Virus record (IMG/VR): IMGVR_UViG_3300024500_000050
Coordinates: 1-42,165 of that record
Length of the DNA stretch: 42,165 nt
From: a virus
Reading direction: 5' to 3' (one strand)
This document shows, one piece after another, positions 1 to 42,165 of this stretch; the first letter of the stretch is position 1; every line of letters starts with the position of its first letter. A program made the translations under genes and the position numbers. The notes under the pieces were generated by a model. It had not been told where the DNA came from. It saw only the letters and a list, made by a program, of their open reading frames with translations, and ran no database searches.

Positions 1-1
1 C

Positions 2-304
2 TTTGATGTCCTAACTGACACAATGACTAATCATGATCCTGAATGGGAGAAAGTTCGTGCAGTCAGCGGAGACTACTACTTAGAAGAATACGTTATGGAC
101 AAGATCTATAACAACAAACTGTGGCCAGTACAGCCAATACAAAAGTATCAGATAGGCGAGTGGTATACACCAGTAAAGGAGTTTACAGACGATGAACTTA
201 GAACAGTATACTTCTGGCACGAACACCTTATACATGATCCTGTGTATGACAAAGTTAGAGAGAAAGTAGAATATTTTAATAGAATGAGGAAGTTACGTGA
301 TTAA
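2..304 (+). CDS. Hypothetical protein, 5' truncated by the window
   Basis: The frame is open to the left edge (the first codons read F D V L T D T before the first ATG at 23), so this is probably the C-terminal part of a longer protein; a start at ATG 23 would give 93 residues. The product is rich in Tyr, Trp and charged residues (for example VYFWHEHLIHDPVYDKV) and has no membrane segment or recognised motif. Its stop overlaps the GTG start of the amidinotransferase by 8 bases, so it is the upstream member of the same operon. No function is assigned. Confidence 0.6.
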   Translation, partial: FDVLTDTMTNHDPEWEKVRAVSGDYYLEEYVMDKIYNNKLWPVQPIQKYQIGEWYTPVKEFTDDELRTVYFWHEHLIHDPVYDKVREKVEYFNRMRKLRD

Positions 305-1370
305 CTCACACACAAGTTTTGGCCGTTTAAAAGAAGTAGTAGTTGGCAGAGAATTAAAACTAGCCAAGCGTATCAGCGACATTACATTCAAACAGTTTTA
401 TAGAGAAGCCTTAGACGAACGCATCTACGAAGCACCGTTTGAAAACTATACAGTCAGCATGGAATTGATTGATCAACGCAATGAACAGTTAGATGGGTTG
501 GCAAAGACATTAGAAAGCCTAGGAGTAACAGTACACAGACCCGATGTGCTAGATAAGATTGTTCCGTTTACTACCCCTAGTTTTCGTAGTGAACTAAGTT
601 CGGCAAGTAATGTACGTGATCTAACATTAGTGTATGGCAACAAGTTAATTGAAACTCCTACTTTTGTACGCAATCGTTATTATGAAAATACTCTGTTACA
701 TGATGTGTATAGTCGTGCATGGGATAGAGGACGTGGCGGGCAATGGATTAAGGCTCCGCACACTGAGTTAACAGAAGACACTATTGACCTAGGGCATTGG
801 GGAGATAGTCGTGACTATGCAAACATTCCCAGTAACTATGTAATGGCAGTAGATGGCGCACAGTTCCTACGCATAGGCAAAGACTGTGTTGTTAACATCA
901 ACAGTTATAATCAATACTTGGGCTACGAGTGGATCAAGAGCTTTTATCCAGACACAGACTTCCATGTCTTACATGTAGCAGATAATCATATCGATGGTTG
1001 CCTAATCTGTCTACGGCCAGGAGTGTTCCTAGTTAATCCCTTGTACCCAAACATTAAAGATCTGTTGCCTGCTAAGTTCCGCAACTGGACTTACTTGTAT
1101 CCTAAAGACCTAACAGCAAACATTGATGTACGAGGTATGACAGATATTGATATTAGACTAGCCAGCAGTCGTGGTATGGACGTTAATGTATTAAGTGTTG
1201 ACGAAAATACTGTGTTGGTTACCGATCGTGCTGTTGGTGTTGCAGACATATTAGATAAGAATGGTTTTACAGTCATTCCTATTAAACTAGAGCACGGTGA
1301 AATCTTTGCAGGCGGCATTCATTGCTCAACATTAGACTTGGTGCGTGAGGATGAATACATATCTTATTAA
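297..1370 (+). CDS. Amidinotransferase (glycine/inosamine-phosphate amidinotransferase family)
   Basis: A 357-residue protein of the arginine:X amidinotransferase fold. These cytosolic enzymes move the amidino group of arginine to an amine acceptor (glycine, or scyllo-inosamine-4-phosphate in streptomycin pathways). The catalytic Cys sits near the C-terminus in GGIHCSTLDL (about Cys343), and the catalytic His/Asp region is ADNHIDGCL (His231 region), spaced as in the family. The length is near the family norm. The start is GTG 297, overlapping the previous gene; the 3' end overlaps the next gene by about 20 bases. The acceptor cannot be read from sequence. The neighbours (kinase-like, epimerase, deacetylase) favour an amino-sugar or cyclitol acceptor over creatine-type chemistry; that is inference. 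Confidence 0.85.
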   Translation: MINSHTSFGRLKEVVVGRELKLAKRISDITFKQFYREALDERIYEAPFENYTVSMELIDQRNEQLDGLAKTLESLGVTVHRPDVLDKIVPFTTPSFRSELSSASNVRDLTLVYGNKLIETPTFVRNRYYENTLLHDVYSRAWDRGRGGQWIKAPHTELTEDTIDLGHWGDSRDYANIPSNYVMAVDGAQFLRIGKDCVVNINSYNQYLGYEWIKSFYPDTDFHVLHVADNHIDGCLICLRPGVFLVNPLYPNIKDLLPAKFRNWTYLYPKDLTANIDVRGMTDIDIRLASSRGMDVNVLSVDENTVLVTDRAVGVADILDKNGFTVIPIKLEHGEIFAGGIHCSTLDLVREDEYISY

Positions 1371-1992
1371 CAGTAAGGTGCAATTTATAAAGGAAGCCCG
1401 TGATGACTTTAAACGCATTTACGGACTAGACCACACGCCTTTTACTCGTAAGATATATTTTTACTTCTTTGAACACAATAACAAAAAGTACGTTCACAGG
1501 CGAGCGTTACAATTCATTTACTCTAATGCAGATACTTACACTACTGAAGTAGATCCTTACTACTGCTATTTGACAAAACAAAAACAGCCCGTAGACATAT
1601 TTGCATTTTTAGAATCTTATCAGGGAAATCTATTACCCAAATTACTAGAAAGCAATGATAGTTTTTTGGTCTATGAATACTGGGAAGGAGATCCTGTAGA
1701 ATCAGTTACAGAGCAGGAATTTCATTATTTGAAACTTCAACACAAACAGTTAGAACTCACTCCATTCTACAACAGCATGACTTATAATTTGGCTAGAAAC
1801 GGCAATCAAATTAAATTAATAGATTTTAAGCACTTTGAACTCAAGGATAACAAGCCGTTCTTTCTCTATCTTTACAATGAAGATAATAGGGTAAATACAC
1901 TATACATCGAACAAGGAACAGATATTGATACTATAGTCAATCATTTGGGTATTGACTATCCTGTATTAGATGCTAATATTATAGAATATTGA
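1351..1992 (+). CDS. Kinase-like protein, possibly inactive
   Basis: About 213 residues; start at ATG 1351, with GTG 1345 in frame as an alternative, both inside the 3' end of the amidinotransferase gene. The layout resembles small aminoglycoside-phosphotransferase/LPS-kinase folds: a hinge-like FLVYEYWEGDP, then a catalytic-loop-like FYNSMTYNLA and a metal-loop-like IKLIDFKHFE. If that alignment is right, the usual catalytic Asp (Dx4N) is replaced by Asn, which would suggest a pseudokinase or altered chemistry. The call rests on pattern resemblance only; it could be an unrelated phage protein. It is translated as part of the 1-4.3 kb operon. Confidence 0.4.
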   Translation: MNTYLINSKVQFIKEARDDFKRIYGLDHTPFTRKIYFYFFEHNNKKYVHRRALQFIYSNADTYTTEVDPYYCYLTKQKQPVDIFAFLESYQGNLLPKLLESNDSFLVYEYWEGDPVESVTEQEFHYLKLQHKQLELTPFYNSMTYNLARNGNQIKLIDFKHFELKDNKPFFLYLYNEDNRVNTLYIEQGTDIDTIVNHLGIDYPVLDANIIEY

Positions 1993-2001
1993 GGAATAAA
2001 A

Positions 2002-2799
2002 ATGACAGAACCTACTAACGAACAAGTCTCTATCCCTGCGTCTTCTGTGGAAAATTCCAAAGAAAACCTTTTTAGACTTTGTGAGTATAATCCAGACGGA
2101 CAGTCTGGTTGCCGCAGAACTAGTACAATACTTGCTTTAGAAGCAGAATACGACACGTTTGTCGATCCAGAAATGCAATGGGGTTATTGGGATCAATACT
2201 GTCTACACGAAGGCGCCGCATACTACTACAAAGGTTGGTTAGAAACTAATTTAAACGAAGACATTACCGAATTAGATTTCTTAAAAGATAATCCAAATAG
2301 TCGTGTAGATGATAAGAAAAAATATATTTCTGTTGTAGGTTCTCAAATTTTAGACGCATTTGACTTTGAGCAACTTTCTAATTTGTTTAAAAATAGACCA
2401 GCAGGTTTTCCAGAGCTTACTTTAGAAACTCCTCAGTTCTTTAAATGTATGGACGTAGGTACAGATGTTATCACTATAGACGAGCTCGATAAAACTTTAC
2501 TGACAAAAATACAAAACACATTCACAGATAACATTAATCCACTTTTAACAGATCTTACAGATAAATTACATTTAGTTGACGGTAAAGTTTACTGTGTCGA
2601 TTGTCTGTCATTTTTACAAAACCCAAATGTTAAATTAGGGGTATTAATGATTGCAAAGAATTCTGAAAAGTATATAAATGGAAATGGATACTTCTTTCCG
2701 TTTTCAACATTAACAGCAGAACAAACTGATTTCGTTAAAACTATTCCTCATGTTTATTTTGACGATTTTGCAGGGGAAGTGATTATAATTAATCTATGA
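2002..2799 (+). CDS. Hypothetical protein in the sugar-modification operon
   Basis: A 265-residue soluble, acidic protein preceded by a clear ribosome binding site (gaggaat, about 9 bases before ATG). Several Cys residues occur (FRLCEYNPDGQSGCRR, FKCMD, VYCVDCLSF), including a CxxC near residue 200, but no enzyme motif is recognised. Codon usage here is more AT-rich than in the flanking genes. The stop overlaps the start of the epimerase gene (ATGA), which implies translational coupling and a shared task. It could be a scaffold or a diverged enzyme; no function is assigned. Confidence 0.65.
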   Translation: MTEPTNEQVSIPASSVENSKENLFRLCEYNPDGQSGCRRTSTILALEAEYDTFVDPEMQWGYWDQYCLHEGAAYYYKGWLETNLNEDITELDFLKDNPNSRVDDKKKYISVVGSQILDAFDFEQLSNLFKNRPAGFPELTLETPQFFKCMDVGTDVITIDELDKTLLTKIQNTFTDNINPLLTDLTDKLHLVDGKVYCVDCLSFLQNPNVKLGVLMIAKNSEKYINGNGYFFPFSTLTAEQTDFVKTIPHVYFDDFAGEVIIINL

Positions 2800-3668
2800 A
2801 GTATCTATTATTAGGTGGCGCTGGTTTTATTGGCGCCCACTTAGCAAAGCGTCTTATCAAAGACGGACACGATGTTACTATTGTTGATTCCTTAATAACA
2901 TCCAGTGCTCCAAACTTTCCAGTTAAGTTCATTCATGCAGACATACGCAACGCTGTACTTGATGAATTGCTGTTAGAAACAGATGTTGTATATTTTCTAG
3001 CAGGATCTGTAGGTGTTGCTAACATAGTCAACAATCCAACAACTACATTAAGAAACAATATTGAACTAATGAGTCGTTTGATTCCTTTGTTTGAAAGATA
3101 TCAAAACAAAGTAATCTTTAGTTCTACATCAGAAGTCTACGGCGACGGACCATTCAGCGAAGATAACACTCTACACATTGGTCCTCCTACAGATTTGCGT
3201 TGGGGATATGCCGCGGCAAAGTTAATGACAGAGTTTATGATATCTGCCAGTACATTCCCTTACACTATAGTTAGATTCTTTAATGTAACAGGCCCTGGGC
3301 AGTTAGGCGAGCATGGCATGGTGCTGCCAAGGTTTGTTGATGCGGCCAAGGTTGGTAGGGATCTTACAGTCTATAGCGATGGCGGGCAGGTACGTAGTTT
3401 CTGTCACATCAATGATGCTGTTGAGTTGTTGTTAAAGATCGAAAACATCAACGGAGAAATCTTTAATGTAGGCAGTGACAGCGTAGTGACTATCAAAGAA
3501 TTAGCAGAGCGAGTGATTAAACTATCGAACTCTACATCTAAGATAAACTATGTGCCAACACCGCACAGTGACATTGTCAGTAGAATCCCAGATCTAACTA
3601 AAGTAAAATATCTTACAGGTTTTGTAGCACAGTATGACTTAGATGATATTATCAAGGACATGCTGTGA
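2796..3668 (+). CDS. NAD-dependent epimerase/dehydratase (extended SDR)
   Basis: A 290-residue Rossmann-fold enzyme acting on nucleotide sugars in the cytosol. Visible motifs: GGAGFIG at residues 7-13 (NAD binding), ADIRN after the third strand, the FSSTSEVYGDG active-site strand, and the catalytic GYAAAK (YxxxK, about residues 138-142), followed by the substrate-side RFFNVTGPGQ. The length is slightly short for the UDP-glucose-4-epimerase or UDP-glucuronate decarboxylase families. It overlaps the upstream gene by ATGA and the downstream gene by GTGA. Exact substrate unknown; it probably supplies a modified sugar for surface glycan or virion decoration. Confidence 0.9.
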   Translation: MKYLLLGGAGFIGAHLAKRLIKDGHDVTIVDSLITSSAPNFPVKFIHADIRNAVLDELLLETDVVYFLAGSVGVANIVNNPTTTLRNNIELMSRLIPLFERYQNKVIFSSTSEVYGDGPFSEDNTLHIGPPTDLRWGYAAAKLMTEFMISASTFPYTIVRFFNVTGPGQLGEHGMVLPRFVDAAKVGRDLTVYSDGGQVRSFCHINDAVELLLKIENINGEIFNVGSDSVVTIKELAERVIKLSNSTSKINYVPTPHSDIVSRIPDLTKVKYLTGFVAQYDLDDIIKDML

Positions 3669-4324
3669 ACATACTGTTTGTCCTAGCACACCCAGACGAT
3701 GAAGCATATGGTCCATACGGTACTATGGCTCGGATGGTGGCTGAAGGACATAAGGTTACACTATTCTGCTTGTGTAACGGAGAGCGTCCGAACTTTGAAC
3801 AAGTTGCCGCTGACAGAGTGTTTGCACTCAAAGCCAACTGCGAACAACTAGGAATAGAATGGAAGATTTGGAATAATAAAGATCTTAGTTTAGAACTTAA
3901 TGATACTGCACATCTATTGACACAGTTGTTTATTCAACATAAACCTGAAGTAGTTTACACACATAACATATCAGATATAAATCACGACCACAGAGTATTG
4001 GCAGATGCAGTTATGATAGCCAGTCGTCCCAAACCAGATAGTACTGTTAATCAACTTTATTTCTTTGAAGTGCCGTCTAGCACAGATTGGACATTTAATC
4101 AACTAACACCTGCGTTTCAACCTACAACCTATGTAGACATCAGTGATTATATTGACTCTAAGAAAGAGGCCCTAAGTAGATACTCAACAGAAACTTACGA
4201 GTTTCCAGATGCTAGGAGTATCGAGGCAATGACCACGCTGGCAAAGTATCGAGGCTATCAGGTTGGCCTTCCTTATGCCGAAGCATTTCGATTGGTATTC
4301 GACCGGATCCAGCGCAGTCAGTAA
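3665..4324 (+). CDS. PIG-L/LmbE family N-deacetylase
   Basis: A 219-residue zinc-dependent de-N-acetylase. The AHPDDE motif (residues 8-13) supplies metal ligands and catalytic Asp, and INHDHRV (about residue 105) supplies the distal His ligand. The C-terminal block (RSIEAMTTLAKYRG, then YAEAFRLVF) is typical of BshB/MshB-like members that act on N-acetylglucosaminyl substrates. The start is GTG 3665, overlapping the epimerase stop. The last 113 bases overlap, in antisense, the 3' end of the polysaccharide deacetylase gene; both C-termini look conserved, so the overlap appears genuine. Together with the amidinotransferase it could expose an amine for guanidination (inference). Confidence 0.9.
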   Translation: MNILFVLAHPDDEAYGPYGTMARMVAEGHKVTLFCLCNGERPNFEQVAADRVFALKANCEQLGIEWKIWNNKDLSLELNDTAHLLTQLFIQHKPEVVYTHNISDINHDHRVLADAVMIASRPKPDSTVNQLYFFEVPSSTDWTFNQLTPAFQPTTYVDISDYIDSKKEALSRYSTETYEFPDARSIEAMTTLAKYRGYQVGLPYAEAFRLVFDRIQRSQ

Positions 4325-4820
4325 TCCCAAACTTTTTAACTAGTCCTTTGTACAGTCCGTGTGGATCTTCGTTGTAAGGGAAACAGAAGTGCGTTGGTTT
4401 AAATCCTAGATTTGTTTCAAACCATTGTATCATCTGTTCAGTGTCTTGATTAATATAAGCAACTTTTTCTGCTAGACTAGTAAAGTTATCTAACCTAGTG
4501 TGACTGTGGCTGTGTGCGCCAATGATAACATTAGGGTCTTGCATGAGCTCTTTGATCTGTTCCACAGTCATATAATCTTCAAAGTCGCCCAATCTTGCTT
4601 TTTTATGTGCTTGAACACAGTTTGGAAAATCTAGGCTTTGACAACCACTGCTAACAATGCCTGAACTGATGTAGTATATTCTCTGCGTAGTTAATTGTTT
4701 GAAACAATCGTTGTAGTAATACTGGCTGTACAATCCGTCATCAAAGGTCAAGATGTAATCATTTAAGGGTAAATCAAACATCCATTCACGGACTTCGTGT
4801 ATCATCAACAAAGGTTTCAT
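4212..4820 (-). CDS. Polysaccharide deacetylase (NodB-like)
   Basis: A 202-residue carbohydrate esterase 4-like protein from ATG 4820 (a TTG two codons upstream is less likely). TFDDG at residues 25-29 is the NodB motif 1 (catalytic base and metal Asp); GAHSHSHTRL is the His-x3-His metal site; FCFPYNEDP matches the third conserved strand; LPAWSLPRYS is a plausible end. No signal peptide is seen, so it acts in the cytosol or is carried by the virion. It converges on the PIG-L gene with a 113-base antisense overlap. Its own late-promoter-like motif lies 6 bases before the ATG. Likely substrate: an N-acetylated sugar of host or phage glycan. Confidence 0.85.
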   Translation of the reverse strand: MKPLLMIHEVREWMFDLPLNDYILTFDDGLYSQYYYNDCFKQLTTQRIYYISSGIVSSGCQSLDFPNCVQAHKKARLGDFEDYMTVEQIKELMQDPNVIIGAHSHSHTRLDNFTSLAEKVAYINQDTEQMIQWFETNLGFKPTHFCFPYNEDPHGLYKGLVKKFGITDCAGSGRIPIEMLRHKEGQPDSLDTLPAWSLPRYS

Positions 4821-4826
4821 AAGCAA

Positions 4827-4834
4827 TATTTAAC
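4827..4834 (-). promoter_or_regulatory. Late-promoter-like motif (GTTAAATA, minus strand)
   Basis: GTTAAATA on the minus strand, ending 6 bases before ATG 4820. It abuts the opposite-strand GATAAATA at 4835, forming a divergent pair. T4 late promoters place the start of transcription about 6 bases after this octamer, so the mRNA would begin almost at the ATG. Confidence 0.5.
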
Positions 4835-4842
4835 GATAAATA
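4835..4842 (+). promoter_or_regulatory. Late-promoter-like motif (GATAAATA)
   Basis: GATAAATA, 84 bases before the small structural gene at 4926, back to back with the minus-strand motif at 4827-4834. It fits the T4-type late octamer TATAAATA at 7 of 8 positions. Confidence 0.5.
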
Positions 4843-4925
4843 TATTACAGTTACAAATATTATGGAATCCTGATTAGAAATCAGTATTCTAATCAAACAG
4901 ATTTTAAATATCAAAGGAAATACAA

Positions 4926-5216
4926 ATGAGTCAATATTATACAATACAAACGCTGGACGGTGTTGATACTAATCGATATCAAACTGTGAGCACTAATAAT
5001 GCCAGTGTACAAAGCACAGCAATTACAGCAAGAAGAATTTTAATCACAACAGGAGCCCAACCGACTTATATTGAATTTGGGACTAATCCAACCGCAAGCG
5101 TTACAAAATTTGTAATCCCTGCAAATGCACAAATGATTTTTAACTTCAAATCTGGAAATAAGGTTGCAATTTACACAGCAACACAAAGTTATACAAGTAT
5201 TTTAGACCTAGATTAA
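4926..5216 (+). CDS. Small probable virion protein
   Basis: A 96-residue, Thr/Ser/Ala-rich, beta-strand-like protein (for example RRILITTGAQPTYIEFG and KFVIPANAQMIFNFKSG) with a good ribosome binding site (aaggaaa) and no signal peptide. The alternating pattern resembles small jelly-roll or beta-sandwich decoration proteins. It is followed directly by a larger structural gene with its own late-promoter motif. No named family is recognised; the structural role is inferred from composition and position. Confidence 0.6.
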   Translation: MSQYYTIQTLDGVDTNRYQTVSTNNASVQSTAITARRILITTGAQPTYIEFGTNPTASVTKFVIPANAQMIFNFKSGNKVAIYTATQSYTSILDLD

Positions 5217-5218
5217 TT

Positions 5219-5226
5219 TCTAAATA
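5219..5226 (+). promoter_or_regulatory. Late-promoter-like motif (TCTAAATA)
   Basis: Octamer 13 bases before ATG 5240, with a ribosome binding site (acggag) in between. Confidence 0.45.
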
Positions 5227-5239
5227 ACGGAGTTATTCT

Positions 5240-6862
5240 ATGGGTGTAAGAAATCCTAACTCGACAGACTACGTCCACTCGGACGAACCAAACCTTCTAA
5301 ACCTACACAAGGCCATGGAGTACGACTTGGCTGGTAAGCCAATGATTCGTGTAGCGGCTAAATTGTCAGGGCCTAGTGTTGCCGGTCAGGTATCTGCTTT
5401 TGGCGAACCATTAGCAATCACTCCTACTGCTGTTATACAATTAGATGGTATATATGGCGCCACAGCAGATGTTATACAAACATACACAAACGGTACAGGA
5501 TCTAGTGCCGGTTCAGTAGATCAGATGTTTAGAGTACACTCAGGAACCACAGCAGGTGGTTATGGTGTATTGCGTAGCAAACGTTTTGTTCGCTATCGTC
5601 CAGGACAGGGCATTATAAGTCGTATGACCGCAGGTTTTACTACGGGCGTTGCAGGCAGTAGTCAGTTTGCTGGTTTAGCCAATCAAGAAAATCGTGTGGG
5701 CTTTGGCTGGAATGGCAATCGTTTTGGAGTTGTTCGAAGCACAGGCGGTAAGGCCACAATCTTAACATTAATTATAAACACGGCACCCAACGCTGGGCAG
5801 ACTGCTACTATCACTCTTAACGGAACGGCCTATACTGTAGCACTGACATCGGGCACAGCCGCACATGCAATTACAGAAATTGTTAACCGTGTAGGTGGAT
5901 ATGGTGGTTGGTTGATGCAACAAACAGATGGCGCTATGATGTGGTTGGCACCTAGTCTAGGCCCGATGAATGGCACATTTAGTTTTAGCAGTACAGGCAA
6001 TGCTACTGCTACATTTACTGTAAGACAAGCAGGGTTGGCACAAACAGATAACTGGACCTATCAAGAAGATTGGAACATTGACAAACTAGATGGCAGCAAT
6101 TCCATTGACTCTAATCCTAGTGGTATGACTTTAGATCATACTAAACTTAATGTCTACCAAATTGCTATGCGCTGGTTAGGCGCAGGTGTAATCAGTTATG
6201 CTATAGAAGATCAAGATTCGGGAACAATGATCTATGTACATCGCGAACACTATGTTAATCAACATACTACTCCTCATACTGCTAATCCAAGTTTTAAGAT
6301 TACCTACAACGCTGTTAACACAACTAATACCACAGACATAAGTGTATATGGTGCTAGTATCTATGCCGCTGTCGAAGGTACAATTCACCTAAACGAACTC
6401 ACACGCTCTTATTCAACAAGCAAAACAGGCCTAGCAAAAGATATCATACATCATATAATGACTATTAAAAATGCTGTAGTCACTAACGGATTAGCAGGTG
6501 CTAACAACGGCAACTATATCATCAATGCCAAAGAAGCCATTGTCAAAAGCATGAGCCTGTCAGTACAGAGCACAGACCCTGTGGAAGTTTACTTATACTT
6601 TGAACCAAGTAGTTTTTCAGGAACACACGAATACTATGCTATTACTCGTTGCAACGAAGTTCGTAGTACAGTCACAGGAACATTTGATAACACTATAGAT
6701 ACTCCTATATATACAGGCTTTTGTGGTATTAACGGAACTATTAACATTGACCTAAGTGCTTATCGTATCACAGTTCCGCCAGGTAGTTGGTTAAGTATTG
6801 CTGTTAAAAGCACAAACAGTATTAGTCCTTGTATTGCAGGATTAGTATGGAGCGAGGATTAA
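5240..6862 (+). CDS. Virion structural protein (probable tail/receptor-binding component)
   Basis: A 540-residue Gly/Thr/Asn-rich protein with no signal peptide. The middle contains beta-rich segments, including TATITLNGTAYTVAL (a repeat type common in tail proteins) and a long region around residues 280-400 with WNIDKLDG and YAIEDQDSGTMIYVH. The C-terminus looks like a compact beta-sandwich. Length, composition and place between structural genes point to the virion surface. Enzymatic motifs are not seen. A receptor-binding or fibre-attachment role is inference. Confidence 0.65.
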   Translation: MGVRNPNSTDYVHSDEPNLLNLHKAMEYDLAGKPMIRVAAKLSGPSVAGQVSAFGEPLAITPTAVIQLDGIYGATADVIQTYTNGTGSSAGSVDQMFRVHSGTTAGGYGVLRSKRFVRYRPGQGIISRMTAGFTTGVAGSSQFAGLANQENRVGFGWNGNRFGVVRSTGGKATILTLIINTAPNAGQTATITLNGTAYTVALTSGTAAHAITEIVNRVGGYGGWLMQQTDGAMMWLAPSLGPMNGTFSFSSTGNATATFTVRQAGLAQTDNWTYQEDWNIDKLDGSNSIDSNPSGMTLDHTKLNVYQIAMRWLGAGVISYAIEDQDSGTMIYVHREHYVNQHTTPHTANPSFKITYNAVNTTNTTDISVYGASIYAAVEGTIHLNELTRSYSTSKTGLAKDIIHHIMTIKNAVVTNGLAGANNGNYIINAKEAIVKSMSLSVQSTDPVEVYLYFEPSSFSGTHEYYAITRCNEVRSTVTGTFDNTIDTPIYTGFCGINGTINIDLSAYRITVPPGSWLSIAVKSTNSISPCIAGLVWSED

Positions 6863-6864
6863 TT

Positions 6865-7026
6865 ATGAGCGAAAACAACGACACGACTTATCAAAGATTA
6901 AAACCTAAATGTCAGTGCTGGTGCACCGCACATTGCGGATTCAGTTGTATGACTGACGGCTGCGATTGCAACGAATGTGGTTGTTCGGATTGTTTAGATA
7001 AAAATGTCCAACGTAGCTCTAACTGA
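6865..7026 (+). CDS. Cysteine-rich miniprotein
   Basis: A 53-residue protein with ten Cys in its second half, arranged as CxCxC, then CxxxC, CxC, CxxC and CxxC-like spacings. The start is ATG 6865, which has a Shine-Dalgarno-like gcgagg upstream; in-frame upstream codons lie in the preceding gene. Such spacing suggests zinc or another metal, as in metallothionein-like or knuckle proteins, but no family is recognised. It overlaps the next gene by 23 bases. Confidence 0.65.
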   Translation: MSENNDTTYQRLKPKCQCWCTAHCGFSCMTDGCDCNECGCSDCLDKNVQRSSN

Positions 7027-7645
7027 TAACAAATTTGACGCCAACGGTTATTGGGATAAACCTGTAGAAAAGATAGTTTATATCCCAACAGTAGAGGATG
7101 TTGCATTATTTGATCAGAACGGTTATGACCTAACTGATCTCGAAAAGCACTATGCCTACAGTAATTGGACCAAACCAAAGAAGCATAGGGAACATCGCAC
7201 AGCACTTAAACAGCCGTGGTTTACTCAGGAACATACAATAGAAGGCAGTGTATTAAATCACAGTCTATTATTCGAACGTAAAGGTTACGCAGGAGCCGCC
7301 TTAGAAGAACTACAGTACTGGGCAAAAAGTTTACCCTTAATACATAAAGTTATAGCTCTAAGACCCAAATGGGGATTAGATTTTAGCATGGACTATGTAG
7401 ATCAACAGGGCAACGCACTTGAAGTCCTACACTGGGAATGGGATAGTTTTGACTATGCGGAAATTGAATCTGTACGTGAAACTATAGAACCTGTGTTGTT
7501 GGCTATAGATTGGGAAGATGCTGGTAAGCAGATACTAGCACATAAAAATTCTTGGCATCACTTGGATTTCTTTGCACAGAGTCGCTGGAAATGCGAATAT
7601 TTCGGCATTCCTGAAGAAAGATTTAAAATGGTTGCGTGGAACTAA
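7004..7645 (+). CDS. Hypothetical protein among tail genes
   Basis: A 213-residue soluble protein with many aromatic residues (YWDKP, HWEWDSFDYAEIE, SWHHLDFFAQSRWKCEYFG). No signal peptide, membrane segment or enzyme motif is recognised. It begins inside the 3' end of the Cys-rich gene, in another frame, so the two are probably translationally coupled. Placed between a structural protein and the long tail fibre, it may be an assembly factor or chaperone for fibre proteins; that is positional inference only. Confidence 0.65.
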   Translation: MSNVALTDNKFDANGYWDKPVEKIVYIPTVEDVALFDQNGYDLTDLEKHYAYSNWTKPKKHREHRTALKQPWFTQEHTIEGSVLNHSLLFERKGYAGAALEELQYWAKSLPLIHKVIALRPKWGLDFSMDYVDQQGNALEVLHWEWDSFDYAEIESVRETIEPVLLAIDWEDAGKQILAHKNSWHHLDFFAQSRWKCEYFGIPEERFKMVAWN

Positions 7646-7648
7646 ATA
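7641..7648 (+). promoter_or_regulatory. Late-promoter-like motif (ACTAAATA), leaderless spacing
   Basis: ACTAAATA overlaps the previous stop codon and ends 5 bases before ATG 7654, so a T4-type start of transcription would fall on the ATG itself. Confidence 0.5.
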
Positions 7649-7653
7649 ATTGT

Positions 7654-7860
7654 ATGAGAGCCGCAGAATTCCTAAGATCACTAGCAGATATAATTGATGC
7701 ACTAGACGATAACTCTAGTGATAAACAAAGCCACGATGCCGAAGAAAAAGACCCAGATCCTGTAATGGTTCCGCCATTACAACAGCATTTAGAGCTGGAC
7801 AAAGCAGAACAGGGCAAAGACAGTCCTGTTATTCAAAAACTTACACGTAGCGAACACTGA
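7654..7860 (+). CDS. Small acidic protein with shared N-terminal peptide
   Basis: A 68-residue acidic protein. The start is ATG 7654; an in-frame GTG at 7636 lies inside the previous gene. The first residues, MRAAEFLRSLADI, closely match the start of the SGNH/SleB fusion at 15592 (MRAKEFLSKLF) and resemble T4 capsid-targeting peptides. The rest is Asp/Glu/Gln-rich and likely disordered (for example DDNSSDKQSHDAEEKDPDP). It might be packaged in the head or act as a small tail-assembly protein. Function unknown. Confidence 0.6.
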   Translation: MRAAEFLRSLADIIDALDDNSSDKQSHDAEEKDPDPVMVPPLQQHLELDKAEQGKDSPVIQKLTRSEH

Positions 7861-7870
7861 TACGTTTTAC

Positions 7871-7878
7871 GGTAAATA
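7871..7878 (+). promoter_or_regulatory. Late-promoter-like motif (GGTAAATA)
   Basis: GGTAAATA, 21 bases before the ATG of the giant tail-fibre gene, with a weak ribosome binding site (gtgaga) between. Confidence 0.5.
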
Positions 7879-7899
7879 CATTAAACGTGAGATAGTTTA

Positions 7900-10800
7900 A
7901 TGTCATTTACACAAGATTTCCGAACCCAACGAAGAAACTACGAAGACGGCGACACCCGTATAGGTGAAAAAGACCGTCTTTGGTACGATGGAATAACCAA
8001 TACAATACGCATCTCTGACGGTGAAACTCCGGGCGGTTTAGCCGTAGGCGGAGCGGGCGGCAGTAGTTATGTGCTACCTACAGCAACTACCACAGTTAAA
8101 GGTGGTATTAAGATTGATGGCACAACTATTGCTATCGATAACAGCGTTATCAGTGTAGGCACAGTTCCCTACTCTAGTATATCAGGTGCCCCTACAGTTC
8201 CAACAAATGTTAGCCAACTTACAAACGACACAGGATTTATCACAGGTGTAAGTTGGGACGCAGTCACAGGCAAGCCTTCACTATTCAGTGGTGCTTACGC
8301 CGACTTAACTGGCAAGCCTACAAATGTTAGCTCATTTACTAACGACAGCGGATACCTAACATCCAGTTCATTATCAAGTTATGCTACACAAAGTTATGTA
8401 ACCAGTCGCGGCTATATTACATCAGCAAGCATACCTACAGCAGTTAGCCAACTGTCAAACGACAGCAACTTTCTAGTTCAAAGTAATTTTGATCTAAACA
8501 CTATCAATCTTGATGCTAATGGCAAGTTACACACTACAGGTATCCTCCCTGGCGATGCTGATGGATTCACAGCAGTATTCGCAGGACGTGCGGCAGGTGT
8601 GGCAGCACTACCAAATACAGTTATCCAAAGTCAAGCACAGGTCAACGACTACGCACAGAATAACTTCCAAAATACCAGCGACGGTGCTCACTCAAGTACA
8701 GAATGGGTAGCAACAAGTCCTAATGGCAGTGACACAGACTACTACATTGACATGGGTATCAACGGTGCGAGCTGGGATGGTACAGCAGAGAATAGCCTAT
8801 ATGACAACGTGGGACAACGTGATGGTTGGTTGTATGTTCAAGGTGGCAATGCTGGCGGAGGTAATCTAGTATTAGGTACAAGTATTGCTAATACCTACAC
8901 AAAGATTGTAGCAGGCAATGTAGCCACAGGCGATAGAGAAGTCATTCGATTTAGTAGTACAGAAGTTAAACTGAGCAAACAGTTAACATTCAACGACAAC
9001 ACTACACAGACAACAGCGTGGTTAGGAACATACAGTTGGAATGATTTAACCGATGCTCCAACTATTCCATTAGATACCGGCGACTTAACTAACAACGCAG
9101 GATTTATTACCAGTGCCGCATTATCTGGCTATGCTACTTTAACTGGCGAAGAAACACTAACCAATAAAACATTTACCAGTCCAACAATTAACAATCCAAC
9201 CTTCAACGGTACATTTGCTTTTGAAAGTAATAACACTAACCAACCGGCTATGACATTGACAGCCAGTGTCTTACAGGATGGTGTTGGTATTCTTCGTGTT
9301 ATTGGTAGCGAACCAGATATTAACTTTAATCAAGTTTCGGCTAGTCCAGGATTTAATACATTTACATTTGAATGGAACGGAGATCCTAAACTGGCAATGG
9401 GTCGCAGAAACGATCACAGTTTCTATATTACTCGCAACGATGGTGCTTGGCACGACAACGCATTTGTCTTAGACTATGCTACTGGTGTACTGTCAGTAGA
9501 GTCTGGTATCTCTGTTCCAAGCATAAACTTTGCTGACGAAACTACACAGACAACTGCTTGGACTGGCTCTGTTGATTGGGCCAACGTAACTAATCAACCA
9601 ACACTGACTACATCCTTGTCAGCACTGACAGATGTTAACGTCACAGGTGCTATCACAGGACAAGTATTAACCTATGACTCTGTTACACATAGTTGGATAC
9701 CAGGCGGATCGGGTGGAGGTGCTACAGGTGCTCTAGGCTACTACGGTAGTTTCTATGATGTCACAGCACAACAGTCTAACGCAGGTGCTACCAGTGCTAA
9801 CCTAGTATTAATTGGCGGAACTTATGAAGCCAACGGTATTACAATACAGAACGGATCTAAGATCACGTTCAGTTATGCTGGCACATATTCTATCGTATTC
9901 AGTTTACAGTTTGTCAATGACAATGCCGCAGAACAGGATGTCAGTGTTTGGTTAAAGACTACAGTCAATGGTGTTACTTCAAACGTAGATGACAGTACAG
10001 TGGTTTATACTATCGATGCTGATACAGGATCATTGGGCAAGTTGGTTGCTATCAATCCGTTCATTCTAACTGTTGAAGCAGGAGAACAGATACAGATATA
10101 TTGGCAGAGTCCTAGCACTGATGTTTACCTTAAGACCATTGCCGCACAAACAAGTCCTTCAGTGCCACGAGCCCCGGCAGTTATTCTAACAGTTGAACAA
10201 ACATCTAGTATCGTAGTTCCAGACAGTATTGCTGGCAATGCTGCCACCGTGACTAATGGTGTTTACACTACAGGAAGTTACGCTAATCCAAGTTGGATTA
10301 CCAGTTTAGCAGGTAGTAAGGTTACTAATGCTGTTCTAACCACAGACACTGGTACTGTTACTAATACTATGTTGGCCGGCAGTATTGCCAATAACAAGTT
10401 AGCCAACAGCACAATCACAGTTAATGGAACAAGTATAAGTTTAGGTAGCAGTGGCACAGTCAACACAGCCAACGCACTAACTATCGGTAGAGGCTTAACA
10501 GGCACAGCCAGCACCTTCAATGGTAGTGCCGCAGTCACAGTTAGTTTGGATACAAGTACTACTACCGTTGTGGCAACAGCAGGTGCTACTACAACATTAG
10601 ATGCCGCAACTATAACTAGATATTACAATGTTACAGGATCAATAAGCGGTACACACATATTCAAACTGCCAGACTTGACTACGCTAACTGCTGGGCAACA
10701 GATTACATTCTTTACTTCGGCAGCAACTATAACTTATCAGTTGAGTACCGGCACACAAATAGTTTCTAATACTATAGCGACAGCAAGACAAACTACATTC

Positions 10801-13800
10801 ACCGTAGTCAGCACAGCATCTAACGCAACTGCTAACTTGTCTTATACACAGTTAGTGAGTGGATTGGTTGGAACAGGTACATCATTAGTTACTAACTCAA
10901 GTCCAAGTATTAGTACTGCTTACATTACTAACCTTGACAGCACAACCAGTACCAATGCTTATGCCTCAACACCTTCTTTAACATTGGGTCCTAGTAGTAG
11001 TGTTTTTAATCACACACTAAACATTCTTACCGCGGCAACGGGTGCTACCTATGTTAAGAATTTAAACATTGGCACAAACTTAGCAGGCGGTACAAGTACT
11101 ATTAACATTGGTACGGGTGTTACAAGTGGTACTGCTACACTTAACTTAGGTAGTGCTACAACTACAACAACTATGAACGGTGCTGTGACTATCACAAGTC
11201 TAACAGCAACTAACAGCATTGTAGGTAGCATTACAGGCAATGCCGCAACAGCAACTAAACTAGGCACAGCAAGAACAATTAACAATGTGAGCTTTGACGG
11301 CTCTGCTGGCATTACTGTTACAGCCAGTACAACTAACGCACTAACTATTGGCAGTGGATTGAGTGGTACAAGTTTTGATGGTAGTACCGCAGTTACTATC
11401 GCTGTAGACTCAACCGTAGCCCTACGAGCAGACACGCACTACATTGGTACAACCAGCATAGCACTAAACAGAACAAGTGCTAGCCAAACTTTAACAGGTG
11501 TAAGCATTGATGGCAATGCCGGTACAGTAACTGATGGAGTCTACACTACAGGAACATACAGTAACCCTGCGTGGATAACAAGCCTAGCCTACAGCAAACT
11601 AACTGGTACACCTACATTGTTTAGTGGCAGTTACACAGACTTAACAAACAAGCCAACTATCTACTCTAGTGCTTATATTGGCACAACCAGTTTAGACTTT
11701 ACAAGACTAAGTGCTAGCCAAACACTAACTGGTGTAAGCATTGATGGTAATGCGGCAACAGTTACCAACGGATTATACTCAACAGGATCGTATGCTAACC
11801 CTGCCTGGATAACAAGTCTTGCCTACAGTAAGTTAACTGGTGCTCCTACAGTTCCAACTAACGTTAGCCAACTGACTAACGACAGTGGCTATGCTACTCT
11901 AACTGGTGCTGAAACATTAACCAACAAGACATTAACACTACCAACGATAGGTGGTACTGGCGCTACGTTCAACGGCAGCTCAAGTGGTACTACAGTAGTA
12001 AAAGCATCAGCAGCCGCAGGTACTACAACTATTACTTTACCAGCAACTACAGGCACAGTAGTTACTACAGGTGATACTGGTACTGTTACAAATACAATGT
12101 TAGCAGGATCAATCGCCAATGCTAAACTAGCCAACAGCACTATATCTGGTGTAAGTCTGGGCAGTAACTTAAATGCCTTAACTATTGGCACAGGATTAAG
12201 CGGCACAACTTATAACGGTAGTTCAGCAGTTACTATCGCTATTGATTCAACAGTAGCAACCCTAACTGGTAGCCAAACACTAACCAACAAAACTATTGCT
12301 CTAGGTTCTAATACAGTCAGCGGAACCACTGCTCAGTTTAACTCAGCACTGACTGATGGAGATTTTGCTACACTGGCGGGCAGTGAGACACTGACTAACA
12401 AAACGCTGACATTACCAACCATAGGTGGTACTGGTGCTACATTCAACGGATCAACAAGTGGCACTACTGTATTGAAAGCAAGTGCGGCTGCTGGTACAAC
12501 TACTATCACAATGCCAGCAACAACTGGTACAGTGATAACAACTGGTGACACAGGTACAGTAACTAATACTATGTTGGCTGGATCAATAGCCAACAGCAAA
12601 CTAGCCAACAGCGCAGTCACAGTTAACGGTACAAGTATTAGTCTAGGCTCTAGTGCTACTATTGAAGTCAACAGTATCAAAGCCAGTGGCTTTACTAGTT
12701 CGTTAGGCTTTGATGGCGCCGGCAGTTTAATCTTATCTAACACAAATACATTTAGACAAGCAACTGGTTTAACAATCCAAACAGGCGGCCCAGCACCATA
12801 CTATGAATGGAAGTTTAACAACGATGGAACCACAACTCTGCCTAGTAATACTCTTGACAGCGGCACTAACAGTATTGGCGTAAAGAGCAGTGGTGATACA
12901 TCTAGTTCTAATTTGTATTGGAAAGCCACTACTATTGGAGCAGGACTTCCTTTTGACAGTTATGTAACAACTGATACTTCAGGTGTTACTCTTTATGTGT
13001 CATCAGGAACAGCAAGTGTAAGGTCTATCAAGACTTGGGTATTTGACAAGGCTGGACAGATAACATTCCCAGATAGTACTGTACAAACAACAGCCTATAC
13101 TGGTAATGCTACTACAGCAACTACTCTACAAACTGCTCGTAATATTAACGGTGTAAGTTTTAATGGTAGCGCAAACATTACCGTTACAGCAGCCGCAGAT
13201 ACTCTAACTGGCGTAACATTAAAATCTACTGTGGTAAACAGTAGTTTGACTAGTGTAGGAACATTAACTGGTTTAACATCTAGTGGTGCAGTTAGCATTA
13301 CAGATACTACTAACAGCGCAAACACAACAACTGGAGCATTGAAAGTATCTGGTGGTGTAGGTGTTGCTGGTAACATATATCTTGGTGGCGGTATCAACTC
13401 AGTTGGCACTATCTATGCCGGCGGGTTCTCTACCAGTACCGGCGATGTTACAGCACAGAATTTATTAACCGGAAACACTAGTGCTAATATCTTTAACACA
13501 ACAGCAACTACCGTTAACTTTGCAGGTGCCGCAACTACTCTAAACATTGGCAACAGCAGTGGCACTACAAACATTGCCAGTGCTGTTAAAGCGGGCACTG
13601 GTACATACACCAAAACACTGGGCACTGGTGATATTGCCCTAGACAACGGCACTACAGACACTCCGGGTGTGTTGATGTATTATGCCAACAATAATAACTG
13701 GGCTGTTGATAGTTACAACGGGTCATTCACTGTCCTAAGCGGACAACTGTTCCGTGTGACTAACAACCTAAATGAAAGTGGCGGCGCAGTAAAGATGGCT

Positions 13801-14295
13801 GTAGATACTACAGGTAACTTGGCCACTACTGGATTTATACAAGCAGGTGCTTGGAGAGCTGGACAAGTCATCAAAGATACTATGTTGAACAACAGCGAGT
13901 TTACTGTTAATAATACTACAGTGGCTACTAGCACCAGCGACACAGATCTTCTTACCTACAGTTATACACCGACCAGCAATTCAAGTTACTTGATCATACA
14001 CGTTCACGTGGCAGACTATAGAGCGGCATCAGATAGTGGTGGTGCTGGTACAGACAGTTATTTTTCTCGTATCAAAGTAGATGGTTCTGAAATAGTCTAC
14101 GCTCGTCAAATGACAAGAAGTAATGAAAGCGGTAGAACAGGTAATTTATTTCCGCTAACGGGTAGATATACAAATTCAAGTACCACAGCAAAGACTATTA
14201 CCGTTGGTGTTCGTAGAGACTCAGCGGACGATAGCATAACCGTTACAAATTCATCAACAGCACTAACACTTCGTATTACAGAGATCGCTCGATAA
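7900..14295 (+). CDS. Giant repetitive tail fibre protein
   Basis: A 2,131-residue Thr/Ser/Asn/Gly-rich fibre. The N-terminus (residues 1-55, with RIGEKDRLWYDG and IRISDGETPGG) is the anchor type seen in many phage fibres. The shaft is built of short repeats such as VSQLTNDSGY, ETLTNKT and SSLAYSKLTGAPT, with a long repeated unit near residues 1338-1414 and 1496-1572. A beta-sandwich of C1q/TNF-like pattern lies near 608-765 and another forms the C-terminal tip (about 2010-2131, HVHVADYRAAS to LTLRITEIAR). Expected role: host recognition by a trimeric fibre. No intramolecular chaperone motif is recognised. It is much longer than T4 gp37. Confidence 0.9.
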   Translation: MSFTQDFRTQRRNYEDGDTRIGEKDRLWYDGITNTIRISDGETPGGLAVGGAGGSSYVLPTATTTVKGGIKIDGTTIAIDNSVISVGTVPYSSISGAPTVPTNVSQLTNDTGFITGVSWDAVTGKPSLFSGAYADLTGKPTNVSSFTNDSGYLTSSSLSSYATQSYVTSRGYITSASIPTAVSQLSNDSNFLVQSNFDLNTINLDANGKLHTTGILPGDADGFTAVFAGRAAGVAALPNTVIQSQAQVNDYAQNNFQNTSDGAHSSTEWVATSPNGSDTDYYIDMGINGASWDGTAENSLYDNVGQRDGWLYVQGGNAGGGNLVLGTSIANTYTKIVAGNVATGDREVIRFSSTEVKLSKQLTFNDNTTQTTAWLGTYSWNDLTDAPTIPLDTGDLTNNAGFITSAALSGYATLTGEETLTNKTFTSPTINNPTFNGTFAFESNNTNQPAMTLTASVLQDGVGILRVIGSEPDINFNQVSASPGFNTFTFEWNGDPKLAMGRRNDHSFYITRNDGAWHDNAFVLDYATGVLSVESGISVPSINFADETTQTTAWTGSVDWANVTNQPTLTTSLSALTDVNVTGAITGQVLTYDSVTHSWIPGGSGGGATGALGYYGSFYDVTAQQSNAGATSANLVLIGGTYEANGITIQNGSKITFSYAGTYSIVFSLQFVNDNAAEQDVSVWLKTTVNGVTSNVDDSTVVYTIDADTGSLGKLVAINPFILTVEAGEQIQIYWQSPSTDVYLKTIAAQTSPSVPRAPAVILTVEQTSSIVVPDSIAGNAATVTNGVYTTGSYANPSWITSLAGSKVTNAVLTTDTGTVTNTMLAGSIANNKLANSTITVNGTSISLGSSGTVNTANALTIGRGLTGTASTFNGSAAVTVSLDTSTTTVVATAGATTTLDAATITRYYNVTGSISGTHIFKLPDLTTLTAGQQITFFTSAATITYQLSTGTQIVSNTIATARQTTFTVVSTASNATANLSYTQLVSGLVGTGTSLVTNSSPSISTAYITNLDSTTSTNAYASTPSLTLGPSSSVFNHTLNILTAATGATYVKNLNIGTNLAGGTSTINIGTGVTSGTATLNLGSATTTTTMNGAVTITSLTATNSIVGSITGNAATATKLGTARTINNVSFDGSAGITVTASTTNALTIGSGLSGTSFDGSTAVTIAVDSTVALRADTHYIGTTSIALNRTSASQTLTGVSIDGNAGTVTDGVYTTGTYSNPAWITSLAYSKLTGTPTLFSGSYTDLTNKPTIYSSAYIGTTSLDFTRLSASQTLTGVSIDGNAATVTNGLYSTGSYANPAWITSLAYSKLTGAPTVPTNVSQLTNDSGYATLTGAETLTNKTLTLPTIGGTGATFNGSSSGTTVVKASAAAGTTTITLPATTGTVVTTGDTGTVTNTMLAGSIANAKLANSTISGVSLGSNLNALTIGTGLSGTTYNGSSAVTIAIDSTVATLTGSQTLTNKTIALGSNTVSGTTAQFNSALTDGDFATLAGSETLTNKTLTLPTIGGTGATFNGSTSGTTVLKASAAAGTTTITMPATTGTVITTGDTGTVTNTMLAGSIANSKLANSAVTVNGTSISLGSSATIEVNSIKASGFTSSLGFDGAGSLILSNTNTFRQATGLTIQTGGPAPYYEWKFNNDGTTTLPSNTLDSGTNSIGVKSSGDTSSSNLYWKATTIGAGLPFDSYVTTDTSGVTLYVSSGTASVRSIKTWVFDKAGQITFPDSTVQTTAYTGNATTATTLQTARNINGVSFNGSANITVTAAADTLTGVTLKSTVVNSSLTSVGTLTGLTSSGAVSITDTTNSANTTTGALKVSGGVGVAGNIYLGGGINSVGTIYAGGFSTSTGDVTAQNLLTGNTSANIFNTTATTVNFAGAATTLNIGNSSGTTNIASAVKAGTGTYTKTLGTGDIALDNGTTDTPGVLMYYANNNNWAVDSYNGSFTVLSGQLFRVTNNLNESGGAVKMAVDTTGNLATTGFIQAGAWRAGQVIKDTMLNNSEFTVNNTTVATSTSDTDLLTYSYTPTSNSSYLIIHVHVADYRAASDSGGAGTDSYFSRIKVDGSEIVYARQMTRSNESGRTGNLFPLTGRYTNSSTTAKTITVGVRRDSADDSITVTNSSTALTLRITEIAR
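11911..12141 (+). repeat. Tail-fibre long repeat, copy 1
   Basis: A 231-base unit encoding ETLTNKTLTLPTIGGTGATF through TMLAGSIAN and KLANST. It is repeated at 12385-12615, offset 474 bases (158 codons). The proteins are nearly identical while the DNA differs at many third positions. Confidence 0.85.
12385..12615 (+). repeat. Tail-fibre long repeat, copy 2
   Basis: Second copy of the 231-base unit at 11911. Protein changes are few (S to T, V to L or I, L to M, A to S), whereas synonymous changes are frequent. Confidence 0.85.
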
Positions 14296-14302
14296 CTAAA
14301 TA
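14295..14302 (+). promoter_or_regulatory. Late-promoter-like motif (ACTAAATA)
   Basis: ACTAAATA directly after the tail-fibre stop and 26 bases before the nuclease ATG; ribosome binding site aagga follows. Confidence 0.5.
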
Positions 14303-14328
14303 ATAGCACTTAATTACTAAGGATTATT

Positions 14329-15138
14329 ATGAAGAAGTTATTATTATTGTTAGCGTTTGTTTCAACCCAAGTGTTTGCCTGGGAACAACGTGCTCCACTA
14401 CCAGTACAAGCCTGTCAAGTACACAGTCCTTACGGCTTTGCTCAAACACAACGACAAGTTGCTCCAATTTGCCGCGAAGCATATCTAGTAGCATACGATG
14501 CTCCTGTTAAGATTCCTGCTTATGTAGCATACACATTACTTCCACAAAATGCTTTAGGATGCTTTCCACGTACGAACGCATTCGTTGCGGATCAGTCAGT
14601 TCCTGGGGGTGCTACTCCTAATGACTACGCAGGCACAGGCTACGACAAAGGACATGCCGCTCCCGATGGTGACCTAAGTTGGTCACAGATCGTGGAGTAT
14701 GAGAGTTTCCTAATGACCAATATGTATCCACAACACGGCAGTTTAAATCGTGGAATTTGGAAACTACTGGAAACTTCAGTACGTGGGTGGGCGGTACAGC
14801 AGAATCGTCCGTTTACAATATACGTTGGAGCATTTTATGGCGCTGGTGACGGTGTAATTGGCAATGGCGTTATTGTTCCACATGGCTACTACAAGATTGT
14901 TATTGATCAACAAACAGGTGCTATTGCTGGTTGGGCTTTCCCACACACTAAACCATATGTTAATCTTGGCAACGACTTGACCAAGTTCCGTGTACCAGTA
15001 GCACAAATACAACAACAAGCAGGCGTTACATTCAAGTATCCTGCTAACGCAAAAGAACTACAACCTGGACAAGAATGGCCTGTGGACTACGGTGCGTTAA
15101 CTAATGCTAAACGTGCTAAGTGCGGCAAAGCAGATTAA
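14329..15138 (+). CDS. Secreted DNA/RNA non-specific endonuclease
   Basis: A 269-residue protein of the EndoG/Serratia-nuclease (beta-beta-alpha-metal) family, which cuts DNA and RNA with Mg2+. A signal peptide is clear: MKKLLLLLAFVSTQVFA, cleavage before Trp18. The catalytic motif YDKGHAAPDGDL (His109; DKGH in place of the common DRGH) is followed by the metal Asn in SLNRGIWKLLE (about Asn140). Export implies action in the periplasm or medium, or after lysis. It may destroy free nucleic acid, block superinfecting DNA in the periplasm, or recycle host DNA after lysis. Its 3' end meets a minus-strand gene with a 4-base overlap. Confidence 0.88.
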   Translation: MKKLLLLLAFVSTQVFAWEQRAPLPVQACQVHSPYGFAQTQRQVAPICREAYLVAYDAPVKIPAYVAYTLLPQNALGCFPRTNAFVADQSVPGGATPNDYAGTGYDKGHAAPDGDLSWSQIVEYESFLMTNMYPQHGSLNRGIWKLLETSVRGWAVQQNRPFTIYVGAFYGAGDGVIGNGVIVPHGYYKIVIDQQTGAIAGWAFPHTKPYVNLGNDLTKFRVPVAQIQQQAGVTFKYPANAKELQPGQEWPVDYGALTNAKRAKCGKAD

Positions 15139-15500
15139 CTGTAAATTTGTCTATATTTGAGTAATGCTAGTTGGCGAGCTAAAAACAATCGCCAACGAAC
15201 ATTATCACTGATACCGTCTTCGTGTTCAATCTTGTTTAAATCCCTACGACGATAACTGGTGATAACATCATCAATTTCTAGGAAATCTCCGTCCCAATCA
15301 GAGACAAAGATTTTATGTGGATGTCCAACAAATATCTTAGGTTTTTGGATTTTCGGTAGATTTACACGGACCTGTGCGCTTCGTATCACAGTCGGGTGTT
15401 GGGCAACGGAGACTGAATGGGTCGGGTTTTTCAAGCTCGTATTTGCCAGGCTTAATGTCAAACTTGTTGTCAACGCAATGAATACTACTAAGCGTTTCAT
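15135..15500 (-). CDS. Hypothetical exported protein
   Basis: A 121-residue minus-strand protein with a signal peptide (MKRLVVFIALTTSLTLSLA). The mature part is basic, with SDWDGDFLEIDDVITSYRRR and a C-terminal helix FLARQLALLKYRQIY. A good Shine-Dalgarno (gagg) precedes ATG 15500. It converges with the secreted nuclease gene, overlapping by 4 bases, and is probably periplasmic too. A partner or inhibitor role for the nuclease is only a guess. No family is recognised. Confidence 0.6.
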   Translation of the reverse strand: MKRLVVFIALTTSLTLSLANTSLKNPTHSVSVAQHPTVIRSAQVRVNLPKIQKPKIFVGHPHKIFVSDWDGDFLEIDDVITSYRRRDLNKIEHEDGISDNVRWRLFLARQLALLKYRQIYS

Positions 15501-15538
15501 AATTGGTCCTCATCAACATAGTAATCCACCTTTTTAAG

Positions 15539-15547
15539 TGCTATAAT
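15539..15547 (+). promoter_or_regulatory. Extended -10 promoter candidate (TGCTATAAT)
   Basis: A perfect extended -10 element (TGnTATAAT) upstream of the gene at 15592; no good -35 is seen. It could give an early transcript in addition to the late motif at 15579. Confidence 0.4.
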
Positions 15548-15578
15548 ATAATAACGCCTAACCCAACAGAGAAGTTTA

Positions 15579-15586
15579 CATAAATA
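15579..15586 (+). promoter_or_regulatory. Late-promoter-like motif (CATAAATA), leaderless spacing
   Basis: CATAAATA ends exactly 5 bases before ATG 15592; no Shine-Dalgarno fits between. A T4-type start of transcription would coincide with the ATG. Confidence 0.55.
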
Positions 15587-15591
15587 AGACT

Positions 15592-17004
15592 ATGAGAGCC
15601 AAAGAATTCTTATCCAAACTTTTTGAATCAAAATCCAACGTTTACGTAATTGGAGACAGTATTGCCAATGGCATTGCTGGCGCCGGTGGCGTTAGCAAAG
15701 AATACACTAATCCTGGAAAAAACACTACATTTGTTCTACAAAATCTTGTAACGCCCTTTGTTAAAAGTGGCAAAGCAAAAGGTGCTATTGTTATTTTAAG
15801 TAGTGGAGCCGCTAACAGTGGTAAAGTAGAAACAGAAGACGGAACACAGATTCAATCGGAAAACTTTGGTCCAATTAGTCAACAGATTAAAGCGTTAAAA
15901 GATGCAGGAGCATCGGTAGCACTAGTTGGTGTTGCTGATGGCAAAACACCTTTGCAAAAGCCTACAAAGTTTACTAATGGTAAACAATGGACTGTAGATT
16001 ACACAGGCGCAAATCAAAAACTATCCGGCATTGCCGCAGGCGCAGGAGCAAAGTTTTTAGGTTCACTAAACACCTTTGATCCAAACATAGCCAAGGGCGA
16101 TGGCATACACCCGTTTAACGGATACAGTAAACTATTTCAAGCAGGTTCTTCTATTGCCGCACCTGCTAGTAAAGATACAGCAGACAATAAAGAAAAAGAT
16201 GCTACGGCAGTTCCATTTAGTGTAGAAGTTCCAGACGGCAAACGTGGCCCATTAATTGCAGATGCACAAAAGGCATTAGAAGCATTGGGCGTACCTTTAC
16301 CTAAATATGGTGTTGATGGGATTCAAGGTAAAGAAACAACAGGTGCTATCAAAACCTTCCAAGAGAAGAATGGCTTAGAAGCAACAGGAATTGTTAATCA
16401 GCAAACTGCGGATAAAATGAACGCCATGCTCAAAGCCAAGCCTGAAGTATTGGCTACTTTAACAAAGAGTACTAACAAGGATGTTAAGTCATTAGACTAT
16501 AGCAGAGGTGCTGAAGAAGTTGCAGCCTTAACTAGCACCGAGAGTACGCAAAAGGCAAGAGCAACAGCAGAAAAGTATCTAGGACGTCCAATGGACGACA
16601 AAGAATGGAATTACTTGTTACGTGCTACAACTGCTGAAGCAAGCAATAACAGTAAAGAACAAGCCTATGTTATGGGCGTTATCCTAAACAGAACACGCAC
16701 AGGTAATTGGGGCGACAATGTTATCAGTGTGTTAAGAGCTCCAAATCAGTTCCAAGCAGTTACTGGTACAAGATTTGATCCGGGCCCAAGTGCTAACTTT
16801 ACACGTGGCCCAACTGATAGACAATTGGCTAACATTGTAGATGGCGCAATTAATATTCTTCCGCAAGTTCCAACAAATCTCAAATACTTTACAGCGGCTT
16901 CTAGTGCGGCCTACGGTGCAGGCACTAACATTGGATTTAGAGATAAGATGATAGCCGCTGGCGGCGAAAAGATAGGCGGCACAATATTTGCCGCTCAAGT
17001 ATAA
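15592..17004 (+). CDS. Multidomain peptidoglycan-active protein: SGNH hydrolase + PG-binding + SleB-like hydrolase
   Basis: A 470-residue protein with three parts. Residues 16-205 look like an SGNH esterase (GDS at 21-23 with the nucleophile Ser; DGIHP at about 169-173 giving the Asp/His pair). Residues 217-285 form a PG_binding_1 repeat (ADAQKALEALG, YGVDGIQGKETTGAI). Residues 340-470 match the SleB/CwlJ hydrolase_2 family (TTAEASNNSKEQAYVMGVIL, NRT, NQFQAVTG). It should deacylate and cleave cell-wall glycan. There is no signal peptide; instead the start MRAKEFLSKLFESK resembles a capsid-targeting peptide, so it may be carried in the virion. An intrinsic terminator follows. Confidence 0.82.
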   Translation: MRAKEFLSKLFESKSNVYVIGDSIANGIAGAGGVSKEYTNPGKNTTFVLQNLVTPFVKSGKAKGAIVILSSGAANSGKVETEDGTQIQSENFGPISQQIKALKDAGASVALVGVADGKTPLQKPTKFTNGKQWTVDYTGANQKLSGIAAGAGAKFLGSLNTFDPNIAKGDGIHPFNGYSKLFQAGSSIAAPASKDTADNKEKDATAVPFSVEVPDGKRGPLIADAQKALEALGVPLPKYGVDGIQGKETTGAIKTFQEKNGLEATGIVNQQTADKMNAMLKAKPEVLATLTKSTNKDVKSLDYSRGAEEVAALTSTESTQKARATAEKYLGRPMDDKEWNYLLRATTAEASNNSKEQAYVMGVILNRTRTGNWGDNVISVLRAPNQFQAVTGTRFDPGPSANFTRGPTDRQLANIVDGAINILPQVPTNLKYFTAASSAAYGAGTNIGFRDKMIAAGGEKIGGTIFAAQV

Positions 17005-17030
17005 AAAAGGACTCCGAAGAGTCCTTTTTT
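17003..17030. terminator. Bidirectional intrinsic terminator
   Basis: GGACTC (17009-17014), loop CGAA, GAGTCC (17019-17024), flanked by A6 on the left and T6 on the right. It terminates transcripts from both directions, between the convergent gene at 15592 and the minus-strand gene at 17070. Confidence 0.9.
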
Positions 17031-17069
17031 ATTTTCTATAATTTCCCTATGGGATTAATATAATAATTA

Positions 17070-17336
17070 TTATTTCTTTGCGCCAGTATTAACAAAAGCG
17101 TACATCTTTTCAGCGGCTTCTAAAACTTTCTCAAGTCCTGGAAACTCTGGCATATCTACTTTGCTAACAATCTGACCTGTCTTCTCATCACGAGTAGCAG
17201 TCATTTCCCAACCTTGAAACTTCACATGGAAGTCTTGGCTAACTAAGTCTTTAGCCATTGCTAGTATGTCAGTACGAATTTCATAACCGTTTTTGTTGAA
17301 TTTTACTTCTGGTAGTTTTGGTGTTAAATCACTCAT
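17070..17336 (-). CDS. Hypothetical conserved-looking phage protein
   Basis: An 88-residue soluble protein (LPEVKFNKNGYEIRTDILAM, then FQGWEMTATRDEKTGQIV and an amphipathic C-terminal helix). The alternation of Trp/Thr strands and helices suggests a compact alpha/beta fold. It has a strong ribosome binding site (aggag) in a leader nearly identical to that of the next upstream gene. It is last in the minus-strand operon and ends at the bidirectional terminator. I recall similar proteins in marine T4-like phages but cannot name a function. Confidence 0.65.
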   Translation of the reverse strand: MSDLTPKLPEVKFNKNGYEIRTDILAMAKDLVSQDFHVKFQGWEMTATRDEKTGQIVSKVDMPEFPGLEKVLEAAEKMYAFVNTGAKK

Positions 17337-17354
17337 AATTTTCTCCTGTGTGTG
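17337..17354 (-). repeat. Shared leader, copy 1
   Basis: Reads CACACACAGGAGAAAATT on the minus strand, directly before ATG 17336. It matches the leader of the next gene apart from one inserted A, and contains the ribosome binding site. Confidence 0.75.
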
Positions 17355-17365
17355 TTAATTAATGA

Positions 17366-17572
17366 TTACTTAGTGTAAACAGCGGCTGATGCGTTCTTAA
17401 CGAATGCTTCTGCGATTGCTAGAGTAGTTTTAACTTGACCCTTGGCAAACTCAGTCTGTGCATCAACTAGTTTGATAAGTTCTTTTTTGAATGAATCGTT
17501 AGTGATAAATGTATTAACGATTTGCTTTTTAGCGTTTTGAACGCCGTCGATGTAAAAGTCTGGTGTAAACAT
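17366..17572 (-). CDS. Small helical protein, phasin-like
   Basis: A 68-residue, almost wholly helical protein (QTEFAKGQVKTTLAIAEAF). The amphipathic pattern resembles the core of phasin-type proteins that coat polyhydroxyalkanoate granules, but the protein is too short for a firm call and any small coiled-coil phage protein would look similar. Its leader duplicates that of the downstream gene. No membrane segment. Confidence 0.55.
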   Translation of the reverse strand: MFTPDFYIDGVQNAKKQIVNTFITNDSFKKELIKLVDAQTEFAKGQVKTTLAIAEAFVKNASAAVYTK

Positions 17573-17591
17573 AATTTTCTCCTTGTGTGTG
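17573..17591 (-). repeat. Shared leader, copy 2
   Basis: Reads CACACACAAGGAGAAAATT on the minus strand before ATG 17572. The stretch 17592-17645 upstream shows no feature I can support. Confidence 0.75.
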
Positions 17592-17645
17592 TATGTTACG
17601 ATTAACTAGCACCTTGCTAGTAATCTATAGTATATATGCCTTCTG

Positions 17646-18218
17646 TTAAAAAAGCAACGGAAATCTGAATATTTGAGCAAATTTCCTTTGTGTTTTGCCT
17701 AGATGGTCTATCTTAGCAAAATTGTCTTCCATGTACTCTTTCCATAGACTAACTGGAGTAGGGTTTGGAATTTCTATTTCACCGTGGCTGTCACTGTATT
17801 CTGTTTTAACAAGAACATTGTGTTTTCTAGCCAGGCTTTTAATTTTGTCATTGATACCTAAACAGACCATACAGCCGTGTTTGATATTACGATTTTGACA
17901 GTATTCAATAGCACGAGCCATTAGAGCATCGCCCATACCTTGACCTTGACATTCTTTAAAAACACTAAAGGCTAGTTCTGCTGGATCGTCTTCTAGACTG
18001 ATATGTGCTACAGCAACAACTTCTAAGTTATCGTTTTCAATAGCAAATATTTTATGCTTATCCGAATTTAATTCCCAACGATTAACTAATTCATTAATTG
18101 TTATATTTGGAATATGAAATCCAAATCGTAGATATCTAGTTTCGTCGTCGAGACTTAACAAGTGAGTTCTATATCTATAGAACTCGTGAGTCGGCAGTTT
18201 ATAGATAGTGTAAGACAT
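17646..18218 (-). CDS. GNAT family N-acetyltransferase
   Basis: A 190-residue GNAT-fold protein. The acetyl-CoA pyrophosphate loop is ECQGQGMGDALMARAIEYC (Q/RxxGxG/A), preceded by the splayed strand PAELAFSVF. The N-terminus (YRYRTHLLSLDDETRYLRFG) is like that of GNATs related to protein or small-molecule acetylation. The substrate is unknown; host protein modification is one option, as in T4 accessory genes. It starts 2 bases after the stop of the 36-residue gene, so the two are co-translated. Confidence 0.85.
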   Translation of the reverse strand: MSYTIYKLPTHEFYRYRTHLLSLDDETRYLRFGFHIPNITINELVNRWELNSDKHKIFAIENDNLEVVAVAHISLEDDPAELAFSVFKECQGQGMGDALMARAIEYCQNRNIKHGCMVCLGINDKIKSLARKHNVLVKTEYSDSHGEIEIPNPTPVSLWKEYMEDNFAKIDHLGKTQRKFAQIFRFPLLF

Positions 18219-18220
18219 TA

Positions 18221-18331
18221 TTAATCTCTGTAGATTGATTGTGCGGCTTTGTAATCACCCATTCTTGCGAAGTGTGCGGCTACTCGCGCTTTTTGAAACG
18301 ACTTTAAAAAGTCAGCAATAAATTTGAACAT
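18221..18331 (-). CDS. 36-residue small protein
   Basis: A short gene on the minus strand: MFKFIADFLKSFQKARVAAH, then FARMGDYKAAQSIYRD. Ribosome binding site cggag lies 9 bases before ATG 18331; a perfect TATAAATA late motif lies about 49 bases further upstream; the GNAT gene starts 2 bases after its stop. The helix-turn-helix-like layout (helix, MGDY turn, helix) suggests a small binding protein. Function unknown. Confidence 0.6.
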   Translation of the reverse strand: MFKFIADFLKSFQKARVAAHFARMGDYKAAQSIYRD

Positions 18332-18379
18332 TTTGTATTCTCCGTGTATGTGTGTAGTAACTCATGGTTTCTACTGATA

Positions 18380-18387
18380 TATTTATA
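18380..18387 (-). promoter_or_regulatory. Late promoter (TATAAATA, minus strand)
   Basis: An exact T4-type late octamer on the minus strand, positioned to drive the operon 18331-17070. Confidence 0.65.
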
Positions 18388-18422
18388 CAATATAACGCAG
18401 TGCCACATACTTCCGTTGACTC

Positions 18423-18460
18423 TTGCAATTCCAAAATCTTTAATGTATAATAGGTAAATA
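18423..18460 (+). promoter_or_regulatory. Dual promoter: sigma70-like plus late motif
   Basis: TTGCAA (18423-18428), 17-base spacer, TATAAT (18446-18451), then GGTAAATA (18453-18460). The arrangement would allow both early/host-polymerase and late transcription of the gene at 18481. Confidence 0.6.
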
Positions 18461-18480
18461 CATAACAGGAAACAGGGCTT

Positions 18481-18756
18481 ATGAAAAAACGTACACGTTC
18501 GATTTTAGAAGAACTTAGTAGTTTAGGCAATAGTAGAAATACAGAACTTCTAATAGAAAATAGAGGTCAAAATATCATTGACAGCGCAGTTAATCTACTA
18601 AGTTTAGTGCGCCAGCAGTTCAATGAGGAAGAAAGTGCAGAACTAGAACGCCGTTTCCTTAATGCTATACGCACAGGTGACCCACGCAAATTCCGCCGTG
18701 GAGTACAGAAAATTCAAGAACAGCGCAGAGCCGCTAAAAATAATCCTGAAAACTAA
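18481..18756 (+). CDS. Small basic helical protein
   Basis: A 91-residue basic, helical protein (RTRSILEELSSL, NLLSLVRQQFNEEESAELER, DPRKFRRGVQKIQEQRR). No motif names a function; the basic C-terminal helix could bind nucleic acid. It has its own dual promoter and is followed by a small hairpin with a T-run, so it is a one-gene transcription unit. Confidence 0.65.
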   Translation: MKKRTRSILEELSSLGNSRNTELLIENRGQNIIDSAVNLLSLVRQQFNEEESAELERRFLNAIRTGDPRKFRRGVQKIQEQRRAAKNNPEN

Positions 18757-18775
18757 CCGATAGACACCGGTTTTT
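18755..18775 (+). terminator. Weak intrinsic terminator
   Basis: AACCG, 8-base loop, CGGTT, followed by three more T. The stem overlaps the stop codon of the gene at 18481. Confidence 0.5.
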
Positions 18776-18784
18776 CTCCTTTTG

Positions 18785-18792
18785 GCTAAATA
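18785..18792 (+). promoter_or_regulatory. Late-promoter-like motif (GCTAAATA)
   Basis: GCTAAATA, about 52 bases before ATG 18845. A small hairpin (CCTAT/ATAGG-like: tcctatagagtaatagg) sits in the leader. Confidence 0.5.
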
Positions 18793-18844
18793 AAATTACA
18801 AAAGTCCTATAGAGTAATAGGCATATGACACGAGGAGAAAAATT

Positions 18845-19183
18845 ATGTCAGCAACAACACGTTATAATGGTAGCACAAAATTTGTGCAAGGTACTGTATA
18901 CTCAGTATATCAATTAAAAGCATTCGTTATCGATGCTGGTGCAACACTAGCAGATCAAGATGGCGACGGCGCAGGTGAAGTAGATCAAGCTCTTGAAGCA
19001 GTAGTTCGTGAAGTACAACCTTTAATGTACTATTCAGCAACAGACAAGATCCATGTTATCGTTGATGGTCACGCTGTAGATGCAACAACACTACAAGCAC
19101 GTATCCAAGCAATGGGTACTGTTAACGGTTACGACCTAAGCGGTGCAACTGTTACTTTAGCATCTAGTTTAACAATCGCTTAA
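18845..19183 (+). CDS. Small probable virion structural protein
   Basis: A 112-residue Ala/Thr/Val-rich protein (QLKAFVIDAGATLADQDGDG, VQPLMYYSATDKIHVIVDG, TVTLASSLTIA). It has its own late motif, a very strong ribosome binding site (aggaga) and a strong terminator, as expected of a highly expressed late product. No family is recognised. A head-decoration or tail-tube-associated role is inferred only from expression signals and composition. Confidence 0.65.
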   Translation: MSATTRYNGSTKFVQGTVYSVYQLKAFVIDAGATLADQDGDGAGEVDQALEAVVREVQPLMYYSATDKIHVIVDGHAVDATTLQARIQAMGTVNGYDLSGATVTLASSLTIA

Positions 19184-19213
19184 TAGCAAATAACCCAGGG
19201 ATGGGAAGGAAGG

Positions 19214-19240
19214 GCCCTAGTTTATCTAGGGCTTTTTTTT
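19214..19240 (+). terminator. Intrinsic terminator
   Basis: GCCCTAG, loop TTTAT, CTAGGGC, then eight T. It closes the one-gene unit at 18845. Confidence 0.92.
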
Positions 19241-19253
19241 GACTGGAAAATAC

Positions 19254-19261
19254 ATTAAATA
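19254..19261 (+). promoter_or_regulatory. Late-promoter-like motif (ATTAAATA)
   Basis: ATTAAATA, 24 bases before ATG 19286, with ribosome binding site agagg between. Confidence 0.45.
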
Positions 19262-19285
19262 ATTGTTCATAGAGGCACAATTAAA

Positions 19286-19615
19286 ATGAACGACTTCAAC
19301 AACTTCAGAATAAAAACACTTAAACAAATTAAAATATGGGCATGGTTAGCGGCAGTACTACCCTTGGTATCTCTTGCAGGCATTTTCTTTATATGGGTAT
19401 TTGGCGACAACACTCTCTTTGCCAGGGCTATGGTATTTGGTGAGACTAGTATGTTTGCCATAGCAGTGATATGGTGGTGGTGGGCAATATATGTTATCAA
19501 CAAACTAGTACACCAGTGGGATAAAACTAGAGACAATGTTGGTGAAGTCTTGGTGGAACTTCGAGACATCAAAGACTTTGTCAAAGGTCGCAAATCGGTC
19601 AATACCGATAAATAA
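19286..19615 (+). CDS. Two-helix membrane protein
   Basis: A 109-residue protein with two transmembrane segments (about residues 17-38, WAWLAAVLPLVSLAGIFFIW, and 52-72, with an unusual WWWWA run), then a charged cytoplasmic tail with a coiled-coil feel (RDNVGEVLVELRDIKDF). It is followed by a second small membrane protein. The pair could be accessory holins or membrane effectors; a lysis cassette lies elsewhere at 34.1 kb, so the role is open. Confidence 0.7.
   Translation: MNDFNNFRIKTLKQIKIWAWLAAVLPLVSLAGIFFIWVFGDNTLFARAMVFGETSMFAIAVIWWWWAIYVINKLVHQWDKTRDNVGEVLVELRDIKDFVKGRKSVNTDK
19607..19614 (+). promoter_or_regulatory. Late-promoter-like motif (GATAAATA)
   Basis: GATAAATA at the 3' end of the upstream gene, about 52 bases before ATG 19667; ribosome binding site tggaga is present. 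Confidence 0.45.
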
Positions 19616-19666
19616 ATATAACAAAGGCACACAACTAGGCATGTATTTTTATTTTGGAGATAAAAC

Positions 19667-19909
19667 ATGGCTACAGCGCCTACAACAGAATTAGAAAAAA
19701 CTAGTTTAGAAGCACACGTTGACCTTTGTGCTTTACGCTATGGACAACTTGAAGGTCGTTTAACTGCACTTGAAGAAAAAGTAGAGTCAGTGCATAACGA
19801 TATCATCGAAGGTCAAAAGAGTTTAACCAAAGTTATTATTGGCACAGCCGGCACTATCATTGCAGGCGTTATTTCGTTAGTAGTAGCAATCTTATTAAAG
19901 ATGGGTTGA
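19667..19909 (+). CDS. Coiled-coil protein with C-terminal membrane anchor (XhlA-like)
   Basis: An 80-residue protein: soluble N-terminus (THLE-type helix with LEAHVDLCALRYGQLEG), a coiled coil (RLTALEEKVESVHNDI), then one transmembrane segment (IIGTAGTIIAGVISLVVAIL) at the very C-terminus. This layout resembles XhlA/hemolysin-like phage proteins that assist holins, and small proteins recalled from marine myoviruses. Orientation is predicted with the coil in the cytoplasm. A terminator follows. Confidence 0.7.
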   Translation: MATAPTTELEKTSLEAHVDLCALRYGQLEGRLTALEEKVESVHNDIIEGQKSLTKVIIGTAGTIIAGVISLVVAILLKMG

Positions 19910-19928
19910 ACCAACAGGATACATTAAA

Positions 19929-19954
19929 GCTCTAGTTTAACTAGGGCTTTTTTT
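19929..19954 (+). terminator. Intrinsic terminator
   Basis: GCTCTAG, loop TTTAA, CTAGGGC (one G-T pair), then seven T. The 3' arm is identical to the terminator at 19214. Confidence 0.9.
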
Positions 19955-19960
19955 GTGGCT

Positions 19961-19968
19961 GTTAAATA
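19961..19968 (+). promoter_or_regulatory. Late-promoter-like motif (GTTAAATA), leaderless spacing
   Basis: GTTAAATA ends 5 bases before ATG 19974; no Shine-Dalgarno is available. Confidence 0.55.
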
Positions 19969-19973
19969 CTCAC

Positions 19974-20399
19974 ATGAAAGAGTTTACCATACAGACGTTA
20001 GTAGATATTACTGAGACTGGACAGCGAAGAAAAGAGCCGGGCAAGGAAATAGACTATTTCCAAAATCAAAACTTTACAATGTTGATTCAAACCATAGGTA
20101 TGCGTGTAAACCCGCACTACATCAACAGTCCCAAACTTAGGGAAGATGATGTCAAGGACTATGGATTTGGATCTGCCTACAAAGGCCAGCACAATATCTG
20201 GACATTTAAGTTTAGCATAGAGTATGCTGACGGATACAAAGATGCAGAAGGAAACAATGCAGGTCTGTTAATTGAAGATTTAAACTTCATTCCAATGATT
20301 GTAGACTTGAACGAAACAGCAGACTTGGAACGTGCTCTGCTGGATACTAAATCTCCACAGCACAAGAACACAGTAATTTTTGCGTCGGACGACGAATAA
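19974..20399 (+). CDS. Hypothetical protein, probable virion-associated
   Basis: A 141-residue protein from ATG 19974 (an in-frame ATG at 19953 lies between terminator and promoter and is unlikely). It begins MKEFTIQTLVDITETGQRR, like other short N-terminal peptides in this region. It contains YGFGSAYKGQHNIWTFKFSI, a beta-rich middle, and an acidic end. No enzyme motif is recognised. It lies upstream of genes with the same promoter arrangement. Confidence 0.6.
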   Translation: MKEFTIQTLVDITETGQRRKEPGKEIDYFQNQNFTMLIQTIGMRVNPHYINSPKLREDDVKDYGFGSAYKGQHNIWTFKFSIEYADGYKDAEGNNAGLLIEDLNFIPMIVDLNETADLERALLDTKSPQHKNTVIFASDDE

Positions 20400-20402
20400 A
20401 TA
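20395..20402 (+). promoter_or_regulatory. Late-promoter-like motif (AATAAATA), leaderless spacing
   Basis: AATAAATA contains the TAA stop of the previous gene and ends 4 bases before ATG 20407. Confidence 0.5.
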
Positions 20403-20406
20403 TAGT

Positions 20407-21135
20407 ATGAACGTCACAGAATTAACTGGTATTCCTAGTCCCGACTTTAGCATTAGTAATGCTGTGGTCTTCCACGACATACTGAACCCTAAATTGTTCA
20501 CTGAGTCGGGTATGATGCACGGGGAAGTACGCAGAGCGTTGATTGATATTGCTCGCCACTTTAAAGATTTCATAGGAGTTGAGTTAGACGTTAAAGATAT
20601 CACAGTCAGCGGCAGTAACGCGGCATTCAGTTATACTCCACAGAGTGACTTGGATCTGCACATTGTTGTTGCTGTACCAGACAAGCCAGAATTCCGCGAA
20701 CTGCTGGATGCCAAGAAAAATGTATATAATGCTAGACATGACATCAAAGTGCGAGGTATAGACGTAGAGCTATATGCCCAGGACGTAAACCAAGAGCACC
20801 ACAGTTTGGGAATTTACAGCGTGTTAAGGAGTCGTTGGATTGAAAAACCCACACGACAAGATGTAGATATTAACACACAGGATGTTAAGGATAAGTACAA
20901 GAACTACAGAGATAGAATTATTGTAGTGTTAGGCGACAATGACATTGCCCTAGCAGAAGATATGTGGAAAGACATAAAACGTATGCGACAGGCAGGTCTA
21001 GCCCGTGATGGAGAATTTGGCACAGAGAATTTAGTATTCAAAATGCTACGCAGTCAGGGATGGATCGAAAAACTCAATGATCATATTAACACACTACAAG
21101 ATCAAGAATTAAGTATAGAGCAGAGACAACTATGA
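20407..21135 (+). CDS. Nucleotidyltransferase-fold protein
   Basis: A 242-residue protein from ATG 20407. The Pol-beta-type signature is visible: VSGSNAAFSY (GS motif, about residue 67), then SDLDLHIVV (the DxD pair, Asp81/Asp83), then a third acidic strand GIDVELYAQD (about residue 118). Such enzymes transfer NMP to proteins, RNA or small molecules. The N-terminus MNVTELTGIPS resembles the short leader of neighbouring genes. The C-terminal half is helical, ending LSIEQRQL. It overlaps the next gene by ATGA. Acting on a host target after injection is a hypothesis. A non-catalytic structural use of the fold is also possible. Confidence 0.72.
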   Translation: MNVTELTGIPSPDFSISNAVVFHDILNPKLFTESGMMHGEVRRALIDIARHFKDFIGVELDVKDITVSGSNAAFSYTPQSDLDLHIVVAVPDKPEFRELLDAKKNVYNARHDIKVRGIDVELYAQDVNQEHHSLGIYSVLRSRWIEKPTRQDVDINTQDVKDKYKNYRDRIIVVLGDNDIALAEDMWKDIKRMRQAGLARDGEFGTENLVFKMLRSQGWIEKLNDHINTLQDQELSIEQRQL

Positions 21136-21395
21136 AAATATCAGACTTATTAGAAGCAGTACCCCCAGCACCAGGTGCCGCGCCCGCTCCAGGAGCCACA
21201 GCGCAAGGAGCCACACTGGATCCTAATAATCAAATGGTTGCTCAGGATCCTGCCGCACAGCAAAAACAAATGCAGTTACAGATAGCACAGCATCAAAAAG
21301 AAGTGCAAGACAAGAAAAAAGAAATTACTGATCAAATCGCTGATTTAACAAAACAGATAACTGACCTTAAAAAGCAGATGGCTGAATTAAAATGA
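21132..21395 (+). CDS. Pro/Ala-rich coiled-coil protein
   Basis: An 87-residue protein in three parts: short N-terminal peptide MKISDLLEAV, a Pro/Ala/Gly linker (APGAAPAPGATAQGAT), and a C-terminal heptad coiled coil (KKEITDQIADLTKQITDLKK). This resembles head-core or scaffold-associated phage proteins. It overlaps both neighbours by four bases, so it is translationally coupled within the operon 20407-22028. Confidence 0.65.
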   Translation: MKISDLLEAVPPAPGAAPAPGATAQGATLDPNNQMVAQDPAAQQKQMQLQIAQHQKEVQDKKKEITDQIADLTKQITDLKKQMAELK

Positions 21396-21592
21396 AAATT
21401 AACGAATTTGTAAGAAAAATAGATGTATGGACCAGCAAGGAGGAACAAGAACTTCTTGAAACTATCACTGAGCCCAGCATCTTAGCAGGATTTAATGAAA
21501 GAGAGCAATCCATAATCGAAAGTCTTATACGTAAGAGTCTGTTAATTAAAGTACAAGGTAAACATTCTTCTTACGTATATCCAAATGTTTGA
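21392..21592 (+). CDS. Small winged-helix-like protein
   Basis: A 66-residue protein starting MKINEFVRKIDVW. The pattern helix, EREQSIIESLIRKSLLIKV, then a short strand HSSYVYPN, looks like a winged-helix fragment, but the match is weak. It starts at ATGA overlap with the upstream gene and overlaps the downstream gene by 8 bases. Function unknown. Confidence 0.6.
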   Translation: MKINEFVRKIDVWTSKEEQELLETITEPSILAGFNEREQSIIESLIRKSLLIKVQGKHSSYVYPNV

Positions 21593-22028
21593 TATTAAAC
21601 AAGCCGCCGCAGATTTAGATTCCATGCTCTATGACATAGTTGTCAAGCAGGGCATCTTTGTAGCAGTAAACAAACGTCAGATACGATACAAGAAGTATAT
21701 CATTGTAAAAGGTACAGACGATAATTGGAACGTAATTTTAGCAGACAAACGCAAAATTCACGTGGCCACAGTATTTTTAAAAGTAAGTGCTTTTGCTATA
21801 TGCAAAATGCACGAAAAAGGCAAAAAACACAGCATCGATGATATTAAAAACAACGATGAGATTTTTAGAAAGAACTATATAGATTCACAGTTTTACAGAA
21901 AAACAGCCCAGAACGCAAAGGACCCTGTGACTAGGGAAAGTGCTTACTGGAGATTTGAGTTAGTCAAGGATTATGCTAAGACAGCCAAGGCTCGAATCGA
22001 CAACCTGTTCTACTCGTCGATTGTATAA
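21585..22028 (+). CDS. Hypothetical protein
   Basis: A 147-residue basic protein (MFDIKQAAADLDSMLYDIVV, GTDDNWNVILADKRKI, helical Lys/Arg-rich C-terminus). An alpha/beta N-terminal half and a helical C-terminal half are apparent, with no recognised motif. It is the last gene of the 20407 operon, and its 3' end carries the TATAAATA promoter of the next gene. Confidence 0.65.
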   Translation: MFDIKQAAADLDSMLYDIVVKQGIFVAVNKRQIRYKKYIIVKGTDDNWNVILADKRKIHVATVFLKVSAFAICKMHEKGKKHSIDDIKNNDEIFRKNYIDSQFYRKTAQNAKDPVTRESAYWRFELVKDYAKTAKARIDNLFYSSIV

Positions 22029-22031
22029 ATA
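22024..22031 (+). promoter_or_regulatory. Late promoter (TATAAATA)
   Basis: An exact T4-type late octamer, 30 bases before ATG 22062, with ribosome binding site aggaag in the leader. Confidence 0.7.
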
Positions 22032-22061
22032 ATAAAACAACTTCACAGGAAGATTTTAACC

Positions 22062-22949
22062 ATGCGTATTACAGAACTTAACAAACCATTAACTGCCAAG
22101 GCGTTAAACGAAAGCGTAGCCCAGCAATTTGGACAGAAAATTGATTTAGAGAGTTTCACTCTTGAACAGTTAGAAGATGCACGTAACAAGTTACGTACAA
22201 AGATTAGTCAGTTTGAAGCCAGCGAGAGCTACAATGCTGTCTACGAAGACGAAACATATTCTAAGAACAAACTGTTCCTAGATGTGTTAAATCGTGCTAT
22301 CGAAGAGCGTAGCAACGAAATGACTACTGACAGCGGCTATACTGAAATGGAAAGCATGGTATTAGAAAAAGTAGAGCAAGGTGTTATCGCATTTGAAGAT
22401 CTTCCAGAAGAATTACAGAATAAAGTTAATAAGAACAAAGCCGTAGTACAAGTAGAATCTGTACTACGTGAAGGCGAAGAAGAAAAGGCCGAGTTAATCA
22501 TGGCCGCTCGTGACATGGTTGACCGCGTTACAGGCTGGATGGAAGACACAGCAAATATGCAGGCCGAATCAATGTTAGAATTAATTGACTCTATAAGAGA
22601 CGAAATGGGCAGTGATACATCAATGGAGTTCGAGGGAGTTGTTAAACCAGCCCTTGCAACTATCTACACAGCATTAGAAAGTTCACGTCAGCAACTAACA
22701 CAAGCAGTTGCTATCTTAACAGGCGAAGGTGAAGGAGCCGCTCCAACAATGGGCGCAGAGCCAGCACCAGAAGCAGGCGCAGAAGAACCAGAAGCAGGTG
22801 CTGAATCAGGCACAGTAGTTGGCGGTGAAGAAGAAGCAGGAGCGGCTGCTCCAGCGGCAGGTGGCGAAGAGCCCGCAGGTCGTGCTACTCGTGAATCAAT
22901 CGAGTTTAGCCGTAAACTAGCAAGTTTACTAGCACCAAAAAAAAAGTAA
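22062..22949 (+). CDS. Acidic helical virion/prohead-core-like protein, zero-frame product
   Basis: A 295-residue protein. It begins MRITELNKPLTAKALNES and is mostly helical and acidic (residues 20-225), followed by a low-complexity Ala/Glu/Gly/Pro tail (about 225-270) and a short helix ESIEFSRKLASLLAPKKK. Composition is like phage head-core or scaffold proteins. It ends at nine A followed by GTAA. The reading frame -1 to it is open across this point for a further 110 codons, with a slippery heptamer and downstream hairpin, so a 405-residue fusion is probably also made. Confidence 0.75.
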   Translation: MRITELNKPLTAKALNESVAQQFGQKIDLESFTLEQLEDARNKLRTKISQFEASESYNAVYEDETYSKNKLFLDVLNRAIEERSNEMTTDSGYTEMESMVLEKVEQGVIAFEDLPEELQNKVNKNKAVVQVESVLREGEEEKAELIMAARDMVDRVTGWMEDTANMQAESMLELIDSIRDEMGSDTSMEFEGVVKPALATIYTALESSRQQLTQAVAILTGEGEGAAPTMGAEPAPEAGAEEPEAGAESGTVVGGEEEAGAAAPAAGGEEPAGRATRESIEFSRKLASLLAPKKK

Positions 22950-22999
22950 TTGAGGCAACCGATCCAAACCTAATCCTAATTCTTAGGAGTTTGATCGGT
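22937..22999 (+). promoter_or_regulatory. Programmed -1 frameshift signal candidate
   Basis: Zero-frame codons CCA AAA AAA AAG TAA contain the slippery heptamer A AAA AAG (22940-22946). After an 11-base spacer, ACCGATC (22958-22964) can pair perfectly with GATCGGT (22993-22999); inside, CCTAA and TTAGG can pair as well. The -1 frame is open from before the site to 23278. Confidence 0.75.
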
Positions 23000-23278
23000 A
23001 AAGCCGATAGCAAAAACATTCCAGGCAATTTTAGATGGGACGAAATTAATCGTTTCATGACAAACATTGGCCAAGAAGAATTCGACTACGACACATTTAA
23101 ATTAACCTTCGATGCAGATCCTAATCTACAAAAATTAGTAGCACGATTTGATCAAAACGGCATTGAACTAAAGACTAAAAATCAAACACCACCACAAGGT
23201 CCAGTAGACGGCGACACAGGCAGTGACGCTGTTGCACAAATGGCAAAACACGCAACAAATACAGCAATGGCCTCTTGA
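22946..23278 (+). CDS. Frameshift extension of the 22062 protein
   Basis: About 110 codons in the -1 frame, beginning VIEATDPNLILILRSLIGKA directly after the slippery site and ending KHATNTAMAS. It has protein-like composition (FRWDEINRFMTNIGQEEFDY, then DPNLQKLVARFDQNGIELK) and no stop between the slip site and 23278. The only alternative start is TTG 22991, whose Shine-Dalgarno (taggag) ends one base before it, too close to work well. I therefore treat it as the C-terminal domain of a frameshifted product. A sequencing error in the A9 run would give the same picture as a simple single gene. Confidence 0.7.
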   Translation, partial: VIEATDPNLILILRSLIGKADSKNIPGNFRWDEINRFMTNIGQEEFDYDTFKLTFDADPNLQKLVARFDQNGIELKTKNQTPPQGPVDGDTGSDAVAQMAKHATNTAMAS

Positions 23279-23303
23279 CAGGCTGTAAACATAATGTTAT
23301 AAT
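23275..23303 (+). promoter_or_regulatory. Consensus sigma70 promoter
   Basis: TTGACA (23275-23280), 17-base spacer, TATAAT (23298-23303): a perfect match. The predicted +1, seven bases after the -10, is 23310, which is the A of the exonuclease ATG. Confidence 0.88.
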
Positions 23304-23309
23304 TGCGTC

Positions 23310-24002
23310 ATGACTACGACATTATTACAGCCAAAATATACCTACACTAAACTTAATAGAGATGAATCCACTGGCAAGCGTTTATATGCTTGCCCAGATG
23401 GGTTTAAAGTTCCCAGTGTAACAACAATCCTAGATAAAACTAAACCAGCAGAAGCCCGTGAAGCACTGGCTAATTGGAAAAAGGCTGTTGGCGAACAAAA
23501 AGCACAACAGATTACCACCGAAGCCGCCAGTCGCGGAACTAGGATGCACACATACCTAGAAAACTACATTAAAGGTGAGCCACTAAAAGAAAGTGTGAGT
23601 AACCCTTATGCACAACAAAGCCTGGACATGGCTAAGATTGTTATTGCACAAGGATTCCCTAAAATTAAGGAAGTATGGGGCAGTGAAGTTCCTTTGTATT
23701 TCCCAGAATTATATGCAGGAACCACAGACTGTGTAGGCATACACGAAGGCGACGAAAGTATCCTAGACTTTAAGCAGACTAACAAACCCAAGAAACTTGA
23801 GTGGATCGAGGATTACTTTTTACAGTTAACAGCCTACGCTCTAGCACACAACGAAATACACGGCACTAATATACGCAAGGGTGTTATTTTAATGTGTAGC
23901 AAAGACTACGAATATCAAGAGTTTATATTAGAACCTTCAGATTTTGACTACTGGACAAATCGCTGGTGTGACAGGGTGGCACAATATTATAGACTACCCT
24001 AA
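23310..24002 (+). CDS. PD-(D/E)XK exonuclease (MGME1/RecB-nuclease-like)
   Basis: A 230-residue nuclease. The N-terminus has the family-typical PSVTTIL near residue 35 and RGTRMHTYLENYI near 72 (conserved His). The catalytic core is AGTTDCVGI (about Asp140), LDFKQTN (Asp153, Lys155), then YFLQLTAYA. Such phage exonucleases process DNA ends in recombination or degrade host DNA. The gene has a consensus sigma70 promoter whose +1 is the start codon and no Shine-Dalgarno, so it may be an early leaderless transcript. Confidence 0.88.
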   Translation: MTTTLLQPKYTYTKLNRDESTGKRLYACPDGFKVPSVTTILDKTKPAEAREALANWKKAVGEQKAQQITTEAASRGTRMHTYLENYIKGEPLKESVSNPYAQQSLDMAKIVIAQGFPKIKEVWGSEVPLYFPELYAGTTDCVGIHEGDESILDFKQTNKPKKLEWIEDYFLQLTAYALAHNEIHGTNIRKGVILMCSKDYEYQEFILEPSDFDYWTNRWCDRVAQYYRLP

Positions 24003-24005
24003 ACA

Positions 24006-24013
24006 CATAAATA
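24006..24013 (+). promoter_or_regulatory. Late-promoter-like motif (CATAAATA)
   Basis: CATAAATA, 22 bases before ATG 24036, with ribosome binding site cggag in the leader. Confidence 0.55.
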
Positions 24014-24035
24014 CAGTCATAACGGAGTGTAGATT

Positions 24036-25664
24036 ATGGCTGTAGTGCAAATATCAAAAATTCAGCATCGAAGAGGACGTAAAAATTCAGGTACTAGTTT
24101 ACCGCAGTTAGCCAGCGGAGAAATTGGTTGGGCAATTGACACGCAAGAATTGTTCATAGGTAATGGTAGTGTTAGTGAAGGTGCTCCGTATGTGGGCAAC
24201 ACTAAAATTATTACAGAACACGACAACATTCTTGACCTAGCATTACAATATCAGTACAAGAGAAATGATGCCACAATCCAAACAGGTCCAAGCGCCGCGC
24301 AACCGATACAACGTACTGTTCAAGAACGTCTTGATGATGTAGTTTCTGTTAGAGCATTTGGTGCTGTGGGAAATGGTACTACAGACGATACATTAGCCAT
24401 TCAACGTGCTATTGATCAATTATATCTAAACGATGCTACCAAAGGATCTACAGCCAGCAGAATTAAATTAGTGTTTGAAGCAGGTATCTATAAAATTACT
24501 TCTCCACTACGTATTCCTCCTTATGCAAACTTACAAGGTGCTGGCAAAGATAAAACAGTGATTCGCCAGACAGGTGCATTTGCAGTAGCATATACAGTTG
24601 GTAGCGACAGTACTCCAGGTGTCTATACAGACACATCTACTATGACCAGTTTAAATCAACCACAGTTAATAGGCATGTCCGACATGACCTTAGAAAATAC
24701 TGTGGCAAATAAGCCTGGCTTAGAATTAATAGCCGCTAAAAATTCTACATTTAGTAATCTAAAGATTAAAGGTGTATGGGCATACCCAAGTACAGCCTTA
24801 AATGCAGACAGCGTTGGATTAAGATTAGTGGCAAAATCAGCCAGCGTATCTTGTACTGGTAATTTGTTTGACAATGTTGACATTACAAACTTTGCTTATG
24901 GTATCGACAGTACATACGACATCGAATCTAATCATTTTACCAACAGTACATTCTATGAACTACGTAGAGGAATTAGATTTGGCCACAACGTAGATTCATT
25001 AGCCAGTGGACGTCAGTATGGTCCGCACGAAAACAAAGTTACACATTCACGTTTTTCTAGAATTACAGAAACTGGATACGAAATTATTGCAGGTACAGGC
25101 AACGTATCTGAAAGCAATACCTATGTACAAGTTGGTAATGACGGCGGTACTGAAGAAACTGCAACCTATGAAGTAGTTAATTTTGTTTCAGGCGGTAACG
25201 TTTCTACTAACGATTACTTTGAAAGAAGTATCGAATTAACTTCTAATCCAACATACTTGAATTCTATTCCTTATATTCCAGAAGTAAAAGGCATAGTAAA
25301 ATCGGAACACAAATACAACAACGAAATTTATATCGACTCGGGTGCAACTGGTAGTCCGTTTATTAAACTGCCTGCTAATACCAGCACTTCTCACATCATT
25401 CATTATTTCTATACAAGCCCTGCACAGGCCGTTACAAGACAAGGAACTATTTTTGTTAATGTAGATAGAGAAAATGATCTAGTACACCTTACAGACGACT
25501 GTAGTACCATTGGTAATTCTTCAAACATTGAAGACCTAAGTTTTTCAGCAACTTTAGAAAACGCAGGAACATTTACCAATGATCCAACTGTGTTTGTTAG
25601 ATATACAAATACAGCAGTCTCTGAGGATGGTTATATTAACTATTGGTACGAAACAATTAGTTAA
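24036..25664 (+). CDS. Tail spike/depolymerase with pectate-lyase (beta-helix) fold
   Basis: A 542-residue spike. The N-terminus (SGEIGWAIDTQELFIGNG, residues 27-44) is the common fibre anchor motif. SVRAFGAVGNGTTDDTLAIQ at residues 104-123 marks a Pectate_lyase_3-type right-handed beta-helix, followed by rungs such as LIGMSDMTLEN, NSTFSNLKIKG and NLFDNVDITN. The C-terminus is beta-rich. These proteins bind and often cleave host polysaccharide. Catalytic residues cannot be assigned. With the deacetylases at 3.7-4.8 kb it suggests a polysaccharide-coated host. Confidence 0.88.
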   Translation: MAVVQISKIQHRRGRKNSGTSLPQLASGEIGWAIDTQELFIGNGSVSEGAPYVGNTKIITEHDNILDLALQYQYKRNDATIQTGPSAAQPIQRTVQERLDDVVSVRAFGAVGNGTTDDTLAIQRAIDQLYLNDATKGSTASRIKLVFEAGIYKITSPLRIPPYANLQGAGKDKTVIRQTGAFAVAYTVGSDSTPGVYTDTSTMTSLNQPQLIGMSDMTLENTVANKPGLELIAAKNSTFSNLKIKGVWAYPSTALNADSVGLRLVAKSASVSCTGNLFDNVDITNFAYGIDSTYDIESNHFTNSTFYELRRGIRFGHNVDSLASGRQYGPHENKVTHSRFSRITETGYEIIAGTGNVSESNTYVQVGNDGGTEETATYEVVNFVSGGNVSTNDYFERSIELTSNPTYLNSIPYIPEVKGIVKSEHKYNNEIYIDSGATGSPFIKLPANTSTSHIIHYFYTSPAQAVTRQGTIFVNVDRENDLVHLTDDCSTIGNSSNIEDLSFSATLENAGTFTNDPTVFVRYTNTAVSEDGYINYWYETIS

Positions 25665-25667
25665 TAC

Positions 25668-26093
25668 ATGGTTCTCAAACGATTCGAAGATCGCCTAGCC
25701 GCCTGGAGAGGTCTCAGAGACCAATTAACCTCTGACACTGATCCAATTCAAACAGCCATAGACTTTTGGAACACAATTCCAAAATCTGTGCGTAACATCG
25801 ATCCTTATGACCAAACAACATGGCCAGATCCATGGGAGATGATTGAGGAGAATGTCTATTGCGAGTACACCGCAACACTGGCAATTGGATATACATTAAT
25901 GCTAACTGAAAAATTTAAAGATTGGCATTATGAGATTCAAGTTGGCCTTGACAAAGAACAGTCCAAGTTATATTATATGTTAATTGCGGGCGACCGTGTA
26001 ATAGGACTAGACCAAGAAAAAAGTGTGCATATTAAAGACATTCCAAAGAACATACATATAGAAAAAACTCATGTATTGTCCGAACAGTTTTGA
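25668..26093 (+). CDS. Hypothetical protein downstream of the spike
   Basis: A 141-residue soluble protein with Trp-rich N-terminal half (LAAWRGLRDQL, DFWNTIPKSV, TTWPDPWEMIEENVYCEY) and a beta-rich C-terminal half (HYEIQVGLDKEQSKLYYMLI). It starts 3 bases after the spike stop, so it is co-translated with it. A spike-assembly or chaperone role is suggested by position only. No family is recognised with confidence. Confidence 0.65.
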   Translation: MVLKRFEDRLAAWRGLRDQLTSDTDPIQTAIDFWNTIPKSVRNIDPYDQTTWPDPWEMIEENVYCEYTATLAIGYTLMLTEKFKDWHYEIQVGLDKEQSKLYYMLIAGDRVIGLDQEKSVHIKDIPKNIHIEKTHVLSEQF

Positions 26094-26098
26094 ACAGT

Positions 26099-26106
26099 AC
26101 TAAATA
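26099..26106 (+). promoter_or_regulatory. Late-promoter-like motif (ACTAAATA)
   Basis: ACTAAATA, 24 bases before nrdA; ribosome binding site gaggcg follows. nrdA is usually an early/middle gene, so this copy may be fortuitous. Confidence 0.35.
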
Positions 26107-26130
26107 TCATACTTTGCAATCGAGGCGTAA

Positions 26131-28458
26131 ATGACAAATATAACAGTAATAAAAAGAAACGGTAACAGAGAGAAATTAACGATTGAAAAGTGGCAGGCAC
26201 AGGTAGCGAAAGTATGTGCTGGTATTGCAGACGTAAGTCAGTCGATGATTGAAATTAAAGCACAGCCTCATTTCTATGATGGCATTACTACTCAAGAAAT
26301 CGATGAAATTACACTACGAGCGATTGTAGATTTAATTGACGTTGAACATAATCCAGATGTAGGTCATGTAAATTATCAATATGTAGCAGGCAAGCAACGC
26401 TTGAGTATGCTACGTAAGGATGTATATGGCGAATACGAGCCTCCTCGCCTCTACGAGATCGTAAAGAAAAATATTGAAGTCGGACTATACACACCAGAAC
26501 TAATGAATTGGTATAGCGAAGATGATTGGAATAGAATGGATGATATGTTAGACCATTCTAAAGATGAAGAGTATAGTTATGCGGCTATTGAGCAGTTAAT
26601 AGAGAAGTATTTGGTACGCAATCGTGCGACAAAGGAAATTTATGAAACTCCACAGGTTAGATATATGGTGGCCGCGGCTACAGTCTTCCATAAGGAAGAA
26701 CCGAATAGTGCAAGAATGCGTTACATTAAAGAATACTATGCGGCAGCATCCGATGGTTTGTTTACTCTTGCTACACCTGTGTTGGCAGGGCTTGGCACTC
26801 CAACTAAGCAGTTTTCTAGTTGTGTTCTTATCCGCAGTGACGACGATCTGGATAGCATATTTGCTTCTGGAGAGATGATGGCTAAGTACGCCAGTAAGAG
26901 AGCGGGGATTGGATTGGAAATCGGTCGACTACGCCCATTGGGCTCCCCGATCCGTGGTGGAGAAATCATGCACACTGGCATGATCCCCTTCTTGAAGAAG
27001 TGGTTCGGTGATTTAAGGAGTTGCAGTCAAGGAGGCATTCGTAATGCAAGTGCTACTGTGTTTTATCCTATTTGGCATCATCAGTTCGATGATCTTATTG
27101 TTCTCAAGAATAATCAAGGAACTGAGGAGACAAGAGTCCGCCACATGGACTACGGAGTCGTCCTCTCAGCGTTCTTTTGGCGCCGATTCAAGAACAAAGA
27201 AAACATAACATTCTTTGATCCTAATGAAGTACCAGATTTGTACGAAGCATTTTATCAGGATACTAAACTATTTGAAGAATTATATGTCAAATATGAAAAG
27301 CAAAAAGATCTTCGCAAGAAAGTAATTTCAGCAGAAGAAGTTTTTAAAGGCGGTATTCTAAAAGAACGTACAGACACAGGACGTATCTATCTTGTGTTTG
27401 TAGACAACGTAATGAACCAAGGTCCATTTGATCCTGAGTATCATACAATCTATCAAAGTAATTTGTGCTGTGAAATACTATTACCTACTAAGCCATTTAA
27501 GCGTCTCGATGACGATGCTGGTCGTATCGCTCTCTGTACTCTGGGCTCCATTAATTGGGGAGCATTCCGCAATCCTGAGGATATGCGTAGAGCTTGCCGC
27601 ATCCTTCAGCGTAGTCTATGCAACATACTGGACTACCAAGACTTCCTAAGTATTCAAAGTAAACTAAGCAACGACGAAATCCAACCATTGGGTATTGGCG
27701 TTACTAACTTAGCATACTGGCACGCCAAGCGTGGACTCAAGTATGGCGAAAAAGATGCACTACAAGATGTCAAGACATGGATGGAGCATCAAGCCTACTA
27801 CCTAACAGAAGCCACAGTTGAATTGGCCAAAGAACGTGGACCTTGTCTGCATAGCGCACATACACGATACGGTCAGGGAGAGTTTCCTTGGGAGTTACGT
27901 GCTAAAGGTGTTAATGAACTAGCAGACTTTACTCCGGAACTTGATTGGGAAACTTTGCGTGGCGAGATGTTAGAACACGGAGTTAGAAATGCTACACTTA
28001 TGGCCATTGCCCCTGTTGAAAGTTCTAGTGTTGTCATTAACAGCACTAATGGCATTGAAATGCCTATGTCGCTTATTTCAGTTAAGGAAAGCAAAGCAGG
28101 TTCCTTTGTACAAGTTGTCCCCGAGTATCATAAACTCAAGAACAAATATCAAATGATGTGGGAACAGAAAGACTGCGATGGTTACTTAAAGACTGCGGCT
28201 GTACTTGCGGCCTATGTTGACCAGTCAATTAGTACAAACACATTCTACAATCCAGCACACTTTGCGGATCGTAAAGTGCCAACTACATTGATTGCTAAGA
28301 ACTTGATGCAGGCACACTACTGGGGACTAAAAACTTTCTATTATAGCCTAATCAACAAGGCAGGTAGTAAAGCCAAAGAAGAAGAACTAGTACAAACTGT
28401 AGCACAGAATTATGTAGAAGTAGATTTAGAAGACGATTGTGAGGCATGTAAATTATAA
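26131..28458 (+). CDS. nrdA: Ribonucleoside-diphosphate reductase, class Ia alpha subunit
   Basis: A 775-residue catalytic subunit that reduces NDPs to dNDPs. An ATP-cone lies at the N-terminus (VIKRNGNREKLTIEKW). Active-site residues by comparison with E. coli: Cys231 (FSSCVLI, E. coli 225), Asn444-Cys446-Glu448 (SNLCCEI, E. coli 437/439/441), Cys469 (IALCTLGSIN, E. coli 462). The C-terminal redox pair is CEAC (770/773). It is complete and near the usual length. It overlaps a 57-residue gene by one base (TAATG), which in turn overlaps nrdB. It supplies dNTPs for phage replication, with the glutaredoxin downstream as likely electron donor. Confidence 0.97.
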   Translation: MTNITVIKRNGNREKLTIEKWQAQVAKVCAGIADVSQSMIEIKAQPHFYDGITTQEIDEITLRAIVDLIDVEHNPDVGHVNYQYVAGKQRLSMLRKDVYGEYEPPRLYEIVKKNIEVGLYTPELMNWYSEDDWNRMDDMLDHSKDEEYSYAAIEQLIEKYLVRNRATKEIYETPQVRYMVAAATVFHKEEPNSARMRYIKEYYAAASDGLFTLATPVLAGLGTPTKQFSSCVLIRSDDDLDSIFASGEMMAKYASKRAGIGLEIGRLRPLGSPIRGGEIMHTGMIPFLKKWFGDLRSCSQGGIRNASATVFYPIWHHQFDDLIVLKNNQGTEETRVRHMDYGVVLSAFFWRRFKNKENITFFDPNEVPDLYEAFYQDTKLFEELYVKYEKQKDLRKKVISAEEVFKGGILKERTDTGRIYLVFVDNVMNQGPFDPEYHTIYQSNLCCEILLPTKPFKRLDDDAGRIALCTLGSINWGAFRNPEDMRRACRILQRSLCNILDYQDFLSIQSKLSNDEIQPLGIGVTNLAYWHAKRGLKYGEKDALQDVKTWMEHQAYYLTEATVELAKERGPCLHSAHTRYGQGEFPWELRAKGVNELADFTPELDWETLRGEMLEHGVRNATLMAIAPVESSSVVINSTNGIEMPMSLISVKESKAGSFVQVVPEYHKLKNKYQMMWEQKDCDGYLKTAAVLAAYVDQSISTNTFYNPAHFADRKVPTTLIAKNLMQAHYWGLKTFYYSLINKAGSKAKEEELVQTVAQNYVEVDLEDDCEACKL

Positions 28459-28631
28459 TGGACGCTTACGACATACATCAAGAAATATTTAAAGCGTGGC
28501 AACAGTTGGCACACAAGGCCGATGCTACGAATATTAAGAAAAACTTTACTGAAGTTCCTGTGTACGTCGATGGCCGTCCAGTTAAACGTGTAACAATCGT
28601 AGACGGACAAATAACATTGGAAACAAAATGA
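28458..28631 (+). CDS. 57-residue protein between nrdA and nrdB
   Basis: A small gene filling the nrdA-nrdB gap. Its ATG shares the A of the nrdA stop (TAATG) and its TGA overlaps the nrdB start (ATGA), so all three are translationally coupled. The product starts MDAYDIHQEIFKAWQQLAH and continues with a strand-turn-strand segment PVYVDGRPVKRVTIVDGQI. No motif is recognised. Position suggests a modulator of the reductase or simply a filler gene; that is speculation. Confidence 0.72.
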   Translation: MDAYDIHQEIFKAWQQLAHKADATNIKKNFTEVPVYVDGRPVKRVTIVDGQITLETK

Positions 28632-29728
28632 GTAAAGCGCAATACAATTTAAACACAAAGACAGACTATCTTAATCGTAAGATGTTCTTGGACCCACAGG
28701 GTCCTGTTACTATTCAAAGATTTGAGGAAGTAAAGTATCCTAAAATTCAAAATTTCGAAACTACTGCTCGCGGCTTCTTTTGGGTACCTGAAGAAATTAG
28801 TTTAACTAAGGACGCACAGGACTTTAAAGATGCCAGCGATGCCGTAAAACATATCTTTACATCTAACTTGTTGCGTCAAACAGCGTTAGATAGTTTACAA
28901 GGCCGTGGCCCAAGTCAAATCTTTACTCCGGTCGTAAGTCTGCCAGAACTAGAAGCACTGGTTTACAACTGGACATTCTTTGAAACAAATATTCATAGTC
29001 GTAGTTACAGTCATATCATCCGTAACATCTATAATGTGCCTAAAGAAGTATTCAATACTATCCACGACACTAAAGAGATTGTAGACATGGCTAGTAGTGT
29101 AGGCAAGTATTATGACGACCTACACTTAATTAACTGCCGCAAAGAACTAGGCGAAGAAATTTCCGAAGTAGAACACGTCAAGTCAATTTGGTTAGCGTTG
29201 AACGCAAGTTATGCCTTAGAAGCATTCCGCTTTATGGTATCGTTTGCTACAAGTCTAGCAATGGTAGAAAATAAAATCTTTATTGGTAATGGCAACATTA
29301 TCAGTTTAATTCTACAAGATGAATTACTACACAAAGGTTGGACTGCCTATTTGATCAATCAAGTAGTCAAAGAAGATCCACGCTTTGCTCGAATCAAGAC
29401 AGAGTGTGAAGCAGAAGTCTTGGCGCTATATATGGATGTAATACGTGAAGAAAAAGCATGGGCCGACTACTTGTTCCAAAAAGGACCAGTGATTGGATTA
29501 AACGCTAACATTCTTAAAGACTTTGTAGATTACACCGCATATAACGCACTCAAGGAGATTGGCATTAAGTACACTAACCCTGCACCTAAGACAACTCCTA
29601 TTCCTTGGTTTAACAAGCACAGCGATACTAGTAAAAAACAAACTGCTCTACAAGAGAATGAAAGCACTAACTACGTTATTGGCGTTATGAGCGATGCAAT
29701 CGATTATGACGCATTACCAAATTTATAA
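28628..29728 (+). CDS. nrdB: Ribonucleoside-diphosphate reductase, class Ia beta subunit
   Basis: A 366-residue R2 subunit that houses the di-iron/tyrosyl radical site. Ligands by comparison with E. coli: Asp88, Glu119, His123, radical Tyr127, Glu213, Glu231 and His234. Glu-to-His spacing in the first helix is E-T-N-I-H (ExxxH), one residue longer than E-T-I-H in E. coli, while all flanking spacings match. The C-terminal tail (YDALPNL) fits the NrdA-docking peptide. Iron dependence ties it to the Fe-S and heme oxygenase genes further right. Confidence 0.96.
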   Translation: MSKAQYNLNTKTDYLNRKMFLDPQGPVTIQRFEEVKYPKIQNFETTARGFFWVPEEISLTKDAQDFKDASDAVKHIFTSNLLRQTALDSLQGRGPSQIFTPVVSLPELEALVYNWTFFETNIHSRSYSHIIRNIYNVPKEVFNTIHDTKEIVDMASSVGKYYDDLHLINCRKELGEEISEVEHVKSIWLALNASYALEAFRFMVSFATSLAMVENKIFIGNGNIISLILQDELLHKGWTAYLINQVVKEDPRFARIKTECEAEVLALYMDVIREEKAWADYLFQKGPVIGLNANILKDFVDYTAYNALKEIGIKYTNPAPKTTPIPWFNKHSDTSKKQTALQENESTNYVIGVMSDAIDYDALPNL

Positions 29729-29737
29729 GAGAGAAGT

Positions 29738-29980
29738 ATGATTACAGTATATTCAAAACAAAACTGTCCGTTTTGTGACAGAGCAAAAGCATTGTTAGAA
29801 AGCAAAGGTATTCCATTTAAAACAATTATGATGGAAGATGAACCAGATGCACGTGAGTTCCTTATGGATCAAGGCTTGCGTAGTGTTCCACAAATTTTTA
29901 AGGATGGCGTTCTCCTTCCTGGTGGCTATCAGGGCCTAGCAGGTAAAGACGAAGCATTTTTTGAAACATTAAAGGGATAA
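29738..29980 (+). CDS. Glutaredoxin
   Basis: An 80-residue thiol oxidoreductase with CPFC (Cys10/Cys13), the cis-Pro motif RSVPQIF and the C-terminal GGYQGL glutathione-binding loop. It probably re-reduces ribonucleotide reductase, like T4 nrdC, and lies 9 bases after nrdB. Confidence 0.93.
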   Translation: MITVYSKQNCPFCDRAKALLESKGIPFKTIMMEDEPDAREFLMDQGLRSVPQIFKDGVLLPGGYQGLAGKDEAFFETLKG

Positions 29981-29981
29981 T

Positions 29982-30275
29982 ATGTTAATTGACAAAGGCG
30001 TATCAGTAGGCGAAGTAATTACACTTAAACTAACTTCAGGAGAAGAATTAGTAGCCAAACTTACAGAGGAAACAGCAACTTACTATAAGTTGAGTAAGCC
30101 AATGGTTATTGGTATGGGTGCAAAAGGACCAGGACTTATGCCGTATTTGTTTACAGTAAGTCCCGACAAAGAAGTTAAACTACTTAAGACTACTGTAACT
30201 GTAGCAGAAGCAACAGACAAACAGTTTGCAGATCAGTTCATTCAAACAACAACTGGGATCACGTTAGCGTCTTAA
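29982..30275 (+). CDS. Sm-like fold protein
   Basis: A 97-residue protein. GEVITLKLTSGEELVAKLTE followed by a YYKLSKPMVIG strand matches the Sm1 motif pattern of LSm/Hfq-like proteins; Sm2 is less clear. LSm proteins form rings that bind RNA. Related small proteins occur in marine T4-like phages as far as I recall. RNA binding is not proven here. It starts 1 base after the glutaredoxin stop and meets the minus-strand structural gene tail to tail. Confidence 0.6.
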   Translation: MLIDKGVSVGEVITLKLTSGEELVAKLTEETATYYKLSKPMVIGMGAKGPGLMPYLFTVSPDKEVKLLKTTVTVAEATDKQFADQFIQTTTGITLAS

Positions 30276-31937
30276 TTACGCTGAAAACGGTTGATCTAAA
30301 CTACTAGGCAAGGCCGCTTCAGGCTTTGCCTTTATCAAATCCGCATACGTTTTAAAATATTTTGCTTCCTCTTCATCGGATAATACAGCCGATGTTTTAA
30401 TAGCAGTTTCAATACTCAACGGTGCTTCGCCGTATGTTTTATTTTCGTCAAATAACTTTTTAAGCAATTGCCACTGACGTGCTCTCTCATTAGTTTGAGC
30501 TTGAGTACGACTAGCACCTTTCCAAAAAACAGAATATTCTTGGAAGTTTGCGTTAAGTTTATCACGCTTATCTGAGTAATACGTTTCTTCGGCTGTTCTA
30601 GTAGCAGGATCTGGTTTGTCTTTTACTACTTGTCTTCCTTTATCTCGTATAGCAACATATCCAGGGTACCAAGCATTAAGATTTTTTTCAAAATTATCTT
30701 TGGCAGTAATAGTCTCGAAGTAAGTCCTAATTTGTCTCCATTTTATTGCATAGGCTTCAACAAATGCCTCTGAAATTTTTTCATTAGGATCTTTGCCAAA
30801 GATTCCTGTTTTAGGTGTAGTTGTAGTAGTAGTTTCAGGTTCTTTAATTTTTGTTTCTTTAATCTCAGACTCTGGAGACTTAGGCGGTTGTGCTGGATTG
30901 CTGGCAGCGGCCTGTGCAACAACTTTATTAATTTGTGCGGCACTAACTTGACTAGCATCAATCGTAGCGGCCCTGGCCGTGGCCATAATGCCACCTGCAG
31001 GTTGAGCCAATTGATTAGCAAATGCAAATGCCTTTAAATCTGCAACACCTGCACTAACAGCCGTATTGGCTTTAGTTTCGATTGCACCAAATGCCGCAGT
31101 AAGACCAGCACCCGCAGTAGTCATAGCAGTTTTTAAATTTGCTAGACTACTTAACTTACTGGCATTATCAGGATTAGCGGCAAATGTAGTATATGCCGGA
31201 TTAGTAATAGGAGGACCACTGGGATTCTGTGGATCCGGGATAGTCTGCGGAGGTACACTATTAGCAAACGAAGTAATTGATGCGCCTGCGCCGGTGGCAA
31301 GACTTGATACTTTATCTAAACCTGCCTTAGCAAAATTAGATGCGGTGTTTAATGCCGCAGGAAGTTTTGCACCAAAGTCTGCTCCTGCCTGTGCTACAGT
31401 TTTACTAACAGCCTCTGCCTGTGCTTTTAGAGCGGCAGGTCCATCTTGAAATATAGCCAATGCACCGCTGGCGGCTTTTAGTTGTTCTTCAGTTGGTGGT
31501 GCACCGGCTGCTAATGCTTTCTTAGTTGTTAGATCCATATTAGCCTGTGCTACTGCCATTAATTTAGGAAGTTGCGCCTGCGCCGCGGCCATCTTTGCGG
31601 CTACTGCGGCCTGTGCAGAAGCAAGTCCTTCGCTGACATCAGAAGGCAATGATCCAGCAACGTCGCCGATTTTATTAATCGAAGCGGTAATACTTTTATT
31701 AATAGATCCATTTTTAATAGCATCTATAGTAGCATTTAAACTAGGACCATTAGAATCTGCCGGGGGAGTAAATGTGCCTGCATCTGCAGGAGGCTTAGGA
31801 AATGAACTGGCTATCTTCTTTGCCGCATCATTAACTATACTAGCCGCAGATTTGATTAATGTACCGGTTTGTTGACCAAATCCATTAGTAGCAAAATCAA
31901 ACCCATCTGGTGGGCTAGGTAAATTTAGTAAAGGCAT
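30276..31937 (-). CDS. Ala-rich structural protein paired with PAAR protein
   Basis: A 553-residue protein. Residues 1-370 are Ala/Ser/Pro-rich and helical with low complexity (for example SAQAAVAAKMAAAQAQLPKL); residues 370-390 form a Thr/Glu/Pro linker; the C-terminal 160 residues are a compact, helical, Trp/Tyr-containing domain (WRQIRTYFETITAKDNFEKN). It starts 2 bases after the PAAR stop. A baseplate or spike-associated role, perhaps cargo delivered with the spike, is inferred from this linkage. It could also be a tape-measure-like or internal protein. No enzymatic motif is seen. Confidence 0.7.
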   Translation of the reverse strand: MPLLNLPSPPDGFDFATNGFGQQTGTLIKSAASIVNDAAKKIASSFPKPPADAGTFTPPADSNGPSLNATIDAIKNGSINKSITASINKIGDVAGSLPSDVSEGLASAQAAVAAKMAAAQAQLPKLMAVAQANMDLTTKKALAAGAPPTEEQLKAASGALAIFQDGPAALKAQAEAVSKTVAQAGADFGAKLPAALNTASNFAKAGLDKVSSLATGAGASITSFANSVPPQTIPDPQNPSGPPITNPAYTTFAANPDNASKLSSLANLKTAMTTAGAGLTAAFGAIETKANTAVSAGVADLKAFAFANQLAQPAGGIMATARAATIDASQVSAAQINKVVAQAAASNPAQPPKSPESEIKETKIKEPETTTTTTPKTGIFGKDPNEKISEAFVEAYAIKWRQIRTYFETITAKDNFEKNLNAWYPGYVAIRDKGRQVVKDKPDPATRTAEETYYSDKRDKLNANFQEYSVFWKGASRTQAQTNERARQWQLLKKLFDENKTYGEAPLSIETAIKTSAVLSDEEEAKYFKTYADLIKAKPEAALPSSLDQPFSA

Positions 31938-31939
31938 TG

Positions 31940-32257
31940 TTACGCTCCGTCATTAAACACATTAGAACTTCCGGTGATAGTTGTATATGTATCTCCGCCT
32001 TGTCCAAGGCCTGTATCTCCAATACGATGCACAGGCAAGTTTTCTGCAAACACAGTAGCAGATCCAGTAAGTGTTTGGCTAGTATGTCCGCAGGATTGTT
32101 CGCCAGGATCTCTAGTGGCTACTAGTTGTGCTAGGTTGTTTGTAAACACAGTACTGCATCCGGCAATGTGTGTGGTAGTATAATCTACCGGTGGGCTAGG
32201 GGAGTGCAAAGGACATTTTCCTTCTCCCAAATCTGTTAATCTTGCTAGTGCTGGCAT
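31940..32257 (-). CDS. PAAR-domain spike-tip protein
   Basis: A 105-residue protein (ATG 32257; an ATG two codons upstream, at 32263, overlaps the promoter motif). PAAR proteins form the sharp, metal-capped tip of contractile-tail spikes. It begins MPALARLTDLGEG and repeats the pattern TTTHIAGCSTVFTNNL, GSATVFAENLPVHRIGD, TTITGSSNVFNDG, typical of the family's three-fold beta repeats. Conserved Cys/His residues (CPLHSP, HIAGC, SCGH) could bind the tip metal. Its promoter places +1 at the ATG. Confidence 0.88.
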   Translation of the reverse strand: MPALARLTDLGEGKCPLHSPSPPVDYTTTHIAGCSTVFTNNLAQLVATRDPGEQSCGHTSQTLTGSATVFAENLPVHRIGDTGLGQGGDTYTTITGSSNVFNDGA

Positions 32258-32262
32258 ATTCA

Positions 32263-32270
32263 TATTTATC
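32263..32270 (-). promoter_or_regulatory. Late-promoter-like motif (GATAAATA, minus strand), leaderless spacing
   Basis: GATAAATA on the minus strand ends 5 bases before ATG 32257. It is back to back with the plus-strand promoter of the Fe-S genes. Confidence 0.55.
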
Positions 32271-32272
32271 GG

Positions 32273-32322
32273 TTGACAACTACCAAAAATAATACTAAAC
32301 TACGATAATTGTGCGATAAATA
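32273..32322 (+). promoter_or_regulatory. Dual promoter of the Fe-S cluster genes
   Basis: TTGACA (32273-32278), 17-base spacer, TAAACT (32296-32301, 4 of 6), followed by GATAAATA (32315-32322). Ribosome binding site cggaga precedes ATG 32344. Confidence 0.6.
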
Positions 32323-32343
32323 TTACTACAACGGAGACACGAC

Positions 32344-32649
32344 ATGATTACAATAACAGAAACCGCTGAAAAAGAAATTCAAATGGTGCTGGATGAAAGC
32401 AAAGAAAAATACCTTAGAATTGCAATAGAAGGTGGAGGATGTTCGGGATTTAATTACGTGTTCGATTTTGCAAAAAACAAAGAAGAAGACGACTTTGAAT
32501 TTGGTAGAATATTAATAGATTCAATGAGCATGAACTATTTGCAAGGAGCCAAAGTCGACTTTATCGATGACTTAATGGGCTCTAGTTTTAATATTGAAAA
32601 TCCAAATGCACAAACAACTTGTGGATGTGGAAGTTCGTTTTCAGTTTAA
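32344..32649 (+). CDS. A-type Fe-S carrier (IscA/ErpA family), copy 1
   Basis: A 101-residue HesB-like protein that passes Fe-S clusters to target proteins. The three ligand Cys are present: GGGCSGF (Cys33) and TTCGCGSSF (Cys93, Cys95). It is the first gene of a three-gene Fe-S cluster with an early-type and a late-type promoter. It is more acidic than the second copy and could serve a different client. ErpA versus IscA cannot be separated from sequence alone. Confidence 0.92.
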   Translation: MITITETAEKEIQMVLDESKEKYLRIAIEGGGCSGFNYVFDFAKNKEEDDFEFGRILIDSMSMNYLQGAKVDFIDDLMGSSFNIENPNAQTTCGCGSSFSV

Positions 32650-32658
32650 GGAGATTAA

Positions 32659-33048
32659 ATGGCTTATTCCGATAGAGTTATAGATCACTACGAAAATCCT
32701 CGCAACGTAGGTAGTTTCCCTAAAGACGAGGAAGGCGTTGGCACAGGCATGGTGGGAGCACCTGCTTGCGGCGACGTGATGAAGTTACAAATTAAAGTTA
32801 ATAACGAGGGCATTATTGAGGATGCGAAATTCAAGACATACGGATGCGGAAGTGCTATTGCTAGTTCATCGTTGGTCACCGAGTGGCTCAAAGGAAAAAC
32901 GTTGGATCAAGCGGGAGAGATTAAGAACAGCGCGATTGCCGAAGAACTTGCACTTCCACCCGTTAAAATCCATTGTTCAATTCTTGCGGAAGATGCTATC
33001 AAAGCCGCAGTAGCAGACTACAAGGCAAAAAATGATATCACTGTCTGA
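32659..33048 (+). CDS. iscU: Fe-S cluster scaffold IscU
   Basis: A complete 129-residue scaffold. Key residues fall at the same numbers as in E. coli IscU: Cys37 and Asp39 (PACGD), Cys63 (YGCGSA), His105 and Cys106, and the chaperone-recognition motif LPPVK at 99-103. In bacteria IscU takes sulfur from IscS and is unloaded by the Hsp70 HscA with HscB. No iscS, hscA or hscB lies in the window, so host partners or the phage DnaK would be needed. It overlaps the next gene by 17 bases. Confidence 0.95.
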
Positions 33049-33352
33049 GAAAGCCGCAGAGCGAGTAAAGATTACACTAGACCGTAGGGGCAAAGGGCTA
33101 GGCATTCGATTAGGTGTTAAAACTACAGGCTGTAGTGGAATGGCTTATATGATTGAATTTGTTGACGAGCCCACAAAAGAAGATATGAGTTTTGTTAGTC
33201 ACGGTGTACACGTATTTGTTGATCCAAAAAGTCTAGCATACCTGGACGGTGTACAAGTTGAATGGGTAAAGAAAGGTCTTAACGAAGGATTTGACTTTAC
33301 CAATCCAAATGAACGTGACCGTTGTGGCTGTGGCGAGTCATTTCGAGTATAA
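33032..33352 (+). CDS. A-type Fe-S carrier (IscA family), copy 2
   Basis: A 106-residue HesB-like protein with Cys34 (TTGCSGM) and the C-terminal pair Cys98/Cys100 (DRCGCGESF). It resembles typical IscA more than the first copy ([17 protein letters not shown]). The start overlaps iscU by 17 bases, so the two are translated in step. Together the three genes could load host or phage Fe-S proteins, for example the ferredoxin needed by the bilin reductase (inference). Confidence 0.94.
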
Positions 33353-33362
33353 ACCAAAACAC

Positions 33363-33391
33363 TTGACAGTTACCAAAAGTTGTTATATAAT
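33363..33391 (+). promoter_or_regulatory. Consensus sigma70 promoter
   Basis: TTGACA (33363-33368), 17-base spacer, TATAAT (33386-33391): a perfect match. Predicted +1 is near 33398, before the ribosome binding site ggagg at 33413. Confidence 0.88.
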
Positions 33392-33428
33392 AATCCTATA
33401 GTAACAATATTTGGAGGTAACTTTGAGT

Positions 33429-33812
33429 ATGCACTTAGAAGGCCCGTGGCTTAGTACCACTGGCAAAAAGAAAGGCAAACAAAAGTTTCGTTCTGCTGAA
33501 CATGCCAAAAAGGCTAGAGAGTTAGACGAAAGTTGGAAGGCACTTCAAAAGAAGTGGGCCATCGAAGCCGAAGATAAAAAACGTAAGCGTGGACTAGCGG
33601 CACCGACGATGAATCCGGTAGTCAACAAGCCATTCGTTAGAGAAACACCAAAGATTGCTAGTTTACCATTTACTGGCGGTCCTTGTTTAAAAGCACCAGA
33701 TAAAGTTTATACAGGCACAATGATCAAAGGCATCGGTACTATGCACAAGAGTAATGCAGTTCCAATTTTTAGTAATGAAGAAGCCGTAGAAATCTCCAAA
33801 ATGAGAAGATAG
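33429..33812 (+). CDS. Small basic hypothetical protein
   Basis: About 127 residues, very Lys/Arg-rich in the first half (TGKKKGKQKFRSAEHAKKAR, then DKKRKRG). The start is ATG 33429, or TTG 33423, which has the better spacing to ggagg; codons further upstream overlap the ribosome binding site. The short C-terminal part (PFTGGPCLKAPDKVYTGTMI) looks like a conserved strand-turn region. Nucleic-acid binding is plausible from charge. A consensus sigma70 promoter suggests early expression. Confidence 0.7.
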   Translation: MHLEGPWLSTTGKKKGKQKFRSAEHAKKARELDESWKALQKKWAIEAEDKKRKRGLAAPTMNPVVNKPFVRETPKIASLPFTGGPCLKAPDKVYTGTMIKGIGTMHKSNAVPIFSNEEAVEISKMRR

Positions 33813-33829
33813 GGCCTATTTAACTAGTG

Positions 33830-34080
33830 ATTTTGGAATTATGAACTATATATTTGTACGTTTCGCAAAGAAACTAAGATAGTTGGATTAAAGTATGTCA
33901 CAAGCAGAAACAATCCTGCGAGTCTTGGCCAATTGGAAACCCGTGAGATTCGGGCGGTCAAGTTCGCCAAAGGCACACAAGTTATGAGATTGTGCGTCCA
34001 ATGGAGACAACTACACGAACCCAGGGTTCTTTAATTGAGCCTCGTGAAGTTAACTCCCTTAATGTAATGTTGTTGCGGTG
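33830..34080 (+). ncRNA. Candidate structured RNA, about 250 bases
   Basis: The 309 bases between 33812 and ATG 34122 hold no good gene but many nested complementary arms. Best: GCGA (33918-33921) with TCGC (33964-33967), CTTGGCC (33924-33930) with GGTCAAG (33956-33962), and CCCG (33940-33943) with CGGG (33951-33954). Others: GTTTC/GAAAC near 33860-33874, GCAG/CTGC at 33904-33919, CACAA/TTGTG at 33976-33994, TTAATT (34031-34036) with AGTTAA (34048-34053) inside AGGG/CCCT (34023-34026/34056-34059). The local GC is higher than in flanking sequence. No named RNA family is recognised; it could be a leader of the endolysin mRNA or a stand-alone RNA. Confidence 0.6.
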
Positions 34081-34121
34081 CAATATTATGCCCAAAATAA
34101 CACTAAGTGAAAGGAGGACTT

Positions 34122-34676
34122 ATGGAAAAGTCATTTAGATTAGTATCCTATTTTTTAGGATTAGTTATGGTTGCCGTTTTGGTTCAAACTGTAACGACTA
34201 CAAAGTTTCAGTCGTTGCGTGAACGAGGCGGGCTATACTCACAGGACGTAGTGTCTATCAAGACACGAGAGCGTCAATTAGATTGTTTGGCAATCAACAT
34301 TTATCGCGAAGCAGGTTATGAGCCATTCGAAGGTAAGGTTGCTGTTGCCCAAGTAACAATGAACCGTGTTGCATCAGGCAAATTTGGACAAGATGTCTGC
34401 GGTGTCGTTTACCAAAAGAACGTAATTATGGAAAAAGTTGTGTGCCAATTTTCATGGGCATGTGACTCTGCGGCAAAAACTAAACCTGTAAACAAGGAGG
34501 CTTATAATGAAAGTTACGAAGTTGCTAAGAAGGTTTTACTTGAGAATTTCAGATTGGACGTTCTCAAAGATGCTTTATACTATCATGCCTCCTACGTCAA
34601 CCCAAGATGGAATTTGGAAAAAATAGGCAAAATTGGACAACACATTTTTTATAAAGGCAAGGAAACCAAAATATGA
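34122..34676 (+). CDS. Membrane-anchored SleB-like cell wall hydrolase (endolysin candidate)
   Basis: A 184-residue protein from ATG 34122 (ribosome binding site aaggagg; the GTG at 34107 precedes it and is rejected). One N-terminal hydrophobic segment (about 9-26, SYFLGLVMVAVLVQT) could be a signal anchor, as in SAR-type endolysins. The hydrolase_2 core follows: CLAINIYREAGYEPFEGKVA with the catalytic Glu, then AVAQVTMNRV, CQFSWACDS and ALYYHASYVNPRW. It overlaps the holin-like gene by ATGA, the normal layout of a lysis cassette. Confidence 0.88.
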   Translation: MEKSFRLVSYFLGLVMVAVLVQTVTTTKFQSLRERGGLYSQDVVSIKTRERQLDCLAINIYREAGYEPFEGKVAVAQVTMNRVASGKFGQDVCGVVYQKNVIMEKVVCQFSWACDSAAKTKPVNKEAYNESYEVAKKVLLENFRLDVLKDALYYHASYVNPRWNLEKIGKIGQHIFYKGKETKI

Positions 34677-34975
34677 TTAATAATATTGATCAACTCAAAG
34701 AGTTTGTTACTACCAAAGTATCTCAAATTTCCGCAGAAACATTTGGTTGGTTAGCAGTCATTGTATTACACGCTAGTACCATTCCAAGTTTGTTAGCAGT
34801 AATGAGTGGACTTACAGATAGACTACCAGCAGTTGATTTGGTACTGTTAGTTTGGTCCGGACTTGCGCTGTTGTTTGTCAAAGCCGCTGTCCAAAAGGAT
34901 ATGCTAAATGTAGTTACAATTGGCTTTGGTTTTATTGTTCAAGCCGTTTTAATGGCATTGATATTCTTTAAGTAA
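34673..34975 (+). CDS. Three-helix membrane protein (holin candidate)
   Basis: A 100-residue protein with three predicted transmembrane segments (about residues 23-44, 53-73 and 78-99) after a short amphipathic N-terminal helix (QLKEFVTTKVSQI). Size, topology and coupling to the endolysin gene fit a class I holin. Few charged residues lie in the membrane spans. Sequence alone does not prove pore formation. Confidence 0.72.
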   Translation: MINNIDQLKEFVTTKVSQISAETFGWLAVIVLHASTIPSLLAVMSGLTDRLPAVDLVLLVWSGLALLFVKAAVQKDMLNVVTIGFGFIVQAVLMALIFFK

Positions 34976-34992
34976 TTCGATTACCAAACCAG

Positions 34993-35021
34993 TTGACACC
35001 ACCTTCGGGTGGTGTTATACT
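34993..35021 (+). promoter_or_regulatory. Sigma70 promoter with a tetraloop hairpin in its spacer
   Basis: TTGACA (34993-34998), exactly 17 bases, TATACT (35016-35021, 5 of 6). The spacer is almost wholly an inverted repeat: ACACCACC (34996-35003), TTCG, GGTGGTGT (35008-35015). The hairpin may terminate the lysis transcript just where a new one starts. Confidence 0.75.
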
Positions 35022-35062
35022 TTTAACTGTCGTAAATTGTTTCACACACAGAAAGGCACATT

Positions 35063-35527
35063 ATGAAAAAGGCACTTTTGGCAATATCTATGGTAAGTAT
35101 TCTTTCTGCTTGTTCAAGCATGAAGGAAATTGAAGTCCGTAAAACTGCGGCACACCCAAGTTGGTATGCTGATTGCGAACAACGAGGCAAAGAAGGCTGG
35201 TTTTGGGCACGTGAGGGTTATGTCTATTCTTGCGGTATGGGCGAAAGTCGTTACCAGCAAGCATCAGAAGCACAAGCAGATGCCTTTGCATTAGACGGCT
35301 TTGCCAAACGCTTAGGTAGTCGAGTCAATTCTTTGACTAAAGTAGAAATTATCGACGAACGAAAGGCTACTCAGACCCGAGTAGAAACATCTACTGGTAA
35401 CCAATTGATACAAGATCAATTAGAGTCTAAGAAACATCAGTACTCGTTAAACGGACAATATTACACTTATGTTCGTTTGAAAATGACTGAAGATACTTTC
35501 AATCGTCTTAAGGCAAAGGCTCAGTAA
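35063..35527 (+). CDS. Lipoprotein
   Basis: A 154-residue protein with a lipobox (ILSAC, cleavage before Cys17). The mature part has HPSWYADCEQRGKEGWFWA, YSCGMGESR and a helical AQADAFALDGFAKRLGSRV, ending in a YTYVRLKMTE strand. This resembles LPP20-type or LpoB-like outer-membrane lipoproteins. Its stop overlaps the next start (TAATG). With the next two exported proteins it forms an envelope-targeted set next to the lysis genes, maybe acting on the outer membrane. Confidence 0.8.
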   Translation: MKKALLAISMVSILSACSSMKEIEVRKTAAHPSWYADCEQRGKEGWFWAREGYVYSCGMGESRYQQASEAQADAFALDGFAKRLGSRVNSLTKVEIIDERKATQTRVETSTGNQLIQDQLESKKHQYSLNGQYYTYVRLKMTEDTFNRLKAKAQ

Positions 35528-35865
35528 TGACACACCCTTATACAGTTAAGAACTATCTGTGGTTAGCAATAATTGTAATGTTTGTGATTATTGCTCTACT
35601 CTCGGGCTGTAGTTCTGCTCCTACTAAAACGGCACAGTTTTGTAACACATCAAAAACTATCGAAGTAGTCGATGGAGCCAATGTGTCTAGCAAAACTACT
35701 GTAAGATGCTCCGATGATTTTATTGAACGTCATGTTCCTGCAAGAATTGGCGTAGATCAAAATTGTCGTCCTGTAGTTACACAATATGGAAGAAACTATG
35801 TTTGCGAAACACATCGTCAAGGTCATTACGTTTACATTTCTGACCCTGCTAATCTGTCAAACTAG
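35527..35865 (+). CDS. Small lipoprotein with overlapping downstream gene
   Basis: A 112-residue protein with a long hydrophobic leader and lipobox (LLSGC, Cys28). The mature part has conserved-looking Cys pairs (AQFCNTSKT, TVRCSDDF, QNCRPVV, YVCETH), likely disulfides. The 3' 68 bases overlap, in another frame, the signal peptide of the next gene. The arrangement recalls Rz/Rz1 spanin pairs, though here the lipoprotein is upstream. Confidence 0.75.
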   Translation: MTHPYTVKNYLWLAIIVMFVIIALLSGCSSAPTKTAQFCNTSKTIEVVDGANVSSKTTVRCSDDFIERHVPARIGVDQNCRPVVTQYGRNYVCETHRQGHYVYISDPANLSN

Positions 35866-36244
35866 TCAGGCTTCAGATCTCCGTGTTCCATTAAGTGCAA
35901 CCGGAGGTGTGAGAAATGATTACGATTATCCTGGAAGTGCTGTTAGTGTTTTTGCCAACCTAATTAAAAGTTGGGATGGCGCATTGAGTAAAGAAGATAG
36001 ACGTAGACACACAAATGCTGTTATACTAACATTAGAATCTGTACCAGATGGACAGGTTATGGAGTGGTATAACAACACAGAAGAATCGTGGGGTAAAATT
36101 AAACCGGTATTGTCTTGGCATGTTCAAGGCGGTGTATGCCGTAAATTAATTACTCTAGTTTATAAACAAGGCAAAAGTAGAGAATATGAAGAAGTTGGTT
36201 GCTATACATTAGATAGTCAGTTTTGGACTTTTGCTCGCCAATAA
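35798..36244 (+). CDS. Exported protein nested at its start in the lipoprotein gene
   Basis: About 148 residues from ATG 35798 (better spaced from ggaag than ATG 35786). A signal peptide ends at SQA before SDLRVP. The mature protein resembles the C-terminal part of surface-antigen/17-kDa-type proteins (SWHVQGGVCRKLITLVY, then CYTLDSQFWTFA). It probably resides in the periplasm or envelope. The first 68 bases are also read as the end of the lipoprotein. A role in superinfection exclusion or envelope disruption is possible. Confidence 0.7.
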   Translation: MFAKHIVKVITFTFLTLLICQTSQASDLRVPLSATGGVRNDYDYPGSAVSVFANLIKSWDGALSKEDRRRHTNAVILTLESVPDGQVMEWYNNTEESWGKIKPVLSWHVQGGVCRKLITLVYKQGKSREYEEVGCYTLDSQFWTFARQ

Positions 36245-36247
36245 ATA
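36240..36247 (+). promoter_or_regulatory. Late-promoter-like motif (AATAAATA), leaderless spacing
   Basis: AATAAATA overlaps the previous stop and ends 7 bases before ATG 36255; no Shine-Dalgarno is present. Confidence 0.45.
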
Positions 36248-36254
36248 ATAGATT

Positions 36255-37622
36255 ATGCGATATCAAACTAGTGACAAACTAATTGCTTGGCTAACATTGT
36301 TCAGCGGATTAACCATATCCGCTGTAGCCATTTATTACAGCGTAGCGGGCCTAATGGCCATTTTCTCTGCGGCTGTTATTCCTATCATTGTTATGGGTGT
36401 AGCCCTAGAAGTTAGTAAGTTAGCCGCAACTGTTTGGCTAAAACAAAATTGGTCCAGGGCACCTAACTTTATTAGAGGTTATCTATTATCCGCTATTGCT
36501 ATACTAATGCTTATTACCTCTATGGGTATTTTTGGTTTCTTATCCAAAGCACACAGTGACCAAAGTCTAGTAAGCGGCGATGTTCAAAGTAAGATTGCTA
36601 TCTATGATGAAAAGATCAAAACCGAAAAAGAAAATATTGAAGCAAACCGTAAAGCACTTAAACAGATGGATGAAGGAGTGGACCAAGTATTGGGTCGCTC
36701 AGCAGATGAAAAAGGTGCCGACAAGGCTGTGGCTTTGCGTAAGTCCCAGCAGAAAGAACGTGCTAGACTTCAAGCAGAAATATCACAGTCGCAGAAGTCT
36801 ATCGCGGAACTTAATGATGCCCGTGCGCCTATTGCCGCCGAGGTACGCAAGGTCGAAGCCGAAGTTGGTCCAATTAAGTATATCGCATCGTTTGTCTATG
36901 GCGAGACAAATGAAACGATTTTAGAAAAAGCAGTTACCTGGGTAATCATTATTATTGTTATAGTATTTGACCCATTGGCTGTTATTTTGTTGCTGGCTAG
37001 CCAATATAGTTTCCAATGGTTTAGGAAACAAGAAGAGGAAGAACCTGAGCCAGCGCCAATTGTGCCAACTCCAATTGATGCACAGAATGAACCTAAATAC
37101 GAAGCAGACGATGGTCCATTAGTCGAAGAGCAAGTCGAACAGATTAAAGAAAGTGCTGATCCGCATCCAATTGGTTGGATGTATCCTAAACACGCAGACA
37201 TCCAAAACTATCAAGTAGAAGATGCCGACGATGAAGATGCTGAAATAGTAGAACATGCTAGATCTTATATTCCAGAAGAAGAAAAGGACATTGTTGAAGA
37301 CATTGGACTAGAGCAATGGAATAAAATGATTGAAGAAGCAGAACGCGAACTTGAAAAAGAAAAAGAAGCCAAGCGCATTTGGAAGGAACAGAATCCAGAT
37401 GACACTATTAAGCATCAGGAAAAATTAAAAGAATCTGGTGTAATTGAAGAGTTACCTTGGAAGGAAACTTTGGACGAGCGTCCTGGGGATTATATATCCG
37501 AAGTAACAGGAGACAGATACAAGCCCGATCTTACAGAAGTCATAGAACCTGACAGTTCAAAAAAAAAGACAACCTACATAGTGAAGGAACAGAATCAACA
37601 AGTGACCAAGACCAAGGAGTAA
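36255..37622 (+). CDS. Membrane protein with periplasmic coiled coil and acidic cytoplasmic tail
   Basis: A 455-residue protein. Hydrophobic segments lie near residues 10-32, 36-58 and 74-96, then a coiled coil (about 105-205, KIAIYDEKIKTEKENIEANR and SQSQKSIAELNDARAPI), another membrane segment (about 225-250, AVTWVIIIIVIVFDPLAVIL) and a long acidic tail of about 200 residues rich in Glu/Asp. It resembles the 'coil containing' membrane proteins annotated in marine myoviruses. It may act in lysis, superinfection exclusion or membrane anchoring of phage structures. Function unproven. Confidence 0.78.
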   Translation: MRYQTSDKLIAWLTLFSGLTISAVAIYYSVAGLMAIFSAAVIPIIVMGVALEVSKLAATVWLKQNWSRAPNFIRGYLLSAIAILMLITSMGIFGFLSKAHSDQSLVSGDVQSKIAIYDEKIKTEKENIEANRKALKQMDEGVDQVLGRSADEKGADKAVALRKSQQKERARLQAEISQSQKSIAELNDARAPIAAEVRKVEAEVGPIKYIASFVYGETNETILEKAVTWVIIIIVIVFDPLAVILLLASQYSFQWFRKQEEEEPEPAPIVPTPIDAQNEPKYEADDGPLVEEQVEQIKESADPHPIGWMYPKHADIQNYQVEDADDEDAEIVEHARSYIPEEEKDIVEDIGLEQWNKMIEEAERELEKEKEAKRIWKEQNPDDTIKHQEKLKESGVIEELPWKETLDERPGDYISEVTGDRYKPDLTEVIEPDSSKKKTTYIVKEQNQQVTKTKE

Positions 37623-37659
37623 CCTACGTCCAAAACGCTGAACAAGACACAGAGACATT

Positions 37660-38052
37660 ATGGCAGAGAATACAAAGAAGAAAATCAAAATCATAACCGC
37701 TCCGGATCGTATATACGATCAAAGTCAAACAATGCTAGTTATTACTCCTAGCGACACACTCAAAGACGCTGTACAGGAATATGCTTTAGACTGTAGTGAA
37801 CACTTAAACATATATCTGTACACAGGCGACGAAGACAACATAGCATGGTTACTCAGCGTAGCCAATTCCGTCGACACTATTCTTATAGATATGGATAATA
37901 GTCCTGTAAGTATAAGCCAGTTCTTTGCTTACATTTTGAGTATTCCTACTACATACTATAGATGCACGAATATGCAAGCACCTTGGGATTTAATAAATAA
38001 AAATCGTTTTTACGACTTTCCAAAATTAACAGAGGAAGATAATGAGGGATAA
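37660..38052 (+). CDS. Hypothetical protein upstream of bS21
   Basis: A 130-residue soluble alpha/beta protein (IKIITAPDRIYDQSQTMLVI, SEHLNIYLYTGDEDNIAWLL, VDTILIDMDNSP, acidic C-terminus). The alternating strands suggest a Rossmann-like or receiver-like fold, with no catalytic motif. Its 3' end overlaps the bS21 gene by 11 bases, so a link with translation is possible but not shown. Confidence 0.68.
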   Translation: MAENTKKKIKIITAPDRIYDQSQTMLVITPSDTLKDAVQEYALDCSEHLNIYLYTGDEDNIAWLLSVANSVDTILIDMDNSPVSISQFFAYILSIPTTYYRCTNMQAPWDLINKNRFYDFPKLTEEDNEG

Positions 38053-38275
38053 ACAACTACGTGGTAGTGGAGTTACTGTAAAAGACGGTGAACCCGTTGA
38101 AAGAGCTCTACGCCGTTTCAAAAAGAAAATACAGGATAGCGGATTATTGCAGGAACTAAGAGATCGCGAGTTCTATGAAAAGCCAACAACTGCTCGTAAG
38201 CGAGCAAAGTCTGCGGCTAAGAATCGTTGGCAAAAAGAACTGCGTAAACAACAACTACCTAAAAAAATGTATTAA
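38042..38275 (+). CDS. rpsU: Ribosomal protein bS21
   Basis: A 77-residue homologue of small-subunit protein bS21. VKDGEPVERALRRFKKK, REFYEKPTTARKRAK and a basic C-terminus align end to end with bacterial bS21 (71 in E. coli). bS21 sits near the anti-Shine-Dalgarno end of 16S rRNA and affects mRNA choice. A phage copy can replace the host subunit and bias translation; phage bS21 genes are known from pelagiphages. Many late genes here lack a Shine-Dalgarno, which makes the copy more interesting. Confidence 0.96.
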   Translation: MRDKQLRGSGVTVKDGEPVERALRRFKKKIQDSGLLQELRDREFYEKPTTARKRAKSAAKNRWQKELRKQQLPKKMY

Positions 38276-38277
38276 AA

Positions 38278-38562
38278 ATGGACGAACAAAATAACGAAGT
38301 TATGGACATTCTGCAGGAAGAGTGTGCAGAAGTTATTCAAGCAGTAAGTAAAATTAGGCGTTTTGGCATAGACAATGCTAAACACGGAACAGAGCAGACC
38401 AATCGACAGCACCTAGAAGAAGAACTAGGGGATATGCTGGCTATGATTGATATACTAATGATCAACGAAGTAGTCAGTTGGGGCAAATTGCACGAAGCAA
38501 AAAGGGCAAAAGTCGAAAAGTTAAAAAAATGGTCTAAAATACCAAATTTAGATAAAATCTGA
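38278..38562 (+). CDS. MazG-like nucleotide pyrophosphohydrolase
   Basis: A 94-residue all-helical protein with the EExxE motif (LQEECAEVIQAV) and the second metal motif HLEEELGDMLAMID (ExxD). It should hydrolyse an NTP or dNTP to NMP and PPi. Phage MazG proteins have been proposed to alter host alarmone or nucleotide pools; the substrate here is unknown. It starts 2 bases after bS21. Confidence 0.88.
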   Translation: MDEQNNEVMDILQEECAEVIQAVSKIRRFGIDNAKHGTEQTNRQHLEEELGDMLAMIDILMINEVVSWGKLHEAKRAKVEKLKKWSKIPNLDKI

Positions 38563-38570
38563 TATAAATA
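38563..38570 (+). promoter_or_regulatory. Late promoter (TATAAATA) of the chaperone genes
   Basis: An exact T4-type late octamer. Start of transcription would be near 38576, giving a leader of about 77 bases that contains three possible hairpins before dnaK. Confidence 0.7.
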
Positions 38571-38591
38571 ATTTTGTAGAACGCCAATAGG

Positions 38592-38615
38592 GTTTTACGA
38601 AACGGGCAGTTGCCC
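38592..38615 (+). other. Two tandem leader hairpins upstream of dnaK
   Basis: GTTT (38592-38595), loop TTACGA-type, AAAC (38600-38603), then GGGC (38604-38607), AGTT, GCCC (38612-38615). They lie 5' of the ribosome-binding-site hairpin, as the auxiliary stems of ROSE-type leaders do. Confidence 0.55.
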
Positions 38616-38625
38616 ACAATTAAAA

Positions 38626-38646
38626 TCTTGCTTAATTATAAGGAGA
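38626..38646 (+). promoter_or_regulatory. ROSE-like RNA thermometer hairpin, dnaK
   Basis: TCTTGCTT (38626-38633) pairs with AAGGAGA (38640-38646) through seven pairs with one bulged G and a U-G wobble; the loop is AATTAT. The stem covers the whole ribosome binding site. The UUGCU box opposite AGGA is the hallmark of ROSE elements. Confidence 0.68.
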
Positions 38647-38652
38647 AATGTT

Positions 38653-40518
38653 ATGAGCAAAGTCATCGGTATCGACTTGGGTACTACCAATTCATGCGTA
38701 GCAGTCATCGAGTCAGGAAATTCCAAAGTTATTGAAAACAGCGAAGGTGCAAGAACTACACCTAGTATTGTTGCCTATTCTACAGACGAAGTACTTGTAG
38801 GTGCTAGTGCTAAACGTCAAGCAGTAACAAATCCCAAAAACACAATCTATGCGGCCAAGCGTCTTATTGGACGTAAGTTCAAAGAACAGGCTGTACAAAA
38901 AGATATTGACCTAATGCCTTACGAAATCATGGAATCCAAGAATGGAGATGCATGGGTTCGCGCACAGGGTAAAGAATTAGCACCTCCGCAGATTAGTGCT
39001 GAAGTTCTGCGTAAGATGAAAAAGACAGCAGAGGATTATTTAGGTGAAAAAGTTACTCAAGCAGTTATCACAGTTCCCGCATACTTTAATGACAGCCAAA
39101 GACAGGCAACTAAGGATGCTGGAAAAATCGCAGGCTTGGAAGTATTGCGTATTATTAACGAGCCTACTGCGGCAGCTCTTGCTTATGGTGTTGATAAAAA
39201 CGACAAAGCAGATCGCAAAGTTGCTGTTTATGACCTTGGTGGTGGTACTTTCGATGTATCGATCATTGAAATTGCCAACGTGGATGGCGAAAAACAAATC
39301 GAAGTACTAAGCACTAACGGCGACACATTCTTAGGTGGTGAAGACTTTGACCAACGTATTATGGACTACTTGGTCGACGAGTTTAAGAAAGAGTCAGGCA
39401 TGAACCTTAAGAAAGACATGTTGGCCTTACAACGTCTAAAAGAAGCCGCTGAAAAAGCCAAGATTGAGTTATCTAGCAGTGCCAGCACTGATGTTAACTT
39501 ACCTTACATCACAGCAGACGCAAGTGGTCCTAAGCACATGAATGTTAAGATTACTCGTGCTAAGTTAGAAGCATTGGTAGAAGAACTAATCCAACGTAGT
39601 ATCGAACCATGTAAGGTTGCTATGAAGGATGCAGGTGTTACTCCATCAGAAATTGACGAAGTTATTCTTGTTGGTGGGCAAACACGTATGCCCAAGGTAC
39701 AAGAAGCAGTTGAAAAACTATTCGGTAAGGCTCCACGCAAAGACGTTAACCCAGACGAAGCAGTAGCAGTTGGTGCGGCTATTCAAGGTTCAGTACTAGC
39801 AGGTGATCGTACAGACGTTCTATTGTTAGACGTAACACCATTGTCACTAGGCATTGAAACTATGGGAGGTGTGTTTACTAAACTTGTACAAAAGAACACA
39901 ACTATACCTACTAAGGCTAGCCAAGTGTTTAGCACAGCAGAAGATAATCAACCAGCAGTTGATATCAAAGTAGCACAAGGCGAGCGTGAACTATTCCAAT
40001 ACAACAAACTCCTGGGTGAGTTTAAGTTAGACGGTATTGCTCCAGCACGTCGTGGCACTCCACAGATTGAAGTTACATTTGACATCGATGCTAACGGCAT
40101 TATGAAAATTAGTGCTAAAGATAAAAACACCGGCAAAGAAAATCAAATCACAATTAAGAGTGACAGTGGTCTAAGCAAAGAGCAGATCGAACAAATGGTT
40201 CGTGATGCAGAAGTTAATGCCGAATCAGATAAGAAGGCACGTGAACTTATCGATGCTAGGAACACAGCCGAGGCGTTGATCAACAATGTTGAAAACGACA
40301 TGAAAGAAACAACACTTTCAGACACAGATAAAACAAAGATCGAAGATGCTGTTAAAGCACTTCAAACAGAATTGACAGGTTCTGACAAAGACGCTATCGT
40401 ACAAAAGACTAGCGAACTAGCAGTGGCCAGTCAAGCGATTGCACAGGCCAAACAGGACAAGCCATTTGAACCTGTTCAGGAAGATGCAATCAATGCCGAG
40501 TTTAAGGAAACAAACTAA
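38653..40518 (+). CDS. dnaK: Chaperone DnaK (Hsp70)
   Basis: A complete 621-residue Hsp70 (E. coli DnaK 638). ATPase motifs: [13 protein letters not shown] (residues 5-17), [13 protein letters not shown], and [11 protein letters not shown]; the interdomain linker is [13 protein letters not shown]; the substrate domain and helical lid follow, ending [12 protein letters not shown], like the DnaK C-terminus. It is DnaK rather than HscA by linker, lid and tail. It refolds proteins with DnaJ/GrpE, which would come from the host. It is preceded by a late promoter and a hairpin over the ribosome binding site. Confidence 0.97.
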
Positions 40519-40527
40519 ACTCGTTAT

Positions 40528-40552
40528 GTAGGGTGCCCGGGTGGGGCCCTAC
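40528..40552 (+). other. GC-rich hairpin between dnaK and hsp20
   Basis: GTAGGG (40528-40533) pairs with CCCTAC (40547-40552); inside, CCC and GGG can also pair. No T-run follows, so it is more likely part of the hsp20 leader or an mRNA-processing/stability element than a terminator. Confidence 0.6.
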
Positions 40553-40558
40553 TAAAAT

Positions 40559-40578
40559 TCTTGCTTAATTAAAGGAGA
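40559..40578 (+). promoter_or_regulatory. ROSE-like RNA thermometer hairpin, hsp20
   Basis: TCTTGCTT (40559-40566) and AAAGGAGA (40571-40578) form the same seven-pair stem with bulged G and U-G wobble as at dnaK; loop AATT plus A. The ribosome binding site aaggag is fully paired. Confidence 0.7.
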
Positions 40579-40584
40579 TATAAA

Positions 40585-41031
40585 ATGACACAATTAACAC
40601 GTTTTGACACAGCCGCTCTAAACAGAGCATTAATCGGTTTCGACAATCTATTCGATACTTTCGAAACACGCTTTGCACATCAGATTTCGAACAACTATCC
40701 TCCATATAATATTGAAAAGTCTGGAGAAAACCAGTATAATATAGTTGTTGCTGTAGCAGGATTCGGTAAAGATGAAGTTGCAGTAGAAGTGGAAGGTGAT
40801 CAATTAACTATTCGCGGCGAGAAGGCAATCAATGCTAACGAAGGCGAATACCAAGTTGAGTACTTACACAGAGGTCTTGCTTTCCGTGATTTCGAACGTA
40901 GATTTACTCTAGCAGAACACATGGAAATCAAGTCAGCAGAAATTAAGGATGGTGTGCTTACAATTCAAATCGAGCGCATTGTTCCTGAAGCACTTCTGCC
41001 ACGTAAGATTGAAGTGAAAGAAGTTAAGTAA
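40585..41031 (+). CDS. Small heat-shock protein (Hsp20, IbpA-like)
   Basis: A 148-residue alpha-crystallin-domain holdase. YPPYNIEKSGENQYNIVVAV (about residues 38-57) matches class A IbpA-type proteins, and AFRDFERRFTLAEHMEIKSA with GVLTIQIER completes the domain. The C-terminal I-x-I/V anchor is present as RKIEVKEV. It holds unfolding proteins for DnaK. No promoter motif lies between dnaK and this gene, so they are probably one transcript with separate translational hairpins. Confidence 0.95.
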   Translation: MTQLTRFDTAALNRALIGFDNLFDTFETRFAHQISNNYPPYNIEKSGENQYNIVVAVAGFGKDEVAVEVEGDQLTIRGEKAINANEGEYQVEYLHRGLAFRDFERRFTLAEHMEIKSAEIKDGVLTIQIERIVPEALLPRKIEVKEVK

Positions 41032-41037
41032 AAAATC

Positions 41038-41053
41038 GGGGGCTCCGGCCCCC
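41038..41053 (+). other. Strong GC hairpin after hsp20
   Basis: GGGGGC, loop TCCG, GCCCCC. Six A lie on the 5' side, so it looks like an intrinsic terminator only for the minus strand; for the plus strand it may be a T-run-less terminator or 3' stabiliser. Confidence 0.6.
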
Positions 41054-41056
41054 ACT

Positions 41057-41064
41057 AATAAATA
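41057..41064 (+). promoter_or_regulatory. Late-promoter-like motif (AATAAATA)
   Basis: AATAAATA, 22 bases before ATG 41087; ribosome binding site ggagg lies in the leader. Confidence 0.55.
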
Positions 41065-41086
41065 CCATTAAGAATGGAGGGCCAAT

Positions 41087-41395
41087 ATGCCAACTGTAGA
41101 CACCGAAATTAAAATTGACGAAAAGATTAAAATCGATATCACTGAACCTAAGCGTTACAAGGTATTGTTTTTAAATGATAACAAAACTCCAATCGACTTT
41201 GTTATTGAATTACTAATGACTGTGTTTAAGCACTCCAGAGAAAATGCTGAACAGATTACATTAACTGTACACAATGAAGGTTCAGCAGTAGTAGGTGTTT
41301 ATACCTACGAGATCGCCGAGCAGAAAGGTGTTGAGGCAACACACCTTGCACGTCAAGCAGGCTTCCCATTACAAATTAAAGTGGATTCCGAATGA
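41087..41395 (+). CDS. clpS: ClpS adaptor of the ClpAP protease
   Basis: A 102-residue adaptor that recognises N-degrons and delivers them to ClpA. YKVLFLNDNKTPIDFVIELL carries the substrate-pocket Asn/Asp; ITLTVHNEGSAVVGVYTYEI carries the conserved His (E. coli His66) and the ClpA-contact surface; the N-terminal extension needed for delivery is short (about 22 residues). It may steer host ClpAP to host proteins or block its normal targets. It overlaps heme oxygenase by ATGA. Confidence 0.95.
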   Translation: MPTVDTEIKIDEKIKIDITEPKRYKVLFLNDNKTPIDFVIELLMTVFKHSRENAEQITLTVHNEGSAVVGVYTYEIAEQKGVEATHLARQAGFPLQIKVDSE

Positions 41396-41946
41396 GTCTA
41401 AAAGAACTTACACACGAGCAACATCGCAGAGCAGAAACAAGGCCTTTTGTTAAAGTCTTATTTTCAGGAAATGTAAATCCTAAACTATACGCAACATATC
41501 TAAAAAATCAACATCCAATGTATGAGATTTTAGAAGTCTGTGCTATGCCACATGGATTACTTTCCGGTCTACCAGAGATACGCAGAGCACCTGCAATTTT
41601 ATCTGACTTCATAGAACTATGGGGCTCAGACAATCCTGAAGAACCAAAAATGTGTCCGGTAGTGGATGAATATATCAAATATATTCTCAGCATCAAAGAT
41701 GATCCTAAAAAGTTGATGGCACACATTTATGTACGTCACATGGGAGATTTATCAGGCGGTCAAATGATTGCTAAAAGAGTTCCAGGCAGTGGCAAATACT
41801 ATCAGTTTGGAGACGAACCTGAAAAGATCAAAGAAGCAATTCGTGCAAAACTAGATGATAGTCTAGCAGATGAAGCAAGAGTATGTTTTGATTTTGCGGC
41901 AAAATTCTTTGATCAAATGATGGATATAGTTCCACACTATGAGTAA
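41392..41946 (+). CDS. Heme oxygenase
   Basis: A 184-residue HO-1-type enzyme that opens heme to biliverdin IXalpha, CO and Fe2+ using reduced ferredoxin. The proximal ligand is in LKELTHEQHRRAE (His11, EQHRRAE equals EVHTQAE of animal HO-1), and the distal-helix signature is HMGDLSGGQMIAK (about residues 115-127). It is shorter than cyanobacterial HO1 (about 240). It overlaps the bilin reductase by 8 bases (ATGAGTAA), so the two act in sequence. Confidence 0.95.
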   Translation: MSLKELTHEQHRRAETRPFVKVLFSGNVNPKLYATYLKNQHPMYEILEVCAMPHGLLSGLPEIRRAPAILSDFIELWGSDNPEEPKMCPVVDEYIKYILSIKDDPKKLMAHIYVRHMGDLSGGQMIAKRVPGSGKYYQFGDEPEKIKEAIRAKLDDSLADEARVCFDFAAKFFDQMMDIVPHYE

Positions 41947-42165
41947 AGTATGGGACACGCTGATTGAAGTTCAGCATCTTTTAGAAAGCAGTTTTAATGA
42001 AACAGGAACAGAAATCTTTGAACCGGGCATGGATCGCTTTAATCAGCCTGGTTGGGTTAATCGTGTTTGGACCAGTGGGTCTTATCGCCGTGCTCACGTT
42101 GATGTTGTGGATGCTAGAGAAACCAAAGGACTCTGGATGATGCATTGTTGCATCTTCCCTCATAT
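41939..42165 (+). CDS. Ferredoxin-dependent bilin reductase, 3' truncated
   Basis: The first 75 residues of a bilin reductase of the PcyA/PebS/PcyX family; the window ends inside the gene. NRVWTSGSYRRAHVDVVDA and GLWMMHCCIFPH match the central sheet of the family: the His at residue 69 aligns with PcyA His88 next to the bilin. Phage members reduce biliverdin with four electrons to phycoerythrobilin (PebS in cyanophages, PcyX in other phages). The setting without photosynthesis genes points to a PcyX-like enzyme, but the missing catalytic Asp region prevents a firm subfamily call. Confidence 0.85.
   Translation, partial: MSKVWDTLIEVQHLLESSFNETGTEIFEPGMDRFNQPGWVNRVWTSGSYRRAHVDVVDARETKGLWMMHCCIFPH

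Follow-up and report, generated by a model that had tools for sequence, protein, structure and literature searches.

How is the synthesis of chaperones controlled in a phage that carries the chaperone genes itself? The question is raised by the right end of a linear IMG/VR virus record of 42165 bases, here called the window (the whole stretch of DNA that was analyzed), which holds dnaK, hsp20, and genes for ClpS and heme oxygenase, the last two assigned by Pfam. Ribonucleotide reductase, endolysin, and tail genes are present in the window as well. A preliminary description of the sequence had proposed that the leaders of dnaK and hsp20 are ROSE-like RNA thermometers.

The dnaK and hsp20 leaders of the window

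The two leaders read TCTTGCTT-AATTAT-AAGGAGA before dnaK and TCTTGCTT-AATTA-AAGGAGA before hsp20 (Table 1). Direct reading confirmed the earlier claim that UCUUGCUU pairs with the Shine-Dalgarno (SD) sequence AAGGAGA before both genes through seven pairs, with one bulged G and a U-G wobble: the order in both leaders is U-A, C-G, U-A, U-G, the bulged G, C-G, U-A, and U-A, with a further A-U pair in the folded dnaK core. We call this element hairpin II. The upstream hairpins claimed for each leader were also found, one before hsp20 and two before dnaK, and hairpin I shares the local motif of hairpin II, namely, a pyrimidine, a bulged purine, and C-Y facing R-G. This bulged-purine motif of the upstream hairpin escaped the preliminary description, as did the groES leaders, the variant with an A bulge, and the possibility that a protein reads the leaders; all are taken up below.

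Table 1. Features of the dnaK-hsp20 region of the window
Feature	Position	Strand	Basis
dnaK (Hsp70), 621 aa	38653..40518	+	NCBIfam NF001413 973 bits, TIGR02350 909 bits, both above cut-off
hsp20 (IbpA-type small heat-shock protein), 148 aa	40585..41031	+	Pfam HSP20 68.2 bits
Hsp20 Ala58 codon	40756-40758	+	
Hsp20 Arg101 (= E. coli IbpA R93) codon	40885-40887	+	
TATAAATA, TAAATA-type element 5' of dnaK hairpin I	38563..38570	+	Read directly
dnaK hairpin I, bulged G38583 in ACGCC/GGGU	38572..38602	+	Fold; motif also in relatives; stem covariation (46 leaders)
dnaK middle hairpin GGGC-AGUU-GCCC	38604..38615	+	Read and fold; only some relatives have it
dnaK hairpin II: anti-SD UCUUGCUU, bulged G38630, facing SD AAGGAGA (38640-38646)	38626..38646	+	
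hsp20 hairpin I, bulged G40535 in GUGCC/GGGC	40528..40552	+	Read, fold, relatives, covariation
hsp20 hairpin II: anti-SD UCUUGCUU, bulged G40563, facing SD AAGGAGA (40572-40578)	40559..40578	+	

Within the window, the pattern TTGCTTN{2,12}AAGGAG occurs twice, directly before dnaK and hsp20 only. The number expected per shuffled window is 0.14, and two occurrences turned up in 1 of 100 shuffles.

We take the element TATAAATA to resemble the core of a T4-type late promoter. Among viral leaders with a hairpin I call, TAAATA was found near hairpin I in 60/63 dnaK and 44/102 hsp20 leaders, its position ranging from 40 nt 5' of the hairpin to 6 nt inside it and mostly being 0 to 6 nt away.

Comparison with the ROSE family

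ROSE elements are defined by a U(U/C)GCU box opposite the SD that leaves one G bulged, and deletion of this G lessens heat induction, as described in PMC11342760. Both window leaders show this imperfect pairing with a bulged G, while relatives with an A bulge, described below, do not. The hairpins number two before hsp20 and three before dnaK, within the two to four over ~60 to >100 nt that are usual for ROSE elements, the length of the untranslated region (UTR) being presumed. The hsp20 copy lies upstream of a small heat-shock gene, as is typical, and the dnaK copy departs from this. Four consecutive U residues facing the SD, the mark of a fourU thermometer, do not occur, the anti-SD being UCUUGCUU.

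At the gathering score, Rfam found no ROSE element in the window or in 16 relatives. The dnaK leader scored 19.6 bits against ROSE_3 (RF02523), below the cut-off of 43 bits (E of 0.041 for 181 bases and 4227 families), and the alignment placed hairpin I of the model on the middle hairpin, not on the bulged one; for the hsp20 leader, no ROSE family matched at E ≤ 10. Among 11 phage isolates, Melnitz-3 (34.1), C48C1 (26.8), S-SM2 (24.9), and S-PRM1 (20.1) matched ROSE_3, and the other seven had no ROSE match at E ≤ 5. Other phage scores among the best were 32, 30.5, and 28.7. The yardsticks, ibpA of a Pseudomonas-phage record and Salmonella ibpA, reached 69.2 (ROSE_3) and 95.2 (ROSE_2), respectively. 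Among 30 whole phage records, 14 had a ROSE_3 match at E ≤ 1 and 16 had none, with 0/30 over the cut-off. By their coordinates, six of the eight best matches lay at hsp20 leaders, one at a dnaK leader, and one at a groES leader. The remaining six of the 14 lay at dnaK leaders (two, on the contigs of L048 and L052) or elsewhere (four). Weak ROSE_3 matches at E ≤ 1 were also present in 6/14 unrelated control genomes, none over the cut-off. The Rfam comparison proposed in the preliminary description gave a dnaK score short of the family threshold and an unmatched hsp20 leader; the layout, as seen in the model alignments of the isolates, is that of ROSE_3. Because the layout matches but the scores are below the cut-off, we call the leaders ROSE-like and not members of RF02523.

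Conservation and covariation in viral leaders

Relatives of the two genes were taken from viral contigs as the best 80 of 333 and the best 80 of 592 stretches (79 and 80 loci), and the leaders were searched by the rule [C/T]T[T/C][G/A]CT, 2-12 nt, [A/G]GGAG; one leader of each gene, truncated at a contig end, was left out as too short. Among these best matches, the motif stood before 101/103 distinct hsp20 and 69/70 distinct dnaK leaders. The rule missed dnaK L012, which has a misplaced start and whose true leader carries the A-bulge form CTTACTT; hsp20 L042, where the start is misplaced by 12 nt and the motif is truly absent; and hsp20 L056, which has a weakened arm and was counted as lacking the motif. 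L012 and L042 were dropped from the bulge-letter analyses. Flanks, loops, and stems vary widely among the relatives, and the spacer between the hairpins is variable and sometimes holds an extra hairpin.

By eye, YTYGCT precedes the SD in 11/11 hsp20 leaders of isolates picked among the 40 of 507 matches listed (HTVC008M, Mosig, Bellamy, Melnitz-3, Syn19, HTVC115P, C48C1, Phosso, P-TIM68, S-PRM1, and S-SM2); they comprise pelagiphages, cyanophages, a methylophage, a Sinorhizobium phage, and Phage C48C1. Nine of these leaders had their hairpin II placed correctly by a script rule, which also gave a bulged G in hairpin I for the same nine; the rule missed S-PRM1 and misplaced Syn19. A regA-like gene lies directly upstream of hsp20 in three isolates.

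The preliminary description had staked its reading on the arms being kept, or changing with compensation, in homologous phage leaders. Apart from the few leaders named above the arms are kept, and substitutions that preserve pairing occur, from U-G to C-G beside the bulge and from U-A to C-G in the outer pair. The 139 distinct sequences of hairpin II have U-G (129) or C-G (10) next to the bulge; the sixth core pair was present in 135, and the next outer pair was U-A in 101, C-G in 4, and A-U in 1, with 33 unpaired. Hairpin II holds little independent covariation, because the letters on the SD side barely vary and the rule, passed by 172/173 distinct leaders, itself demands five pairs. The variable loop length also misaligns the SD in multi-leader alignments. 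In hairpin I, compared over 46 leaders, 96.3% of the cells were paired and 7/9 pairs had changed on both sides. The double-change cells numbered 127, all in helix 1, versus 24 to 34 when the structure string was slid as a whole. Two of five whole-structure measures, computed on the string including a mis-indexed helix 2, did not exceed the shuffles: both-side pair changes (7 versus 8.6) and further pair types (33 versus 30.2, a value reached in 33/500 shuffles).

The suggestion that the window phage duplicated the element for its Hsp70 is not supported, since the element precedes nearly all of the related phage dnaK genes examined. Recent copying of leaders between dnaK and hsp20 finds no support either, as the hairpin I arms of the two genes are no more alike within a contig (0.395; 47 contigs) than between contigs (0.413; permutation p of 0.75).

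Genes that carry the motif

Viral contigs were scanned with CTTGCTTN{3,9}AAGGAGA and with variant patterns in scans of equal size, the matches listed being nonrandom samples. Of the 122 G-bulge matches listed, 90 stood before hsp20 (85) or dnaK (5), and the rest before another ATG frame (6), a GTG or TTG frame (5), or no frame (21). The two genes accounted for 17/125 matches listed in the A-bulge scan, 1/120 with the scrambled control CTTCGTT, and 0/120 with each of the pyrimidine-bulge and bulge-less controls. In bacterial genomes the G-bulge pattern preceded hsp20 in 3/117 matches listed; the bacterial leaders read later often differ in their loop and SD letters.

A wider motif, applied to loci L003-L281, L402-L521, and L757-L767, gave 330 distinct frames, comprising 199 hsp20, 85 dnaK, and 46 others, 38 of which came from loci of the A-pattern scan. 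Among the remaining eight, GroES was recognized by Pfam Cpn10 in L127 and L111 and by eye in L115, L126, and L248, rubredoxin was found in L193, and two short proteins (L167 and L222) had no Pfam match in the stretches tested. The hairpin II bulge of the groES leader is G in L127 and A in L111 and L115.

Layout, conservation, and target specificity together bear out the claim of a ROSE-like architecture on phage chaperone genes. A chance pairing of the SD, with no regulatory element behind it, might be suspected from the strongly paired SD region at some other gene starts of the window, but it is contradicted by the shuffles, the scan controls, and the conservation, and we regard it as extremely improbable.

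Predicted folding and melting

Folded as isolated cores, both leaders are predicted to form the SD hairpin as their minimum-energy structure. When 30 nt of coding sequence are included in longer constructs, this remains so for hsp20 and not for dnaK, and hairpin II of hsp20 was part of the minimum-energy structure in each context for which that structure was listed. At 20°C the hsp20 SD was the most paired (0.91) of 38 window gene starts folded from -32 to +9, where two others reached 0.90, and the dnaK SD (0.04) was among the least paired. Over -62..+3, SD pairing decreased between 20 and 42°C from 0.91 to 0.77 for the window hsp20, from 0.83 to 0.70 for the window dnaK, and from 0.97 to 0.88 for the Pseudomonas aeruginosa ibpA thermometer. 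The shallow computed melting is thus no evidence against a thermometer, because the published P. aeruginosa element (PMC3669281) melts similarly in silico.

The dnaK UTR without coding sequence folded closed at 20°C, with a pairing of 0.96 over -38..+3 as well as the 0.83 over -62..+3. With 20 nt of coding sequence the leader was predicted to be open at all the temperatures folded (0.07 to 0.13; 0.07 at 20°C), because codons 2-3 contain AGCAA, a possible partner of UUGCU. The Melnitz-3 hsp20 leader likewise opens with coding sequence, from 0.90 to 0.11. The dnaK leader of a relative (L086) showed an SD pairing of 0.70 at 20°C and 0.30 at 42°C. For 49 G-type dnaK leaders (-60 to +12), the mean SD/anti-SD pairing at 10°C was 0.08, and overall SD pairing at 20°C was 0.20 versus 0.45 for 35 control genes that have an identical SD. 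The mean anti-SD pairing of 80 G-type hsp20 leaders was 0.48 at 10°C, and values above 0.5 at 20°C were obtained for 34/80 G-type and 6/23 A-type hsp20 leaders.

The preliminary description had called for folding of both leaders over a range of temperatures. For the window hsp20 the SD is predicted to be closed and to melt shallowly. The dnaK SD is predicted to open when coding nucleotides are added, which speaks against its being closed, and the modeling is equivocal overall for this gene: either the fold program errs, or the leader is a two-state switch, or a protein keeps the SD closed.

The last possibility leads to the alternative that the leaders are protein-controlled operators, to which Hsp20 or a RegA-like protein of the phage would bind as a repressor, with no direct role of temperature. 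A conserved anti-SD could also serve such a nonthermal repressor, and the dnaK fold, the regA-like neighbor of hsp20 in three isolates, and the coupled bulges described next would all suit it. Against it speak Pseudomonas ibpA, which has an equal architecture and is a tested thermometer (PMC3669281), and the twin G bulges in 24 of the 36 bacterial IbpA-type loci in which hairpin II was called, the leaders alone having been read. We consider a purely protein-controlled operator unlikely.

Bulge letters of hairpins I and II

A constrained detector, used to call the hairpin I bulges, found hairpin I in 165/172 distinct leaders versus 893/3440 mononucleotide shuffles of their prefixes, where the bulge letters were A (321), T (268), G (190), and C (114). 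The bulges of hairpins II and I were G/G in 78, A/A in 23, G/A in 1, and G/none in 1 of the hsp20 leaders; for dnaK the corresponding calls were G/G in 42, A/A in 17, G/A in 2, A/G in 1, G/T in 1, and none in 6. Thus, the letters match in 101/102 hsp20 leaders with both hairpins called, with one nominal exception. Inspected by eye, the exceptions hsp20 L055, dnaK L161, and dnaK L093 have a G bulge and dnaK L143 reads CTTGCTT; the sole true mixed leader among the calls is dnaK L137 (A in hairpin I and G in hairpin II). The hairpin II bulges of dnaK and hsp20 agree in 68/70 distinct same-contig pairs (47 G and 21 A), and of the two disagreeing contigs, L137 and L143, the latter is a miscall. The bulges of the groES leaders switch along with those of dnaK and hsp20. 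As a pattern in the sequences, we hold the coupling of the bulges to be real.

Such a coupling could come from a tertiary contact in which the two bulges of one leader touch, G with G or A with A, with no protein needed. Like-with-like purines would yield the observed G/G or A/A, but this contact predicts neither the agreement between separate leaders of one phage (68/70) nor the Hsp20 residue that follows the bulge (see below), and the inter-hairpin spacer varies and may hold an extra hairpin. It seems to us an improbable explanation.

Hsp20 as a possible reader of the bulges

According to PMC10474464, E. coli IbpA binds the 5' UTR of ibpA and represses its own translation; R93 is irreplaceable, and among the reported replacements of Y34 only the aromatic W or F kept repression. 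The same source describes binding to structured RNAs such as thermometers, the portions available stating no recognition site. The equivalents of Y34 and R93 are Y and R in 109/109 viral Hsp20s. Of these proteins, 92 have R or K at position 97 and 16 have a basic residue at position 98, the full set of four occurring in 15. The window Hsp20 has Y, R, R, and R at positions 34, 93, 97, and 98 (E. coli numbering), i.e., the IbpA-type residues, and scored 126.5 bits against the IbpA equivalog model, under the cut-off of 212.

Residue 58, in the numbering of the window protein, was T in 28 and S in 1 of the 29 proteins with A-bulge leaders, and A in 155, S in 4, and G in 1 of the 160 with G-bulge leaders; it is the best-separating alignment column and was picked after looking. 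In 50 bacterial loci (the two yardsticks, genomes from the G-pattern scan, and matches in their two classes), residue 58 was Ala in 50/50. The bacterial hairpin II bulge was G in 36/36 leaders called, with 14 giving no call, and hairpin I in those 36 had G (24), A (2), C (2), T (1), or no bulge call (7). The predicted Hsp20 structure had a mean pLDDT of 73.

On an Hsp20 tree of 148 rows, three changes of the bulge letter are required; the starred branches force two, and 0/200 bootstrap trees need only one. On a 57-row tree with residue 58 masked, the bulge needs three changes and residue 58 needs four; the starred branches force one, and a single clade of the A group is disfavored (p-AU of 0.024). 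Independent pairs on this tree number one on supported branches and three on all branches, too few for a test. Since there were only about three bulge switches, shared ancestry could account for the association.

The leaders may accordingly be thermometers only, with no protein reader, and the bulge letters and residue 58 would then have been co-inherited in few phage lineages. The small number of switches, the single switch forced on the 57-row tree, and the powerless sign test on independent pairs all leave room for this, and RNA thermometers are described as protein-independent (PMC10639063). It has to contend with a hairpin I that makes no contact with the SD and yet matches its bulge, with the dnaK, groES, and hsp20 leaders switching together although the hairpin I arms of dnaK and hsp20 are not copies, with the disfavored single origin of the A group, and with IbpA being a known RNA-binding self-repressor (PMC10474464). 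We give it somewhat less than even odds.

We rate about as highly, and thus put forward tentatively, the possibility that the phage Hsp20 reads the bulges and so causes their coupling. It might recognize Y-[R]-C-Y facing R-G-R in every chaperone leader, so that hsp20, dnaK, and groES would form one regulon in which Ala58 to Thr goes with G to A; this, too, we hold with less than even confidence. By analogy, an equal recognition logic may apply to bacterial IbpA.

Discussion

Both leaders are probably ROSE-like translational switches on phage chaperone genes, of the short kind with the ROSE_3 layout; we put the probability of this reading at roughly 0.7. It draws on comparison, namely, on the sequence, its conservation and target specificity, the covariation of hairpin I, and the coupling of the bulges, from which we infer repression, opening by heat, and protein binding. 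Hairpin I would lie close to where the mRNA presumably begins, and in hairpin II UYGCU would pair with the SD around a single bulged purine and keep ribosomes off. Warming would open the marginally stable hairpin II, and phage Hsp20 and DnaK, and in some other phages GroES, would be made. In a putative second layer, idle phage Hsp20 of the IbpA type would bind the leaders, and denatured protein would titrate it away and release them, so that one protein would coordinate several chaperone genes.

ROSE appears in the cited papers as a bacterial device of small heat-shock genes and, later, of ABC transporter genes (PMC3669281, PMC11342760, PMC10474464). Among the open-licence titles listed, we found no paper on ROSE elements in phages, and none combining cyanophage, hsp20, and RNA thermometer. 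The presence of dnaK, dnaJ, and hsp20 in jumbo phages has been reported, and the word thermometer is absent from the accessible portions of that report (PMC12619734). The ROSE architecture is now seen also before chaperone genes, including those of Hsp70 and GroES, of many aquatic phages. If heat opens the leaders, the chaperone supply of the phage would track temperature. Cultured cyanophages and pelagiphages carry the element, which makes it testable there, and the coupled bulges suggest, in a concrete form that can be tested, how an IbpA-type protein may recognize its RNA.

Temperature-dependent access to the ribosome site, as we propose it here, is described for the phage RNA thermometers of lambda cIII (PMC4166951) and SPbeta blyA (a fourU element; PMC10586365), but those have other structures and genes, cIII closing with heat and blyA using four U residues. 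The ROSE-like thermometers of ABC transporter genes (PMC11342760) have the same U(U/C)GCU with a bulged G facing the SD, while the phage leaders differ from them in their chaperone targets and in the extra upstream hairpin with the bulged motif. With the self-repression of IbpA (PMC10474464), the phage system has in common a leader of equal class and the fully kept equivalents of Y34 and R93; it differs in the seldom basic position 98 and in the putative reach to dnaK and groES. From ROSE_3 and Pseudomonas ibpA, a two-hairpin ROSE element tested as a thermometer (PMC3669281), the leaders are set apart by their occurrence in phages, also on dnaK and groES, by the A/A-bulge variant, and by a best score of 34.1. 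Many phage leaders have a T4-late-like promoter core, in contrast to the sigma-32 promoter at Pseudomonas putida ibpA. What they share with ROSE_3 and Pseudomonas ibpA is a hairpin I of the form AUGCC..GGGU with a bulged G, a hairpin II with UYGCU facing AGGAG around a bulged G, and the position next to an IbpA-type gene.

The twin-bulge leader, in which two hairpins each carry one bulged purine (G or A), was found upstream of groES as well as of dnaK and hsp20, and a leader made of the hairpin and the anti-Shine-Dalgarno (anti-SD) strand also preceded a gene for rubredoxin, as it did two short genes that had no match in Pfam. For the groES leaders of L127 and L111, the bulge type was that of the other chaperone leaders on the same contig.

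Genes other than dnaK and hsp20 preceded by the leader in the viral loci (L-numbers) fetched for comparison
Gene	Locus and position	Strand	Leader	Bulges
groES (Cpn10)	L127:1881-2260		twin-bulge	G/G
groES (Cpn10)	L111:5855-6234		twin-bulge	A/A
groES	L248, near 10776		twin-bulge	
rubredoxin	L193:2280		hairpin + anti-SD	
short gene	L167:1826	minus	hairpin + anti-SD	
short gene	L222:4206		hairpin + anti-SD	

Phage L137 combined an hsp20 leader with A/A bulges and a mixed dnaK leader, with A in hairpin I and G in hairpin II, and its Hsp20 carried Ser at residue 58 (window numbering), making it a possible intermediate.

Among dnaK loci with room downstream, hsp20 accompanied dnaK in 103 of 105, lying no more than 150 nt 3' of it in 96 of those 103. 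In L104 and L106, the dnaK element was present and hsp20 was not found within the stretch examined.

Elsewhere in the window (32344-33352), three consecutive small genes resembled, by eye from their conserved cysteines, iron-sulfur cluster assembly or scaffold proteins; the first, the only one scanned, matched a PHROG of unknown function.

At the start of dnaK (38653-38664 in the window), the 50 G-bulge genes of the viral loci had AGC as codon 2 in 42 cases and AGT in 7, complementary to the anti-SD UUGCU; in the remainder of these genes, AGC and AGT made up 23% and 34% of serine codons. The A-bulge genes had TCT as codon 2 in 11 of 19 cases. This bias may reflect descent or a second pairing that would compete.

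In the hsp20 leaders of the pelagiphages HTVC008M (L757) and Mosig (L758), AACUUUGCUU was paired with AAGGAGGUU, an arm that was longer and changed on both sides in matching fashion.
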